A stretch of DNA of 64,000 bases, from contig JAHBTD010000002.1 in the NCBI GenBank assembly GCA_019638775.1, positions 496,001 through 560,000 of the forward strand, read 5' to 3'. Under the pieces are notes generated by a model. The model searched no databases. It was not told the origin of the DNA and worked only from the letters and a program-made list of their open reading frames with translations. This DNA is from Fimbriimonadaceae bacterium (GTDB lineage: Bacteria > Armatimonadota > Fimbriimonadia > Fimbriimonadales > Fimbriimonadaceae). Positions 1 through 64,000 of this stretch are shown in pieces (positions within the stretch are counted from its first letter, which is position 1; the number at the start of each line of letters is the position of its first letter). Made by a program: the position numbers and the translations under genes.

Positions 1-272
1 GGGTAGGTCACTTTGATCTTGACATCTTTCGTTGCAGACTCAACCTTCACAGGAATCTCATACTCTCCCATCGGCGGATTCTGATAGCCGTGCCAACCCT
101 CAGCAAAAGTCAAAACGACTTTGCCCTTGGCGACTGCTCCCGCTTTTGTCGTCTTGGCGTCCATCGTTGCTTTGGCGGTCGGGATATTGGTTCCAACCTG
201 GGCAAAAACGAACAACGATGCGGCGACGGCTATCATGGCAAATACGGCACGGATCGAGAGTCTGCGTGTCAT
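1..272 (-). CDS. Exported DsbD-alpha-like protein, 5' part only
   Basis: The reading frame starts at an ATG at 272 on the minus strand and stays open to the left edge, so the C-terminus is missing. The N-terminus has two Arg residues, a hydrophobic core and a likely signal peptidase site near residue 25. A stretch follows that runs KGKVVLTFAEGWHGYQNPP, which resembles the immunoglobulin-like N-terminal domain of DsbD-type thiol:disulfide proteins, where a Gly-Trp-His motif follows a beta strand. That assignment is a tentative pattern match. No cysteine is visible in the part present. It lies downstream of sdhB on the same strand. Confidence 0.65.
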   Translation of the reverse strand, partial: MTRRLSIRAVFAMIAVAASLFVFAQVGTNIPTAKATMDAKTTKAGAVAKGKVVLTFAEGWHGYQNPPMGEYEIPVKVESATKDVKIKVTY

Positions 273-399
273 GGGGATAGGATACCTCTTGTGTTTTTAC
301 GCCTGGGTGGGACGGGCGGTTCCGCCTTGGGGCGTGTTTGGGTTGGACGCATGAAGCTCCAACACGCTTCGCGCCTTACGCCGAAAGCAACTTTAACTC

Positions 400-1176
400 T
401 TAGGACAAGCCCATCCACTTCTTGATCTTGTAAACAGTGGTGTCCCGATTGAGCTGAGCAATGGCTTGGGTGAGAGGGACGCCTTTGGGGCAAACCTTCA
501 CACAGTTCTGAGCGTTTCCGCAGCCGGTAATGCCCTCTTCGGAAGTGAGAAACTCCATACGGTCGGCTTCGAGGGTTTTCCCAACCGGATGCAGGTTGAA
601 GAGCAGAGATTGAGCGAGCGTTGCCGGACCCACGAACGTCGACTTTTCGTTGATCTGGGGGCAAGCCTCAAGACAGCACCCACAGGTCATACAGCGCGAT
701 AGGGCGTATCGCAGTTGCCGAACATGATCGTCTTGCGCTGGGGCCATACCTCGGTCGTAAGAACCATCGATCGGAACCCAGCCTTTCGCCTTCTTAAGAC
801 CTTCGAACATCCGTGAACGGTCAACGATAAGATCGCGCACGAGAGGAAACTTTTTCATCGGTTCCAGCGTGACGTGGAGGGTATCTCCGCGCTTATCGCC
901 AACATCGTCGATAAGCGCAGTGCAAGCCTGTCGCACTCCACCGTTGATGTTCATGGTGCAGGAGCCGCACACCTCTTCAAGACAGGCTGCTTCCCACGCA
1001 GGAGGATCGACAGGCACACCGTTCGCGGTTTGCGGGTTCTTGCGAATCTCCATGAGCGTGGAGATGACGTTGAGATTCGGCTGATAAGGGATTTCGAACT
1101 CTTGCCAGAAGCTTTCGGCGTTTTGCGATGTCTGGCGAAGGATACGAAGGCGGATCTTGGTGGGCGTGTCGCTCAT
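400..1176 (-). CDS. sdhB: Succinate dehydrogenase/fumarate reductase iron-sulfur subunit
   Basis: This is the electron-transfer subunit of complex II, which passes electrons from the flavoprotein to quinone at the inner membrane. It is 258 residues, the usual size. The N-terminal ferredoxin domain has the [2Fe-2S] ligands in CLEEVCGSC plus a later Cys (about residues 65-85). The C-terminal half has CMTCGCCLEACP and CGNAQNCVKVCPKG, which ligate the [4Fe-4S] and [3Fe-4S] clusters. The ATG at 1176 is the obvious start. The flavoprotein (sdhA) and membrane anchor (sdhC) are not next to it: upstream is proline dehydrogenase, downstream an exported protein. The other subunits are presumably elsewhere. 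Confidence 0.95.
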   Translation of the reverse strand: MSDTPTKIRLRILRQTSQNAESFWQEFEIPYQPNLNVISTLMEIRKNPQTANGVPVDPPAWEAACLEEVCGSCTMNINGGVRQACTALIDDVGDKRGDTLHVTLEPMKKFPLVRDLIVDRSRMFEGLKKAKGWVPIDGSYDRGMAPAQDDHVRQLRYALSRCMTCGCCLEACPQINEKSTFVGPATLAQSLLFNLHPVGKTLEADRMEFLTSEEGITGCGNAQNCVKVCPKGVPLTQAIAQLNRDTTVYKIKKWMGLS

Positions 1177-1229
1177 GTCCGTGGTTTATGGTACCTCTGT
1201 ATAGTTCTCGGGCGCGGACCAGGGAACCT

Positions 1230-2204
1230 CTATCTGTGGAACAGCGACTTGAGGATAAAAAAGGCGTTTGCGGGGCGCTCGGCAAGCCGCCGGGTGAAGT
1301 AGGGGTACCAGCTATCGCCCAAGGGCAAATAGACACGAACGTTGTAACCCTCGTTGTTAAGCCGCTGTTGGAGGTCTCGCCGGATTCCGAACAGCATCTG
1401 ATATTCAAAGCGGCTCTTGTCGATCCGTTTTTCGGCCACAAAGGCGTTTAACTCATCGACAATCTTTGCGTCATGGGTGGCGATAGCGGGGAAGTTGCCT
1501 TCGAGCATGAGCCGTTGGGCTGCTTCGACATATGCCCTATCAACCAGTTTCTTGTCTTGAATCGCAACTTTCTCAGGTTCAAGATAGGCGCCTTTTACGA
1601 TTCGCGTGCGCATCTGGAGGTCGATCATCTTTTGGATGTCGTTGGGTGTGCGGTGGAGATAAGACTGAAGAACGGTGCCTGTGTTTGGGAAGGATGGGAA
1701 GACGTTTTCGAGGATTTTGATGGTCCGCTCGGTGTAATCGGAGCCTTCCATGTCGATTCGGACAAAGTTGTCGAGAGATTTGGCGAGATCAAGCAGTTCG
1801 CGGAAGTTCTTTTCGGCGAATCCATCGCCCTGGTCGAGCCCACACTGCGTCAGTTTGATTGAGACGTTGCAGGTTTCGACAGGCTTTTCCGAACCTTGAG
1901 ACGCGTAGATTGCTCGTCGCTCGACGGGGCGCGTGCAGTTGCTTTCGGCGATTTCACCGAGCATGGTCATATAGGCATCGACAGCGGCGCGTGATTCTTC
2001 GACTGTAGTTGTGTTCTCGCCGAGGTAGTCCAGCGAGATTCGGAAGCCTTGTTTGATTAACTCATCAGCGACGACTAGCCCGTCTTGAACGGTATCCCCA
2101 GCGATGAAGCGGCGAACAAGGGGTCTGAATAGAAAAGACTTGCGAACAAGTTTTTCGACCGGCCCAAGGGCGGCGGTTTTAAGAATGAGAGTGCGGGCCA
2201 GCAT
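1230..2204 (-). CDS. Proline dehydrogenase (monofunctional PRODH)
   Basis: This FAD enzyme oxidises proline to pyrroline-5-carboxylate, feeding electrons to the quinone pool. At 324 residues it matches the short, single-domain bacterial PRODH rather than the bifunctional PutA. Family signatures are visible in the C-terminal part: YQMLFGIRRDLQ, then VRVYLPLGDSWYPYFTRRLAERPAN-type sequence ending in the substrate-binding R-R pair. A central VRIDMEGSDYT matches a core strand of the TIM barrel. No P5C dehydrogenase gene is present in the window. It is divergent from the glycosyltransferase gene with about 70 bp between, and 53 bp upstream of sdhB on the same strand, so co-transcription of two respiratory-chain dehydrogenase genes is possible. 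Confidence 0.93.
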   Translation of the reverse strand: MLARTLILKTAALGPVEKLVRKSFLFRPLVRRFIAGDTVQDGLVVADELIKQGFRISLDYLGENTTTVEESRAAVDAYMTMLGEIAESNCTRPVERRAIYASQGSEKPVETCNVSIKLTQCGLDQGDGFAEKNFRELLDLAKSLDNFVRIDMEGSDYTERTIKILENVFPSFPNTGTVLQSYLHRTPNDIQKMIDLQMRTRIVKGAYLEPEKVAIQDKKLVDRAYVEAAQRLMLEGNFPAIATHDAKIVDELNAFVAEKRIDKSRFEYQMLFGIRRDLQQRLNNEGYNVRVYLPLGDSWYPYFTRRLAERPANAFFILKSLFHR

Positions 2205-2273
2205 CGTTGCTGGCGAGCATTGTACCGGGACGGATCGACGGTTGGCTGGGTTGACGAGCGGTATCCTGCATTT

Positions 2274-3164
2274 ATGCCTTCAGTTAGCGTTTGCCTTGCG
2301 GTTTATAACGGCGCGGCTACGCTTGCCGATGCGCTACAAACGGCGATTGACCAGAGCTTTCCGATTGAAGAGATCCTTGTTGTTGACGACGGGTCAACAG
2401 ACGGGTCTGGCGAGATTGCGGAGGGGCTTGGATGCCGTGTCATCCGTCAAGAGAATGCAGGACTGGGCGCTGGTCGCAAAGTGCTGGTCGAAGAGGCGAG
2501 GGGTGACTTCATCGCTTTTTTGGACCACGACGACTTCTGGGAGCCAAAGAAGATAGAGAAGCAGGTCGAAGCTATTGAGGCTACGAATTCAGTGCTCTGT
2601 CATACCGACTGTTGGTTTCACTACGACAATGGCAAGATCGTGCCACGGGACAAGATCATTCCTCAGATCGAGCACGTTCTTGACCACATACTGCCGACGA
2701 ACTGGGTGATTGCGAGTTCGGCTGTGTTTGAACGTGAGGCGATGCTCAGGGCAGGCAACTTTATCCCGGAGACCGTGCGTTGTTCAGACTGGTACGGGTG
2801 GCTGATCTTGGGTCCGCAGGGCAACTTTGTTCATATGCCTGAGAAGTTGGTGCGCTATTCGGTACGGAGCGAGTCCTTGGCGAATGCGGGCTATAAGTTT
2901 CACGAAGCGCAGCGGTACTTACTGAAAGATCACATTCTGCCGAGATGGGATGTGCTGTACAAGAAGCTTGGCAAGACTCGACGTAACTACTATCGCAGGC
3001 TTATTGAGATGGATATTGGGATTGCGGCATCGACGATGGGCAAGTTCTTGGATCAACTGGACAAGCACGACGAGGCGATGGAACTCCATAAGGAGGCGTT
3101 GCGCCTTGCGCGGACAGTGCCAAGGGTATGGACGCGGGCCATTCGGAGTTACCTGTCTGGCTGA
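2274..3164 (+). CDS. Family 2 glycosyltransferase
   Basis: A GT-A fold inverting glycosyltransferase. From the ATG at 2274 the protein starts with PSVSVCLAVYNGAATL, the first beta strand of GT2 enzymes, followed by ILVVDDGSTDGS (nucleotide binding) and FIAFLDHDDFW (the DxD-like metal site). This start is preferred over a TTG at 2220 because the family begins right at this strand. The C-terminal third (YYRRLIEMDIGIAAS onwards) is helical with a TPR-like look. No transmembrane segment is obvious, so it is probably a cytosolic or membrane-peripheral enzyme of polysaccharide or glycolipid synthesis. The acceptor cannot be told from sequence. Confidence 0.9.
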   Translation: MPSVSVCLAVYNGAATLADALQTAIDQSFPIEEILVVDDGSTDGSGEIAEGLGCRVIRQENAGLGAGRKVLVEEARGDFIAFLDHDDFWEPKKIEKQVEAIEATNSVLCHTDCWFHYDNGKIVPRDKIIPQIEHVLDHILPTNWVIASSAVFEREAMLRAGNFIPETVRCSDWYGWLILGPQGNFVHMPEKLVRYSVRSESLANAGYKFHEAQRYLLKDHILPRWDVLYKKLGKTRRNYYRRLIEMDIGIAASTMGKFLDQLDKHDEAMELHKEALRLARTVPRVWTRAIRSYLSG

Positions 3165-3171
3165 GCAGATC

Positions 3172-3203
3172 GCCGTTAGATGCAATTGAATGCACCTAAC
3201 GGC
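3172..3203. terminator. Hairpin between convergent genes
   Basis: GCCGTTAG-A-TGCA, a six-base loop, then TGCA-C-CTAACGGC form a stem of 12 pairs with one A/C mismatch. It lies between the 3' ends of the glycosyltransferase (+) and the LolA/cytochrome protein (-). There is no T-run on either side, so it may act in both directions as a transcript-end stabiliser or a weak terminator. Confidence 0.55.
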
Positions 3204-3221
3204 TGATGATCTCAATAGCGG

Positions 3222-4151
3222 CTATTCTTTCGCGCCTGCATCGACCCATTGTTCAAGCTTAGCGATGTTCTCATCTGAGACCATGCCTCCTGGGGGCATT
3301 TGGGGTCTTCCCTGAGCACGGAGGTACTTGAAAAGGTTGCTATTCTTGGAGTCGCCAGGAACAATGATGGCGCCGTGTTGTCCGCCTCGCATGATGCTTT
3401 GATACGAACTGAGACGAAGACCCCCACTCATGTTTTGCGTGTGGCAAGGGCCGCAGTTTGTCGAGAAGAAGCTGCTTACATCGGCATACTTCAAGCCATT
3501 TGCTGCTGCGGCAGCTTTATCAAGTTTGGTAGCGCCAGTGGGTGCGGTGAAGGTGAAATCGCCAGCGGGCAGTGGTGCAGTGCCCAATTCAAGCTTGATC
3601 GCGTTGTAGATCATCTCGGTGTCGTTGGCCTTGATGATCGCTCCTCGGGCGACTTTGAGCTTCTCGTCAATATAGAATGTGATCTCTTTGCGCTGGTCCT
3701 TGGCAAGGGTCAGAGTGAGCTCCTTGACCATATTGCCTTTCAGATTTCGGCTCGCTCCAGCTTTGGCAGAGGAGATGCTCTTTGCAAAATCCGCATCGAA
3801 GAAGGCAGACCAAATCCAAAGGTTGTCGGCAGACAAGAGAGTTTTTAGAACCCCGGGTGAGGCTGCATCTTCGGTGTACGTCTTTGCTTTCTTGTCGTAA
3901 TCCCACACCATCGTGCCATCGCTGACCAATGTGCGCGAACTGGATTCAAGCTTTAGGAGGTTCGGCTTTGAGAAAGAGAGCGTGTATTCATCGGGCGCTC
4001 CTCCGAGTTTTTGAGCCGTTACTGTGAGCATCACAGATGGGGCCTTTTGCAGAACTTCGGTATGAGCAGAAACTTGGGCATTCTGCACCTGATAAGCAAG
4101 CGCAGCGACGGCGAGAGGAGATGTGGCGAGGAGTAAATGAATTAGACGCAT
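3222..4151 (-). CDS. Exported LolA-like/cytochrome c fusion protein
   Basis: The 309-residue protein begins with a signal peptide (MRLIHLLLATSPLAVAALA). Residues about 30-210 look like the LolA/DUF2092 fold: LSFSKPNLLKLESSSRTLVSDG, then VWDYDKKAKTYT, a pattern of lipoprotein-carrier-like domains. The last 90 residues are a small cytochrome c domain of the planctomycete type: CGPCH as heme attachment site, followed by GGLRLSSY, GGQHGAIIVPGDSKNS and the distal methionine region PQMPPGG. Predicted location is the periplasm. The combination is unusual. It could be a redox-sensing carrier or a chance fusion inherited as a unit; function is unknown. Confidence 0.75.
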   Translation of the reverse strand: MRLIHLLLATSPLAVAALAYQVQNAQVSAHTEVLQKAPSVMLTVTAQKLGGAPDEYTLSFSKPNLLKLESSSRTLVSDGTMVWDYDKKAKTYTEDAASPGVLKTLLSADNLWIWSAFFDADFAKSISSAKAGASRNLKGNMVKELTLTLAKDQRKEITFYIDEKLKVARGAIIKANDTEMIYNAIKLELGTAPLPAGDFTFTAPTGATKLDKAAAAANGLKYADVSSFFSTNCGPCHTQNMSGGLRLSSYQSIMRGGQHGAIIVPGDSKNSNLFKYLRAQGRPQMPPGGMVSDENIAKLEQWVDAGAKE

Positions 4152-4332
4152 GGCTTCTTACAGAATCATATCCGATAGTTTCAAGGTTTTTGCGCCGCGA
4201 ACTATTCAACGTGCGAGTTTTTCTGATGTGATTACCGGTGAGGCAAGCCGAGAGGGACTACCGATACTGAAGAGAAGGACCTGTTTCAGACTCGCCCCGC
4301 TGATTTACCGTGACGGAAGGGGCAGAAAGGCG

Positions 4333-4358
4333 TAAAATAGAACAAACCTTTCGAAGGA
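4333..4358 (+). promoter_or_regulatory. TAAAAT box and strong ribosome binding site before YtxH gene
   Basis: A TAAAAT hexamer is followed by AAGGAG, which lies about 10 bases before the ATG at 4368. The ribosome binding site is among the strongest in the window. The -35 element is not clear. Confidence 0.4.
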
Positions 4359-4367
4359 GAAAAAACT

Positions 4368-4598
4368 ATGAGTGAATCTGAAGAAAAAAATGCGATGCTT
4401 TACCTTCTTGCCGGCGTAGGGGTCGGTGCTTTGATTGGAGTTGCTGCGGGAATGCTGTTTGCGCCAAAGGCGGGATCTGAGACCCGTGAGGAGCTTTCCA
4501 GCAAGCTTAAGGAGCTCAAAGGGAAGACTGAAGAGTGGATTTCTGAGCAAAGAGCAAAAAGAAATGCCAAAGAGCTCGTCGAAGAAATGGGCGCATAG
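4368..4598 (+). CDS. YtxH-family small membrane protein
   Basis: A 76-residue protein with one glycine-rich membrane helix (LYLLAGVGVGALIGVAAGMLFAP) followed by KAGSETREEL, the hallmark of YtxH/gas-vesicle-like stress proteins, and a charged amphipathic C-terminus. Members are often induced by general stress; their molecular job is not settled. It is 16 bp upstream of the AI-2E family transporter gene and probably co-transcribed. Confidence 0.85.
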   Translation: MSESEEKNAMLYLLAGVGVGALIGVAAGMLFAPKAGSETREELSSKLKELKGKTEEWISEQRAKRNAKELVEEMGA

Positions 4599-4614
4599 GT
4601 AAGATACAGCCAAG

Positions 4615-5817
4615 ATGGGCTGGTGGAGAATCGCGCTTTGGATAGCGCTTGTCATCATAACCGTCACCTTTCTTTACATGGTGCGGATGGTTCTCCTGCC
4701 ATTCATCTTGGCTTTTATTATTGCCTCCCTACTCGATCCATCGATCAAAAAGCTCAGGATGAGGGGTTGGTCGAAAGGGAAGGCGATTATGACGCCGTTC
4801 CTGATCTTCTTCGGGATATTGGGTGTCGTCGGGTTCTATCTGGCCCCGGTTATTGGTGGGCAGCTTTCCAATTTTAGTACGCAGGTTGAGGCGATAAGCC
4901 ATCAGTTAACCACGGAAGACCCGAGCTTAAACTTCTATGTGAAGTGGAACCCAGCCGTGATTGCGGAGAACAAGACAAGGCAAAGTCTTACCGATCAACT
5001 GCTCACACAGGTCGAGCCGATTCTCACCACACTGGGTTTGCCCCACACTCGGCAGGAGCTTTACGACCGCTACATCGAGCCTCAACAGCAAGAGATCGCC
5101 AAGGGCTTTGAGTGGTTCTTTACTGGCATTCTTGGGGTTATTGGGCGTCTCGGATCGCAGCTATTCCTGCTCATCTTTACGCCTCTGCTCGCGTATTTTA
5201 TGCTCGCGGACATGGATCGCTTCAAGCGCCGAAGCGCAATGTGGATCCCGCCTTCTATTCGCGCAGAGACAGTGGAACTGCTGCAAGACATCGGCAGCGT
5301 GTTTACCAACTACCTCCGGGGTGTTACCATCTCCATTTCTCTGTACATGGTGATGATGGCGATCATTCTCACCATCCTACAAGTTCCGTACGGGATACTG
5401 CTTGGCATTCTCTTCGGGGCCATCTATCTGATCCCCTACATCGGGCCAATCATCTCGTCGATCATCATGATCTTGACCATTGGTTTGAGTGGAAACACGA
5501 CGCTCTATGGAATTGAGTTCAGTTCGTCGTGGACTTTGGCGATGGTCAGCTTTGCGGTTTATCTGGTCTTTGATCGCGGGTTCGACATGTTGATTTATCC
5601 AAGGATGGTCGGACGCTCTGTGGGTTTGAATCCACTTGTCAGCATGTTCGTGACATTCAGCGGTGGTGCGTTATTCGGCATCATTGGCATGTTGCTCGCT
5701 TTTCCGGTCGCGGGAGCGGTGAAGGTGATTCTGGACCGGCTTCTCAAAGTGACTTCATCTGGCCAAGAGAGTCTGGAATTGCCTGCCGTTCCGCTGCGAC
5801 ATCGTGCAACCGGGTGA
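4615..5817 (+). CDS. AI-2E family transporter (TqsA/PerM-like)
   Basis: A 400-residue integral membrane protein with the family layout: a short N-terminal helix cluster, a long soluble segment (about residues 85-180) and a C-terminal bundle with GTTISISLYMV-like and PYIGPIIS motifs. The PYIGP motif in the second half is characteristic. Members export small molecules or act as Na+/H+ antiporters; the name does not prove autoinducer transport. It follows the YtxH gene closely. The ATG at 4615 is well placed. Confidence 0.9.
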   Translation: MGWWRIALWIALVIITVTFLYMVRMVLLPFILAFIIASLLDPSIKKLRMRGWSKGKAIMTPFLIFFGILGVVGFYLAPVIGGQLSNFSTQVEAISHQLTTEDPSLNFYVKWNPAVIAENKTRQSLTDQLLTQVEPILTTLGLPHTRQELYDRYIEPQQQEIAKGFEWFFTGILGVIGRLGSQLFLLIFTPLLAYFMLADMDRFKRRSAMWIPPSIRAETVELLQDIGSVFTNYLRGVTISISLYMVMMAIILTILQVPYGILLGILFGAIYLIPYIGPIISSIIMILTIGLSGNTTLYGIEFSSSWTLAMVSFAVYLVFDRGFDMLIYPRMVGRSVGLNPLVSMFVTFSGGALFGIIGMLLAFPVAGAVKVILDRLLKVTSSGQESLELPAVPLRHRATG

Positions 5818-5933
5818 TCTTAGGACGTTGGCAGATTGTTGACAAGTAGCCGACAGGTTGTCATGAGTCGCCTCAATTACAACCTGAAAGCTACCTAATA
5901 ACCACCTGCCAACCCCTTGACGACGTTCCAAGA

Positions 5934-7100
5934 TCAATCCTTATACGGATCGAACTCGTTTGCACCCGCCATAGCTACGCCGATTGGGCGCAGGGTGTGC
6001 AGAATCTTCACCGTTGGCGCGTGATGCTTGAGCACGTCAGGCAGTCGCTTGTAGCAGTGCGGCGACTCGTCTGTGCCTGCACCCCTTAGTTCGACGCCCT
6101 GCTTCTCAACCCATTCGTGCATCATTTCGCGTGTGACCTCGCCGCCTTGGCGGACACCTTTCTTCAACCTTCCGGCTGCCTTGGTGCGCGACATAACGCG
6201 CCCCGCTCCATGGACAGTCGAGTACAGAGCCTTCTTAGACTCCTCGCTTTCCACGCCTTCGAGGATCACCGAGATGTCGCCCATCGACCCACCAACGAAG
6301 CCCTTCTGCCCCGGGAACGCCGGGGTCGCTCCCTTGCGGACAACCCAGACCTCCTGACCGTCATGAGTTTCCTTCCAGGCGAAGTTGTGGTGGTTATGAA
6401 CCTCCTCTACGACCTTCGCGCCGAGAATTTTGGCGACCTTGTCGCAAACCCAGTCGCGTCCTGCATAGGCATAGCGCCCTGCAAGTCGCATTCCTTCGAG
6501 GTAGTCCTCTCCTAACGCGGACTTTTCATGCAGAATGACGGGCTCGACGAACATACCGTCGGCTCCGCCGCCTGCTTCGGTGAAGAAAGACGCGATCTTG
6601 TGTCCGATTCCACGCGAGCCGAAGTGGACTCCGCACCAAATGTGATCCTCCTCGTCGACAAAAAGGTCGACGTAGTGGTTTCCACTTCCGACAGTCCCAA
6701 GCTGGTTCGAAGCCATCTGCTTGTGCTGACGGATCATTGGCAGTTTCCAGGCCCTATCATCAAAGAGTTCGTGATCCACCTTTTCGTCGTTGCACCGCCC
6801 AACTCCGAACGAGATCTGACTAAAGATATCGTCCATGATTCGAGAGATATTGGAGACGACCTCCTTGGCGGGGATATCCAACCTAACGGCCTTATTGCCG
6901 CATGCGATGTCATATCCAACTCCGGATGGGCTGATCTGATCCCAATACGCCACGACTCCACCAATCGGCATGGAATAGCCAACGTGATGGTCTGCCATGA
7001 GGGCACCGGCGAACGCGCCGCGAACACAGGTCTGAATCTGCTTCACCGCTTTTTCGTCAATGGGGTCTCCCCATACCGGTACGTTTTCGATCTCTTTCAT
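5934..7100 (-). CDS. rtcB: RtcB-family RNA ligase
   Basis: RtcB joins 2',3'-cyclic phosphate and 5'-OH RNA ends with GTP and Mn2+, in tRNA or rRNA repair. The start is taken at the ATG at 7100 because AAAGGAG lies 8 bases upstream; this gives 388 residues, the short bacterial form. Metal and nucleotide-site motifs are visible: DHHVGYSMPIGG, GVGYDIACGN with its metal-binding Cys, GSGNHYVDLF, HFGSRGIGH, NHHNFAW and HGAGRVMSR. No archease or RtcA partner is adjacent. It stands alone between AI-2E transporter and HxlR genes. Confidence 0.95.
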   Translation of the reverse strand: MKEIENVPVWGDPIDEKAVKQIQTCVRGAFAGALMADHHVGYSMPIGGVVAYWDQISPSGVGYDIACGNKAVRLDIPAKEVVSNISRIMDDIFSQISFGVGRCNDEKVDHELFDDRAWKLPMIRQHKQMASNQLGTVGSGNHYVDLFVDEEDHIWCGVHFGSRGIGHKIASFFTEAGGGADGMFVEPVILHEKSALGEDYLEGMRLAGRYAYAGRDWVCDKVAKILGAKVVEEVHNHHNFAWKETHDGQEVWVVRKGATPAFPGQKGFVGGSMGDISVILEGVESEESKKALYSTVHGAGRVMSRTKAAGRLKKGVRQGGEVTREMMHEWVEKQGVELRGAGTDESPHCYKRLPDVLKHHAPTVKILHTLRPIGVAMAGANEFDPYKD

Positions 7101-7214
7101 TGTTCTTGCTCCTTTCCCATCCCGAGGAGGCAGAGCCGGAGAGTTTAGATGATGCAAGGGGGAGAAGGGAACGTCAGAAATCCAAAAGTAAGGCGCTATG
7201 CCTATTAAAAGTCG

Positions 7215-7601
7215 CTATTTTTGTTTTTTGAAGTCTGTAGAGTGGGTCCAAGCGTCCAGGTACTCGAATATCTTAGCGAGTTCGTGTCCCTTAGGTGTGA
7301 GTGTGTATTGAACGACGGGTGGTGGCCCAGGTTCGAGCACGGTTCGGATTGCAATGCCGTACTTGAGTAGCTCCCCTAAACGTTCGCTGAGGGTCGCGGG
7401 ATTGATGCCGAATTCTCGGCACAGACCGTTGTATCGACAAGGGCCATTTTGCAAGGAGTAGAGGATGTGGAGAGCCCACTTTTGACCAAGAAGATTCACA
7501 ATCAAGGGCATCGTCTCATCTGACAATGCTTTGACGAGACGGTCTTCCTCGCGGAGTGCCGCGGGGAGCTTCAACTTCTGCTTGGAGTCAACCTTGCCCA
7601 T
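7215..7601 (-). CDS. HxlR-family transcriptional regulator
   Basis: A small winged-helix DNA-binding protein. The ATG at 7601 gives 128 residues, normal for the family; a longer frame to 7787 would overlap dnaN and is unlikely. The core matches HxlR: GQKWALHILYSLQNGPCRYNGL, then INPATLSERLGELLKYGI (recognition helix) and VQYTLTPKGHELAKI (wing). HxlR proteins often sense electrophiles or aldehydes, but the characteristic N-terminal Cys is not at the usual place here, so the signal is unknown. It is separated from dnaN by a hairpin terminator. Confidence 0.88.
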   Translation of the reverse strand: MGKVDSKQKLKLPAALREEDRLVKALSDETMPLIVNLLGQKWALHILYSLQNGPCRYNGLCREFGINPATLSERLGELLKYGIAIRTVLEPGPPPVVQYTLTPKGHELAKIFEYLDAWTHSTDFKKQK

Positions 7602-7683
7602 AGCGACATTTTCAGTATAGAACAGGTTTACAAAGTTTGCCGCTAGAAGAGTGACAACTGAGCCAATTCTTGACCGGTAAATA

Positions 7684-7721
7684 ACAAAACACCGAGGGAC
7701 ACTTTGATCCTTCGGTGTTTC
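7684..7721 (-). terminator. Rho-independent-like terminator after dnaN
   Basis: On the minus strand AACACCGAAGG, a loop of about 11 bases and CCTCGGTGTT form a stem with one bulge, followed by TTTGTTATTT. It lies just past the dnaN stop codon and separates dnaN from the HxlR gene. Confidence 0.6.
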
Positions 7722-7737
7722 GTTGAGCTTGTATGTC

Positions 7738-8847
7738 TTATCCGAGCGCCATTGGCATGACGACGCAGAAGTAGCCGTCGTCGCCATCGGTAGTGCGAAT
7801 CACGGCGGGCCGGGAGTTTTCAATCATTTCGATCTTCACGCCGGGACCCGGCACATGGTCAAGAGCGTCAAGGATGTACTTGCCGTTGAATGCGATCTCC
7901 AGATCGCCATTTGTGGCGATCATTTCGACCTCTTCCTTGGCTTCACCTTTCTCCTCGCTCCGTGCAGAGATAAGGATGTGAGTACCGTCGCCTTTGAACT
8001 TCACTCGGTTGGCGCTATCACGGGCCAAGATCAAACATCGACGGACGCGATCTTTAAGCTGATCGACTTCGCACTGCCATGTTCTGGTGATCTCGGAAGG
8101 GACGACACGCTCCCATGCTGGATAAGCTCCGGCGAGGAGCTGAGCGACGACTTTTGAACCGCCTGCGTCGATGCCGAGCCTGCCATCTCCAAAACGAATG
8201 GTGATGTTGTCCTCATCGGCAATCGGGAGGCTCCGGATCGCTTTCAACGCCCTGTCGGGGACAACGCAGGTGAGGTTTGATCCAATACCAGGCTGCTCCA
8301 GACGTTTTACAGCGAGTCGGTGGGTGTCGGTCGCGACAAGGGTCAGCGTAGAACCGTCGTAGATAAACTGAACTCCGGTTAGGATGGGGCGGTGCTGATC
8401 GGCGGATACGGCAAAGTCTACAGACTCGATCGCGGCCCTTAGGGTGCCCATGTTCATGGTCAATTCACCGTCGCCACCATAGGCCGGGGGTTCCGGATAA
8501 TCTACGGCGTCTTGGGTGAGCACACGGTATTCGGACGCACCTTGCTGAAGGAGCATTCCGTGATGGTCCAGGATGGAAAGCTGTACGTCGCCATCTGGTA
8601 GGGAACTGACCAGATCGCTCAGCAGGCGCGCTTGCACACAAGCGGCTCCGGGAGTGTGGACCATGCAAGCCAACTCGCGCTCGATCCACATCTCGCCATC
8701 GCATCCAAGAACGCGTAACCCTCCGTCATGAGCCTCAAGTTTGAGGTTCTGGAGAATCATAGTCGGCGAATTCGACCTAGTGGCCGCACTGGTGAGGCTC
8801 AGGGCCTCTGATAGTTCACGACGTGGACAATCGAGCTTCATACTCAT
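7738..8847 (-). CDS. dnaN: DNA polymerase III beta sliding clamp
   Basis: The clamp tethers replicative polymerase to DNA. The 369-residue protein has the three-domain layout. Recognisable segments are HRPILTGVQFIYDGSTLTLVATDTHRLA (domain 2), ILARDSANRVKF (domain 3), and the typical C-terminus with YILDAL, an arginine-phobic turn and VVMPM. Gene context is unusual: it is 3 bp behind a small anti-sigma-like gene and an ECF sigma gene, not next to dnaA or recF. It may be the only dnaN or a second copy; that cannot be decided from this window. Confidence 0.95.
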   Translation of the reverse strand: MSMKLDCPRRELSEALSLTSAATRSNSPTMILQNLKLEAHDGGLRVLGCDGEMWIERELACMVHTPGAACVQARLLSDLVSSLPDGDVQLSILDHHGMLLQQGASEYRVLTQDAVDYPEPPAYGGDGELTMNMGTLRAAIESVDFAVSADQHRPILTGVQFIYDGSTLTLVATDTHRLAVKRLEQPGIGSNLTCVVPDRALKAIRSLPIADEDNITIRFGDGRLGIDAGGSKVVAQLLAGAYPAWERVVPSEITRTWQCEVDQLKDRVRRCLILARDSANRVKFKGDGTHILISARSEEKGEAKEEVEMIATNGDLEIAFNGKYILDALDHVPGPGVKIEMIENSRPAVIRTTDGDDGYFCVVMPMALG

Positions 8848-8850
8848 CGT

Positions 8851-9138
8851 TTACCCCTGTATCGGGAGATAGTACTGTAAGTACTCCGGGGTGGGGGACT
8901 TCGGTTGAACGTCTACACCTCGGGTGTAGAGTTTGATCAGGATGCGCTGGTACGACTCTTCAGTCATCTCTGGCGCTGGTTCATTGTGCAGAAGGTCAAC
9001 CGTTCTTTTCATGGCTTTCATTTCTGCTCTTAGCTCCGGGTCTTCGGCTGCGGCTTTGAAAAGCTCAGCCTCCAACTCTTCCGGAAGCTCGTCACCAGCG
9101 TAGAGATCCACCAGTTTGCGATAGAACTCTGTGCTCAT
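8851..9138 (-). CDS. Small anti-sigma-like protein between sigma factor and dnaN
   Basis: A 95-residue acidic, helical protein whose start overlaps the stop of the sigma gene (ATGA). Residues 10-50 read LYAGDELPEELEAELFKAAAEDPELRAEM, the segment typical of the N-terminal anti-sigma domain of ECF partners (a helical domain preceding the zinc-binding region), but the His/Cys zinc ligands and any transmembrane helix are missing. Function as a cytosolic anti-sigma factor is inferred from position and this resemblance. Confidence 0.6.
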   Translation of the reverse strand: MSTEFYRKLVDLYAGDELPEELEAELFKAAAEDPELRAEMKAMKRTVDLLHNEPAPEMTEESYQRILIKLYTRGVDVQPKSPTPEYLQYYLPIQG

Positions 9139-9680
9139 CTTAATTTCTCCAATGCTCCTCCGAGTTTATCCTTGAGCGCCCTTCTTCCTCGGTATAGCCT
9201 TGATTTTAACGCAGGAACGCTGATATCCAAAAGGTCAGCAGCTTCTCGCGCAGGCATATCTTCGAGATCGCAGAGGACCAAGGGTTCTCGGTACTCCACA
9301 GGGAGCTCGGCAAGAGCTTGATGAACGGTGATCCTGAGCGTTGCGCGATCTTCAGAGCCTGAATCGTGCGCATCGTTCGGCAGTTCGATCAGCTTGTGCT
9401 GTCTTAGCCGGTCAATGCACAGATTTCTCGCTATGCGAAACAACCAGGTCCGAAAAGCGCCATCAGCGCGCAGTTCATTTGACTTCTTGAGCACTCTCAA
9501 GAAAGTCTCCGCCGTTGCATCCTCCGCGTCGGTACGATTCCCCAACATGCGATAGGTGTAGCGAAAAATTCGATCTCCATACACTTCGTATAGAGCCCCC
9601 AAGGCCGTGGGATCACCCTTGGCCAAGGCCGCTAACCAGCGCCTTTCGGCTATCGTGTCTCGACTTGCGTTCTCTTGCAT
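9135..9680 (-). CDS. ECF-type RNA polymerase sigma factor
   Basis: Region 2 is seen in LYEVYGDRIFRYTYRMLGNRTDAEDATAETFLRVL and FRTWLFRIARNLCIDRLR; region 4 in ELPVEYREPLVLCDLEDMPAREAADLLDISVPALKSRLYRGRRAL. These are the two domains of group 4 sigma factors. The ATG at 9680 (181 residues) is chosen; a TTG at 9734 lacks a ribosome site. It overlaps the next gene by 4 bp and leads into dnaN, so this sigma factor, its probable inhibitor and the clamp may share one transcript. Confidence 0.9.
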   Translation of the reverse strand: MQENASRDTIAERRWLAALAKGDPTALGALYEVYGDRIFRYTYRMLGNRTDAEDATAETFLRVLKKSNELRADGAFRTWLFRIARNLCIDRLRQHKLIELPNDAHDSGSEDRATLRITVHQALAELPVEYREPLVLCDLEDMPAREAADLLDISVPALKSRLYRGRRALKDKLGGALEKLR

Positions 9681-9893
9681 GGAATGGACGAGTGCGTCTT
9701 TCGAAAAGATGCGGGCGCCTAGCGATTCAGGCAAAATTGCATTTTTCGTGACGCACGAGCTTTAGAGTTGTGAGCTATGAGGGTCCCCCCACCGCTCGGG
9801 TTAATTTACCAGGAATCCGAATCTGAATGAACTTGGGTTTTCCACACTCGGGCCGTTTAGGTGAGGCAAGAGTGGGTTAGAATAGCGGCGGCG

Positions 9894-10577
9894 ATGGGCT
9901 GGAAGCCGTATACCGAGATTAAACTTTCTCAGCGGGGGTGGATAACTCCTGCAATTGGGCATGTCCTAACGGCGGCAACATACCCAAGCTTGCTGCTGAA
10001 ACGTGGTTTTATGGGCCTTGGTCGAGCCCTCGGAATGCCAGACAATGTTCTCAAGCCGGCGATGACAGACGCCATGGTGTTTACACTGCTTGTGGCAACT
10101 GGGGCCTGCACATGGTGGGTCGAGACTCATCCAGCAGGATCGACCTTTTCGCAGATAGCGCTTTGGTATGCCGTCTGGCGGATTGTGGACATCGTGTGTA
10201 CGGCGGGGCGGATCGTCCTCTTCGACCCATACAAGACGCATTACACATCCGAATACAAGATCAGCTCCACAGTGAGAAGCATCATCTTGGGCTTCATCAA
10301 CTACTTAGAACTCATTTTTGCTTTTGCGATCGTTTACCAAATCAACAGGAATCTCATCGGTCCGCCCTGGGCGAGCAAGGACACGCTTTCTTCCCTATAT
10401 CTCAGCGCGGTGACTCAGCTCACGGTTGGGTACGGAGATCTCAGGCCGACCGGTGTACTCCGTCTTATAGCCAGCCTACAGGCGTTTTTTGGCCTTGCGT
10501 TGTTGAGCCTGTTCGTGGCGAGGTTTATCTCGCTGCTGCGTCCAATCTCATCTCTCGATGAAGATGATGAGGATTAG
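9894..10577 (+). CDS. Two-pore-helix potassium channel protein
   Basis: The C-terminal half contains the pore: a pore helix followed by QLTVGYGDLRPTG, the K+ selectivity filter, then a hydrophobic inner helix (LIASLQAFFGLALLSLFVARFISLL). Upstream are two or three further membrane segments (residues about 55-150), so it resembles Ion_trans_2 channels with extra N-terminal helices. No RCK/TrkA domain follows; the tail is acidic (SLDEDDED). The ATG at 9894 is preferred, a GTG at 9861 is the alternative. Its stop overlaps that of the convergent lipoprotein gene by 4 bp. Confidence 0.8.
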   Translation: MGWKPYTEIKLSQRGWITPAIGHVLTAATYPSLLLKRGFMGLGRALGMPDNVLKPAMTDAMVFTLLVATGACTWWVETHPAGSTFSQIALWYAVWRIVDIVCTAGRIVLFDPYKTHYTSEYKISSTVRSIILGFINYLELIFAFAIVYQINRNLIGPPWASKDTLSSLYLSAVTQLTVGYGDLRPTGVLRLIASLQAFFGLALLSLFVARFISLLRPISSLDEDDED

Positions 10578-11296
10578 GGCCGGGTTTCCAATTCGATAAA
10601 GGTGACTTTGGGGGTGAAGTCACCGGTGCCGTTCTCCTGTCCCAGGATGAATACTGCATAGGTCTTCCCGGGGAGAAGGTTATGAGTGGCCGTCACGATG
10701 ATGTTTTCGGTACCCGATGTCCGAACTTCAAAGTTCTGTACGCCTGACGTGATGTTCGCTGTCTTTGCGGCTGCAAAGGCGATTTCGGAAACCTTAAATT
10801 GTGGGTTGCTGCCCGGATTCTGAAAATCAACTTCGGGGGTTTCAAATCCAGTTTCTCGGTTATAGCCGTGGAAAATGACGAGGCGTGAAACGTTGCCGTT
10901 GATGAACTTTCGGTTTACTTCCTGAACCACAAGCCTGAGACGCTTCAAAGGTTCACTGCCGTAGTTTTCCAACCCTAGCGCGGCGATGATGTAATCCTTG
11001 TCCTTCACAAAGGTGAAAAGCAGGGCATCAAGCTGATCCTGAACTCCAGCAGAATTCAAGATTACGTCGAGTTCGTCGGGTTTAACTTCCTCGAACGCGG
11101 GGGTGGCGGTATCAAATGAGATCGAGGGAGCTTTGTTATCGTCGTTGAGCCAGAAATCAAGCGGCCCAGAATCGGAACTACCGTTGAAGAAGCGAGCCAT
11201 GGGGTCTGGAGTTCCTGACCCGCCGGACGCACCGCCACAACTGGCAATCGCGAAAAGTGAAGAGATAAATAGAGCCGCTAAGCACCAACCACGCAT
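10574..11296 (-). CDS. DUF4397-like lipoprotein
   Basis: The N-terminus has a signal peptide with a lipobox (FAIASC at residues 15-20), then a Gly/Ser linker. The mature part starts with MARFFNGSSDSGPLDFWLND, the pattern of DUF4397 beta-sandwich repeats, and continues with alternating strands to the end. It is probably anchored to the outer or inner membrane. Function unknown. It is the last gene of a minus-strand run after the branched-chain aminotransferase and a small zinc-ribbon gene. Confidence 0.7.
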   Translation of the reverse strand: MRGWCLAALFISSLFAIASCGGASGGSGTPDPMARFFNGSSDSGPLDFWLNDDNKAPSISFDTATPAFEEVKPDELDVILNSAGVQDQLDALLFTFVKDKDYIIAALGLENYGSEPLKRLRLVVQEVNRKFINGNVSRLVIFHGYNRETGFETPEVDFQNPGSNPQFKVSEIAFAAAKTANITSGVQNFEVRTSGTENIIVTATHNLLPGKTYAVFILGQENGTGDFTPKVTFIELETRP

Positions 11297-11327
11297 TCTT
11301 TGAGTCTCCTGAGCCTATATACGATAC

Positions 11328-11621
11328 CTAACTGGAGCCAGGCCCGCTATCTTTGGACGACTTACCCGCCCGGAATGATCGCAGAATCGGCGCATCCAGG
11401 GATTCATAACAGAGTGGACAGCCTACGCGTTCGGTCTCTTCGACCTTTTGCGAGGTCCAGCCACATGATGGACAAACGTTTGCCAACCGCCTTGGTGGAC
11501 GCATTGCCAGCAAGGAAGTTGTCAGCGACAGTTCGGGATGCTTTGCCCGTAACTCGTCGGCTGACAGAGCTTCGGACTCGCCATCACGGGTGAGCAAGAA
11601 AGGTTTTTTCGATCTACTCAT
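11328..11621 (-). CDS. Small zinc-ribbon protein
   Basis: A 97-residue protein with two CxxC knuckles, VCPSCGWTSQ and GCPLCYESL, about 18 residues apart, as in rubredoxin-like zinc ribbons. The N-terminus is polar. It starts 3 bp after the aminotransferase stop, so it is likely translated from the same mRNA. No specific function can be assigned. Confidence 0.65.
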   Translation of the reverse strand: MSRSKKPFLLTRDGESEALSADELRAKHPELSLTTSLLAMRPPRRLANVCPSCGWTSQKVEETERVGCPLCYESLDAPILRSFRAGKSSKDSGPGSS

Positions 11622-11624
11622 GGA

Positions 11625-12497
11625 TCAGAACGGTGTTCCGTCAAGAATAGCTTCCTGGAAAAGCTCCATCATCCTTTGGGTGATGGGTCCTGGCTTACCA
11701 CAACCGATCTTATTTCCATCAAGGCTCACCATCGGCATGACTTCGGTTGCGGTGCCGGTAAAGAACGCTTCGTCGGCAGCATAGAAGTCCATCGGTGACA
11801 GGAAATCTTCGACGACCGTTATGCCGTCTTTCCGTGCCATCTCGATAACCGAGTTACGCGTGATGCCTTGCAAGATTCCACAAGAAGGATGCGGGGTATG
11901 CACAGTCCCATTTCGGGCGATGAAGATGTTGTTGCCTGTGCCCTCTGCGACTTGGCCCTGATGGTTCAGCAGCAGCGCGTCGCCCGCGCCGATGCGGTTG
12001 GCATACTGCTTTGCCAGGATGTTGGAGGCATAGCGACCGATGCATTTTAGGCGAGGATCAAGGCTGTCCGGTGGAATGACCCGGAACGGAGAGGTCATTA
12101 CCGTGAGGCCCGTCTCGTAACGTTCGCGTGGGTAGAGCGCGAGTGTGGAGACCATCACCATCACACTTGGAGGGGTTTCGACCGCTTTGGGGTCGAGCCC
12201 AAGTCCGTAGCCCCGAGTTACATTCAGGCGGATATAGCCATCCACAAGGTCAGCCTGCTTACAGGTATCCAGCACGATCTCTGTGAGCTGCTCTCGTGAG
12301 ATGTGCATGTTATAGCCGAGATATCCAATCCCGTGATACAAGCGCTCCATGTGCTCGTGGAACTTAAAAATCTTGCGTCCGTAGAACCGGATTCCCTCAA
12401 AGAGCCCGTCGCCGTAAAGATGCGCATGGTCCGAAACATGCGTCTTTGCATCTTCGAGCGGCGTCACTTCACCGTTTAACCAAACAAGCTTAGGCAT
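11625..12497 (-). CDS. ilvE: Branched-chain amino acid aminotransferase
   Basis: A fold-type IV PLP enzyme of about 290 residues from the ATG at 12497, where the family start sequence PKLVWLNGEVTPLEDAKTHV begins; a longer frame to 12659 has no homologous look. Recognisable parts are HLYGDGLFEGIRFYGRKIF near residue 30, GYIRLNVTRGYG, KCIGRYASNILAKQYANRIGAGDALLLN with the catalytic Lys in the IlvE position, GTGNNIFIARNGTVHTPHPSCGILQGITRNSV, and EAFFTGTATEVMPM. It catalyses the last transamination of Val, Leu and Ile. Divergent from the VanW gene. Confidence 0.94.
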   Translation of the reverse strand: MPKLVWLNGEVTPLEDAKTHVSDHAHLYGDGLFEGIRFYGRKIFKFHEHMERLYHGIGYLGYNMHISREQLTEIVLDTCKQADLVDGYIRLNVTRGYGLGLDPKAVETPPSVMVMVSTLALYPRERYETGLTVMTSPFRVIPPDSLDPRLKCIGRYASNILAKQYANRIGAGDALLLNHQGQVAEGTGNNIFIARNGTVHTPHPSCGILQGITRNSVIEMARKDGITVVEDFLSPMDFYAADEAFFTGTATEVMPMVSLDGNKIGCGKPGPITQRMMELFQEAILDGTPF

Positions 12498-12661
12498 GGG
12501 TGAAGTGTACCGAAACCGCTTTCCTGTCGGCAGGGTCACGGTTTTTGCAAAGAAGTGGATAAAAGTGCCTAATTTGCCAACACTCTTTGGTAGACAACGG
12601 TCATACAATATAGGTTCAAGGATTGTTGCCGAAAAGGATTGCGTTTTTTGAGATGTCAAGG

Positions 12662-14038
12662 ATGAAAAAATTTCTATTGGGAGCTTTGGTTTGTGTGCTC
12701 GTTGTTGGCGGCTCGCTAACCGTCATGGCCTTTCGGTTTGAAGAGGTCATTAGGCCGAACACGTACGTCGGAATCGTAGCCGTTGGCGGATTGTCGAAGC
12801 AGGCTGCGGCAAAGAAGCTGCGAGTTTGGTGGGAGACCGAGAAGCTACGCGAATTGTCTGTGCGAGTCGACGGATCGAAGAAAGAGCCGATGAATGTTCG
12901 GCTCTCGAAGCTAGGGATCAAGCTTGACGACCAAGCGAGCGTTGCCGAGTTACCACTCGACACGTTTGGTGATTCTCTCAAACGAAAAATCCAGAGTACC
13001 GACGAACCCAAGCAAGAGTTTGACGTTAAGTTTGTAAAGATCGACGGGGACTTTGAGACTCTGACGCAATATGTCCAGAAGGCTATTGGCGATCCGAGGC
13101 CAGCTCGTGTCACTTTTGCAGAGGGCATCATCACTCGTGAGCCCGAAGTCAGCGGCTATGAGTTGAATGAAACTGCGCTGCATGATGTCGTCGTCGAGGC
13201 TCTCAAGGGTGACGGCGCGGTCGTCTTACCGATTGAAGAGGCGCCGAAAAGGGTGCCCGATGATCAGCTATCCCAGATCACTGAGGTCATGGCAGAATTC
13301 TCGACGAAGTTTCCTACAAGCCAGGTCTCTCGTTGTGGCAACCTCAAACTCGCCTCGTCGAAGCTTGACGGGACGATCCTCATGCCGGGAGAAACATTCA
13401 GCTTTAACGACACAGTTGGACAGCGCACGCTCAAGGCTGGATACAAGCTCGCCGGCGTCTATGTAAATGGACGGCATGACACTGGAATTGGGGGTGGCAT
13501 TTGCCAAGTGAGCACCACACTCTACAACGCGGTTCTCTTTAGCAACCTCAAGATCGTTGAGCGGACCAACCATTCTATGCCGGTGGCTTATGTTCCGGTT
13601 GGTAGGGATGCGACCGTCGATTGGGGCACGAAAGACTTTCGCTTCCAGAACACCCTGTCGTATCCGATTGCGATCTCAAGCTCGTATGCACCAGGAAAGT
13701 TGACATTCAGGGTCCTTGGACAAAAGGATCATTCGCTCGAAATCAAGATTGTGGGCGAAGGTCACAAATCTTGGAGCCGTGGGGTGAAGTACGTCGATGA
13801 CGCAACCGTACCGGCAGGAACCGAGAAAGTGATTGAAAAGGGAAGCGCTGGACACCAGATCGTCATGTACCGAATTCTTCTTCGTGACGGCGTACAAATT
13901 GAGAAGCAGAAGCTTGGCACAAGCTATTACGGTGGCGGTGTGAAGATCATCGCAAGAAACGAGAAGGCCGTCGTCCCGAAGAGCACAACAGCTGGGGCGG
14001 TCGCAGGCTCTGTGAACCCCTCTGAAGATGAAGATTAA
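12662..14038 (+). CDS. VanW-family exported protein
   Basis: An N-terminal anchor (KKFLLGALVCVLVVGGSLTVMAF) is followed by about 200 residues resembling the peptidoglycan-binding-4 domain and then the VanW domain: GTILMPGETFSFNDTVGQRT, GGGICQVSTTLYNAVLFSNL, IVERTNHS and YPIAIS. The family is found with cell-wall and vancomycin-resistance genes, but the biochemical role is not known. Start at 12662 follows AAGG closely; an ATG at 12653 is possible. The C-terminal tail is short and acidic. Confidence 0.9.
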   Translation: MKKFLLGALVCVLVVGGSLTVMAFRFEEVIRPNTYVGIVAVGGLSKQAAAKKLRVWWETEKLRELSVRVDGSKKEPMNVRLSKLGIKLDDQASVAELPLDTFGDSLKRKIQSTDEPKQEFDVKFVKIDGDFETLTQYVQKAIGDPRPARVTFAEGIITREPEVSGYELNETALHDVVVEALKGDGAVVLPIEEAPKRVPDDQLSQITEVMAEFSTKFPTSQVSRCGNLKLASSKLDGTILMPGETFSFNDTVGQRTLKAGYKLAGVYVNGRHDTGIGGGICQVSTTLYNAVLFSNLKIVERTNHSMPVAYVPVGRDATVDWGTKDFRFQNTLSYPIAISSSYAPGKLTFRVLGQKDHSLEIKIVGEGHKSWSRGVKYVDDATVPAGTEKVIEKGSAGHQIVMYRILLRDGVQIEKQKLGTSYYGGGVKIIARNEKAVVPKSTTAGAVAGSVNPSEDED

Positions 14039-14072
14039 ACTCTATCGTTGGACTTGCGGTCAGCCCGATGGC

Positions 14073-14108
14073 AAAACAGCCTCCTCACCAAGTGAGGGGG
14101 CTGTTTTT
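14073..14108 (+). terminator. Rho-independent terminator after VanW gene
   Basis: AACAGCCTCCTCAC, a short loop, GTGAGGGGGCTGTT and a T-run form a classic terminator. The A-run on the other side means it could also stop minus-strand transcripts. Confidence 0.85.
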
Positions 14109-14133
14109 GTTTGACCACATCTCAGAGTAGTTC

Positions 14134-14673
14134 TTACTTGCTGACTTTCGTCATTGTTCCTTTCATCATCGGAGCCCAATCGTTCCCCATTTTCATTTCC
14201 AGCAGGAAGTCGATTTTGGTTGCACTCACTTTTGTGTACCAAGCTCTCATGACGATCGGCTCGGGCATTCCGGGCACGGCGGTTGGCTTGCTGACCATTC
14301 GCAAGGTTGCGCCCATAAAGTTGCCGCGCATCTCCATCGCACCGGGAGCTGTTGAATCGAACCAATAGCCGAAATACTCTTTGGTCTCGGGATCGTAGGA
14401 GGCCATATGCATCCCCGACATCTCCGGCATACCTTTGCCCGAGTAGGTGTGATCGCTCTGCACGTACCGACCGCCTACAGCTTTCTTGGTGACGATGGTG
14501 CCCTTCATGGACATCTCCATGCCCTCCATATAAGAGGTGTAGGATCCGGTCCACTTGCCTAGCATGAAGTCAAGCTTCGACACCTCTTTGGGTGGTGACA
14601 TGTCCATCATATGGTCTTGAGCTGAGACCAAAACGGACGTGAACAATACAAGAATTCCAATCAGTTTCTTCAT
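14134..14673 (-). CDS. Exported methionine-rich DUF1579 protein
   Basis: A 179-residue protein with a signal peptide (MKKLIGILVLFTSVLVSA) then a DUF1579 core: LDFMLGKWTGSYTSY, GRYVQSDHTYSGKG, MASYDPETKEYFGYWFDS. This fold is a calycin-like barrel. It carries many methionines clustered at MMDMSPP, MEGMEMSMKG and MPEMSGMHM, which could bind Cu(I) or scavenge oxidants; that is an inference. Monocistronic, ending near the VanW terminator. Confidence 0.8.
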   Translation of the reverse strand: MKKLIGILVLFTSVLVSAQDHMMDMSPPKEVSKLDFMLGKWTGSYTSYMEGMEMSMKGTIVTKKAVGGRYVQSDHTYSGKGMPEMSGMHMASYDPETKEYFGYWFDSTAPGAMEMRGNFMGATLRMVSKPTAVPGMPEPIVMRAWYTKVSATKIDFLLEMKMGNDWAPMMKGTMTKVSK

Positions 14674-14772
14674 AACTTCTCCCGACGCTCGCTGTACGTC
14701 TTGGGTGAATCATATCATGCTGAGGATTCCCACGCTTCTCGAAAGTTGCGAAGATTGTACTGATGTGCACTC

Positions 14773-15087
14773 TTAATGACCTGTGCCAGCGCGAAGCGTG
14801 ATGATTTGCCAACCGTAGAGCAATGCATAAAACCCTACGGCCACCCAGGTCCCTTGCTCGGCGGTTTTGGGCTTGGTGGTCCGCACCCACTCAAGGATGA
14901 GGATTGGGCCGATGAGCAGTACCAGCTTTCCGACAGCGAAGGCTACAAATCCGTAATTGAGAAGCCAGGCGAAGAGAGGATTGCCTTCGCGCATTCCCAC
15001 CATAACGAGCATGATCGTCGTCAGCAAGTCGAACGTTGCGATTGTGCAGAGCACCGTTGTACTGAGTTGAGCGCGTCGGTTTAGCAT
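14773..15087 (-). CDS. DUF5658-like small membrane protein
   Basis: 104 residues with three hydrophobic helices. The N-terminal portion TIATFDLLTTIMLVMVGMREGNPLFAWLL contains D-x-x-T-T and E-x-N-P, the fingerprint of DUF5658 proteins. Its start codon shares a base with the upp stop codon (TAATG), so it is translationally coupled to upp. Function unknown. Confidence 0.75.
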   Translation of the reverse strand: MLNRRAQLSTTVLCTIATFDLLTTIMLVMVGMREGNPLFAWLLNYGFVAFAVGKLVLLIGPILILEWVRTTKPKTAEQGTWVAVGFYALLYGWQIITLRAGTGH

Positions 15088-15707
15088 TACATTGTTCCGT
15101 AGAGTCTATCGCCAAAGTCTCCGAGTCCAGGAAGAATATATTTCAAGTCGTTCAGGTCACGGTCGAGTGCGGCGGAGTAGATCGGAACTTCCGGGTGATC
15201 TGTAGAAAGTTTCTCTATCCCTTGGGGAGCTGCGACGACACAAACCATGACGATTTTCGCGCCTCCGTTGGCTTTAATGAGGGAAATGGCTTGGGAAGCG
15301 GAGCCGCCGGTTGCGAGCATCGGATCGAGGCAAAGGACCGTTCTGTGAGCAAGGCTAGGAAGCTTGCAGTAATAGCTGTGGGCGATGGCAGTTGCATCGC
15401 TGCGTTCCAAGCCTATATATCCAACCGCGACATCGGGGAAAAGATCAACGACTGGTTCGAGCATGCTTAGCCCAGCACGCAAGATTGGAATTGCGGCAAG
15501 GCCTCCACATAGTTGCGAGCCCATATGGTTTTCGAGAGGAGTGACGATTGTTTTGGTCTGTGTGTCAAGCGAACGAGTTGCCTCTAAGACAAGCAGCGTC
15601 GTGAGAATCCGGCTATACCGGCGAAAGAATGCCGGGTCAGTATCCTTGTCTCTCAAGCAGGTCAGGAGATGCTGAGCAAGCGGATGATCGACCAGATGCA
15701 GGGCCAT
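15087..15707 (-). CDS. upp: Uracil phosphoribosyltransferase
   Basis: Pyrimidine salvage: uracil + PRPP to UMP. The 206-residue protein shows the PRPP loop LCLDPMLATGGSASQAI, the flexible loop region CGGLAAIPILRAGLSMLEP, and the uracil-binding tail YILPGLGDFGDRLYGT. All are at the usual positions. It is divergent from glmU, and prs on the far side makes its co-substrate PRPP. Confidence 0.96.
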   Translation of the reverse strand: MALHLVDHPLAQHLLTCLRDKDTDPAFFRRYSRILTTLLVLEATRSLDTQTKTIVTPLENHMGSQLCGGLAAIPILRAGLSMLEPVVDLFPDVAVGYIGLERSDATAIAHSYYCKLPSLAHRTVLCLDPMLATGGSASQAISLIKANGGAKIVMVCVVAAPQGIEKLSTDHPEVPIYSAALDRDLNDLKYILPGLGDFGDRLYGTM

Positions 15708-15825
15708 GTTTTAGATTTTTACCGAAGACGGGGCCAAACCGGTGCGTTTTCAAGCCAAGAAGAGGCCAATCGTGATAAAACTGTAGGGACCGTTAAGTTT
15801 TCGTCAAGGTCAGGTCACCGAATCT

Positions 15826-17211
15826 ATGCCAAGCAACGCGCTAGCCGCTATCGTTCTCGCCGCAGGGAAGGGAACTCGGATGAAGTCCGAGCTTCCGAAA
15901 GGGCTCTTTCCAATCTGTGGACAGCCCATGGCGAAGCTTGTTGGTGAAACTTTGAAAAGCGCTGGGGCTGAGCGGGTGGTGGTAGTGGTCGGGCATGGTG
16001 GCGATCTGATGATCGAAGCCCTCGGCGACGGCTTTGAGTATGTTTGGCAACGCGAACAGAACGGGACGGGACACGCCGCGCTGATGGCGGAGTCGGCGCT
16101 GGGCACATTTGAAGGGCCCGTGGTAATTTGTGCTGCCGATACTCCTCTGCTCGACGAGGCTACGCTTAGAGCGCTTGTCGAGGAGCATCGCGAGGCTCAT
16201 GCGGACCTTACCATGGCAACCGCTCATCTCCCGGATCCTTCAGGTTACGGACGCGTTGTCCGCGATGTTCATAATCGCGCCACGAAGATCGTTGAGGAGA
16301 AAGATGCCAATCCTAAAATCAAGGCGATCAAAGAGGTCAACAGCGGCCTTTACTGTGTCAATGCTTCGATTCTGTTTAGGCTCTTATCGACGCTCAGCAA
16401 CAAAAACGCCCAGGGTGAGTACTACCTGACGGACATCGTTGAGGCTGTTTTTGAGTCTGGTGGCAGGGTTGAGACGAGGAGTTTCCCACCATCGATTCTC
16501 CTTGGAGTGAACGATCGTTGGCAGTTGGCAGAAGCTGAAGAGTCTTATCGGAAACAAGTCATCCGGAGACATTGTCTGAACGGAGTTACCGTGGTGGACC
16601 CCAACACCACATACATCTCTGCGAACGCTCAGATAGGGGCGGAAACTGTGATCTTTCCGATGACACATATCCTCGGAGCGAGTGTTATTGGTGAATCTTG
16701 TGAGATCGGTCCGTCAACGATGATAAAAGACAGCACCGTTGGCGTTGGCTGCACCGTCTTGATGAGCCATATGAACCGTGCCAAGCTCGGAAATGATGTC
16801 CGAGTTGGCCCGTACTCGAACATCAGGCCGGGGACATCGCTGGGTGATGGCGTTAAGGTGGGAAATTTCGTCGAGATCAAGAATGCAGAGCTTGGGGGGA
16901 GGGCTTCTGTGTCGCATTTGACCTATATCGGCGATGCCACGATTGGCTCGGAGACCAATATTGGAGCCGGAACGATCACCTGCAACTACGATGGTTATAA
17001 AAAATATCGAACAACCATAGGCGAGGGGGCCTTTATTGGGTCAAACTCTACACTTATCGCCCCCGTTGCCATTGGTGATGGGGCAATCATTGCCGCGGGC
17101 AGTGTGATCAACGAAGACGTTCCTGCAGACGCGCTGGGCTTAGGCCGGGCGCGGCAGGAGGTGAAGGAAGAATGGGCACAAAAATGGCGGAAGCGCAAAC
17201 AAACGGACTGA
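15826..17211 (+). CDS. glmU: Bifunctional N-acetylglucosamine-1-phosphate uridyltransferase/acetyltransferase
   Basis: GlmU makes UDP-GlcNAc for peptidoglycan and glycans. The N-terminal pyrophosphorylase begins with VLAAGKGTRMKSELPKGL, then GTGHAALMA and the metal-site AADTPLL. The C-terminal left-handed beta helix of hexapeptide repeats begins about residue 250, with the acetyltransferase residues in IRPGTSLGDGVKVGNFVEIKN, HLTYIGDA and ITCNYDGYKK. The length of 461 residues is normal. It overlaps prs, a common pairing. Confidence 0.97.
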   Translation: MPSNALAAIVLAAGKGTRMKSELPKGLFPICGQPMAKLVGETLKSAGAERVVVVVGHGGDLMIEALGDGFEYVWQREQNGTGHAALMAESALGTFEGPVVICAADTPLLDEATLRALVEEHREAHADLTMATAHLPDPSGYGRVVRDVHNRATKIVEEKDANPKIKAIKEVNSGLYCVNASILFRLLSTLSNKNAQGEYYLTDIVEAVFESGGRVETRSFPPSILLGVNDRWQLAEAEESYRKQVIRRHCLNGVTVVDPNTTYISANAQIGAETVIFPMTHILGASVIGESCEIGPSTMIKDSTVGVGCTVLMSHMNRAKLGNDVRVGPYSNIRPGTSLGDGVKVGNFVEIKNAELGGRASVSHLTYIGDATIGSETNIGAGTITCNYDGYKKYRTTIGEGAFIGSNSTLIAPVAIGDGAIIAAGSVINEDVPADALGLGRARQEVKEEWAQKWRKRKQTD

Positions 17212-18173
17212 GCACGTCGGAACTTTCCGGAATGAAGATTTTCTCTGGGAACGCCCATCGCGACCTTGCCAATAAGGTCGCCGATTACCTGAGCGTCGAT
17301 CTCGGGCACATCACATCCACACGTTTTAGTGACGGCGAACTGCGGGTTATGGTGAATGAAAGCGCGAGAGGCAACGACGTCTTTATCCTCCAGCCAACCT
17401 GCTCACCCGTGAACGATACGATCATGGAGCTTGTCATCATGCTCGACGCATTCCGTCGTGCATCGGCGAGCAGGATTACGGTGGTTATGCCGTACTTTGG
17501 ATACGCCCGCCAGGACAAGAAGATCAAGCCCCGCGAACCGATCACAGCACGTCTGATCTCCGACCTGATCCAAGTTGCAGGAGCCCATCGAATCGTTTGT
17601 ATGGATTTGCACGCCGAGCAGATTCAGGGTTTCTTCGATATCCCAGTTGACCATCTGTATTGCGGCCCGATCATCGGTCAGTACATGATTGAGCACGGTT
17701 ATCAAGAGCAGGATATCGTCGTCGTCAGCCCGGACGTGGGCGGTGTTTCGCGAGCCCGAGCGCTTGCTGAAATGCTTCATTCCCCCTTGGCCATCATTGC
17801 AAAGAGACGTCCCGAGCCTAACAAAGTGGACATCGTCGAGATCATTGGTGATGTTGAAGGCAAGAAGTGCGTAATGATTGACGACATGATCGACACCGGC
17901 GGATCGGTCGTTCAGGGTGCGGAAGCCTTGATGAAGCGCGGCGCAAAAGATGTCGTCGTATGTTGCACACACCCGGTTTTGAGCGGCAACGCCTCGCAGC
18001 GATTGCAGGACAGCATCATTAGTGAGCTGATCTGCATGGACACCATTCCAATTCCTGCCGAGAAAGAGTTTCCAAAGCTGACCGTTCTTGAATCAGCGCC
18101 CCTTATCGGTGAAGCGATCCGAAGGATTCACCACAACGTTTCGATTAGCACACTCTTCAAGGACTGGCGTTAA
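17172..18173 (+). CDS. prs: Ribose-phosphate pyrophosphokinase
   Basis: Makes PRPP from ribose-5-phosphate and ATP. Motifs: MKIFSGNAHRDLANKVADYL, FSDGELRVMVNESARGNDVFILQPT, YFGYARQDKK, VVVSPDVGGVSRAR, and the PRPP-binding CVMIDDMIDTGGSV. The start at 17172 follows a GAAGGAAG ribosome site but overlaps glmU by 40 bp; ATGs at 17184 and 17232 are alternatives, the last giving the usual 314 residues. It likely forms a transcription unit with glmU and perhaps the following membrane operon. Confidence 0.95.
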   Translation: MGTKMAEAQTNGLSTSELSGMKIFSGNAHRDLANKVADYLSVDLGHITSTRFSDGELRVMVNESARGNDVFILQPTCSPVNDTIMELVIMLDAFRRASASRITVVMPYFGYARQDKKIKPREPITARLISDLIQVAGAHRIVCMDLHAEQIQGFFDIPVDHLYCGPIIGQYMIEHGYQEQDIVVVSPDVGGVSRARALAEMLHSPLAIIAKRRPEPNKVDIVEIIGDVEGKKCVMIDDMIDTGGSVVQGAEALMKRGAKDVVVCCTHPVLSGNASQRLQDSIISELICMDTIPIPAEKEFPKLTVLESAPLIGEAIRRIHHNVSISTLFKDWR

Positions 18174-18202
18174 AGAGACGCAGTTAGGGAGATTCTTCGC
18201 CT

Positions 18203-18676
18203 ATGACCCAAGCCGAACACACGTCCGACAACACGCGTTCTGAAGCTACTGCTTCGGGGAATGCGTTTGTGTGGGAGATTCGGCTTCACAAAAAGCAACC
18301 CCAGAAGTTCTGGGTGGTACTGACAGCTGCTCTTTTTGCGGGCCTGGTCGGTATCTTTCTGCTGCAAAGCCTCGTCATGGGGGTGATCGGGTTTGTTGCG
18401 ATCATGCTGGCGACCGCCGATTTTTGGATGCCAATCAAGTATCGGATAGATGATCACCGCGCTTCGGCAAGAGTCGGGTTGAGCACGACCGCGATGGAGT
18501 GGAGCGCAGTGAAGCGGGTTCTGGCATCGGATTTGGGTGTTAAACTATCGCCTTTGGAGAAGGAATCGAAACTGAGCCAGTTTCGTGGTGTCTTTTTGCG
18601 ATTCGATGGGAACAAGGAAGACGTCCTAAACGCAATAACTCAACGATGGAGCGGAGAAATTGGACTTTTGGACTGA
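18203..18676 (+). CDS. Unknown two-helix membrane protein, first gene of membrane operon
   Basis: 157 residues with a polar N-terminus, two adjacent transmembrane helices (about residues 37-75) and a C-terminal cytosolic domain with alternating strands (YRIDDHRASARVGLSTTAMEWSAVKRV) that recalls PH-like bacterial membrane proteins. GGGAG lies before the ATG. No named family recognised. Starts a set of six genes with short gaps or overlaps. Confidence 0.7.
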   Translation: MTQAEHTSDNTRSEATASGNAFVWEIRLHKKQPQKFWVVLTAALFAGLVGIFLLQSLVMGVIGFVAIMLATADFWMPIKYRIDDHRASARVGLSTTAMEWSAVKRVLASDLGVKLSPLEKESKLSQFRGVFLRFDGNKEDVLNAITQRWSGEIGLLD

Positions 18677-18959
18677 GGAAGTAAGCGACGAAAAGGTTCA
18701 GGAGCTTGTAAGCAAGGCGGCTCATGAGATCAAGAAGCGCCATATGGAAGCGCCAGCTATTCTATTTTTGGAGATGAACAGGCCGCTGTCGAATATTGCG
18801 GCACAGACTTCCATCGTTTTTTCACCTTTCCTCGTCCCTCTCATAGGATTTGAGAATCTGGACAACTATAGTCAAGTGTTTTCCAAGCGCGAGAACGTGG
18901 AGCTGCTGATCCAAGAACTGGAGAAGAAGCCCGCGCCCGCGGAAGGAGTTAGTCAGTAA
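18660..18959 (+). CDS. Unknown small protein of the membrane operon
   Basis: 99 residues beginning with a TTG start preceded by GGAG and overlapping the previous gene by 17 bp. The sequence is helical and includes a moderately hydrophobic stretch (IVFSPFLVPLIGF) and an acidic/basic N-terminal helix (EEVSDEKVQELVSKAAHEIKKRH). It resembles short subunits that accompany larger membrane proteins. No function can be given. Confidence 0.65.
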   Translation: MDFWTEEVSDEKVQELVSKAAHEIKKRHMEAPAILFLEMNRPLSNIAAQTSIVFSPFLVPLIGFENLDNYSQVFSKRENVELLIQELEKKPAPAEGVSQ

Positions 18960-18962
18960 GTC

Positions 18963-20117
18963 ATGCAATACCTCAGCACAGGTTGGTTTGGAATCCTTAT
19001 CGTGCTGTCGATCGCGGCGTTTATTCTCGTGAATATCGCCCGTTCGAAGCGCGGGAAAGATCTGTTCATACGCCGTATTTCCGGATTGAACGCTATTGAG
19101 GAAGCTGTTGGACGTGCCACTGAGATGGGTCGCCCCGTCCTGATGGTGCCTGGTTTGGGAGACCTCAACGCGAACTCGATGCAAGCGCTCAACATCTTCG
19201 CTCACGTCACAAAGATGGCGGCAAGATTCGCAACCCCAATTCGGGTGTGTTGCGCGGTGCCTCCAGTCTTTACGGTGGCGCAAGAGATCGTCAGAGACGT
19301 TTATCAGCGCGAGGGCATGATGGATCGCTACGATCCAGATTCGGTGCGCTTCTTGAGCGACAGGCAGTTCGCCTTTGCGGCGGCAGTTTCAGGAATTATC
19401 AATCGTGAAAAAACAGCGGCAACGTTCTTCCTGGGTGAGTTCTTCGCTGAATCGCTGATCTTTGCCGAATCGGCAAATGCGATTGGCGCGATCCAGATCG
19501 CTGGCTCCACGCAGAACACACAGACGCCGTTCTTTATCGCGGCTTGTGACTACGTTCTTATTGCGGACGAGTTCTATGCGGCAAGCGCGTACCTGACCCG
19601 AGAGCCGGTCCTTGTGGGAAGTTTAATCGGTCAAGACTGGGGCAAGTTAACGCTCATGGCGATGATCATCATCGGCGCGTTCGTAAACACAGCTCAGTTG
19701 AACACGACTATCCAATACAAGGTGACACCCGATTACACCCGGGTCACGGACGATGCGCACAAAATGCGCAAGGGCGAAACGACGGTCAAGATGCTTTTTA
19801 ACCCTGCCACGATCGTCAAGGGCCAGCCCGTTTCTGGGGAAAAGAAGTACGCCTCGATTGAGGACTATGCAAGGCTGAGAGCGACTGAGATTCCTGGAGC
19901 GACCACCCCGGTTGCCGGAGGTGAGGACGCAGTCGCAGATGTCACTGGAGTGTGGCATTCATGGACCGTTTCAGAGGGGGTATACACACGAGTTTATGAG
20001 GACCTGGTGGTCACAGACGCTGAGACGGGCGAGGTGAGTGTGATTCGAGAATATAAGTCAAGACTTCAGGAGATTCCCGAACCGGCACCCGCTGAAGCCG
20101 CAGGAGGCGCCAATTGA
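18963..20117 (+). CDS. DUF6754-like membrane protein
   Basis: 384 residues. An N-terminal membrane anchor (WFGILIVLSIAAFILVNIA) is followed by a soluble domain (about residues 40-200) with GRPVLMVPGLGDLNAN, then two hydrophobic segments (AATFFLGEFFAESLIFAE; LMAMIIIGAFVNTAQ) and a C-terminal soluble tail ending in an Ala/Pro-rich stretch. I recall this as the protein catalogued as DUF6754, with moderate certainty. Its stop overlaps the next start. It appears to be the core of an uncharacterised complex. Confidence 0.75.
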   Translation: MQYLSTGWFGILIVLSIAAFILVNIARSKRGKDLFIRRISGLNAIEEAVGRATEMGRPVLMVPGLGDLNANSMQALNIFAHVTKMAARFATPIRVCCAVPPVFTVAQEIVRDVYQREGMMDRYDPDSVRFLSDRQFAFAAAVSGIINREKTAATFFLGEFFAESLIFAESANAIGAIQIAGSTQNTQTPFFIAACDYVLIADEFYAASAYLTREPVLVGSLIGQDWGKLTLMAMIIIGAFVNTAQLNTTIQYKVTPDYTRVTDDAHKMRKGETTVKMLFNPATIVKGQPVSGEKKYASIEDYARLRATEIPGATTPVAGGEDAVADVTGVWHSWTVSEGVYTRVYEDLVVTDAETGEVSVIREYKSRLQEIPEPAPAEAAGGAN

Positions 20118-21028
20118 TGTACTTTGGACAAGCACTTAATATGTGGAACGCGCCTGCGGGCAGTTCGGCGCTGTGGCTGAAAACTGCGATGGGCCTGGCT
20201 ATAGGAGTCGCTCTGATCTTTGCCTTGATCAAAGCGCCAACCCGAGCCCGCGGTCCAATCACAGCCGCGTTCATATTTGTTGCGGGCGCTTTCTGGGTTG
20301 TGGCTTTTCTTTGGCCTAAACCCGCATTCAGAGGCCCGAATGACTTGCCTGATGGATTCGTTGAAAACGTTGGCTTTTGGATCAGCGACGCGGTTCCGAT
20401 CGTCAACGACTTCACGAACATTCTTGTGGCGTTTATCCTTGGTCTGGGAATCTTCTCCCTTGCGAGGATTCACGTTCGGCGGCTGTTCAAGATGCAGCCT
20501 GACTGGCCATACAGTCTTGTTCTGCTGATTTCGATGATCGCGATGATCGGTTTCGGTTATGCGACGTTCTACATGACGATGGACATGTACACGCAGAATG
20601 CGCCAGCAACGTTCGATATCACGACGACGTTGGCCTATGCGGGTAAAGACTTCCTTTTCGACGGCATGCTGCAAGAGATGGAAGCAGGCATGTTCTCTAT
20701 CATCGCCTTCTTTATTCTTAGCGCGGCTTATCGAGCCTTTAGAATCCGTTCGATAGAATCGACGATTCTTCTCGCTGCCGCCTTGCTGATGATCCTCTCG
20801 CTCCTTGGAGCGCTTGTGATGGGTATCGACAATGGAATCAACAGCGCAACGGGAGGCGACGTCAACAACTTCTTAAACAACTTAAAACTTTCCGCGCTCT
20901 CAGGATGGGTGAGGGATAACATCCAAACCCCGAGTATCCGGGCGATGGACTTCGGCATTGGCCTTGGAACGCTTGCGATGGGCTTGCGACTGTGGCTTAG
21001 CCTTGAAAAAACTGGAGGGACGAGCTAA
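20114..21028 (+). CDS. Unknown polytopic membrane protein
   Basis: 304 residues with about six or seven hydrophobic helices, including pairs at residues 20-75 and 130-160 and a cluster at 210-240. Loops are short; one outside loop contains YTQNAPATFDITTTLAYAGKDF. It overlaps both neighbours by 1-4 bases. No transporter signature (Walker box, Na+/solute motif) is visible. Partner of the DUF6754-like protein by position. Confidence 0.7.
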   Translation: MMYFGQALNMWNAPAGSSALWLKTAMGLAIGVALIFALIKAPTRARGPITAAFIFVAGAFWVVAFLWPKPAFRGPNDLPDGFVENVGFWISDAVPIVNDFTNILVAFILGLGIFSLARIHVRRLFKMQPDWPYSLVLLISMIAMIGFGYATFYMTMDMYTQNAPATFDITTTLAYAGKDFLFDGMLQEMEAGMFSIIAFFILSAAYRAFRIRSIESTILLAAALLMILSLLGALVMGIDNGINSATGGDVNNFLNNLKLSALSGWVRDNIQTPSIRAMDFGIGLGTLAMGLRLWLSLEKTGGTS

Positions 21029-21987
21029 TGGCTGAAGAACAGACCACTCCCAAAGTGAGCTTCGTTGAAAAGATGACGATGATTCCTCGTCAGTGGCTAT
21101 ATGCGACGTTGATCGTTCTGGCCTCGATTCCGCTCTTCTTCCCAACGGAGATTCCAATCACAGCTACGCCGAGCACGGCATCGCTCTATCGGGTGCTGAT
21201 GAAGCTGCCCGAGGGTTCGTCGATTATTCTGCAGTCTGACTTTACTAAGTCGACTCGCGGCGAGAGCATGGGTCAGCTTGAAGCGGTCCTTCGGATCCTG
21301 ATGGAGCGAAAAATCAAATTTGCTCTTATCAGCGTGGCAGACCCTCAGGCTCCTCAGGTCGCTCGTGACGTCATCAAGCGGATCAACGCTGAGCGAGGAG
21401 CCCTGGAGAAAACGGAGTACAAGAAGTGGGAAGACTGGGTGGATCTCGGCTACTTCCCGAGCGGCGAAGCCCTTGCGAAAGCGATGGCAAACAACGTTCG
21501 TACGGCTTGGAACGGTCGAACAGACTTAGATCCAAACAATGTTCGTCGTCCCGTCTTTGAATCGCCGGTGCTATCCCATATCAAGGGAGTAGGAGACTTT
21601 CCGCTTCTTCTGAACCTTACGGGCTCGAAGACGATTGATATCATCAACGAACGTCTTGGTGACAAGGTGACGGTCGCCGCAACGGTTACGGGAGTTATGG
21701 GCCCTGAGAGCCTGAACTATTACAAGTCGAATCAAGTGAAGGGGCTTGCGATTGGGTTGGCTGGTGTCGTGGAACTCGAAGCAATGATGGTGAAAGGCAT
21801 CGATCCCAACGGAGCCAACGGGGCGATGACCGTGCCCGGTGATCCCGCGCCGCCTTTGCCAGGAGCGGGATATGCCAGGGGAATGAGCTATTACGGCTCG
21901 CTCCACACGGCGATGATTCTGATGGTCTTAGCCGTTATAGTTGGCAACGTCGGTATGTTTTTGACTAAGAGAGGGGCACGCAAGTGA
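21028..21987 (+). CDS. Unknown protein with soluble domain between two membrane helices
   Basis: 319 residues. One helix near residues 22-45, a large soluble domain (about 50-285) and a final helix LHTAMILMVLAVIVGNVGMFL. The soluble part alternates strands and helices (SIILQSDFTKSTRGE, RKIKFALISVAD) like a Rossmann-type fold, with a later conserved-looking GPESLNYYKS. It may sit outside the membrane, held by both ends. Start and stop overlap neighbours. Confidence 0.7.
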   Translation: MAEEQTTPKVSFVEKMTMIPRQWLYATLIVLASIPLFFPTEIPITATPSTASLYRVLMKLPEGSSIILQSDFTKSTRGESMGQLEAVLRILMERKIKFALISVADPQAPQVARDVIKRINAERGALEKTEYKKWEDWVDLGYFPSGEALAKAMANNVRTAWNGRTDLDPNNVRRPVFESPVLSHIKGVGDFPLLLNLTGSKTIDIINERLGDKVTVAATVTGVMGPESLNYYKSNQVKGLAIGLAGVVELEAMMVKGIDPNGANGAMTVPGDPAPPLPGAGYARGMSYYGSLHTAMILMVLAVIVGNVGMFLTKRGARK

Positions 21988-22751
21988 TCAGCTACACCTT
22001 TATCAAACTGACTGTTGGCGTGCTTTGCACTTTTGGCCTGTACAGCATTCTCTACCGAGAGAACAAGTTCTACAGGACGGTTGAGCACATCTTCCTTGGC
22101 CTGGCTGGAGGCTGGGGCGCGGTCGCCCTCTTTGCAGAGACGCTTAAGGCGACTTGGTACGACAAGATGACCGGGAAGATCGTGAGCGAGGGGAACGAGG
22201 CGATGCCAGGATATTGGGCATATGCACTCCTGCTGCCTCTCGGCATCATGGCGTATTTCGTTGTCAGCAAGAAGAACAACTGGATCAGCCGCATCCCGGT
22301 GGGAGTTATCCTCGGTCTTTGGGCTGGCCAGCAACTTGATGCTTGGATCACGCGCTATAAGCCACAGATCGAAGACTCGCTCAAGCCGATTGTGCCGACC
22401 GCGTGGGATTCGCTGACAATGCCGATTGCTCCATCCTCTGCAAGTGCAGCGGATGCTGCTCGAATCACGCAACACGCCGCCGAGAATGTATTCCTCAGCC
22501 AAGCGGTCAACAACATCATCTTCCTCATCACGCTCCTAAGCGTCATGAGCTACTTCTTGTTCAGCTTTGACATCAAGAACAAGATGATGGTGAAGACAAC
22601 CGTTCTGGGGCGCTGGCTGTTGATGGTTGGATTCGGCGCGATCTTCGGATCGACCGTTATGACCCGCTTCGCCCTCCTGATCGACCGCATGTACTTCGTG
22701 TGGATCGAGTGGTTCCGCGATTCGCTGCTGCGAATCTTTACGGGAGGCTAA
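21984..22751 (+). CDS. Unknown polytopic membrane protein, last of the DUF6754 operon
   Basis: 255 residues with about six hydrophobic helices. The first helix, a YRTVEHIFLGLAGGWGAVALFAE segment and the last LLMVGFGAIFGSTVMTRFALLIDR segment are Gly-rich and resemble packed transport or scaffold helices. The stop is 3 bp before the presumed recO start, whose ribosome site lies inside this gene. Confidence 0.7.
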   Translation: MISYTFIKLTVGVLCTFGLYSILYRENKFYRTVEHIFLGLAGGWGAVALFAETLKATWYDKMTGKIVSEGNEAMPGYWAYALLLPLGIMAYFVVSKKNNWISRIPVGVILGLWAGQQLDAWITRYKPQIEDSLKPIVPTAWDSLTMPIAPSSASAADAARITQHAAENVFLSQAVNNIIFLITLLSVMSYFLFSFDIKNKMMVKTTVLGRWLLMVGFGAIFGSTVMTRFALLIDRMYFVWIEWFRDSLLRIFTGG

Positions 22752-22754
22752 GAC

Positions 22755-23501
22755 CTGTCGGCGACTGCAAACGTACATGCAATCGTCTTAAGACGCCGGG
22801 ACGCTGGAGAAAGCGACCGGCGTCTTACTCTTTTGACTGCCGAACTTGGGGTGATGGACGTCACTGCCAAGGGAGCTCGCAAGCACGGGTCTAGGCTCGC
22901 AGGGATATCCGAGCCTCTTTCGGTTTGCTCAATGAATCTGGCCACGGGGCGCAAGACCTGGTTCGTTACGCAGGCACAACCGATCACCTCCTACCCAGGC
23001 TTGCGCGCGGACTACGACAGACTCACATTCGCACTGGCTCTGACTGAAATCGCGGCTGCTGTGCTACCCCACGGGCAAGAAGCTCCCGAGGCTTTTCGAT
23101 TTTTGGTCGAGGCGCTACGCTACATCGAGGTCGCTGAACGCCCAATTGTGAGCTTAATTTGGGCTGAGCTGAAGCTGATGGAGTTGAGTGGCTTTCAACC
23201 CGTTTGGAACTTGTCTGTTGTATCTGGAGTAGGGGTACAGGAAGCTCAAGCGTTTGTATCGCCGTCTGCCGGTGGGTATGTGACCTCGGACGAAGCATCC
23301 GAATTCCGAGATCGTTTTCTTGTGCGCGCTGAGGTGCTTTATGGCCTTGCCAAGGTCGCTGAGATTGAGGAGCCGCCGCCAAAACTGAAATACGCCGAAG
23401 ACAGCCTGAGAGCGCTCTTTTCGTTTTGGAGGCACTTTGCCGAAAGCGCTTTACAGGCAAACGAGCAGGTTATCGCGAACCTGCCGACAAATGGAGTGTA
23501 A
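22755..23501 (+). CDS. recO: DNA repair protein RecO (CTG start proposed)
   Basis: RecO helps RecA load on SSB-coated DNA in gap repair. The ATG/GTG/TTG nearest in frame is a TTG at 22833, but that would delete the start of the OB fold. Translation from the CTG at 22755 gives SATANVHAIVLRRRDAGESD then RRLTLLTAELGVMDVTAKGAR, the usual RecO N-terminus, and GGGAGG lies 7 bases upstream. A stop codon at 22749 rules out a longer start. The C-terminal half is helical; the Cys zinc site of some RecO proteins is absent. Confidence 0.85.
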   Translation: MSATANVHAIVLRRRDAGESDRRLTLLTAELGVMDVTAKGARKHGSRLAGISEPLSVCSMNLATGRKTWFVTQAQPITSYPGLRADYDRLTFALALTEIAAAVLPHGQEAPEAFRFLVEALRYIEVAERPIVSLIWAELKLMELSGFQPVWNLSVVSGVGVQEAQAFVSPSAGGYVTSDEASEFRDRFLVRAEVLYGLAKVAEIEEPPPKLKYAEDSLRALFSFWRHFAESALQANEQVIANLPTNGV

Positions 23502-23515
23502 ACTAAGCCTTAATC

Positions 23516-25135
23516 ATGAGGTACACAGGAATTCTGCTGGTGTTCGCCGCTCTCTTGGCTGTAGCTGGATGTGGCAAAGGCAACTTTTCGGATCGTGTAA
23601 AGAGCGCTCAACGAGACGTCTTTAGATATCCGATTCCCAACAACCCAACGACCCTTGACCCAGGTGTTGTGCAGGATGGAGACACGATCGACCTTCTGCA
23701 AAACGTCTATGAGGGCCTCGTCGGATGGAGCACCGAGAATACGGTTGAGCCCCGACTGGCTGAGAGTTGGGATATATCGGAAGACGGCACGGTTTATACG
23801 TTCCATCTCAAGAAAGGCGTGAAGTTCCATAGCGGACGAGAGGTGACGGCTGAGGACTTTAAGTGGACTTTCGAGCGCAACTGCTACAAGACCGACCCCA
23901 ACAAGTTTTCGAACGAGACTGCGGGTGTGTACCTGACCGATATCGTTGGAGTCCGTGAAAAGTGCGCGGGCACAGCTAACGACATCACTGGCATCAAGGT
24001 CGTTGATCCGTACACCTTGACGATCACCATCGACAAGCCTCGACCCTACTTCTTGGGCAAGCTGACGTTCATCGTCAGTGCGGTGCTCGATAAAGACATC
24101 GTTCCGATGGGGCAAGAAATCAACAAGCCGGAATTGATGGTAAGCACTGGGCCGTTCAAATGCACCGAATATGTCCAGGAGCAGGTGACCGTTCTAGAAG
24201 CTTTTGAGGACTATCACGGCGGTAAATCGCCCGTTGCAAAGATCGAGCGCCCGGTTATCAAAGATGCTGCGACTCGTCTGAACAAGTACAAGGCAGGAGA
24301 GATTGACCTTGTGCAGCTTCAGCGGCAAGATATCGAAGGTGTAGAGAAGGACCCGGCGATTGCTGGTGACCTGGTGCTCTTTGAGCGACCTTCTACTTGG
24401 TACATCGGTCTCAACGCCGATGTTCTTCCTCCGCTCCGCGACAAGCGCGTACGCCAAGCGATTGCGATGTCGATTGACAAGGATCAGATTGTTAACGGCC
24501 TCATGAAGGGCGTGAACAGCGTCGCCAATGGCTTGGTGCCTCCGGGTGTTTTTGGGCACAGAAAGGATGCGAAGGCGCTTCCGTATGACCCCGATAGAGC
24601 GCGCCAATTACTCGCTGAGGCCGGATATCCGGGCGGGAAGGGTTTCCCTCAGCTCACGATCTATTATCGAGAGAGCTACCCAGACATTCAGTTGGTCGCT
24701 GTTGCTGTGACAGGGATGATCAAGGAGAACCTTGGCATTGACGCAAAGGGGCAGACGATGGAATGGCGCGCATTCCTTGAGAAGAATAACGCCAAGAAAC
24801 AGCCCTTTGTGCATATGCGATGGGCCGCCGACTATCTGGACCCTGAGAACTATCTCAGCTTCTTGTTGGCTAGCTACGGGCCTGAGAACCGTCTGAATCA
24901 CCACAACCCGGAGTACGACCGGCTTTGTGCGATGGCGGATACCGAACTCAATCCAGAGAAACGCAAGCAGCTTTACGCTCAAGCGGAGGATATTGGTCTG
25001 GACGATGCTGTAATCGTGCCGATCTACTACCAACGCGATGCTGAGTTGATCAGCCCGCGCGTGAAGGGAATTCGTAGCAACCTCTTTGGGCACTTGGCGC
25101 ACACCACGCTGAAGCTTGAAAATGCACCCAAATAG
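23516..25135 (+). CDS. Peptide-type ABC transporter substrate-binding lipoprotein
   Basis: A family 5 extracellular solute-binding protein (OppA/DppA type), 539 residues. The signal peptide ends with the lipobox LAVAGC, so it is lipid-anchored. Signatures include NPTTLDPGVVQDGDTIDLLQNVYEGLV, ESWDISEDGTVYTFHLKKGVKFHSG and DKRVRQAIAMSIDKD. Substrate is probably peptides but could be another solute. No permease or ATPase of the same class is adjacent, so the other components are encoded elsewhere. Confidence 0.92.
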   Translation: MRYTGILLVFAALLAVAGCGKGNFSDRVKSAQRDVFRYPIPNNPTTLDPGVVQDGDTIDLLQNVYEGLVGWSTENTVEPRLAESWDISEDGTVYTFHLKKGVKFHSGREVTAEDFKWTFERNCYKTDPNKFSNETAGVYLTDIVGVREKCAGTANDITGIKVVDPYTLTITIDKPRPYFLGKLTFIVSAVLDKDIVPMGQEINKPELMVSTGPFKCTEYVQEQVTVLEAFEDYHGGKSPVAKIERPVIKDAATRLNKYKAGEIDLVQLQRQDIEGVEKDPAIAGDLVLFERPSTWYIGLNADVLPPLRDKRVRQAIAMSIDKDQIVNGLMKGVNSVANGLVPPGVFGHRKDAKALPYDPDRARQLLAEAGYPGGKGFPQLTIYYRESYPDIQLVAVAVTGMIKENLGIDAKGQTMEWRAFLEKNNAKKQPFVHMRWAADYLDPENYLSFLLASYGPENRLNHHNPEYDRLCAMADTELNPEKRKQLYAQAEDIGLDDAVIVPIYYQRDAELISPRVKGIRSNLFGHLAHTTLKLENAPK

Positions 25136-25158
25136 GGTGCCTTGACGTCATCCTGAGT

Positions 25159-25183
25159 AAGCCGTGCCTTCGATGCACGGCTT
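25159..25183 (+). terminator. Hairpin after the substrate-binding protein gene
   Basis: AAGCCGTGC, a seven-base loop CTTCGAT, and GCACGGCTT make a perfect 9-bp stem followed by CTAACTTT. It separates the transporter gene from the AraC regulator gene and is a probable terminator. Confidence 0.7.
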
Positions 25184-25195
25184 CTAACTTTAAGC

Positions 25196-26437
25196 ATGAG
25201 AGTTCGACCTAAGAAAAGCCGATTCGTACTTGCCGAATTTGGGAGGGGCTATTCCGATATCTCGTGGAACAACGGTGGGGAAGGATTGCCCTTGGAGCCA
25301 TCGGGGTTGCCCGCATGGAAAAGTAACGGCGGCCCTACTCGGGGGCACCCAGACCGAGCCCTCCCTTTTTCGGTACAGATTGACCTTCCTGAGACGCCGG
25401 AGCGGTTAGTACGGGTCTATCTTGTTGGCATCTTTGCACAATGGGCCGATGCGGCGATTGAGGGTTCAGGCTCGATAGGGGCGATGTTTACGGTCGGTGA
25501 CCAGGCGAAGCCGCTGTTGAGAATCGACCTGCTGAGTCGTCGCCATTATGACGACGCCAAGGAGCTTGACAGAGCTGACCGAATTCTTGGCGATGGTACT
25601 AGTTTGCGCGCTGTGGGTTCGGCAAGGATTTCAGGGAAAACCTATCGGGTTGATGAGTTATCCGTAGATGTTCCTGACGGACCTGCGCCAACGACGATGC
25701 ACTTTCGTGACTTGGGGACGCCAGCATCCTTTGTTCTCTTTGACGTTATCTTGGAGTACGAACCTGGTGAAAGCGGTTGCCCGTTTCATTCTGGTGGTGG
25801 TGGTGTTTCGCTATCGGATCTCCCTGGGGTGATGCGGGTAGGCGATCGTGTGCGGTTTGGCAGGGCGCTTGACCAGCTTGAGCATGCGGTCTTGAGCGCG
25901 AATGATCTCGACGAGGCTCGTGGAGAAGCGCTTACCTTTATTGCGGTTGTAACAGCCTCAATGCTTGAGATGGGTGGCTCAAGGAGCATGCACAGGATTC
26001 AGTTGCAGACCGCGCGAGCTTTCGACGAACTGTCCGAACTGTCTGACATCGCCAGGGAAGCCCGCAGAGTTGCCGAAGATGTGGCTACGAGTGCTATGAG
26101 TGAACCTTCCTCGGAAGGTGACCGCTTGATGGACCGCGCGATCAACCTCATCAACCGCAACTACTCGAAGGATTTAGCGGACGATGATATAGCCGAGCAG
26201 CTTGGGCTTAGCACGAGTCATTTCCGGTATCTCTTTAGGAAGGCAACCGGACAGCCCTTCCACCGTTATCTGATCGGGATTCGGCTTGAACAAGCCAAGA
26301 TCTTGATCGTGGAGGGTGATGTGCCCGTTACTCAGGTCGCCGCAACAGTAGGTTTTTCAGGACTTTCACACTTTAGCCGCGCCTTTACACAGCGCTTTGG
26401 AGTCAGTCCAACAAGTCTGCGGCGTACCACTGAATAA
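25196..26437 (+). CDS. AraC-family regulator with long unrecognised N-terminal domain
   Basis: The last 100 residues are the AraC double helix-turn-helix: INRNYSKDLADDDIAEQLGLSTSHFRYLFRKATGQPFHRYL, then VTQVAATVGFSGLSHFSRAFTQRFGVSP. The preceding 300 residues include a beta-rich segment (VLAEFGRGYSDISWNNGGEGLPLEP; VRVYLVGIFAQWADAAIEG) that I do not recognise as a standard cupin sensor, and a helical linker. It is 2 bp upstream of the MlaF-like ATPase gene, so co-regulated. Target and signal unknown. Confidence 0.85.
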   Translation: MRVRPKKSRFVLAEFGRGYSDISWNNGGEGLPLEPSGLPAWKSNGGPTRGHPDRALPFSVQIDLPETPERLVRVYLVGIFAQWADAAIEGSGSIGAMFTVGDQAKPLLRIDLLSRRHYDDAKELDRADRILGDGTSLRAVGSARISGKTYRVDELSVDVPDGPAPTTMHFRDLGTPASFVLFDVILEYEPGESGCPFHSGGGGVSLSDLPGVMRVGDRVRFGRALDQLEHAVLSANDLDEARGEALTFIAVVTASMLEMGGSRSMHRIQLQTARAFDELSELSDIAREARRVAEDVATSAMSEPSSEGDRLMDRAINLINRNYSKDLADDDIAEQLGLSTSHFRYLFRKATGQPFHRYLIGIRLEQAKILIVEGDVPVTQVAATVGFSGLSHFSRAFTQRFGVSPTSLRRTTE

Positions 26438-26439
26438 TC

Positions 26440-27174
26440 ATGAGCGCGATCTCTGTAACCGGACTCATTAAGAGGTTTGACAAGAAGACCGTGCTCGACG
26501 GGATTGATTTGGCCATCAAGGAGGGTGAGATCGTAGCGGTGATGGGCAGCAGTGGGGGAGGGAAGACCACGCTGCTCAAATGCATCACTGGCCTGATAAG
26601 CCCAACCGAGGGCCAGATTGAAGTGGGTGGTGTCGATGTTTCAGCTAACACCGAATCAGCACGGCTGCAGATGGGGCTGGTGTTCCAATCCGCCGCGCTG
26701 TTTGACTATCTGAGTGTCCGTGACAATGTGCTCTTTGGCGTTCGCCGGCATACGAATTTGAGCAAATCCGAGCAGTTTGCGCTGTGTGAGGAGCTTCTTG
26801 AGACGGTGGGTCTTGGCGGAACGGAGGACCTGATGCCGGCTGAGTTAAGTGGTGGTATGCGTAAGCGAGCTGGCATCGCAAGAGCATTGGCGCTTCGTCC
26901 TAAAGTGATGCTTTACGATGAGCCGACAACCGGATTAGACCCGATTACGGCTTATACCATCGACTCGATGATTGCCGAAGTGAACAGCAAGTATCACGTG
27001 ACGAGTCTGGTGGTGAGCCACGACGTGAGTTCTGTGTTTCGGATTGCCGATCGCGTGGCATTCTTGGATGGCGGCAAGCTGACATTCCTTGGCACGACTG
27101 CAGAGTTTGAGGCATCGCGCAATGATGCAATTCACGAACTCATCACCAAATCTGCGGCACGGTCCTTTTTTTAG
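26440..27174 (+). CDS. ABC transporter ATPase, MlaF-like
   Basis: 244 residues with Walker A GSSGGGKTT, Q-loop QMGLVFQSAALFDYLSVRDNV, signature LSGGMRKRAGIARALAL and Walker B VMLYDEPTTGLDP, then a switch His in VVSHD. SGGMRKR with FQSAALFDYLSVRDNV is the pattern of MlaF/Ttg2A, which drives phospholipid trafficking between membranes. Partner genes (permease MlaE, MCE protein MlaD) are absent nearby, so the transporter class is inferred from sequence alone. Confidence 0.88.
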   Translation: MSAISVTGLIKRFDKKTVLDGIDLAIKEGEIVAVMGSSGGGKTTLLKCITGLISPTEGQIEVGGVDVSANTESARLQMGLVFQSAALFDYLSVRDNVLFGVRRHTNLSKSEQFALCEELLETVGLGGTEDLMPAELSGGMRKRAGIARALALRPKVMLYDEPTTGLDPITAYTIDSMIAEVNSKYHVTSLVVSHDVSSVFRIADRVAFLDGGKLTFLGTTAEFEASRNDAIHELITKSAARSFF

Positions 27175-27255
27175 AACCTTTGAAGCATATCACTGAACCT
27201 TGGATTCCTTTTGTCGTTTAGCCGGTTAGATACTGATCGGAGGTTCGAAATTAGG

Positions 27256-27828
27256 ATGAAAAAGTTTCTTACGATTTGTGCAGTCGCTGCGTTCGCCGCA
27301 GCTATGACGACTTCATTTGGCCAGGGGGCAGGACCCAAGAACGGCGGGCAAGGCGGACAGGGCAAGCCCGGTCAAGGCCAAGGTGACCGTCAGGGCATGA
27401 GCCAGGCCGACCGCGAAGCCATGGTCAAGAAGATGACTGAAGCTAAGACGAAGATTCTCACCAGTCTGAAGCTCAGCAAAGACCAGATGACGAAGCTTAA
27501 AGCCGCTGACGACAAGCAAGAAGCTGTTACGAAGAAGCTCCGAGATGCCCGCAAGCCGGGTCAACAGATGGATCAAGCACAGCGTCAAAAAGCCATGGAT
27601 ACCATGCGCGAGGCTCGTAAGACCCACGAAGAAACCTATAAAAAGGTCATGGGCGAAGCTACCTACAAAAAGTATCAGGAAGCTTGGCAGAAGTGGATTA
27701 AAGAGAACGGATTTCAGAGAGGCCCCGGAGCAGGACGCGGCGGCGATGCCGGGAAAGCAGGAGCTGGCAAAGCTGGTGCTGGGACTGGAAAGGCTGGCGG
27801 TGGCGGGAAGAAGCCTCCGACTTTCTAA
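27256..27828 (+). CDS. Exported LTxxQ-like/Gly-rich protein
   Basis: From the ATG at 27256 there is a signal peptide (KKFLTICAVAAFAAAMTTSFG), a Gly/Gln-rich stretch with GQGGQGKPGQGQGDRQG, then a helical hairpin LTSLKLSKDQMTKLKAADDKQEAVTKKLRDAR resembling the Spy/CpxP LTxxQ fold, and a second Gly/Ala-rich low-complexity tail (GKAGAGKAGAGTGKAGGGGKK). Spy-type proteins act as periplasmic chaperones; assignment here is by architecture only. A terminator follows. Confidence 0.7.
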   Translation: MKKFLTICAVAAFAAAMTTSFGQGAGPKNGGQGGQGKPGQGQGDRQGMSQADREAMVKKMTEAKTKILTSLKLSKDQMTKLKAADDKQEAVTKKLRDARKPGQQMDQAQRQKAMDTMREARKTHEETYKKVMGEATYKKYQEAWQKWIKENGFQRGPGAGRGGDAGKAGAGKAGAGTGKAGGGGKKPPTF

Positions 27829-27893
27829 CGACTTTTGACGATCACGACAATTTAGGCTTTGCATGGAAAGATAAGGGACGTTTCCATGCTTTT

Positions 27894-27923
27894 GGGGACC
27901 GGTTCATCCGGCCCCATTTTTTT
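27894..27923 (+). terminator. Rho-independent terminator
   Basis: GGGGACCGG, a TTCAT loop, CCGGCCCC with one bulged base, then A and seven T. It ends the transcript of the preceding Gly-rich protein gene. Confidence 0.85.
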
Positions 27924-27950
27924 GTGCCGATCAGTTGCACGTTCGGGTGT

Positions 27951-28481
27951 TTACAGCTCTAAGAACAAGCCCCACTCTGGGCTCTCATCGGGGTCATCGC
28001 AGATCCGTTCACCAGCAATGAGCGCTCCAAAACGCATGTACAACCGGTGGGCGTCTTCGAACTTCTTGTCACTCCAGATTTCGATGGCCGTTTTCCCTCG
28101 GTCGGCTGCCGCATCCATCGTCACCTGCATCATGGCTTGTCCGATCCCCTGCCTGCGGCCATCCGGGTGGACGTAAAGCCTGTTCAGCGCGCATTCGGTG
28201 CCCGCAATTCTGTATTTGCTACCATGCTTGACCACGTGTCCGTGGGAGCCGGGTATAGCTTCATGGAAGGTGAGGACGTTTGTGGCGACGATCTTTCCAG
28301 ATTCATCCTCTGCCACCCAAAAATAGTCACCTTGGTCGATATAGTGACTCTGGAGGTTGTAGAGATCGGAATGGTAGCCACCGGTGTCCCAGGTGAAGCC
28401 GTATTCGTCGTAAACGGCACGGACAACTTCAGCGGCGGCGATGGCGTCGGCCTGGGTGGCGAGTCGGATGGAGAAGCTCAT
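27951..28481 (-). CDS. GNAT-family acetyltransferase
   Basis: 176 residues with the acetyl-CoA binding motif RLYVHPDGRRQGIGQAMMQVTMDAA and the preceding strand region CALNRLYV. The N-terminus IRLATQADAIAAAEVVRAVYDEYG is the usual first helix. Substrate unknown. It ends the chromosomal part before the tRNA that carries the integrated element. Confidence 0.88.
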   Translation of the reverse strand: MSFSIRLATQADAIAAAEVVRAVYDEYGFTWDTGGYHSDLYNLQSHYIDQGDYFWVAEDESGKIVATNVLTFHEAIPGSHGHVVKHGSKYRIAGTECALNRLYVHPDGRRQGIGQAMMQVTMDAAADRGKTAIEIWSDKKFEDAHRLYMRFGALIAGERICDDPDESPEWGLFLEL

Positions 28482-28564
28482 GGCGTGGAATTGGTCCTAA
28501 CGACTCGGTTGGAGGGGAGGAAATTGATCCTGCAAACCGTTGGGAGTATAATACTCCTCACGTT

Positions 28565-28641
<77 letters not shown>

Positions 28642-28647
28642 CGCCTT

Positions 28648-28661
28648 TTTTGAACCTAAAT
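28648..28661 (-). repeat. 14-bp arm-type repeat, inverted copy, left end
   Basis: TTTTGAACCTAAAT, the exact reverse complement of the ATTTAGGTTCAAAA found at 45935-45948 and 46044-46057. It starts 8 bases after the tRNA end. Likely recognition site for the integrase or an excision factor. Confidence 0.6.
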
Positions 28662-28751
28662 GGAGCAACTGACTCCTTAACAAAGCGTTTCGAAAACACC
28701 CCGTTTTTCCGCGAATCAGCTGCTCTATGATACACGTTTTCGCCGCGAAAT

Positions 28752-30728
28752 CTACGCCGCGATTTGCTCTTCACTCAGAGAGTAGATATCAGCACGGCGC
28801 TTTTTGCCAATGACTTTGATAGCTCGCCCCTTTTTCAGCTCTGAAAGCCGATTCCCGAGGGTTTTGGCGTTTTGGCCTGTTCGTTCTACTAACTCATCTT
28901 TGGTGAGCCCCTCAGGGCATTCTCGAAGCTCACTCAAGATGTTCTCATCAGCAAAGTACTTTGACTTTGATACTCCATCGGGCTTTTCTCGCAACTCGTA
29001 CGAAGCCGGTCCCGAAGAGTAGATGGTCCAAACCCGACGGCTGAAATCGCCTCGACCCGCGCCATGAAGCGTTATCCAGCGGGTTCCGTCGGAGTTCTCT
29101 TCATGCTCCATGAGCAGGTCAAGAGAGACCGCCGCAAGAATTTGGTTGGAATCGGCCATACGTTCACGGTTCATGCCAGACGCAACGTTCTTATTGATGT
29201 GATGCAGAAGCACACAGGCGATTCTCTCACTGGCACAAAGCTCTTTAAGGCCCGTGAGGACCTTCCGAGCTTGCCGACCGTCTGAGAGCGTGTCAGTATT
29301 GGTGGCTGCATAGAGAGGGTCGATAATCAGAAGACGAGCCCCTGACTGACGGATGCACTGCCGCAACAGATACATGTCCGCTGGCTTTTCGAGGCAGAAC
29401 TTGTAGTGGCTGATAAGCAGGTTTGAAGTCACCTCATACTCTTTCAGCACTAAAGCCCGCTCGGTCTGACTCTCCTCGACCGCCAACCACATGACCGGAC
29501 ACCGAGTCGTCGGAAGGCCAAGGAACGGTTCACCCTTAGCCACGGCCATAGCCAGAGCCGTCGCAAAGCACGACTTCCCAGCCTTCGACCCTCCAGCAAG
29601 CAGGGCAAGAAAGGTAGCAGGCAAAAGCCCTTCAACTATCCAATCCATGCCACGCTCCTCGCTCTCCTGCATGTACTCCGGCATAGCCACAAAAACCTCC
29701 TCAAAGCTCTGGACTGCCAAGCCCTCGCCATTCTCATCTTGGAAGTCACCACAAAAAGAAAAGTTGGCAAAGTCGAGGTCTTCCCAACTTTCTTTTTCTA
29801 TAGAGGGATGATGAAGTTGCACGGTCGATTTTCGAGCCTCAAAGATGGCCTTGGCCGCCTTCGAAAAATCTCCGCCATGGTTCAAAAGCGCGTACGCCGC
29901 GAACGGCGAATAGCAGTTGTTAGGCTCAAAGGGGTGAGAGTTAGGTGAGAAGTTGAAAAACCAATTCGGGTTTTTATTTGCGAACCCTACAACCGCGCTA
30001 TGAGTACCGGCCCTTTCCCCTGGCCTTCGCCAATACTCCTTTCGACCTGATATGCCCGTGAGGTCCCACCCATGGGGTTCTAAGACTTCTCGCCAAGAAA
30101 CGTTCTCGTTAAACCAGTCTCCTGGCCGCATAGAACCATCGGGCGCTCTCTCGACCTGAACTCTCTCTGCCGGACTAACAGAAGCACGTATCGGCACCTC
30201 GACCCCGAGTTCAGCCAAAGAAACGACCGGAATCGGTTCCTTAATAGGATTCACCCAAACGCGAGTCTCGCCTTCGGGATGAATGGTCGGGGGCATGACG
30301 ACGAATTTCCCTTGCGCTAAGAGGTCACCGCATGACTGGTGGTCCCCACAAAGGCTGAAGGTCGAGGACTGCAAAGGCCCCTCAGTGCGAAGATAGACGT
30401 GATATCGGTCCCCACGTCGGTCGGTCGGCAGTACAGCCGCCCAAGCGGGGAAGAGGCCCTTCCAGGCCTCATAAGTCCCCTCTCGGTCGAAGTCAAGCAC
30501 ACACAGAAAGCCGCTGACTTCACCACACATGACACCCATGCCGATATCACGAGAGAACCAGCTTTCGAGATTCGATTCAGGGACCATGCTCGCTTGGTAA
30601 CCGCTCCACGCTATCCGGCGAATTCTCCCGTTTCCGTCGGCAATGCTTGGAGTTTTCTCTCTGTGAGCCACAGGAACCACATTGAGGCCAAGGCTTCGCA
30701 GCCTCTTTGCTTCATTGAGGTTGCTCAC
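28752..30728 (-). CDS. Prim-pol/AAA helicase replication protein of the element
   Basis: 658 residues with a primase-polymerase domain (about 1-180) holding VLDFDREGT as acidic metal motif and DRYHVYL further on, then a RepA/AAA_25-like helicase with Walker A GGSKAGKSC at 379-387 and Walker B LLIIDP near 467-472. The tail (about 595-650) is a winged helix: LTKDELVERTGQNAKTLGNRLSEL. The GTG start at 30728 overlaps the stop of the upstream gene (GTGA). This architecture is typical of replication initiators in satellites and integrative plasmid-like elements, so the element may replicate after excision. Confidence 0.88.
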   Translation of the reverse strand: MSNLNEAKRLRSLGLNVVPVAHREKTPSIADGNGRIRRIAWSGYQASMVPESNLESWFSRDIGMGVMCGEVSGFLCVLDFDREGTYEAWKGLFPAWAAVLPTDRRGDRYHVYLRTEGPLQSSTFSLCGDHQSCGDLLAQGKFVVMPPTIHPEGETRVWVNPIKEPIPVVSLAELGVEVPIRASVSPAERVQVERAPDGSMRPGDWFNENVSWREVLEPHGWDLTGISGRKEYWRRPGERAGTHSAVVGFANKNPNWFFNFSPNSHPFEPNNCYSPFAAYALLNHGGDFSKAAKAIFEARKSTVQLHHPSIEKESWEDLDFANFSFCGDFQDENGEGLAVQSFEEVFVAMPEYMQESEERGMDWIVEGLLPATFLALLAGGSKAGKSCFATALAMAVAKGEPFLGLPTTRCPVMWLAVEESQTERALVLKEYEVTSNLLISHYKFCLEKPADMYLLRQCIRQSGARLLIIDPLYAATNTDTLSDGRQARKVLTGLKELCASERIACVLLHHINKNVASGMNRERMADSNQILAAVSLDLLMEHEENSDGTRWITLHGAGRGDFSRRVWTIYSSGPASYELREKPDGVSKSKYFADENILSELRECPEGLTKDELVERTGQNAKTLGNRLSELKKGRAIKVIGKKRRADIYSLSEEQIAA

Positions 30729-31183
30729 GCCGCCACCCCCATACCATCACCGAAGAGGTCTTGTTGAAGCGCCGCCGCCGGTGGTTTCGGCTGTGGTCCA
30801 TAATCGGAGGGTTGAGGCCGCTTTTGCCACCATGCAAGCCCCAAAGCCGTTTGAGGATTGAAACCCCGATTTACTGGAAAACCGTGCTTGATAAAATCAT
30901 GGTGCCAAGCCACGAAGTATTGGCCGGTTTCTCGGTCTTGGAGCTGGTGATACTTCACTCCGAGCTTCTGAGCTTCGTTCAATGCCGAAACGTCCATGGC
31001 AAAGGCCGGTGGCGTTCGGAGTTGGTGGCGTTCGACCGAAATACGCTTGGTCGAATAAAGCCGACCCTGGTCGTCGGTTTGTACTCGGGCGATGACTCGA
31101 CCCTCCGCAGTGTGAAGGGTCTGATGCCGTGTTTTGAACTTAAATGCTGTTTTCGTTTTACTTTTTTGATTACACTGAAACAT
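30725..31183 (-). CDS. Unknown accessory protein upstream of the replication gene
   Basis: 152 residues, rich in Gln and Arg. An N-terminal basic stretch is followed by a small beta-rich region (GRVIARVQTDDQGRLYSTKRIS; YHQLQDRETGQYFVAWHHDF) and a Pro/Gln-rich C-terminal tail ending DLFGDGMGVAA. Its stop overlaps the GTG start of the prim-pol gene by 4 bp, so they are coupled. No family recognised; likely a replication or regulatory accessory protein. Confidence 0.65.
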   Translation of the reverse strand: MFQCNQKSKTKTAFKFKTRHQTLHTAEGRVIARVQTDDQGRLYSTKRISVERHQLRTPPAFAMDVSALNEAQKLGVKYHQLQDRETGQYFVAWHHDFIKHGFPVNRGFNPQTALGLAWWQKRPQPSDYGPQPKPPAAALQQDLFGDGMGVAA

Positions 31184-31212
31184 GTCTATTGCTCCTGAAG
31201 GGTTTTAGACAT

Positions 31213-31249
31213 GCCGATTCGGGCCTTAACGGGGCCCGGTCGGCTTTTT
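31213..31249 (+). terminator. Strong plus-strand terminator in the non-coding part of the element
   Basis: GCCGA-TT-CGGGCC, loop, GGCCCG-G-TCGGC and five T. The T-run lies only on the plus strand, yet no plus-strand gene precedes it and the adjacent genes are on the minus strand. It may end an antisense or small RNA, or insulate the replication promoter. Confidence 0.75.
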
Positions 31250-31930
31250 AGTTCGTCAGGGGCCTCACCTCAAAAACAGAAATGGGCCACGATGTGGAGC
31301 GCGATTATCCAGCACCATGACCCAAAGAGTCAAAATTGTTGTAGCGAAATCGCGCGAGTCGAACAGATTGCGAGACCTGAATTCAAGAATCGTTCTGAAC
31401 GAAGTGTAAGTTTACCTTGAATCTTTGCAAAATCCACGATAAAGGCACGCCATCGGACCTATAACTATATGCCATCCCCATTACAAATGTAAAGCGTCTC
31501 AGAAAGATGCGAAAAGGACTCTTCGGATATTCTGAAAAAAGCACGGAAGGTACATGATTCTGTGTGAAAAACATCGCTGATGGGCTAACATCCGAACTGG
31601 CGTGTAATGACTCTGGACGTGGACTTAGCGTGAACTTGAGTGAACCTGAGACATTTGTCCTGGTTGCCAGTAAGAGAATTTGCAGGGTTGCGTAGAGGAA
31701 AGCTCGTCCTGAGTATCACTAACGGAACTCATTAAAGGTTCAATAACCCGTGTCGAGAGTTGTAGACACATGTTACTGTTACGCCTAAGTTGTCTTTACA
31801 AGTGTTTAAGTCACAAGAGACATATGTAACAACTACACTGTCCCACTCGGTCTATTCGCCAAAACGAATTTGTACGGGCCTGCTTTGTGGCTCCACACTT
31901 TCTCCCAGATTTACCGAAATCGCCGCGACA
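31250..31930. other. Non-coding stretch of about 680 bp
   Basis: No convincing gene on either strand. It holds the promoter region of the replication genes and two tandem decamers, TGAACTTGAG and TGAACCTGAG, at 31631-31650, which could be an operator or replication iterons. A replication origin for the excised element is plausible here but not shown. Confidence 0.4.
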
Positions 31931-32473
31931 TCAGACTCGACCGCGCCGGTCTTTCCGTCTTTGATTCCTTTTGTTCTGATAAGCCCAACGCCGCTCCAAA
32001 CGGTCCATCACCGCAACTTCGGTCATAAGCTCATACGCCATGGTTCCGAGCCCGTTAATCGCGTAACGCGGACAACGATGGTTCTGCCGTTGGCACTGGT
32101 AACGAAGCCCCCAACACACTCGACACCGAAGAGCCGCGTAATCGGGTGTGTGATAGAGCTTCTTTCGGCGCTTGCTGCAACCGGGACAAATCCACCAGTT
32201 GCGAAAGCCACCGTTCGGCAGGGAAGTCCTTTCGACCGGATAAACGTCACCTTCGCAAATCTTCCCGCGTTTAAGGCCGATGAGCAGCCCGCCGGGGTCC
32301 CTTTCAACCCAGCTGCCCCATTGAGGGTCCTCACCGTCATAACGCCACCAGATAAGAGGGCAAATCTCAAGGAACTCAACCGTCTCGACGAGCGAATCCA
32401 CATCGAACGAAGCACACTCCTCGACACACCTTTTTCGAGCCGTCCATTGCCGCCCGCTGCACCAACTGCCCAT
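31931..32473 (-). CDS. Zinc-ribbon protein common in mobile elements
   Basis: 180 residues. The core is WWICPGCSKRRKKLY, 10-15 residues, then LRCRVCWGLRYQCQRQN, a double CxxC knuckle preceded by WRYDGEDPQWGSWV. The start MGSWCSGRQW with RKRCVEECASFDVDSL resembles a family I know from proteobacterial integrative elements, where it is annotated as hypothetical. Probably nucleic-acid binding. Reads away from the defence operon. Confidence 0.7.
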   Translation of the reverse strand: MGSWCSGRQWTARKRCVEECASFDVDSLVETVEFLEICPLIWWRYDGEDPQWGSWVERDPGGLLIGLKRGKICEGDVYPVERTSLPNGGFRNWWICPGCSKRRKKLYHTPDYAALRCRVCWGLRYQCQRQNHRCPRYAINGLGTMAYELMTEVAVMDRLERRWAYQNKRNQRRKDRRGRV

Positions 32474-32862
32474 ATCTATTTAGACGTTTGAAAGAGCCCC
32501 AGAATGGCCCTCTCAGGGCCTTGAAATACTGATAGGTGATTTGCCTCATGCAAGGCATAAAGAGAGGCTCTACGGCCCTGCTGGATGGTGGAAACACGAG
32601 TGCCAGAGTCAGGTTTTGCAAGGGTTGTCAGTCATGCCTATGGTCTGGCTTCTATGAAGGATTTTGAAACTCTGCACAACCGTGGGGCAATTTGAGATTC
32701 ACCTTAGAGCAACTGATTCGGTAATCTCTCGGGCGTTCTGCGTAAACGGGGAAGAGATTTAAGACGAGCATTCAACTAAACTGGGTCTCTATCAGACCTG
32801 TCACTTGAAGAGCCAAATCTTTGCCCCAGCAGGGCAGGCGGTAGTGCTACCGATTGCTATGA
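32474..32862. other. Intergenic region upstream of the defence operon
   Basis: About 390 bp without a gene, between the divergent zinc-ribbon gene and the SNF2 helicase gene. It must hold the promoter of the defence operon, but no clear -35/-10 pair or large inverted repeat stands out. A GGGGTG stretch just past its end, at 32865-32870, may be the ribosome site of the first gene. Confidence 0.4.
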
Positions 32863-32919
32863 CTGGGGTGCCACATTTTTGCTACAACTGAGTATCACGC
32901 AAAGTACTTTGCGCACAAT

Positions 32920-35730
32920 TTGACGAGACAAGCCTCTCGCGAGGGACTTGAAAGACTTTCAATGGCGCTTTTTGACGCCAACGTCGACCTAAACCCACAC
33001 CAGATTGAGGCCGCTCTTTTTGCGCTAAGGTCCCCTGTCTCGAAGGGTGTTATCCTTGCGGATGAGGTTGGGCTCGGCAAGACTATCGAGGCGAGTTTAG
33101 TGTTATGCCAACTGTGGGCTGAGCGCAAGAGAAAGCTTCTAGTCATTTGTCCTGCTTCAATCAGAAAACAATGGGCAAACGAGCTGGATGAAAAATTTAA
33201 CTTGCCCTCAATCCTGTTGGATGCCCGAGCCTATAACCTTGCAAAGAAGGCTGGCTCAATCAGTCCCTTTGATTGCGGCAAAGTAGTGATTTGTTCGTTG
33301 AATTTCGCTGCAAGGATGAAGGACGAGATTCGGTCAATAGGGTGGAATTTGGTCGTTATTGATGAAGCACACAAGCTGAGAAATGCTCATCAGCCAAGCA
33401 ACAAGACTGGGCAAGCTATCCGATTCGCAGTTGAAGAGCCCCGGAAAATTCTCCTTACGGCAACACCACTCCAGAACTCAATAATGGAGCTCTTTGGAAT
33501 GTCGTCAATAATTGACGAATACATGTTTGGGGAGCCATCCGTTTTCCGGTCGCTATATGGTGGAGCCGATGCTGACCTAAGCGACCTCAAGACGCGCCTT
33601 CGAGGTTTCTGCAAAAGAACGCTTAGGAAGGACGTATTGGAATACGTCCAGTACACGAACAGACAAGCGATAACCAGACCGTTCAGACCAACTGACGACG
33701 AACACGCATTTTATGAAGCTATTTCCAGCTTCCTGCAACGAGCCGAGACATTTAGTATTCCGCATCGCCAGCGAGTGCTCTTGACCCTGAGATTGAGGAA
33801 GATTCTTGCATCTTCTTCTCCCGCAATAGCTGGCACTCTTGAAATCATACGACAGCGTCTGATTGAACTGAAGGCAGGCGTCCCCGAAGGCGATTTGGTG
33901 GACAAAGTCATTGCCGGAGAAGACCTTGACGAAGACGACTTCCTAGAGGAATCTCTTGACATAGAAGAGCCCGAGGCCGACATACCCACAATTGATATTG
34001 CAAAACTCGAAGCAGAAATACAAGAGCTCGACCAGTACATTCGGTGGGCGAGAGGTATAGGGGTTGACACCAAGTCAAAGGCGCTTCTGAGCGCACTTGA
34101 AATCGGATTTACGAAGATGCAGGAAAATGGCGCTGCAAAAAAAGCCCTCATTTTCACCGAGTCACGCCGCACCCAAACCTACATCCGAAATTTCCTTGAA
34201 GCCAACGGATTCGCTGGAAAGGTCGCAACCTTTAATGGCTCAAACAACGATGAAGAATCAAAAAAACTAGCCGACCGTTGGGTCATCGAAAATAGAGGCA
34301 CTGGTCGCGTAACAGGGTCGCGAGACGTTGACGCTCGCTCGGCCATCATCGACCACTTCAAAAATGACGCCGAAATTCTCGTCGCCACAGAAGCCGCCGC
34401 CGAAGGAGTAAATCTTCAGTTCTGTTCCTTGGTCGTAAACTACGACCTTCCATGGAATCCTCAGCGCATTGAACAAAGAATCGGACGATGTCACCGGTAC
34501 GGTCAAAAGCATGACGTCGTGGTCATCAACTTTGTTAATGAGAGGAATGCAGCCGACCAACGCACATTCGAACTGCTCGAAGAAAAGTTTCAACTCTTCG
34601 ATGGCGTTTTTGGGGCGTCAGACGAAGTGTTGGGAAGTATTGAGTCCGGTGTCGATTTCGAAAAACGAGTTTACGATATATACCAATCGTGCCGTACGCC
34701 CGACCAAATTGAAGCGGCTTTCAAAGACCTTCGCGAGCAACTTGAATCAAGCATACAAGCTCGTATGACGTCGACCAGACAATTATTGCTGGAGTTTTTT
34801 GACGAAGAGATTCACCAGCGTCTTCGGCTCCAGCTTGAAGGTACTAAGCAACAGCTCGACCGATTTGGGAAGCAATTCTGGTTGCTGACAAAGCACGTTA
34901 TTTCGGACTCCGCTAAGTTTGATGACGACGAGCTGGCGTTCGAGTTGACTGGTGCACCACGTCCAGACATTAAGGCTGGAAAGTACCACCTCATTTCAAA
35001 GAGCAGAGAAAATGTGGATGGAGAATTTCTGTATCGACTCTCACATCCTCTTGGGGAATATGTCGTTGACGAAGCAAAGGCCGGGGCAACGCCACTTGCC
35101 AACGTGACGTTTGATATTTCAAGCCACCCGACTCGTATGAGCGTTGTTGAAGACCTTAGAGGTAAGTCAGGCTGGATGACACTTGATAAACTCATCATCG
35201 ACGCCTTTGAACGTGAGGAATATATTTTGCTTTCCGGGTTCTCGGATGACGGTGCCTCGATAGACCAGGAAGTGCTTGAGAAAATGTTTCTCTGCCGCGG
35301 ACAAGTACACGAGATAAACGACTTGCAAATGCCTGACCGGCTGAATGCCGAATCCACCCAACACCAGAAAGCAACGATGCACCAATCGTTCGAGGCAAAT
35401 AACCGATTCATGAACGAGGAACGAGAACGGCTGGAGAATTGGGCGGACGACATGATTCTCTCTGCTGAGAAGGAACTCAAGGACATCAAAGCCCAGCTTC
35501 GAGAAACAAACCGCCAAGCGCGACAGGCTCCAACGACCGAAGAGCAGCTCACACTTCAAAATAAAATCCGGGACCTTGAGCAGAAGCAACGCAAGCAACG
35601 TCAAAGGATTTTTGAAATTGAGGACGAAATCATCGAAAAGCGTGACCAGCTCATTGGAGCCCTTGAAAAGCGAATGAAGCAAAAGACACAAAGCTCAAAC
35701 CTGTTCACTATTCGCTGGAGAGTTGTCTGA
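32920..35730 (+). CDS. SNF2/RapA-type superfamily 2 helicase, first gene of defence operon
   Basis: 936 residues from the TTG at 32920. Helicase motifs: I ILADEVGLGKTIEA (46-59), II VIDEAHKLRN (148-156), III LLTATPLQN, and VI QRIEQRIGRCHRYGQ (about 515-530). The C-terminal 120 residues are a long coiled coil. The frame is open upstream to 32863; residues EYHAKYFAHNL encoded just before the TTG match what I remember of homologues, so the real start may be an ATT at 32875 behind GGGGTG. It ends with TGATG overlapping the DUF262 gene. Probably a DNA translocase. Confidence 0.9.
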   Translation: MTRQASREGLERLSMALFDANVDLNPHQIEAALFALRSPVSKGVILADEVGLGKTIEASLVLCQLWAERKRKLLVICPASIRKQWANELDEKFNLPSILLDARAYNLAKKAGSISPFDCGKVVICSLNFAARMKDEIRSIGWNLVVIDEAHKLRNAHQPSNKTGQAIRFAVEEPRKILLTATPLQNSIMELFGMSSIIDEYMFGEPSVFRSLYGGADADLSDLKTRLRGFCKRTLRKDVLEYVQYTNRQAITRPFRPTDDEHAFYEAISSFLQRAETFSIPHRQRVLLTLRLRKILASSSPAIAGTLEIIRQRLIELKAGVPEGDLVDKVIAGEDLDEDDFLEESLDIEEPEADIPTIDIAKLEAEIQELDQYIRWARGIGVDTKSKALLSALEIGFTKMQENGAAKKALIFTESRRTQTYIRNFLEANGFAGKVATFNGSNNDEESKKLADRWVIENRGTGRVTGSRDVDARSAIIDHFKNDAEILVATEAAAEGVNLQFCSLVVNYDLPWNPQRIEQRIGRCHRYGQKHDVVVINFVNERNAADQRTFELLEEKFQLFDGVFGASDEVLGSIESGVDFEKRVYDIYQSCRTPDQIEAAFKDLREQLESSIQARMTSTRQLLLEFFDEEIHQRLRLQLEGTKQQLDRFGKQFWLLTKHVISDSAKFDDDELAFELTGAPRPDIKAGKYHLISKSRENVDGEFLYRLSHPLGEYVVDEAKAGATPLANVTFDISSHPTRMSVVEDLRGKSGWMTLDKLIIDAFEREEYILLSGFSDDGASIDQEVLEKMFLCRGQVHEINDLQMPDRLNAESTQHQKATMHQSFEANNRFMNEERERLENWADDMILSAEKELKDIKAQLRETNRQARQAPTTEEQLTLQNKIRDLEQKQRKQRQRIFEIEDEIIEKRDQLIGALEKRMKQKTQSSNLFTIRWRVV

Positions 35731-37574
35731 TGGCTGAAATCACTGCTTTCTCTAGTGACAAAGAGTTCCTTGATGCCCTGCTTAAGGGCATTTCAGAGGG
35801 CAAGACTCAGCTGCCCGAGTTTCAGCGCGGTTGGGTTTGGGACGACTCACACATTCGCAGCTTGCTGGCAAGCATTTCGCTCTCCTATCCAATTGGTGCG
35901 GTCATGATGTTGGAGACAGGCAACCCGGATGTCAAGTTCAAGCCTCGTCCGGTCGAAGGCGTAGAGCTTGAGCAGGGGGTGAATCCAGACCGCTATATTC
36001 TCGATGGTCAGCAACGGCTCACATCCTTGTTTCAATCGGTCTTTTTAGCCAAAGCAGTGAGGACTCGGGATGCAAGAGGAAAGGCGCTCGACCGCCTCTA
36101 CTACATCAAAATGGAAGCATCGCTCGACCCCGATGGCGACCGTGAAGAAGCCATCATTGGAATCCCTGCCGACAAAAAGGTGCGCAACTTCCGGAACGAA
36201 GTTTTGGTGGACTATTCGAACGCAGACTCCGAGTATGAGGCGCTGCTGTTTCCCCTCAATCAAGTCTTCCATACTTACAACTGGCGAGCCGGGTTTAACA
36301 AACATTGGGAGCATGCTCCTGAGAAGACAAAGCTCTTCGATGACTTCGAGCAGAATGTCTTGGAAGCATTTAGAAAGTACCAAGTCCCGGTCATTCTCCT
36401 AAAGAAGCAGACTCCCAAGGATGCCGTCTGTCAGGTCTTCGAGAAGGTCAATACCGGCGGTGTTTCACTGACCGTATTCGAACTTGTCACTGCGACCTTC
36501 GCGGCAGAAGAATTTGACCTTCGGGAGGATTGGGAAGGGGCGCGAAGTCCAACGGGGAAGAAGGTCGGGGATGGGAGGGGCGACAGACTGCGCAAACAGC
36601 CTGTCTTAAGGGGGGTCACAGCTCCCGATTTCCTGTCGACGGTCACCCTTTTATCAACATGGCACAGGAAGCAATCCAGCCCTGAATCGGCCGTGAGCTG
36701 CAAGCGGGCAGACATACTGAGATTGCGTCTCGCCGATTACAAGCAGTGGGCAGACCGAGTAACCCAAGGATTCGAGAGCGCGGCTCGGTTTCTGATGAGG
36801 GAGAAGATATTCAGCTCCGACCAACTGCCTTATTCAACCCAGCTTGTCCCACTGGCTGCCATATACGTTGCGCTCGGAGATAAGGCAGAGTCGGATGCTG
36901 TGCGAAGCAAGCTCACCCGATGGTACTGGTGTGGCGTCTTTGGCGAGCTCTACGGCAGTACGGTGGAAAGCCGATTTGCAAAGGACCTGCCGGAAGTCTT
37001 AGCCTGGGTCAACGGAGGAGAGGAGCCGAGCACGGTCCAAGAGTGCAACTTTTCGCCAGGAAGATTGCATACATTGAGAACGAGGCGTAGCGCAGCGTAC
37101 AAGGGGCTCTCGGCGATACTGATACGCAACGGGGGCTTGGACTTTCGGACGGGCGACCCCATCGACCTCCAGCTCTACTTTGATGATAAAATCGACGTTC
37201 ACCACATCTTTCCTCAGGACTACTGCAGAAAGAGAGGAATCGACGCTCGGCTCTACGACTCCATCGTCAACAAAACACCGCTTTCGGCTAAGACGAATCG
37301 AATCATAGGCGGTCGGACGCCCTCCGAATACCTCGGCAGGCTAAGCAGTTCAATGGGGATGGACGAAGGTCGATTAGATGAAATTCTGCAATCTCATTTG
37401 GTGGATGTTGCCGCAATGAGAGCCGATGACTTCACGGCTCATTTCGAGGCACGTCAGGAAGCTTTGCTGCAACACATCGAGCAGGCAACCGGCAAGAGAA
37501 TCGCGCGGCAAGCTATCGATAGCGACGAGGATGACGAGTTTAACGATAATGGCCAGGAAGAAGGCAACGAATGA
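35730..37574 (+). CDS. DUF262 protein with C-terminal HNH nuclease
   Basis: 614 residues. The DUF262 domain has LPEFQRGWVWD (28-38) and ILDGQQRLTSL (90-100), the conserved DGQQR motif tied to nucleotide binding and hydrolysis. Near residue 488 comes VHHIFPQDYC followed by LYDSIVNKTPLSAKTNR, the HNH (DUF1524-like) nuclease. GmrSD-type proteins combine these two domains and cut modified DNA using NTP. Overlaps neighbours on both sides by 1-4 bp. Acidic C-terminus (DSDEDDEFNDNGQEE). Confidence 0.9.
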   Translation: MAEITAFSSDKEFLDALLKGISEGKTQLPEFQRGWVWDDSHIRSLLASISLSYPIGAVMMLETGNPDVKFKPRPVEGVELEQGVNPDRYILDGQQRLTSLFQSVFLAKAVRTRDARGKALDRLYYIKMEASLDPDGDREEAIIGIPADKKVRNFRNEVLVDYSNADSEYEALLFPLNQVFHTYNWRAGFNKHWEHAPEKTKLFDDFEQNVLEAFRKYQVPVILLKKQTPKDAVCQVFEKVNTGGVSLTVFELVTATFAAEEFDLREDWEGARSPTGKKVGDGRGDRLRKQPVLRGVTAPDFLSTVTLLSTWHRKQSSPESAVSCKRADILRLRLADYKQWADRVTQGFESAARFLMREKIFSSDQLPYSTQLVPLAAIYVALGDKAESDAVRSKLTRWYWCGVFGELYGSTVESRFAKDLPEVLAWVNGGEEPSTVQECNFSPGRLHTLRTRRSAAYKGLSAILIRNGGLDFRTGDPIDLQLYFDDKIDVHHIFPQDYCRKRGIDARLYDSIVNKTPLSAKTNRIIGGRTPSEYLGRLSSSMGMDEGRLDEILQSHLVDVAAMRADDFTAHFEARQEALLQHIEQATGKRIARQAIDSDEDDEFNDNGQEEGNE

Positions 37575-40500
37575 GTTCTAATTACGACAAGCTGCTCGCG
37601 AAGCTGACCGAGATGTTCCAGCTCGACCAGGCGGACCTCGATTTCGGCATCTACCGAATCATGAACTCGAAGCGAGACGAGATTGTCCGATTCCTGGAGA
37701 AGGATTTGCTGCCGCAGGTCAAGTCAGTTCTCGCAACTGCTCAGGGAGACATTGAAACGGCTGGAGCAGAGGAACTTACTACCCTCGAAAAGCAAATTCG
37801 TGACGCAGGGATGAATCCCGATGACAGTCCGAAGGTTCAAGAGCTTCGCGCCAAGTATGCCGGTGGCGGAGACATTGGGGCGCTTGAACAAGAAGTCTTC
37901 AACCACCTCTATAGCTTCTTCCGCCGATACTACGATGAAGGTGATTTCCTGAGCCTGCGCCGGTACAAGGAAGGCGTCTATGCCATCCCCTATGAGGGCG
38001 AAGAAGTCAAACTCCACTGGGCAAACGCCGACCAGTATTACATCAAGACCGCCGAGCACTTCCGCGACTTCATCTTCAAGGTCGGCCCAGAAAAAGGACA
38101 ACGGCGGGTGCACTTCAAGCTGGTTGAAGCTCAAACTGAAAAGGACAACAATAAGGAGCAGGAGAAGCGCGTCTTCATCCTCTCAGAGGAGAACCCGGTC
38201 GTCGAAGAGAACGGCGAGCTCATCATCCGGTTCGAGTATCGGAACGACTCGGCAAATCGAAAGCAGAAAGACCTGTCTGAGGCAGCGATCACTATCATCT
38301 TAGATGCTGCCCCAGCTAGCTGGAAAGCTCTGCTGACCATACCAACCGACAAAGACCCGAATCGAACCATCCTTGCGAAGCGGTTGAACGACTTCACCGC
38401 CCGAAACACGTTCGACTATTTCATCCACAAAGACCTAGGCGGATTCCTGCGTCGGGAGCTCGATTTCTACATTAAGAACGAAGTAATGCACCTCGACGAC
38501 ATCGAGAACGAAGCAGCACCGAAGGTCGAGCAATATCTCGCGAAAGTTCGAGCGATTCGTCGGGTCGCCAGCAAAATCATAGAGTTTCTCGCTCAACTGG
38601 AAGAGTTCCAAAAGGCGCTCTGGCTCAAGAAGAAGTTCGTGGTTTCCTGCGATTATCTCGTCACTCTCGACCTAGTGCCAATCGAGCTGTATCCGGCTAT
38701 CATCGAGAACGAGTGTCAAATCGAAGATTGGTTGCGTAATTTCGCAATCGAAGACTTAAAGGACACGCTCGAAGCCAAGGGGTATTCGACCCCAGTTACT
38801 GAAGCTTTTCTGAAGTCGCACCCTAATCTCACCATTGACACTCGGCACTTCGGTGAGGATTTCAAAGTCAGATTAATCGGAGCGCAGAGTTCGCTGGATG
38901 AAACTATCACCGGCTTCGCCATCCAAGGTGACAATTTTCAAACCTTGAGATTGACGTCGCGCTATCTTAAGCGCAGGGTTTCAAGCATCTACATAGACCC
39001 GCCATACAACGCCAAATCATCGGAGATTCTGTACAAGAACGATTATAAGCATGCATCCTGGCTCTCGTTGATGCAAGACAGATTGTCACCGGCAAAGCAC
39101 CTCCTCAAAGAGGACGGCGTGCTGGTAGTTGCGATTGACGAAGTGGAGCAGGAGCGCCTAGGGCAGCTCATTTCCAATCTTTTCCCAGGCTTTGAAAAGA
39201 GCTGTATTGTCGTAAACCACAACCCATCGGGACAGCAGGGAGACAACTTCTCATTTACCCACGAATATGCATACTTCGTCTATCCTCGACCAGGACGTTA
39301 CATCGCAGAACAGACGCGTGAGAATCCAGATGACTGGGATGACCGGAATTTCCGTGATGTCACTGGCGATGAGTCACTTAGGACTGCGGCCGCCAATTGC
39401 TTCTACCCAATCTTAGTCAAGGACGGTGAAGTCGAGGGGTTCGGAGACGTTTGCCCAGAGGACTGCCATCCACCAATCAATGTCGAGCTGGACGGTGGTG
39501 TCATCGCTGTCTACCCCGTTGACCCCAATGGCATCGAACGCAAGTGGAGGTTCGCCAGACAGACGGTTGAGAGCGTAAAGCACGAACTCAAAGTACATCA
39601 GCTCGGGCGACGAGGTGTGATTGACATAAAGCGTGTGAAGAAGACCTTCAACTACAAGTCAAATTGGGTCGACGCCCGCTACTCGGCAAACAACCACGGA
39701 ACTCAGCTGCTTAACCAGATGATTCCCAATGCCCCGGTGTCGTATCCGAAATCACTCTATACCGTCAGAGACAGCGTTCTTGCCTCACTAGGCGGTAAGC
39801 CAAGCGGTTGGGTGGTCGACTATTTCGCTGGCTCAGGCACAACGGGTCACGCTGTCATAGCCTTGAATCGTGAAGACCTAGGCAAGCGACGCTTCTTGCT
39901 GGTTGAAATGGGCACTTACTTTGACACGGTTCTTGTCCCTCGCCTCAGAAAGGCTATGTATTCCAGTTCATGGACTGCGGGCAAGCCGCAGGCAATGGAT
40001 GGCGTGTCCGGTTTCATAAAAGTGTTTCGAATTGAAGCTTACGAGGACTCACTGGCTAACCTGTCATTTCGCTCGCCCAACCCCGACCAAGCCAAACTTG
40101 TGGATTCGAATGATGGCGTACGAGAAGGCTACATGCTCCGCTACATACTGAATGCGGAAACGAGCGGTAGTCTGTCAACTCTCAACATTCAATCCTTCGA
40201 CCATCCATTTGAGTACAAGCTTAAGGTTGCCGCTGACACCGTTGGCGAGACGAGGGAAGTCAACGTTGACCTGGTTGAGACGTTCAACTGGCTTCTCGGG
40301 CTCCGCGTCCACACGATGGACGTGATTCGCGGCTTCCATATTGTCACTGGTCGGTTGCCAGGGCAAGGCAACAGCGAGAACGGCGACAAGGCGCTCATCA
40401 TCTGGCGCGACACGACCGAGAACCCGAACGAAAAGCTCGACGAGTTCTTTGGCAAGCAAGCCTACAACACGCTCGACCAGGAGTTCGATGTCATCTACGT

Positions 40501-40609
40501 GAACGGCGACAACAACCTGCAGAACCTGAGAAAGGACGACCAAACCTGGAAAGTCCGCCTCATCGAGGAAGAGTTCCACCGTCTAATGTGGGATGTGGAG
40601 GGCATTTGA
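37571..40609 (+). CDS. Beta-class adenine DNA methyltransferase, Mod-like, with long N-terminal domain
   Basis: 1012 residues, much longer than a typical type III Mod (about 600-650). The catalytic motif [11 protein letters not shown] (472-482) precedes the AdoMet-binding [15 protein letters not shown] (about 750-765), the order of beta-class N6-adenine enzymes. Before them are some 470 residues of mixed helix and strand with no family I recognise, probably a specificity or interaction domain. The target site cannot be read from sequence. Starts within the DUF262 stop (ATGA). Confidence 0.92.
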
Positions 40610-41772
40610 CCAGTCTGCTCTGGGTCATTGTCATTCTCCTTGCCACGATTCTTGGAGGCGGCGTCGTCGCTTTCAAGCATCTGAAGGCGCTTGGTGAGGG
40701 GCAGAAATCACTTGACGAGAAGCTTTCAGAGCAGACATCGTTGCTCGAAATGTCAAGTTCTGCTGTCTCAAAGTTGGAGCTTCATCACACACCAAGCCGC
40801 CTTGTCTCGATGACATTCGAAGACTTCCTGAAGCGTGCGAGTCTGGATGGTGCTGTCTTTGCTGAGCACCCTGACCTACGGCTAGAACTCGTCAAGGATG
40901 TTACATCAGCGTTGGCGTCGACCACTTCGCTCGGTATCACGCTGAGCTCAAGGTTCGCTGCCTTTGCTCCCCATGTGGAGCCACTTCTGCAAAGTGATGC
41001 TGCGCAGCTCATGATGTCTCAAGGGCAAGAACTGGCTGTTGCGGTTCAAAACGGCAAGTCTATCGGATTCGCCCGAATCGTGCATCCAAGCGCAGTTCAA
41101 ATTGCCTGTCAAGGTTGGCTCATCCTCGTGACAGGAGCTCACATCCTATCGAATCACGAGCTATCGAAGTCCGCAAAGAGAATCGAGCGTGGAGTCGTGC
41201 GACTTCAGGACATCGACGATGCTGACAAGATGGCTCGCCTCGAAACCTGCTTCGAGTATTTGCGCTGGACACGCGCACCGCTTGACGACTATGCCAAGGT
41301 CAATTGCCGCTCGGTGGTCGATGAGCTCCGACAGCTCCGAATCGGTTGGCGCAATCTTCTTGAGACCGAGTTTCGGCGAATCGAAGACCCGACCTGGATT
41401 CAGGCTGTTTTGTTTCCCGTTAAGTCCACCATCGAGGTGGCTCTTGAAGTACAGCGACTAGAAGCATTGTTGGGAAGAATAGAGCTTGCATTTCACCTTG
41501 AAGCGGTTGCCCTTCAAATGCTGGATGAACCCTTTCTTGCGCATTCGTTCTTGACCATCGTAAGAGAAAAAGCAGGGCGGCTCAAACAACTAGCCTCGCT
41601 TCTCGAAAAAAAGTGGAATGAAGCTGAGCAACGTGCGAAGTATGAACCGCCACAGATGGTCACGAGGCTTCGAGAACTCGCGTCAGACTATGCGGTCAGT
41701 CGAGACTTAATGCTGATTCTTGAGCCGGTGGCTCTTGAGTCCAATGTGTCCACGTTGGAGAGTGGCCGCTGA
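40606..41772 (+). CDS. Membrane-anchored coiled-coil protein of the defence operon
   Basis: About 389 residues. A TTG at 40606 follows GGAGGG by three bases and overlaps the methyltransferase stop (TTGA); a GTG at 40588 has no ribosome site. The protein starts with a single transmembrane helix ([20 protein letters not shown]), a coiled coil ([25 protein letters not shown]) and then long helical stretches without known domain. A membrane-bound partner is unusual in a restriction-modification locus. Its stop overlaps the next start (TGATG). Confidence 0.8.
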
Positions 41773-44700
41773 TGCCTCGCGGCCGCCCAAGAGGGTCGGG
41801 CGGGCAACGCCAAATGTTGACCGCTCCCATGCGCTTTGACCAGAAGCTGGTCCTGGTGCGCTGGCTGCTTTCGCTCTTCGACGCCAAGCAGTTTGAAGAC
41901 CTCGCGGCTGACCTGAAGCAACCCGAGCATGAGGGTTGGGAAGAAGACAACACCTCCAAGTTTCTAAGCCAGCTCCTGCGGCGCACGGTTGAGTATTCAG
42001 GCGTTAAGAACGACGACCTCACTCGCTATGACAACAACATCTTTCGCCACACCCAAGCGAGCGTCGCAGAGCACGAGAAATTCGAAGGCTGGAAATACTT
42101 CCAATATCTGAGCCTGCTCTTCGCAGAAATTTATCTCGACCGCTATTTCCGCGACCCACATGGACTGCTCAGCGAGCTGAACGTCTTCTCGCGAGAGTTC
42201 TGCCAAGAGACCGGAGCGGGCATCGAGCCATACAAGCTGGAAGACCTGCGCAAGCTCGCCTTCTGGAGCGCCACGGGGTCTGGAAAGACGCTATTGATGC
42301 ACGTCAACATCCTTCAGTACAAGCACTATCTGAAGGAACACGGTCGCGAGCGAGACTTGAACCGAATCATCCTTCTTACGCCCAACGAAGGGCTTTCGCG
42401 GCAGCATCTTGAGGAGTTTGCTTTGTCTGGCATGGAAGCGGACATCTTCCGAAAGGATGGGGCATCTCTGTTCTCAGGTAACGCAGTAGAAATCATCGAG
42501 ATTCAGAAGCTCAAGGAAGAGATGGGCGACAAGACGGTCGCCATCGAAGCCTTTGAAGGGAATAACTTGGTGCTGGTCGACGAGGGGCATCGAGGCGCTG
42601 GTAGTGACGGTACTTGGATGGAAATGCGCCGTCGGCTCTCCGAGCAGGGGTTCTCATTTGAATACTCGGCGACGTTCGGACAGGTGATTCGGGCCTCGAC
42701 CGGTGCGAACCGTACCAAGCTGGAGCAGGAGTACGCCAAGTGCATCTTGTTTGATTACTCGTACAAATATTTTTATCGTGACGGCTACGGAAAGGAATAT
42801 CGAATCCTGAATCTCGCCAACGATGACGACGACGAGATTCGAAGTCTCTATCTGTCTGCGTGTCTACTATCGTTCTATCAGCAGCTTCGGCTGCACAAAG
42901 ACAGGCGGGAGGAGTTCGCAAAGTTTCTCATCGAAAAGCCACTCGCCATCTTTGTTGGTGGCAGCGTAACCAAGACGCTTTCCGACCGGGACGCCTCCGA
43001 CGTGGTGTCGGTTTTGCTGTTCCTGAAAGAGTTCATCTCGAACCGGTCCGTATCAGAATCGAGGCTAAGTCGACTCCTAAACTACGACGGTACACTGCGT
43101 GACCAGAAAGGCAGACCTGTCTTCGGCTCGGGTGCCTTCGACTACTTGAACACGGTGGGATTGACCGCAGAACAAGCATTTGCGGGAATCCTGGAGCTCA
43201 TGTTCAATGCTCCGTTCCAAGCGGCTCTCCACGTCGACTTGCTCAAGGGTTCGGACGGTGAACTGACCCTCCGGCTTGGAGATAACGTGCCATTTGGAGT
43301 CATCAATGTCGGTGACGCTCCGAAGCTCCATGCCGTTTGCGAAAAGGCTGGACTTATCACCGAGGAGAAGCAGTTCAGCGGTTCGGTCTTCGCTCGATTG
43401 AACAACAAGGACTCTGGCGTCAACGTCTTGATTGGCTCACGTAAGTTCACGGAAGGCTGGAATAGCTGGCGAGTTTCGACGATGGGGCTCATGAACATCG
43501 GTCGTTCGGAGGGCTCACAAATCATCCAATTGTTTGGTCGAGGGGTCCGACTAAAGGGTCACGCGATGAGCTTGAAACGCTCGTCGATGCTTGACCTGAA
43601 TCCGAAGCCGCCCAAGTCGTTGCGGTTCCTTGAGACCCTCAACGTTTTCGGTGTCCGAGCCGACTACATGACGCAGTTCAAGGAGATGCTCGAAGCGGAG
43701 GGTGTACCTCCTGGTGATTTCGAGGACGTGTTCGAGCTTCCCGTCATCAACAACCTTGGGTCGAAGAAACTCAAAGTGCTTGATGTGCCAAAGGACGTTG
43801 ACTTCAAACGCCAGGGCAAGAAGCCTCATCTCGAACCGCCCTTCCCCGGATTGGCTCCAGTCTCGCTGAACTGGTATCCGAAGATTCAGGCGCAGCAGAG
43901 CAAAGGGGCTGGTCGACCTGCGGATGAGATTGCACTAGAGACTCACAAGTTCTCCCCAATGCACACGGCATTCTTCAACCTCGACGAGATTTGGTTTGAG
44001 CTCCAGAACTACAAGGCAGAGCGGTCTTGGTACAACCTCAACCTCTCTCGCGAGTCGGTCATTGAACTGCTCCAGCGGGATGACTGGTACACCCTCTATA
44101 TCCCCGAAGCCGAACTGGAGTTCACGGACTTTGGCAGGGTGCGCCGTTGGCAGGAAATTGCGGTCGCGCTTCTCAAGAAGTACGTCGAGCGACTCTATCT
44201 CTACCGAAAGGCGGAGTTCGAGCGCCCTCACACCCAATATCGGGAAATCACCCCTGATGACCCGAACTTCATCCAGCAATATCGGATTTGGGTGGACCAA
44301 GGGCGAGAGGAAGTCATTACAAAGCTCAACGAGCTGAAGGCGTTGATTGAGTCCGGCCAGCTGAGAGAAGATGGCTGGTCTTTCGATTCGCTCGTTGCAC
44401 TCGGCTTCTCTCGCCATTTGTATCGACCCCTTTTACATCTCAAGAATAAGGTCTTGGAGATTTCACCGGTGCCACTTAATGTTGGCGAGCAAGACTTTGT
44501 CGAGGACTTACGCAAGTTCTACGAGGGCAATCGAGACTTTTTCAACGGACGCGAACTCTACTTGCTGCGAAATATGAGTCGGGGGCGCGGAATAGGCTTT
44601 TTCGAGGCTGGCAACTTCTATCCTGACTTCATTCTCTGGTTGGTCGAGGGCGACCGTCAGTTTGTGACTTTCATCGACCCCAAGGGCATCCGCCAATTGT

Positions 44701-44948
44701 CGGGACTGAATGACCCCAAGATTGAGTTCTCAAAGACCATCAAAGAGTTAGAAGTGCGCCTTGATGACCCATCCGTAGTTCTGAACTCGTTCATTGTCGC
44801 AACAACTCCGTTCAAGTCCATTGGGTGGTGGGCAGGCGACGAGAAACGAGAGTTCGAAGACCGGAACGTGCTCTTTCAGGTCGAAGACAAAAACACGTAC
44901 ATAGAAGCGATGCTGACGAGGGTTTTGGAACCTGCCAGCATCGCGTGA
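41772..44948 (+). CDS. Res-like SF2 helicase with C-terminal PD-(D/E)xK nuclease
   Basis: 1058 residues. Helicase motifs: Walker A WSATGSGKTLLM (166-176), DEGHRG (about 268), YSATF, and QLFGRGVRLKG for motif VI. Near residue 950 is FYPDFILWLVEGDRQFVTFIDPKG, a PD...DxK nuclease core like that of type III Res subunits, which translocate and cut when two sites are unmethylated. It is the last gene of the operon and is 30 bp from the end of the convergent integrase gene. Confidence 0.92.
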   Translation: MPRGRPRGSGGQRQMLTAPMRFDQKLVLVRWLLSLFDAKQFEDLAADLKQPEHEGWEEDNTSKFLSQLLRRTVEYSGVKNDDLTRYDNNIFRHTQASVAEHEKFEGWKYFQYLSLLFAEIYLDRYFRDPHGLLSELNVFSREFCQETGAGIEPYKLEDLRKLAFWSATGSGKTLLMHVNILQYKHYLKEHGRERDLNRIILLTPNEGLSRQHLEEFALSGMEADIFRKDGASLFSGNAVEIIEIQKLKEEMGDKTVAIEAFEGNNLVLVDEGHRGAGSDGTWMEMRRRLSEQGFSFEYSATFGQVIRASTGANRTKLEQEYAKCILFDYSYKYFYRDGYGKEYRILNLANDDDDEIRSLYLSACLLSFYQQLRLHKDRREEFAKFLIEKPLAIFVGGSVTKTLSDRDASDVVSVLLFLKEFISNRSVSESRLSRLLNYDGTLRDQKGRPVFGSGAFDYLNTVGLTAEQAFAGILELMFNAPFQAALHVDLLKGSDGELTLRLGDNVPFGVINVGDAPKLHAVCEKAGLITEEKQFSGSVFARLNNKDSGVNVLIGSRKFTEGWNSWRVSTMGLMNIGRSEGSQIIQLFGRGVRLKGHAMSLKRSSMLDLNPKPPKSLRFLETLNVFGVRADYMTQFKEMLEAEGVPPGDFEDVFELPVINNLGSKKLKVLDVPKDVDFKRQGKKPHLEPPFPGLAPVSLNWYPKIQAQQSKGAGRPADEIALETHKFSPMHTAFFNLDEIWFELQNYKAERSWYNLNLSRESVIELLQRDDWYTLYIPEAELEFTDFGRVRRWQEIAVALLKKYVERLYLYRKAEFERPHTQYREITPDDPNFIQQYRIWVDQGREEVITKLNELKALIESGQLREDGWSFDSLVALGFSRHLYRPLLHLKNKVLEISPVPLNVGEQDFVEDLRKFYEGNRDFFNGRELYLLRNMSRGRGIGFFEAGNFYPDFILWLVEGDRQFVTFIDPKGIRQLSGLNDPKIEFSKTIKELEVRLDDPSVVLNSFIVATTPFKSIGWWAGDEKREFEDRNVLFQVEDKNTYIEAMLTRVLEPASIA

Positions 44949-44978
44949 GAACGTAGCTAAACTCAATGCCTGCAAGAG

Positions 44979-45890
44979 CTAATTCATGCCGTCCACCGGA
45001 CTGCATTTCTCGTGAGCTTTCACAATATCTGCATCGGTTTGAGCGAGGTAGCGCCTCAGAACGCCGAGGTCGGCATGGCCGAGCAAGTGTTGAACGCTAA
45101 AGATATCAGCGCCGTTTCTCAGCATCATCAAAGCGCACGTCCGACGGAACTTATGCGGGTGAGCGTGAACGCCCGCCGCTTTCCCGAGCTTCTCAATCGT
45201 CTCAGCTATCCCCAGTGCCGTCATAGGGCCTTGACGGCCAATCCAAAGCGTGTCCCCGACCTTTCCGCCACGCATACGCAGGTACTTGGTAAACGCCTTG
45301 AGCGAGTTGGCCCCGAGCCTCATTACACGCTCTTTTCTGCCCTTTCCAAGCACTTTGGCAAGTCCGGTGTCGGTATTCACGTCTCCGACCTTCAAAGCCG
45401 CGCATTCGGCCAATCTGAGGCCCGTGTCGAGCAGGGTCAGAACGAGCGCCCGGTTCCGCACGTCCCTGGAGTCTTTCCCCTGGGTGGCCTTCATAAGAAG
45501 GCCAATCTCGGTTTCGGTAAATGCCGGGAGTATCGTTTGGTCGAGCTTCGGCATTTTCACCTTGCGCATAGGGTTTGAAACAAGAAGCTCTTCACGCTCA
45601 AGGAAATTAAAGAGCGCACGAACGCCGCGCATGATGGCATGAACGCTATTCGGCTTCATCGACCCTTCGAGGTCGAGCATGAATTCCCGAATGTGTGACG
45701 CGCCGACCTCTTCAAGCGCTTGCACCCCTCGGGCTTCGAGCCACGACCGAAATCGGCCAAGGGCAAAGTCGTAGTATTCAAGGGTCCTTGGCGAGTGCCG
45801 CGAAACCCTCTGATGAAGGTCAAATTCGCGCAAAGCGGTGTCGAGTGTCAGGTTCAAAGAATTTTGGCGAGTAAGTTGCTCTAACGTCAT
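44979..45890 (-). CDS. Tyrosine recombinase/integrase of the element
   Basis: 303 residues. The N-terminal SAM-like core-binding domain (about 15-105) is followed by the catalytic domain with Arg159 in TGLRLAE, His246 and Arg249 in HPHKFRRT, His272 in LLGHADL and nucleophile Tyr281 in RRYLA. It resembles XerC/D-type phage integrases. Placed 77 bp inside the right attachment repeat, as expected for an island integrase. It would insert into and excise from the tRNA-Lys gene. Confidence 0.94.
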   Translation of the reverse strand: MTLEQLTRQNSLNLTLDTALREFDLHQRVSRHSPRTLEYYDFALGRFRSWLEARGVQALEEVGASHIREFMLDLEGSMKPNSVHAIMRGVRALFNFLEREELLVSNPMRKVKMPKLDQTILPAFTETEIGLLMKATQGKDSRDVRNRALVLTLLDTGLRLAECAALKVGDVNTDTGLAKVLGKGRKERVMRLGANSLKAFTKYLRMRGGKVGDTLWIGRQGPMTALGIAETIEKLGKAAGVHAHPHKFRRTCALMMLRNGADIFSVQHLLGHADLGVLRRYLAQTDADIVKAHEKCSPVDGMN

Positions 45891-45934
45891 TTGTTCGTCC
45901 CCTGAATCGCGCGAAAATGAGGAAAAATCGCCCG

Positions 45935-45948
45935 ATTTAGGTTCAAAA
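45935..45948 (+). repeat. 14-bp arm-type repeat, right end, inside element
   Basis: ATTTAGGTTCAAAA, a direct copy 17 bases before the tRNA-like segment. In the excised circle this and the inverted copy at 28648-28661 would flank the core. Confidence 0.6.
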
Positions 45949-45964
45949 TCACGACTTTTACATC

Positions 45965-46041
<77 letters not shown>

Positions 46042-46043
46042 GT

Positions 46044-46057
46044 ATTTAGGTTCAAAA
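46044..46057 (+). repeat. 14-bp arm-type repeat, copy outside the element
   Basis: A third exact ATTTAGGTTCAAAA, lying just past the right direct repeat, thus in the chromosome flank. It may belong to an older or tandem insertion. Confidence 0.55.
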
Positions 46058-46070
46058 CCCGGAATGCACG

Positions 46071-46535
46071 TTAGGGTTTGCTGTCCGACAGTCTCAGCGG
46101 GGTGGGGGGCGGAACGTTCATCAACAGCCAGAACAGTCCGAGCCTCCCAGCAGCCTCTTGAAAGTCCTCAAACGTTACCGGCTTCTGGACGTAGGCATTC
46201 ACACCCAAGCTGTAACTGGCAATAAGGTCAGACTCTTCAACCGATGTGGTCAAAATGACGCAGGGCACCCACTTCGTGCGCTCATTTTGCCGAAGTTCTT
46301 TGAGGACGTCAAGCCCAGGGATCCTGGGGAGATTCAGATCAAGGATAATGAGTACAGGAAGAGGCTGGGGGTCTTTGTCGGCCCATTCGCCCGTACCAAA
46401 AAGGTAGTCGAGAGCCTCTTGTCCATCCCGTGCCACAACCACTGGATTTGCGATTCGACTCCGCTGAAAGCCGATTAGGGTCAGTTCGATATCGTCTGGA
46501 TTATCTTCAACTAGAAGTATTGGGTCGGAACTCAT
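46071..46535 (-). CDS. Rcp1-like response regulator
   Basis: A stand-alone receiver domain of 154 residues: acidic pocket EDNPDD, phosphorylation Asp in IILDLNLPRIPGLDVL, Thr/Ser in CVILTTSVEESD and Lys in VNAYVQKPVTFEDF. The insertion before the phospho-Asp (DYLFGTGEWADKDPQPLP) is typical of Rcp1 proteins paired with phytochrome-like kinases. There is no output domain. It follows the large histidine kinase by 8 bp. Confidence 0.92.
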   Translation of the reverse strand: MSSDPILLVEDNPDDIELTLIGFQRSRIANPVVVARDGQEALDYLFGTGEWADKDPQPLPVLIILDLNLPRIPGLDVLKELRQNERTKWVPCVILTTSVEESDLIASYSLGVNAYVQKPVTFEDFQEAAGRLGLFWLLMNVPPPTPLRLSDSKP

Positions 46536-46543
46536 TGTTGCCT

Positions 46544-49500
46544 TCAGCGTCGAGGTATCGAGAAGAATATTGTAGCACCCTCTCCGACGCTTCCTTCAGC
46601 TCGAATGCAACCTCCGTGCCGTTGGACGATTCTATAAACAGTCGCTAGGCCCACGCCTGTGCCATCAAATTCATCGATGCGGTGCAATCTTTGAAACGGT
46701 TTGAACATTCGCTCCACGTAAGCCATGTCAAACCCAGCGCCATTGTCTTGGACGAAGAAGATGTCTTCCGCTGGAGTGGATTCGTGAAGGCCAAACCGTA
46801 TCTCAGCAATTGGCTTCTTACCAGAGTATTTCCAAGCATTTCCAAGAAGGTTTTCAAGAAGATTCCTCATCAGATTGGGGTCTGCGGTCACCGTTAGCCC
46901 CTCCTGAATTTCCCACTGAACTACTCTTGCCGAATCAGAAATCGCAAGGTCACTGGCGATGCTCTTGGCAATACCCGACAGATCAACCGCGCCGATAGTG
47001 AGTTGCGAGCGTGTTGTTTTTGAAAGCGCAAGCAAGCTGTCGATGATGCTCGACATGCGCTGAGCTGCGGCGCGAATCCTTCGTAAGTAGTGGCTCTCGG
47101 TTTCTGTCGCTCGACCCTCAAGATCGTCTCCGAGGACCTTCGCAAAGCCATCCAGTGCCCTGAGCGGGGATCGGAGATCATGTGAGACAGAATAGGCAAA
47201 GGATTCCAGCTCAGCATTTGCGGCTTGCAGCTCGGCTGTTCGTTCTTGAACCCTTTGCTCCAGGATCAGATTCATTTGGTGAATCTGATGTTCTGCCTCT
47301 TTACGTTCTGTGATGTCGAGATGAGTTCCGCTCATTCGAATAGGGTTGCCATCCGGGTCACGTTCACAGATTCTGCCCTTGTCCAAAACCCATATCCACT
47401 GCCCGTTCTTGTGTAGAAGGCGGTGCTCGACTTCATAAGTGGGCGACGCACCGCTTAAATGCGCCTCCATCGCAGCATGAACTGCCGGCAAGTCTTCTGG
47501 GTGGGTGAGTCTCTCAAGAGATTCGGCAGTGATTTCGGCGCCGAGCTCCGTAGTTGAGTATCCCACCATTTCTGCCCACCGAGTGTTCATCGACACTGTG
47601 CCAGTTGGCAAGTCCAAATCCCAGGTACCAAGCTCGGCACCATGCAAAGCAAGCTCGTAACTTTCACGGCTCTTGGCTAATGCAATCGCTGCCTGCTTTT
47701 CCTGGTTGATGTCCTGAAGAATGCCCTGCACAGCGATTGGCTTTCCATCCTGCAAGATCGGACTAGCTATCGCCCGAGCCCAGATGCGCTCGCCATCACC
47801 ACGTATGATCTCAAACTCATATTCCCACGGGATTCCTTTCTCTCTACCCTGTACTGCAAGCCGAATGAATTCGTCGTAGTACTCGGGGACAACAATCGAT
47901 TTGCCCGTAGCATCGGAAGCAGGGATAGATTTGTCCAGATCTGCCAATTCATACATCGTGTCGGACCAGTACAATTCACCTTTGACAAGATCGTTGTACC
48001 AATGCCCTAGCTTAGCAATTCGCTCAGCAGACTTGAGCATTGTATTCACTCGTTGAAGTTCGGTCTCTGCCTTCTTCTGGTCGTCAATGTCTTGGAGCAC
48101 GCCCTGAAGTCCAACTAGTTTGCCGTCACGCAAGATAGGTTCTGCAATCCCGCGCACCCAGAATCTGCGACCGTTCTCGCCTAGAAGCTCAATTTCGTGA
48201 TCCCATCCCACTCCGTTTTCGCGGGCTTTGGCAAGGTTTTCATTAAACTCATCCACATACTCGGGGGCGATGTGTAGGCGGGCAATATCTGGACTGGGAG
48301 CGGTGCCTGGCTCAATTCCCATCAACTGGTACATCGAGTCGGACCATGTCGACTCGTCTTTCTCAAGGTCGCGAACCCAGTGTCCCATACGCGCGATACG
48401 CTCCGCAGAGAGGAGGGTTGCGTTTGACCACCGCAACTCTTCTTCAGCTGCGACACGTGCCCGATCGGCGCGCCAAGCTGCAATAATGCTGCCAAGAGTC
48501 TGAACTAGGGGCTGAATACTCTCGATGTAGGCCTCATCAAAGCCCCCGACTCGGTTAGCAAGGCCAAGTTGACCTACCATTTCATTCCCACTCATTAGAG
48601 GTATGCCGAGAAATGCGTTGAGGGGAGGATGACCGTGGGGAAGGCCGCCACTACGCTGGTCGGTTTTGGGAGAGTTTGAGATGATGGGACACTTTTGAAC
48701 AATTGAATAGCCAAACAGTGTGTTCAGAGAGTGAAACTCAAGTCCGCTGGGAGCATGTTCTTCGTAGAATTTTTTGATCTCATCACTCCAGCTAATGTCA
48801 GTGAGTGCGTAAGCCTTGAGATAGGGCACGTCGGGTGCGGAGTACAGGATTTCACCGATGAAGCCGTACTCACAGCCAGTGACTTTGAGCATGTCGGGGA
48901 GAAGCGACGACAGTGCCTTTTGCGGATCGGAGTCTCGGATAAAGCTTTCCTGAATCCTGCGGATCAAGTCACCCAGAGCTTTCTGACGTTGCAACTCGGC
49001 TTCAGCCTCAATCTGCGCAGTAATGTCTATGATCGAGCCGACCATGCGATAAGGCTTTCCGTTGTCGTCCCAAAGTGCTTGGCCTTTCGATTGGAACCAC
49101 CGCCAATCGCCGGATTTTGTACGTAGGCGATATCGAGTTGCGTAGGGTTTCCGTTCTCTTAGATGTGCTCGGTGGGCAGCTCGCACATGCGGTTCGTCCT
49201 CCGGATGGAGATGGCTAAAAAATGAGGTGTCAACGTTCGGGAATTCGTTGCTCTCGTAGCCAAGCATCCTACGATAGCCCTCTGAATATACAGTCTCACC
49301 CCCTTGGATATTCCAGTCCCAAATACCATCGGCGGATGCTCTTGCGGCTAGCTCCAAGCGGTCTTTGCTAACGCGAAGATCGCTTGTCAGCAGACCTTGA
49401 GCGACGACGCCAAGGATCACGATTGCCAACCCGCCAATCTCGATCGTAAATCGTACGTTTGGGGTGAGATGAGGCAAAGTGTATCCAAGGATGATTGCGG

Positions 49501-50329
49501 TCGCTGCCGAGATAACGGCCAAAAGAGGGAAGAAGGCAACGGTTGATTCCGAAATCCGCCTGTATCGATTGCTTTCAGAAGGCTCGATACGCCAATAGAA
49601 GGCTCCGATTCCTATCAGAATCGCCACGGCTGAAAAGCTGAAGTTGAACCAAGTTCCATCGGCAAGTGTGCCGTCCAGTGTCATTACATTCCATTGCATC
49701 CACAGGCCAGCATTTATTACTGCCCCTGTAATCAAGCAAAGCCATCCGATCCCCCACTTTGGACGACGATAGAAGATAATCAGCAAGCCGAGGGCGACTG
49801 CTGCAACAAAGATAACTGGATAAATAGTCAGGACGAGGAATTTGAATGGTGGGGTTTCGCCTTGACGCGGAAGATAGATCGTTAAAGTGATGACTAGCAT
49901 CGCCGCGATCATCAGGGCAGCGTCGATGATTACGGGAAGGCGTCGCTTTCCACGCTCGGAAAGCCTAATGCAGCGCCAAAGACCGCAGATAAAGAAACCT
50001 GGATAGAGCAGAAAAAACAGATCGGATGGCCCGGGAAACGGGTTCCAATGGGTAGCAACCTGGATATCCCAGCAGATCTGCCCAAAGACGTACGACGTCA
50101 GGCCAAGTGAGAAGAAGATGAGTTGCCTTCGGTGCAACTCATCGGCCATTTTGTAGCCAATCCAGCTCAGGATAGCGGCTGTGGAATAACCCGCAGTCCA
50201 GTGGATGTTATCGAACAACCGCTTCAATTCATCTGTCGAAGCGATTCTTGTACCCAGAAGCCCAATCAAAACGATGAGGGATCCAGCAGCCAAAACAGCG
50301 CGTGCTACGCGATGCTCAAATAATCTCAT
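46544..50329 (-). CDS. Large membrane histidine kinase with PAS and GAF domains
   Basis: 1261 residues. The N-terminal 310 residues hold about ten transmembrane helices. Then a PAS (about 320-440, with ARASADGIWDWNIQGGETVYSEGYRRMLGY), a GAF (about 460-640), and three more PAS domains, one with the WDLDLPTGTVSMNTRWAEMVGYS pattern. HisKA has its phospho-His near residue 1049 in SHDLRSPLRALDGFAKVL, and the ATPase domain has NLLGNAWKYSGK and DNGAGFDM. It likely phosphorylates the response regulator just downstream. Ligand or light input unknown; no chromophore Cys could be assigned. Confidence 0.93.
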   Translation of the reverse strand: MRLFEHRVARAVLAAGSLIVLIGLLGTRIASTDELKRLFDNIHWTAGYSTAAILSWIGYKMADELHRRQLIFFSLGLTSYVFGQICWDIQVATHWNPFPGPSDLFFLLYPGFFICGLWRCIRLSERGKRRLPVIIDAALMIAAMLVITLTIYLPRQGETPPFKFLVLTIYPVIFVAAVALGLLIIFYRRPKWGIGWLCLITGAVINAGLWMQWNVMTLDGTLADGTWFNFSFSAVAILIGIGAFYWRIEPSESNRYRRISESTVAFFPLLAVISAATAIILGYTLPHLTPNVRFTIEIGGLAIVILGVVAQGLLTSDLRVSKDRLELAARASADGIWDWNIQGGETVYSEGYRRMLGYESNEFPNVDTSFFSHLHPEDEPHVRAAHRAHLRERKPYATRYRLRTKSGDWRWFQSKGQALWDDNGKPYRMVGSIIDITAQIEAEAELQRQKALGDLIRRIQESFIRDSDPQKALSSLLPDMLKVTGCEYGFIGEILYSAPDVPYLKAYALTDISWSDEIKKFYEEHAPSGLEFHSLNTLFGYSIVQKCPIISNSPKTDQRSGGLPHGHPPLNAFLGIPLMSGNEMVGQLGLANRVGGFDEAYIESIQPLVQTLGSIIAAWRADRARVAAEEELRWSNATLLSAERIARMGHWVRDLEKDESTWSDSMYQLMGIEPGTAPSPDIARLHIAPEYVDEFNENLAKARENGVGWDHEIELLGENGRRFWVRGIAEPILRDGKLVGLQGVLQDIDDQKKAETELQRVNTMLKSAERIAKLGHWYNDLVKGELYWSDTMYELADLDKSIPASDATGKSIVVPEYYDEFIRLAVQGREKGIPWEYEFEIIRGDGERIWARAIASPILQDGKPIAVQGILQDINQEKQAAIALAKSRESYELALHGAELGTWDLDLPTGTVSMNTRWAEMVGYSTTELGAEITAESLERLTHPEDLPAVHAAMEAHLSGASPTYEVEHRLLHKNGQWIWVLDKGRICERDPDGNPIRMSGTHLDITERKEAEHQIHQMNLILEQRVQERTAELQAANAELESFAYSVSHDLRSPLRALDGFAKVLGDDLEGRATETESHYLRRIRAAAQRMSSIIDSLLALSKTTRSQLTIGAVDLSGIAKSIASDLAISDSARVVQWEIQEGLTVTADPNLMRNLLENLLGNAWKYSGKKPIAEIRFGLHESTPAEDIFFVQDNGAGFDMAYVERMFKPFQRLHRIDEFDGTGVGLATVYRIVQRHGGCIRAEGSVGEGATIFFSIPRR

Positions 50330-50711
50330 GAGGGGGAAACTTGTGAAAAATCCTCGGTTCTTTTACCAGGCCTCTTTGATTATTCGACAGTTTTTTGGCG
50401 GCGATTTAGTCAAGGTGCATTTAGCAACGGAAATTTGACAAAGTTGTATATATCCCTTGGGATCGTTTGGCCTACGACCACAGCAACAGACCTAGTTATC
50501 CGGCACAAATCGATGGGACCTTCTTTCGAGTTCGTTATGCAGAGTCTATGAGTATTGTGATTATCTCGGGCGTATCAGCTGATTCATTCCTTCCAACTGG
50601 TTCCTTGAGCCCGAAGGATTCGTCTGTCTTGACCTTCTCGTGACTGAGTGATACCATGAGTGCAGGCTCAATCCCCGACATCGTCTTGGAATTGAGCTGG
50701 GGAGGCAGCAC
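50330..50711. other. Intergenic region between divergent kinase and phosphoesterase genes
   Basis: About 380 bp. It holds the two divergent promoters. I see no tRNA, riboswitch or convincing gene in it. Confidence 0.4.
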
Positions 50712-52670
50712 GTGAGTATCGTACGTGTCAGTAATCAAAAACTATCGCTATGGCAGTCAGCCGTGGCAGAAGTCGCTCGCAAAGACCTTGCTGAGACGAC
50801 CAATTCCGAACCTTGCCCACTGGATGTCTTTGAACATCCCATGGTCAAAGCGACCAACGACTTTGTTACCGCGCGGCATGAAAAGACCGAGCGTTTGTTT
50901 ACCGCTCAGGACCTGAGCGACCCACACACTTTAAACACCCATCTGTCCCAACTCTGCTTTGAGATTGGCGATGCTAAGGCAGAGGGTCGAGAAGAAGACG
51001 AAAAGGCTTTCAGCGCATCCTATTGGCCTTTCAGCGACAAAGACCCTAAGTTCTTAGAGTGCGCGGCTGTTTACGCAAAGTATTACGCTTTGCATCTCGG
51101 CAAATTCCTCTATAACGACTGGCAAAAAGAGGGCGGTGGCAACATCAACTACGGTGTCGTCAAGTGGCAAATCCCGAACGACGCTAAGGTCGGAATCATT
51201 GGCGACTGGGGAACCGGTATGGCCGATGCGACTGCGCTTGTGAAGGACATGATGGTCAACCACAAGCCAGCGGCCATCATCCATGTGGGTGACATTTACT
51301 ATTCGGGCACGCCCACAGAGTGCATGACCAACTTTGCGGATGTGTTTACGAAAGTCTTTGACGAAGTGTTAGGGAAAGGGAAGCGTATTCCTGTTTTCAC
51401 CATTCCTGGAAACCACGACTATTACGCCCTTGGTTATGGGTTCTATCCCATGCTTGCCGGGCTCAATGCAGGCATGCCCACGGCGATGCAGCCAGCGAGC
51501 TATTTCTGTCTGCGAACGGCAGATAACGGTTGGCAGTTCCTTGCTATGGACACGGGCTATGAAGATTCAAACCCGAAGAACCAGGTTGACCCCTACTATG
51601 CTGGGCCCTGGCTGCAAGACAGCGAGATCGCTTGGCATCGGGACAAACTTGACAACTTCGGGGGTGCAACGATCCTATTATCGCACCATCAAGTGTTCTC
51701 GGCTAACACAGCGATCAACGGAATGTACTCATCGGAATCGGAGTTTCCATTCTTAAATCCCTTCCTCATTGATGTGTTTCAACCGTACTTCAAAAAGAAT
51801 GTAGCGGCTTGGCTTTGGGGGCACGAGCATAACTTTGTGCTCTTCAAAAACGGCATCTTCGGACTGGAGAAGGGAAGACTGGTTGGAGCAAGTGCATTTG
51901 AAGAGGCGTTCGATCAGTCTCCGTATAAGGTCAACTATCCGAACGTTCCATACCTTGATCCCACCAAGTATCAGCTCAAACCGAACCAATACGGCTACTA
52001 TTCGCACAGCTACGGAGTCATTGACTTTGCTGGACGAAAGACTCCGACCGATGCGGTGTCGGTGTCATATTACGAGTTCCCGTCCTGGTATGACAAGCCC
52101 CCGACCAATCCGCAAGGAACGCTGATCTACACCGAGACTTACGCGATGCCGAAGCCTGCACCACAGCCTGCGGTGACGTACGGCGTGCCGATTCAGCTCA
52201 GTGTTGAGGGTGGCTTGCAGTACATTGGCCCGCTGTCTAGCGGAGCTCAATACTATCCCACCATTGGTTCCAAGCCAGTAACTCTGAAGATCGTCGGGGC
52301 AAGCGGACAGTCGGGGCAGCTCACCGATGGTTCTCAGATATGCATTCAGACCACGGAGAGTGCGGCAGGCGGCTACAACACACTCGGGGCATGGGCAACG
52401 CCTGCACTCTATTACTACACTCCTGGCTATAGCAAACAGCAGTGGACGATCCACAAGCAAGACAAGTCGGCAGATAACGTCATTCGATTTGGCGATGCCG
52501 TCTATATCACAAACAACGTTTACTCGGGACAGTGGATCTGCCCAAGGAAAGACAACTATCTGACAACGACCACCTCGGGCATACCGACACTTTTCGTGAT
52601 TCAGAAGCCTACCGTCAGTGGTGCGGTTGTTGAGATGGGCGCAGAAGAAGCCGTGGGAACACCCGGTTAG
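50712..52670 (+). CDS. Calcineurin-like metallophosphoesterase with C-terminal beta domain
   Basis: 652 residues with a GTG start behind GGGGAGG. The phosphoesterase motifs are in order: GDWGTG (about 164), HVGDIYYSG (191), PGNHDYY (233), LSHHQ (322) and GHEHNF (368). Residues from about 485 are beta rich with repeated SGQLTDGSQICIQTTES and QWTIHKQD patterns that resemble a lectin-like or trefoil fold. No signal peptide is clear. Substrate unknown. A hairpin follows. Confidence 0.88.
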   Translation: MSIVRVSNQKLSLWQSAVAEVARKDLAETTNSEPCPLDVFEHPMVKATNDFVTARHEKTERLFTAQDLSDPHTLNTHLSQLCFEIGDAKAEGREEDEKAFSASYWPFSDKDPKFLECAAVYAKYYALHLGKFLYNDWQKEGGGNINYGVVKWQIPNDAKVGIIGDWGTGMADATALVKDMMVNHKPAAIIHVGDIYYSGTPTECMTNFADVFTKVFDEVLGKGKRIPVFTIPGNHDYYALGYGFYPMLAGLNAGMPTAMQPASYFCLRTADNGWQFLAMDTGYEDSNPKNQVDPYYAGPWLQDSEIAWHRDKLDNFGGATILLSHHQVFSANTAINGMYSSESEFPFLNPFLIDVFQPYFKKNVAAWLWGHEHNFVLFKNGIFGLEKGRLVGASAFEEAFDQSPYKVNYPNVPYLDPTKYQLKPNQYGYYSHSYGVIDFAGRKTPTDAVSVSYYEFPSWYDKPPTNPQGTLIYTETYAMPKPAPQPAVTYGVPIQLSVEGGLQYIGPLSSGAQYYPTIGSKPVTLKIVGASGQSGQLTDGSQICIQTTESAAGGYNTLGAWATPALYYYTPGYSKQQWTIHKQDKSADNVIRFGDAVYITNNVYSGQWICPRKDNYLTTTTSGIPTLFVIQKPTVSGAVVEMGAEEAVGTPG

Positions 52671-52682
52671 GATAACCTGTTG

Positions 52683-52720
52683 GCTTTGCCTGCGTTCGTA
52701 TTTAGGAACGCAGGCAAAGC
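52683..52720. terminator. Perfect hairpin between convergent genes
   Basis: GCTTTGCCTGCGTTC, an 8-base loop, and GAACGCAGGCAAAGC form a perfect 15-bp stem. It is shared by the convergent phosphoesterase (+) and the Cys/His-domain protein (-). No T-run follows. Confidence 0.7.
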
Positions 52721-52726
52721 CCTTGG

Positions 52727-53308
52727 CTAAGGTTTGGCTGGTTTCTGTGGTGGAACTGGGGCGACATCGCCTATGACTTCCTTCGGGTTGTTTATCAGGG
52801 GTTGATCTGGGGCTGCGATCACACCTGTCGTTGAACTCTGGTCTTGTAGTGCGGGATTGGTCGTACTGCTGGTTGAGGGTTCGGGTTGGACGGGTACTTT
52901 ACCCATTGTCGTCGTGTTCTGAGCGGGGACTTCGCCAACGAGTGCCCGATTTGTTGAGACATCAGGCGCCGACCCTGCCGTTTCACCCGTTGTCGTCATT
53001 TGACATCCGCTAAGCCCGACGATTGCAGCTACTCCCGAAGCTAGCAAAGCGAACTTGCGCCATCCTGAGAGCCTATCGGTCGTGACGAGTCTGCCGTCAG
53101 CTTCCTGCGTGTACCGAACGCATATAGCTCCCGTTCGATTTGCTAATAACCTTTCGGCGTCCTCTTTGTTCATCGCAGAGATGTTGTGGACGTGTTTCTG
53201 GCAGTGATCGCAAAATCGTTTCTTGTCATCACCGTGCATGGCATCCCATTCCTTTGGGCACGGTTTCTGGACGTTGAGCTGGTTCAAATTCCGATACTTG
53301 TTGTTCAT
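52727..53308 (-). CDS. Lipobox-containing membrane protein with N-terminal Cys/His domain
   Basis: From the ATG at 53308, behind AAAGGAAG, there is a small N-terminal domain with CPKEWDAMHGDDKKRFCDHCQKHVHNIS, a Cys/His cluster I have seen in other bacterial proteins of unknown function, then a hydrophobic helix (FALLASGVAAIVGLSGC) whose end resembles a lipobox, and a Thr/Pro-rich low-complexity tail. The N-domain would be cytosolic. Function unknown. Confidence 0.65.
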   Translation of the reverse strand: MNNKYRNLNQLNVQKPCPKEWDAMHGDDKKRFCDHCQKHVHNISAMNKEDAERLLANRTGAICVRYTQEADGRLVTTDRLSGWRKFALLASGVAAIVGLSGCQMTTTGETAGSAPDVSTNRALVGEVPAQNTTTMGKVPVQPEPSTSSTTNPALQDQSSTTGVIAAPDQPLINNPKEVIGDVAPVPPQKPAKP

Positions 53309-53406
53309 TCGATCTTCCTTTGAGCCTGAGTGCAAACACGGATACGAATTGTTCAGCGGGTGGAGAAGATTTGCCCAAGAGAGTAGTATTGATGGGTAAC
53401 TCCATC

Positions 53407-53931
53407 ATGTTTCGTTTCACACGCTCACTCCACAAAATCATCGGACTCATAGCCGCACTGTTCCTCGCAATCATCGCGGTCACCGGCTTTCTGCTCGCCA
53501 CCAAAGACACCTTTGGCTGGATAAAACCTCCTTCGTCCAAGGGCGCGAAAATGGAGAGCTTTGGAGAGGTTGTGCCCATGAACCAAGTTGGGGAAGCCGT
53601 TTTTGCTCTCGGAATAGCAGAGTTAAAGGTTTGGGCAGATATTGAGCGAGTCGACTATCGACCCTCGAAGAACATCTTCAAGGTTCTAAGCGAAAGGGGC
53701 TACCATGAAATCCAGGTCGATGGCAAGACGGGAGAGGTGCTAAGCGTCTCGTCCCGAAACGATCAGCTCTCCGAAGACATCCATGACCTTAGCTTTTTTG
53801 CCGATTGGATGCACGCATATTGGCTTCCTGTGGTTGCGGTGATTCTTCTAACGCTTGCCATCAGCGGTGTGGGGATGTACTTTACACCGGTGGTGAGGCG
53901 GTGGAAGTTTAAACGGAAATCCAAGGAGTAG
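53407..53931 (+). CDS. PepSY-associated membrane protein
   Basis: From MFRFTRSLHKIIGLIAALFLAIIAVTGFLLATKD, the first helix of PepSY_TM proteins, then a PepSY-like fold (EVVPMNQVGEAVFALGIAELKVWADIERVDYRPSKNIFKVL; IQVDGKTGEVLSV), DDIHDLSFFADWMHAYW and a second helix. Upstream ATG at 53392 is possible. Such proteins are often tied to ferric iron reduction or transport, but no iron gene is nearby. Confidence 0.8.
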   Translation: MFRFTRSLHKIIGLIAALFLAIIAVTGFLLATKDTFGWIKPPSSKGAKMESFGEVVPMNQVGEAVFALGIAELKVWADIERVDYRPSKNIFKVLSERGYHEIQVDGKTGEVLSVSSRNDQLSEDIHDLSFFADWMHAYWLPVVAVILLTLAISGVGMYFTPVVRRWKFKRKSKE

Positions 53932-53937
53932 AGTTTA

Positions 53938-53965
53938 GGATTTTGGATTTTGGATTTTGGATTCT
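53938..53965 (+). repeat. Tandem heptamer GGATTTT
   Basis: Three perfect GGATTTT units and a fourth GGATTCT in direct array just after the PepSY gene. A low-complexity tract whose role is unknown. Confidence 0.7.
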
Positions 53966-54147
53966 GGGACATAGATGTAGCAGCCGATTTTAGGAAGCAC
54001 TTGGTGATGTATCCACTTTCGGCTCACGGTGGCCCCCAAAATGGGATCACCCTTTCCTTACCAGTCTCACTAATCCCATATCGGGCGCTCACCCATTAGC
54101 CCCACGGGGGTACCGGAATCACTGACCCGGCTGGTACCACTAGAGAT

Positions 54148-55494
54148 GTGATCTCCCCGGCAGCTGAAATGAAACCAACCACTTTTCCCGGTCCAATCTC
54201 CAAAGCCATGCTCGACGAGCTCCACAGCTACGTCATCTTGGAGCCGTATCCCTTCGTGCTGGATCTTGAGAAGTGCGAAGGGATCAAAGTTATGACCGTG
54301 GATGGGCAGGAGCTTCGCGACTGGTGCTCCTATTTCGGGTCAAAGCTGATAGGGCACAATCACCCCCGACTCTATGAGGCCGATTATGTGAAGCGCTTGG
54401 CTCTCGCCGCAAACAACAAAGTCGCCAATCCGGACTTTCTCACCCCGCAATGCTTGGAGTTTTATCGGCTGCTGCACAAACTCGCGCCCGAATCTATGAA
54501 GGGACCGACCCTTGAGATGTATGCGGTCAATTCTGGTGCGGAGGCGGTTGAGAACATGATGAAGTTCTTCGTCGCCAAATTCCACGCCAAGAAGCTGAAA
54601 GCGGGGAAGTCGGTGACAAACCGACGCTTTGTGTATTTTGATCGCGCCTTCCACGGGCGCACAGTCTATGCACTTGGCGTGACCCATACGATGGATCCGG
54701 TCGGCACAAAAGACTTCCACGGGCTGATGACGGGCGGGAATGTGAAACTGCCATTCCCAGCGATCGACAATGACGAGACACCAGCCGAAAACATGCGCCG
54801 CACCGTAGAGGCGCTCCAGATGGCGGAGATGACTCTCAAGCAAATGGCCCACGAGATCGTAGGGATTATCGTTGAGCCGTTGCAGGGCGCTGGGGGGAAT
54901 CGGGTCGCTCTTCCTGAGTTCTTCCGAGGTTTGAGCGAGCTTGCGCACAAATACGACGTTTATCTTGGATTTGATGAAGTGCAGACTGGACTTGGCGCGA
55001 CGGGCAAGATGTTCGCCATCGACCACTTTGATCTCCCCCATCCACCAATGGCTATAGCAACCGGGAAGAAGTTCGGTTCTGGCGTGGTGTATATGCGCGA
55101 ACCTCTGGAGGATGTAGGAGTGCTCGACTCTACTTGGGGCGGCACACTCGCCGACATGGTGCGCGTCGTGCAGGAGTACAAGATCGTTGAGGAGGAAGGG
55201 CTTATCGCCAAAGCTGCTGAAAATGGGGAATACCTTGCCGAAAAGCTACGCGGCCTGCAAGCGATGCATCCCGACCGAGTGATGAACATTCGCGGCATGG
55301 GCCTCTACCAGGCTTTCTCCTTGACGACAGACGAGTTAAAAGGTCAGTTGATAAAGACAGCACGTGAACAGTTTGGACTATTGCTGCTTGGGGCTGGCGA
55401 GCGGACCGTGCGAATGCGTCCCAATTTGAGCGTTACGCGAGAAGACATTGACGAATTGGTAATGCGGTTGGATCAGACTCTGCAGTCGCTTTGA
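54148..55494 (+). CDS. lat: L-lysine 6-aminotransferase-like class III PLP enzyme
   Basis: 448 residues. The fold-type I core shows GHNHPRLYE, NSGAEAVENMMKFF, DRAFHGRTVYALGVT, GIIVEPLQGAGGN, FDEVQTGLGATGKMFA and IATGKKFGSGVV, where the Lys of TGKK is the PLP-binding one. The start LEPYPFVLDLEKCEGIKV and the spacing match lysine 6-transaminase (lysine to allysine, using 2-oxoglutarate), an enzyme of lysine breakdown or pipecolate formation. The GTG at 54148 or the ATG at 54169 is the start. Substrate should be tested. Confidence 0.82.
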   Translation: MISPAAEMKPTTFPGPISKAMLDELHSYVILEPYPFVLDLEKCEGIKVMTVDGQELRDWCSYFGSKLIGHNHPRLYEADYVKRLALAANNKVANPDFLTPQCLEFYRLLHKLAPESMKGPTLEMYAVNSGAEAVENMMKFFVAKFHAKKLKAGKSVTNRRFVYFDRAFHGRTVYALGVTHTMDPVGTKDFHGLMTGGNVKLPFPAIDNDETPAENMRRTVEALQMAEMTLKQMAHEIVGIIVEPLQGAGGNRVALPEFFRGLSELAHKYDVYLGFDEVQTGLGATGKMFAIDHFDLPHPPMAIATGKKFGSGVVYMREPLEDVGVLDSTWGGTLADMVRVVQEYKIVEEEGLIAKAAENGEYLAEKLRGLQAMHPDRVMNIRGMGLYQAFSLTTDELKGQLIKTAREQFGLLLLGAGERTVRMRPNLSVTREDIDELVMRLDQTLQSL

Positions 55495-55526
55495 TTCAGG
55501 AGCCTTTGGCGTACTTGCAACTTCGT

Positions 55527-55565
55527 AAAAAAGGTGGGAGCGCCAAGCACAAGTGCCGGCGCCCC
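55527..55565 (-). terminator. Rho-independent terminator of the PEP-CTERM gene
   Basis: On the minus strand GGGGCGCCGGCAC, TTGT loop, GCTTGGCGCTCCC and then six T. It ends the transcript of the PEP-CTERM gene at 55595. Confidence 0.8.
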
Positions 55566-55594
55566 TTGTTGGTTGGGTTTATTGAATGATCAGT

Positions 55595-56251
55595 CTATAA
55601 AGCGCGTTTTCGTCGTCTCGCGGCGAGGACGCCGATGCCGCCTACCAAAAGGCAGATCGAGCTTGGCTCTGGAACAGCCTCAACTTGAAAGTTATCGATG
55701 TACTGACCTAGGATCAACTCCGATCCAGGTGGGATAGGGAATCTGCGGGTGATTTGTGAACCGATCGAATACTGTCGAGTTTCCGTTGCCGTAAAGAATC
55801 CCTCAAGCTTGCCGTATTCGGTCGTCATCGTAAAGATGTTCATAGTGTCCGCCTCAGCGATAGAGGCTCCATCCACAATCAGGTTGAACTTCCCACCGTC
55901 GAAGTTGTCAAAGACGAAGTAATTGCGCGCAGCCCAGTCGTGAGAGAAGCGATACGTCGTTCCTGCTTCGAGAAGAAGGTTCTGAGTTACAGTGATTCCA
56001 CGATAGATATTCGATTCGTTTGTGATCTGTCCTACACTGAATCGAGCAGCAAGGGACACGCCCCCAGGCTCGGCATCATTCATATCAAACGGAACGACGG
56101 CATGAAATTTATAGGTGCCGTTGGTTGTTGTAGCGATATTCCAGCCCGTCATCGTTCCGCCCTCGAAATCACCATTGATAAATGCCTGCGACACTCCTTG
56201 TGCAGAGATTAGAATTGCCAGCCCTGGCAGTCCATATTTGAGAATTTTCAT
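55595..56251 (-). CDS. PEP-CTERM surface protein
   Basis: 218 residues: signal peptide (MKILKYGLPGLAILISAQGVSQA), a beta-sandwich of DUF642/carbohydrate-binding type (FINGDFEGGTMTGWNI), and the C-terminal sorting signal VPEPSSICLLVGGIGVLAARRRK, that is VPEP, a helix and a basic tail. Such proteins are processed by an exosortase and kept at the cell surface or in matrix. A strong terminator follows. Confidence 0.93.
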   Translation of the reverse strand: MKILKYGLPGLAILISAQGVSQAFINGDFEGGTMTGWNIATTTNGTYKFHAVVPFDMNDAEPGGVSLAARFSVGQITNESNIYRGITVTQNLLLEAGTTYRFSHDWAARNYFVFDNFDGGKFNLIVDGASIAEADTMNIFTMTTEYGKLEGFFTATETRQYSIGSQITRRFPIPPGSELILGQYIDNFQVEAVPEPSSICLLVGGIGVLAARRRKRAL

Positions 56252-56484
56252 TTTTCACTTAACCTTCGGAGCGTTGTTCATCAAGCTCTCAACAGTCGGT
56301 ATGCCCGCCAAGACGTGTTACATCCTGGTTTTTAAGGGGCTGTCTGTAGCGGGCATCAATAGGTTAGCCACGCATTTCGAATCCTGATTAGCCGCTGGTG
56401 CGCGGATGCATAGATTGCCGCTTTTAGCGTTGCTTGGGGGAATATCTTAAAGGAGATTCTGGCGAATGACAGAAGAGATACAGA

Positions 56485-57057
56485 GTGTCTGACGATGCTG
56501 TCGAGTTATCCGAGAAATCCTTTTCGGTTGAAGTACTGGTCGATCAAGATTTGTACTGGCGGATGGGTAAATCCTACGTTTCACGGTTGCTGCTTTCAAG
56601 CAGAATCATAAGCTGGCTAACTTATCCCGCGACGGTTGCTTCAATTAGTGCACTCACTGCGGTTTTCGTGTTTTCTGGCAACCCCCTTTCCACTGAGATG
56701 TATTTGTGGTTTGCCATAGCGGTCTTTGTTGTGACGTTCATTCAAGGTATTGCGGCAAGTTATGGCAAGACTCAGGATGGGTCTCGGTTTTACATGACTC
56801 CTGCGAAGTACACCTACCGAATCGACGACACCGGGCTACGGATGTTGAGTCCGTCCAAAAGTGAATGGTTCAATCCGTGGGATCAATTCGTTCAAATGGA
56901 ATCAACACCCGTCGCACTACTTTTACAAACAACTCACGATGTCCTTTACCTGTCGAGAGCGCACCTTAACGACGAGGTCGAAGCATATATCGCGGAGAAG
57001 ATAGAACATCTCAAGCCTAATCTGGTGAGTCCATGCGAACGGATTCAGATGGCCTAA
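56485..57057 (+). CDS. YcxB-like membrane protein
   Basis: 190 residues with two transmembrane helices (about 42-62 and 75-95) and a soluble C-terminal domain of PH-like pattern: YRIDDTGLRMLSPSKSEWFNPWDQFVQMESTPVALLL. This is the YcxB arrangement, of unknown function. GTG start. Tail-to-tail with the AraC-type gene, overlapping by 4 bp. Confidence 0.75.
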   Translation: MSDDAVELSEKSFSVEVLVDQDLYWRMGKSYVSRLLLSSRIISWLTYPATVASISALTAVFVFSGNPLSTEMYLWFAIAVFVVTFIQGIAASYGKTQDGSRFYMTPAKYTYRIDDTGLRMLSPSKSEWFNPWDQFVQMESTPVALLLQTTHDVLYLSRAHLNDEVEAYIAEKIEHLKPNLVSPCERIQMA

Positions 57058-57962
57058 CGCCCGGGCTCTAAGTCGATCTCAAGACCAATGTAGATTCGTA
57101 TGGGCGGGTCAGCGTGGAGTGCGGGACAGATCAGAGATTCCTCGTAAGCCGGTACGTTGTGAGGACGTGCACCAATAGAGGGAATCCAGTGTCTCGACAT
57201 ACGACACCAAGTGTCGTTTCCAGCCTCTCCACAGAAAAAGTCTTTTGAGCGAACGTATGTCCCGGCTGGCATCTTCCCACACTCTAGTCCAGGTTCAACC
57301 AGGCCGTCAGGGCGTACCACACACAGGTCGAGTCGTAGCTGTTCGATGGGTGTCCTGTCAATCGAATCATGGTAGATAGCGAGGTAGCGGGTCCCGGCGG
57401 GCATGTTCCGATCTCTTAGGATAGTATCGTAAAGGTCGATCCATCGCTGCCGGACGTTTGAGTAGCTTCCCATGATTCTTTTACGTCCGACCGTAAAGCC
57501 ATCAACCCCAATGATCTCGACTTCGGGTCCTCGATTTGTAAGTTCAACGGGACTGTATGCGGATACAGCGGATGTCGCTCTCCAATGAAAGCCGCAGTCT
57601 GAGGGGAGTTGCCAATCAATCTCTTTTTTGGCTCTCATGGTCGAGGGAAGAGTTCCGAAGGCTTTCAAAAACGCTCGGGTGAAGCTAGGGCTGTCTTGGT
57701 AGCCTGCTTCAAAACCTATCGCTCCAATCGCGATTTTCGTATTGAGAAGCCTGTGAGCAGCCCTTTCGAGCCGGATTCGGCGGAGGAACTCGGACGGGGA
57801 CTCCCCGGTTTGAGCACGAAAGACACGGGCAATGTGCCAACGGGATAAACCCGCTGTGTGGGCCAAGTCAGGAATTCGCAAAGGCCCACATGGATGGGTG
57901 AGGACGAAGTCGAGTATTCGCTGGACAATCCTTCCGTGCATGTGCCGAGTTTGAATTCTCAT
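57054..57962 (-). CDS. AraC-type regulator with GyrI-like effector domain (copy 1)
   Basis: 302 residues. The N-terminal 110 residues are the DNA-binding domain: LAHTAGLSRWHIARVFRAQTGESPSEFLRRIRLERAAHRLL and IGFEAGYQDSPSFTRAFLKAFG. The remainder is a GyrI/SbmC-like ligand-binding barrel: YSPVELTNRGPEVEIIGVDGFT, AIYHDSIDRTPIEQLRLDLCVV, GTYVR. This is the layout of Rob/BmrR-like multidrug sensors. Closely related to the next gene upstream, from which it differs by scattered substitutions. Confidence 0.9.
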   Translation of the reverse strand: MRIQTRHMHGRIVQRILDFVLTHPCGPLRIPDLAHTAGLSRWHIARVFRAQTGESPSEFLRRIRLERAAHRLLNTKIAIGAIGFEAGYQDSPSFTRAFLKAFGTLPSTMRAKKEIDWQLPSDCGFHWRATSAVSAYSPVELTNRGPEVEIIGVDGFTVGRKRIMGSYSNVRQRWIDLYDTILRDRNMPAGTRYLAIYHDSIDRTPIEQLRLDLCVVRPDGLVEPGLECGKMPAGTYVRSKDFFCGEAGNDTWCRMSRHWIPSIGARPHNVPAYEESLICPALHADPPIRIYIGLEIDLEPGR

Positions 57963-58071
57963 AGATCGGCTCCTTGGGTTCGTGTTGGGGTCATCTCATA
58001 GGAAGGTTAGCCGTCATCTACGGCTTGCGATTAGCATTTCTTGCGCGAATCAATTCAAGCACGCTTAATGA

Positions 58072-58977
58072 TCATTGCGACCCAAGATCGATCTCTAAGC
58101 CGACATAGAGCCTCATCGGGAACTGCTCGCTTGCCGCTGGACATACGAACGATTCTTCGAAGGATGGAACATTCTTTGGGCGTGATCCACTCTTAGGTAC
58201 CCAATGGCGCAGCATTGGGCACCAGGCCATACTTGCTGGCTTCGCACAAAGCAACTCCTTCGTCCGCACATAGGACCCGGCTGGCATTACCCTTGGCTTA
58301 AGTCCAGGCTCAATCCTTCCATCTGGGCGCACGACGCACAAATCTATTCGGAGCTCGTCGGCGGGCACATTCTCTGGAGAGTCATTGTAGAGGGTTAGGA
58401 ATCTTGTACCGTGAGGCAAGACTCTGTCCTTCAGCTCATTTGCGAACAGCTCTTTCCATCGCAGATGGGCCTTGTGATAGCTTCCATGGACTCTATGTGC
58501 GCCAAAGGAGAAGGCATCAGCGCCAAGGATCTCCACATCCGCTCCATCCTTTTGAAGATCAACCGGGCTGTAAGCGGCAAACTCGGGATGCGGTTGCCAA
58601 TGGATTTCGGCAGCTGAAGGCAGCCTCCAATCTGACAGGCTTGAAGCACGAAATGCAGAGGGAGTCATTCCAAAAGCCTTGATAAAACCCCTCGTGAAGC
58701 TGGGGCTGTTTTTGTAGCTTGCCTCCTTGCCAATCTCGGCTATGCAGATGAAGGAGTTTAGAAGTCGGTGAGCCGCGCGTTCAAGGTGGATACGACGTAG
58801 AAAGTCGGAGGGCGCCTCGCCAGTTTGAGCGCGGAAGACTCGGGCCATATGCCAACGCGATAGGCCTGCGGTCAGGGCGAGATCAGGAATATTAAGTGGC
58901 CCGGACTGATAGTGAGTCACGGCTTCGATCATGCGCTGTACGATCCTGCCGTGCATGTGTCGAGTTTGTGTTCTCAT
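58072..58977 (-). CDS. AraC-type regulator with GyrI-like effector domain (copy 2)
   Basis: 301 residues, paralogue of the previous gene, starting with the same MR-QTRHMHGRIVQR pattern and ending in YVGLEIDL. The two share order and length throughout, so they arose by tandem duplication. Here the effector domain carries GTRFLTLYNDSPENVPADELRIDLCVV. No efflux or target gene adjoins, so both probably act on distant promoters or respond to a small molecule entering the cell. Confidence 0.9.
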   Translation of the reverse strand: MRTQTRHMHGRIVQRMIEAVTHYQSGPLNIPDLALTAGLSRWHMARVFRAQTGEAPSDFLRRIHLERAAHRLLNSFICIAEIGKEASYKNSPSFTRGFIKAFGMTPSAFRASSLSDWRLPSAAEIHWQPHPEFAAYSPVDLQKDGADVEILGADAFSFGAHRVHGSYHKAHLRWKELFANELKDRVLPHGTRFLTLYNDSPENVPADELRIDLCVVRPDGRIEPGLKPRVMPAGSYVRTKELLCAKPASMAWCPMLRHWVPKSGSRPKNVPSFEESFVCPAASEQFPMRLYVGLEIDLGSQ

Positions 58978-59350
58978 CTGATTTCAATGAAGGTTGCTGT
59001 CAAATACTTACGAGCAATACCCAGCACGCAACCATCACTCGCGAGTAAGACGTAGTGAAGGCTGATGCACGTTCGGCTTGGCACGCCGCAATACTACGGT
59101 CAGACTCTCAAGAGCTTGTCTGGGGATAGCTTTGTGGGGACCGAAGCCGCAAAGAAGTTGATTGACGGTTTGAAAGGATAGGAGCTGACCACGGAGGGCA
59201 GCGCCTCGTCACCGCCGGTTTTGTGAGTGTGTGAATCTACTCATGCTTACGTTTACGCACACTCACACCAAACAAAAACGCAGATATGGCCTTTAGCACT
59301 CACGGTCCCAATTTGCCAATTCCACCTTGCCTGATTAGAGTCTGCGAGCG
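58978..59350. other. Non-coding region before groES
   Basis: About 370 bp. There is no convincing gene. One 38-codon frame near 59064-59180 (MHVRLGTPQYYGQTLKSL...) may be a gene remnant. It contains a perfect left half of the classic CIRCE box (TTAGCACTC at 59293-59301) without its partner half. Confidence 0.5.
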
Positions 59351-59356
59351 TATAAT
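59327..59356 (+). promoter_or_regulatory. Sigma-70-type promoter of groES
   Basis: TTGCCT at 59327-59332 and TATAAT at 59351-59356, 18 bases apart. The -10 box directly abuts the CIRCE-like operator. Confidence 0.75.
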
Positions 59357-59383
59357 TTAGCAGTCCCAACTTGGGACTGCTAA
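59357..59383 (+). promoter_or_regulatory. CIRCE-variant operator of the groE locus
   Basis: TTAGCAGTC, nine bases, GACTGCTAA: the classic HrcA operator is TTAGCACTC-N9-GAGTGCTAA, and here base 7 of each arm is changed together, keeping the symmetry and the 9-base spacing. The spacer itself is also palindromic (CCAACTTGG), giving a longer dyad. It would block the promoter when bound. Confidence 0.8.
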
Positions 59384-59413
59384 AAAATTTCAATTCGGAG
59401 GAAATGAACATAT

Positions 59414-59704
59414 ATGTCAAAACTACGACCGCTTGGAGATAAGGTCGTCGTGCAGATTGTCGAAGCCAGCGACAAGACGGCAGGGGGAATTTTCCTTCCT
59501 GATTCTGCCCAGAAGAAGCCCCAGGAGGGCAAGGTTATCGCCGTCGGCGACGGACGCATTCTTGACAACGGAGACCGCGTGAAGCCGAGTGTAAAGGAGG
59601 GCGACAAGATCATCTTCAGCAAGTACGGCGGAAATGAGGTCACGCTCGAAGGAGAGGACTACACCATCCTGAGCGAGGATCAGATTTACGCTGTTGTGAA
59701 GTGA
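59414..59704 (+). CDS. groES: Co-chaperonin GroES
   Basis: 96 residues, the heptameric lid of GroEL. Core: [46 protein letters not shown], containing the mobile loop, and [15 protein letters not shown]-like end. GGAGG lies 12 bases upstream. A four-helix-bundle gene is inserted between it and groEL. Confidence 0.96.
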
Positions 59705-59706
59705 GC

Positions 59707-59719
59707 GTAAGGATTGTAA
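59707..59719 (+). repeat. 13-bp inverted repeat, left arm around four-helix-bundle gene
   Basis: GTAAGGATTGTAA, whose exact reverse complement lies at 60171-60183. The left arm sits in a longer C-free tract of GTAAGG/TTGTAA words; the right arm sits in the corresponding G-poor tract. Confidence 0.65.
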
Positions 59720-59737
59720 AGGGTAAGAGTTGTAAGG

Positions 59738-61878
<2,141 letters not shown>

Positions 61879-61920
61879 GAGAGAAGTTCAACGTTCGGCA
61901 GAGTGCTAGCACACTGGAAA

Positions 61921-61965
61921 ATAAGTCCTGTAGGTCATATACGTCCTATAGGACTTATCCTTTTT
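61921..61965 (+). terminator. Terminator after groEL made of a GTCCTATAGGAC-type repeat
   Basis: ATAAGTCCTGTAGG, a 10-base loop and CCTATAGGACTTAT (13 of 14 pairs) followed by CC and five T. The same words (GTCCTATAAGACATATAAG) recur inside the next gene at 62399-62417, so the hairpin looks related to that gene's origin. Confidence 0.7.
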
Positions 61966-62033
61966 AGAGGCGCTTGAAACAAATGTCTACTGATATATTG
62001 ACATCCTCATTGCCTGTCTGATAGCCTGAAAGT

Positions 62034-62597
62034 GTGAAAGACGACACGCCTCTGATCGGTCCTCACGGCGGTTATCGCGGCCTCAAAGCCTATCAGATGG
62101 CAGAACTGGTCTACGATTCAACGGTCGCTTTCACCAGGCTCTACATTGATAAGAAGTCACGCACGGTGGACCAGATGGTGCAGGCCGCAAGAAGCGGCAA
62201 ACAGAACATTGCCGAAGGAAGCATGGCTTCCGGCACTTCAAAAAAGATCGAACTCAAACTGGTCGGTATAGCACGCGCCAGCCTCGAAGAGCTTCTTCTG
62301 GACTATGAAGACTTCCTTCGACAGAACAATCTGGAGTGCTGGCTCAAAGAACACGCCAAGGCACGGTACATTCGCAAGCTATCATACAGGGAAGATAGGT
62401 CCTATAAGACATATAAGGCATACATTGAAGAGAAAGGCCCTTCGAACGCAGCCAACACTGCGATCTGTATCATCCACCAAACGAATTACCTCCTCAATCA
62501 ACTTTTGAGACAGTTGGAACAGCAGTTTTTAACGGAGGGTGGTTTTACAGAAAAACTCCATAAAGTACGTACCGACTATAGGAAGCTCCGCATATAG
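62034..62597 (+). CDS. Four-helix-bundle protein with suffix domain, after groEL
   Basis: 187 residues, GTG start. The first 100 residues are the S23/IVP fold (GYRGLKAYQMAELVYDSTVAF, MVQAARSGKQNIAEGSMASGTS) and the last 70 are the suffix part (YKTYKAYIE, NAANTAICIIHQTNYLLNQLLRQLEQQF, GGFTEKLHKV). The short YKTYKAYI run is encoded by a repetitive TATAAGAC-type DNA stretch also seen in the preceding hairpin. Family function unknown. Confidence 0.88.
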   Translation: MKDDTPLIGPHGGYRGLKAYQMAELVYDSTVAFTRLYIDKKSRTVDQMVQAARSGKQNIAEGSMASGTSKKIELKLVGIARASLEELLLDYEDFLRQNNLECWLKEHAKARYIRKLSYREDRSYKTYKAYIEEKGPSNAANTAICIIHQTNYLLNQLLRQLEQQFLTEGGFTEKLHKVRTDYRKLRI

Positions 62598-62610
62598 CTT
62601 TCAAAGCAAA

Positions 62611-62640
62611 CAGCCGCCTCCTATATCTAGGAAGCGGCTG
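62611..62640. terminator. Hairpin between convergent genes
   Basis: CAGCCGC-C-TCCT, loop ATATCT, AGGA-A-GCGGCTG. One mismatched pair. Lies between the four-helix-bundle gene (+) and the PEP-CTERM gene (-). Confidence 0.6.
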
Positions 62641-62666
62641 AGCAAACTATGCTCGGTAACGGTTTC

Positions 62667-63554
62667 TTACTTTTTCTTTCGCCGACGCAGGGCCAAAGCC
62701 GAAACACCTGCAATCATCGCGATCATCGTCGCTGGCTCTGGTACCGGATCGAGCAGATCCAGATACCGCCCACCGCCAGCATAAACCTGCGAAGAGCCGC
62801 CAGTGTTGACGTCGAAGATGTGAGCGCCTGCGCTGTTTGTCCACATGATGTTTCCGTTACCCAACTGATGAACGCCTCGCGCGCCGGAGGCCGTAAAGGA
62901 GCTGATGAGAGCGCCAGTATTGGGGTCCAAGCGGACAATATTGTTCGACGAGAAGCCAGCGACCAAAACATCGCCGTTCAGCGCGTAGTCCATCTGCTCA
63001 CCAAAGTTCAGGGAAGCCGAGTTGTGGAAGGTACCAAGTGACGATCCAGCGAGCGAATATCGGTGTACGTCGTCGTTTGCGCTGGAAGAGCTGACCAGCA
63101 TTCCACCTTGGTGAGAAAGGATTCCGAAGGGACTCGGCGCGTTCGGAGTAAGGAAGTGGCCAAGGCTGCCTCCCGAGGTATCGAACATACGCACGGCAGC
63201 GCCGGGAGCGCCATTGCCCGTGCCTGCATTAGTGACGAAAACCGTGCCACCGATCAGGCCCATGCCGCGAATGTTATCCAGCGCGCCACTAATGGAACCA
63301 AGGGACGTACCCGTAAAGCTCCACCGCGAAACTCGATCACCAATCTGCTCGGAGACCCAAATCTCGTTGCCGACTTGCATGGCGTGGATTTGAGTCCCGC
63401 CAGCGAGGGCGAACATGTTTGAGTTCACCACACTGCCGTTAAATGGATCGAAGGCGACGAGCCTGTTGTTCGTGCTATCCGGCATGATGAGCATTTGTGC
63501 GTTCGCGCCAGCCACCACGAACATCGCCCCAAGGAACAGAGAAACTCTTTTCAT
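62667..63554 (-). CDS. PEP-CTERM protein with NHL-like beta-propeller repeats
   Basis: 295 residues: signal peptide (MKRVSLFLGAMFVVAGANA), five or six repeats with patterns such as DSTNNRLVAFDPFNGSVV, GDRVSRWSFTGTSLGSI and GFSSNNIVRLDPNTGALI, like a beta-propeller of NHL/SMP type, and the sorting tail VPEPATMIAMIAGVSALALRRRK. Surface-exposed. Convergent with the preceding four-helix-bundle gene. Confidence 0.92.
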   Translation of the reverse strand: MKRVSLFLGAMFVVAGANAQMLIMPDSTNNRLVAFDPFNGSVVNSNMFALAGGTQIHAMQVGNEIWVSEQIGDRVSRWSFTGTSLGSISGALDNIRGMGLIGGTVFVTNAGTGNGAPGAAVRMFDTSGGSLGHFLTPNAPSPFGILSHQGGMLVSSSSANDDVHRYSLAGSSLGTFHNSASLNFGEQMDYALNGDVLVAGFSSNNIVRLDPNTGALISSFTASGARGVHQLGNGNIMWTNSAGAHIFDVNTGGSSQVYAGGGRYLDLLDPVPEPATMIAMIAGVSALALRRRKKK

Positions 63555-63734
63555 ATTTAAATCCCCGATAAAGATATTCTAAATTTAACATAAAGTACAA
63601 ATGTTAAGTCCTGTTAAATTTGCCAGGTAACTGGGGGATATCTAAAAGGGTTGTATTACGTGCAGATTGTCGTGCAGATGCTGCTCGGAGCTTGCTACAT
63701 GTCGTATAACAAAGCAAAGCCATAGGAATGCAAA

Positions 63735-64000
63735 ATGTTTGATTCAATTTCTCGAAGATCTCTGCTCGCAGCCGGAACAGGGCTAGCCTTTGCCTCGGCG
63801 ACGACCCTGGCGCGTGGTCAGGACCAAGCCAAGCCCGCCGGTCCCACAGAAGCGCCTTTTGAGCGTGACTATCCAGCGCCCGGTTTCGCACCGGCCTGGA
63901 AGAGGCCACAGATCAACCGGCAGCTCATACAGGACTTCATCATCTACGCTCACTCCGACCTGGACATGACCAAGAAACTACTCGACAAAGAGCCGATGCT
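63735..64000 (+). CDS. Tat-exported ankyrin-like protein, 5' part only
   Basis: The frame from the ATG at 63735, behind AGGAA, is open to the right edge. It begins MFDSISRRSLLAAGTGLAFASATTLA, with SRRSLL as a twin-arginine motif. After a Pro-rich linker it reads QLIQDFIIYAHSDLDMTKKLLDKEP, like the start of an ankyrin repeat. C-terminus missing. Confidence 0.7.
   Translation, partial: MFDSISRRSLLAAGTGLAFASATTLARGQDQAKPAGPTEAPFERDYPAPGFAPAWKRPQINRQLIQDFIIYAHSDLDMTKKLLDKEPM

Follow-up and report, generated by a model that had tools for sequence, protein, structure and literature searches.

A predicted Type III restriction-modification operon with an extra SNF2-type ATPase gene and two probable embedded accessories on a tRNA-Lys element of a Fimbriimonadaceae bacterium

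The operon of five genes (A to E) described here is probably a Type III restriction-modification (R-M) system with a third ATPase, which is carried on a tRNA-Lys element and holds two embedded accessories, one of them (B) possibly acting as a backup nuclease. It lies in a 64,000-nucleotide stretch of DNA (the window) from a Fimbriimonadaceae bacterium. Judged from the sequences, A, C and E almost certainly belong to the Type III R-M subgroup in which mod is preceded by an additional SNF2-type ATPase gene. Genes B and D are very likely embedded accessories, one per intergenic slot, and they are exchangeable between operons. Within the reach of the searches, the D family is new, and so is the frequency of embedding in SNF2-Mod-Res operons of Type III. 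Hundreds of Type III loci carry the extra ATPase, and operons with the same core and varied inserts, several of them in E. coli, offer a natural series for testing its role and the reason for embedding. Undescribed defence genes may also be sought in the slots, D being one candidate.

The element and the operon

The features of the element are as follows.

28568..28641, + strand: left attachment repeat, made up of 73 bases from the 3' end of the gene for tRNA-Lys(CTT) at 28565-28640 and one further base (ARAGORN; 74 bp identical to 45968-46041)
28752..30728, - strand: element replication protein with a Prim-Pol primase and an AAA_25 helicase domain (Pfam PF09250, PF13481)
32875..35730 (frame open from 32863), + strand: A, SNF2/RapA-like ATPase (Pfam PF00176, E 3e-34)
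35730..37574, + strand: B, DUF262 (GmrSD_N) and HNH protein in the SNF2-Mod slot (Pfam PF03235, E 4e-30)
37571..40609, + strand: C, long Type III Mod methyltransferase (N6_N4_Mtase; PADLOC MTase_III, 759 bits)
40588..41772, + strand: D, 394-aa mostly helical protein with an N-terminal membrane helix in the Mod-Res slot (no family match)
41772..44948, + strand: E, Type III Res with an SF2 ATPase and a PD-(D/E)XK nuclease (ResIII; PADLOC REase_III, 732 bits)
44979..45890, - strand: element integrase, a tyrosine recombinase (Pfam PF00589, E 5e-33)
45968..46041, + strand: right attachment repeat, the displaced tRNA-Lys(CTT) copy (ARAGORN; 74-bp identity)

The integrated element is 17.4 kb long and is bounded by the identical 74-bp tRNA-Lys repeat. 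The right tRNA-Lys copy was taken as the displaced one, since the acceptor stem is paired in the left copy and unpaired in the right (by eye). A preliminary description had placed five overlapping genes as cargo in such an element, and both points were borne out, the latter by the repeat, the tyrosine recombinase and the prim-pol protein. The five ORFs (32863/32875-44948) are all on the + strand, with successive overlaps of 1, 4, 22 and 1 bp, within the 1-22 bp given there. The domain assignments of that description were also recovered: the Type III-like Mod/Res pair, the added SNF2 helicase, the GmrSD-like DUF262-HNH protein and the membrane-anchored protein.

The sequence ATTTAGGTTCAAAA occurs at 28648-28661 (-), 45935-45948 (+) and 46044-46057 (+); these are exactly three copies genome-wide, all at the element ends, and they are possible arm sites of the recombinase. 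Two further ORFs of the element on the - strand, at 30725-31183 (152 aa) and 31931-32473 (180 aa), are without any Pfam match, and the CxxC pairs of the latter resemble a zinc ribbon.

Two known systems were tried as candidates and rejected. The absence of a BREX set, as described earlier, was confirmed by PADLOC, with pglZ, brxC and pglX absent among the operon genes and the scanned element ORFs. The genes drmA, drmB and the DISARM methylase were likewise absent among the operon genes, so that the earlier statement on DISARM stands, save for a DrmD-like score of the SNF2 protein under the curated cut-off.

The SNF2-Mod-Res core

The motif order of C is that of the beta class, as in Type III enzymes, with DPPY (476) preceding FAGSG (752) and both motifs intact; its solved relatives are Mbo45V and EcoP15I Mod. 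The motifs of E are also intact (GSGKT 169, DEGH 270 and the C-terminal PD951...DPK), and a comparison of E with solved structures gave no match. A has intact GLGKT and DEAH motifs, and RapA is its nearest relative among solved structures. Its best family matches are to DrmD, with 661 bits in PADLOC and 665 bits in NCBIfam against an NCBIfam cut-off of 950.

The gene start of A had been set at 32863. This position stands as the opening of the + frame, and it is merely where the SNF2 frame opens past a stop codon. Upstream of the conserved N-terminus YHAKYFAH there is no ATG, GTG or TTG, and the start codon is probably ATT 32875 or CTG 32863. TTG 32920 is the earliest of the common start codons, and its use would remove residues that are conserved in relatives. 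A GGGG run is located shortly 5' of the ATT codon at 32875 (region 32859-32922), which might mark a non-canonical start.

Murray et al. (2021) described Type III systems that make m4C; in two of them, Eco86II and BspHIV, a gene for a helicase-like ATPase precedes mod, an arrangement present in more than 500 genomes (PMC8259958). The characterised members of the subgroup methylate a single strand of an asymmetric motif (m4C); the extra ATPase was dispensable for methylation and was not observed in the active Eco86II preparation (PMC8259958). In the Eco86II group it is thus dispensable for cutting as well. The E. coli NCTC86 locus (L108) was located, and its gene order SNF2-Mod-Res is homologous to that of the window; Eco86II was assigned to this locus because one Type III system is reported for NCTC86 (PMC8259958). 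Window A shares 52.5% identity with the helicase of this locus over the full length (946 columns), whereas the identities are 42% and 38% for two pieces of Mod and 39% for Res. The gene order in the window is that of Eco86II and BspHIV, with an SNF2-type gene first, then a long beta-class Mod and finally Res; in contrast to both, the SNF2-Mod and Mod-Res junctions of the window are filled by the accessories B and D. The homologous order was also found in Kangiella aquimarina DSM 16071 (L048), which is listed with the motif GGACT (PMC8259958). The preliminary description had cautioned that a described system might exist under another name, and for the core this was right, the subgroup of Murray et al. 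(2021) being that system.

The Mod alignment was scanned against 84,980 species genomes, which gave 80 loci from many phyla. Among the 59 relatives with room on both sides, SNF2 was present in 48 and Res in all 59, and the order was SNF2-Mod-Res in 56 of the 57 loci holding all three genes. The pairwise distances of SNF2, Mod and Res are correlated (r 0.45-0.83), and 0 of 999 permutations were as high. SNF2 also adjoins Mod and Res on plasmids of Klebsiella, Priestia, Blastomonas and others, according to the plasmid searches.

Some loci showed peculiarities. In L042, two tandem Mod genes of about 1000 aa each, which share 40 and 45% identity with that of the window, lie between SNF2 and Res. 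In two E. coli loci (L107 and L105), a small HTH gene that bears the name mads1 (MAD1) in the NCBI annotation is located directly 5' of the SNF2 gene of the Type III operon; the name derives from another defence system, and the annotation may mislead.

Genes in the two slots

The slots were compared across 56 complete SNF2-Mod-Res loci, including the window (L028 and L029 are near copies). At least one slot holds an insert in 30 of them, and none does in the other 26; the SNF2-Mod slot is filled in 13, the Mod-Res slot in 23, and both in 6. Loci without SNF2 have a Mod-Res insert about as often (6/11), so the slots are independent of SNF2. Inserts of at least 95 aa are co-directional with the core in 55 of 58 cases. 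Moreover, 62 of 82 insert-core junctions (76%) fall within -110 to +50 bp, whereas 18 of 109 outer neighbours (17%) share the direction of the core and fall within this distance (Fisher p 1e-16, odds ratio 16, with some dependence among related loci). The shared direction and the tight junctions indicate that the inserts are probably co-expressed with the core.

A tree of the Res proteins from 60 loci, with changes counted on well-supported branches, implies 16 or more changes in slot occupancy and 8 or more for HEC-01. Occupancy showed no extra clustering, with 19 changes against a mean of 20.3 for shuffled labels. More than 20 other inserts occupy the slots held by B and D in the window. Of the representatives scanned against Pfam and PADLOC, most are defence genes, either known or candidate. 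The families include HEC-01 (AAA + DUF4276), ietAS, Abi_2, YhcG/PDC-S02, SoFic and AbiJ-like PDC-S32, and also PD-Lambda-2 B-like, Schlafen AlbA, RhuM, PLD, HNH and GmrSD proteins; a sigma factor (L032) and a transposase (L047) are inserts of non-defence type. For example, the SNF2-Mod slot of E. coli is empty in NCTC86 and is occupied by ietAS in NCCP15648, by Abi_2 in 2014C-3011 and by a DUF262-DUF1524 gene, in the place of B, in STEC309; the last three loci form a divergent branch with a shorter Mod.

Embedding of this kind ('guilt by embedding') was reported for Hma and other systems in the preprint of Payne et al. (2024), as far as it is represented by the papers citing it (PMC11411939, PMC12255303, PMC12988326). 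In that account, HEC-01 and the GmrSD-like HEC-05/06 also lie inside a multi-gene system; the host operon in the window is SNF2-Mod-Res. Literature on embedding was found for Type I, BREX and Hma and none for Type III, in a search outside of which the text of Payne et al. (2024) lay.

The PF03235 match of B reaches 105.8 bits (cut-off 33.2), with DGQQR at 92, and its HNH motif is intact (HHIFP 491, N514, N523). There is no Pfam DUF1524 match, and HNH_4 scores 15.2 bits, under the cut-off of 22. In a Dehalococcoidia locus (L035), a homologue 58% identical to B occupies the same slot, with D489, H491-H492, N514 and N523 in common, and D is lacking. Other homologues are standalone or next to apparent Type I gene fragments (by eye). 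On a Nostoc plasmid (L128), a homologue (44%) is located directly 3' of DISARM drmC; this is also a close relative of B beside a defence operon, but the host system is DISARM. A structure model of B from a two-sequence input was too poor for a fold search (mean pLDDT 36).

D has one N-terminal hydrophobic helix, followed by further helices. No match was found in Pfam, PADLOC or NCBIfam. When D was sought in plasmids, in viral contigs and in 291 genomes from the host's phylum, it turned up only in the window and in one other genome of the host's family (G074), where a protein of 54% identity is in the same slot. By its sequence D is a new protein family. Its single-sequence structure model was likewise too poor for a fold search (pLDDT 43). 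In G074, B is absent, and a different 138-aa gene is at its position.

Proposed working, alternative readings and Mod specificity

By analogy with characterised Type III enzymes, Mod would mark one strand of a short asymmetric motif, and a Mod2Res1 complex would find unmarked sites in entering DNA, move along the DNA after ATP hydrolysis and cut nearby; for this subgroup, the ATP-dependent cut would be expected at unmethylated sites in inverse orientation. The SNF2 protein may clear or remodel protein-bound DNA, or may couple the complex to the accessories. In B, the DUF262 domain might sense modified bases using NTP and the HNH domain might cut, so that B would attack phages whose modified DNA blinds Mod and Res. 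D might be a membrane-tethered helical second effector, possibly abortive; its standing as an effector is tentative.

The chances that B is a modification-dependent nuclease are about even. This role is suggested by its family, whose members GmrSD, BrxU, TgvAB and SspE act on modified DNA, namely modified cytosine for GmrSD and phosphorothioate DNA for SspE. BrxU, a modified-cytosine nuclease whose gene is flanked by brxC and pglX, provides complementary defence (PMC8565348). TgvAB, which also acts on modified cytosine, is a pair of GmrSD type encoded within a Type I operon (PMC11411939). Both are embedded in operons that target unmodified DNA, which provides a parallel for B. The BREX case is similar in having a DUF262-nuclease gene inside a methylation-based defence operon (PMC8565348); however, the host operon in the window is Type III, and B is an HNH protein without a DUF1524 match and with a marginal sequence match to BrxU (E 0.3). 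TgvAB is similar in that GmrSD-family genes lie between R-M genes (PMC11411939), whereas in the window one DUF262-HNH protein is encoded within a Type III operon, together with an unrelated membrane protein. B may act independently of the Type III core, since its homologues are also standalone or beside DISARM.

The main rival is a guard model, in which the Type III complex keeps B, D or both inactive; once a phage blocks restriction, they would kill or arrest the cell, in the manner of PrrC from a Type I operon. The inserts are embedded yet mutually unrelated in sequence, many are of abortive type (Abi_2, AbiJ-like, Fic, ietAS, HEC-01), PrrC and PARIS are named R-M guardians (PMC12707154), and D is membrane-anchored. 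This guarding role is nevertheless rather unlikely, because the NTPase and HNH motifs of B are intact, tested members of its family hit modified or phosphorothioate DNA, and B homologues also occur alone or beside other systems. Another proposal, which we regard as quite improbable, is that SNF2-Mod-Res is a shared sensor platform in which SNF2 relays the detection or inhibition of restriction to the slot effectors; if true, the core would serve as an immune chassis for plug-in effectors, and D would represent a new family of membrane effectors. It is unlikely that the inserts are hitch-hikers functionally unconnected to the core. Their scatter on the tree, equal to that of shuffled labels, would fit such passengers, whereas the shared direction, the tight junctions and the defence families of most identified inserts argue against them.

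The preliminary description had treated the five genes as one dedicated system. The tight overlaps throughout are in line with a machine made of A to E, but this reading is very improbable: SNF2-Mod-Res recurs, but without B and D as conserved partners, the full set was seen only in the window, the relatives G074 and L035 lack B and D, respectively, and many other inserts use the same slots. The possibility raised there of genes found apart in relatives applies to B and D (G074, L035) and does not apply to SNF2, Mod and Res. It is hardly credible that the operon is a form of DISARM in which the SNF2 gene stands for drmD, since the DrmD matches that favour it remain under the NCBIfam cut-off and Mod and Res are Type III. 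The third-ATPase Type III system with embedded accessories is the preferred reading.

The core of G074 is 81% (SNF2), 88% (Mod N-terminus) and 81% (Res) identical to that of the window, whereas the identity falls to 26-48% in the Mod recognition region (about residues 400-750). In this comparison (window 37571-40609 against L011 and L125), the recognition region has been replaced relative to G074, whereas both ends of Mod are mostly 80-100% identical. The diverged recognition region between conserved ends indicates that specificity was also swapped, by recombination.
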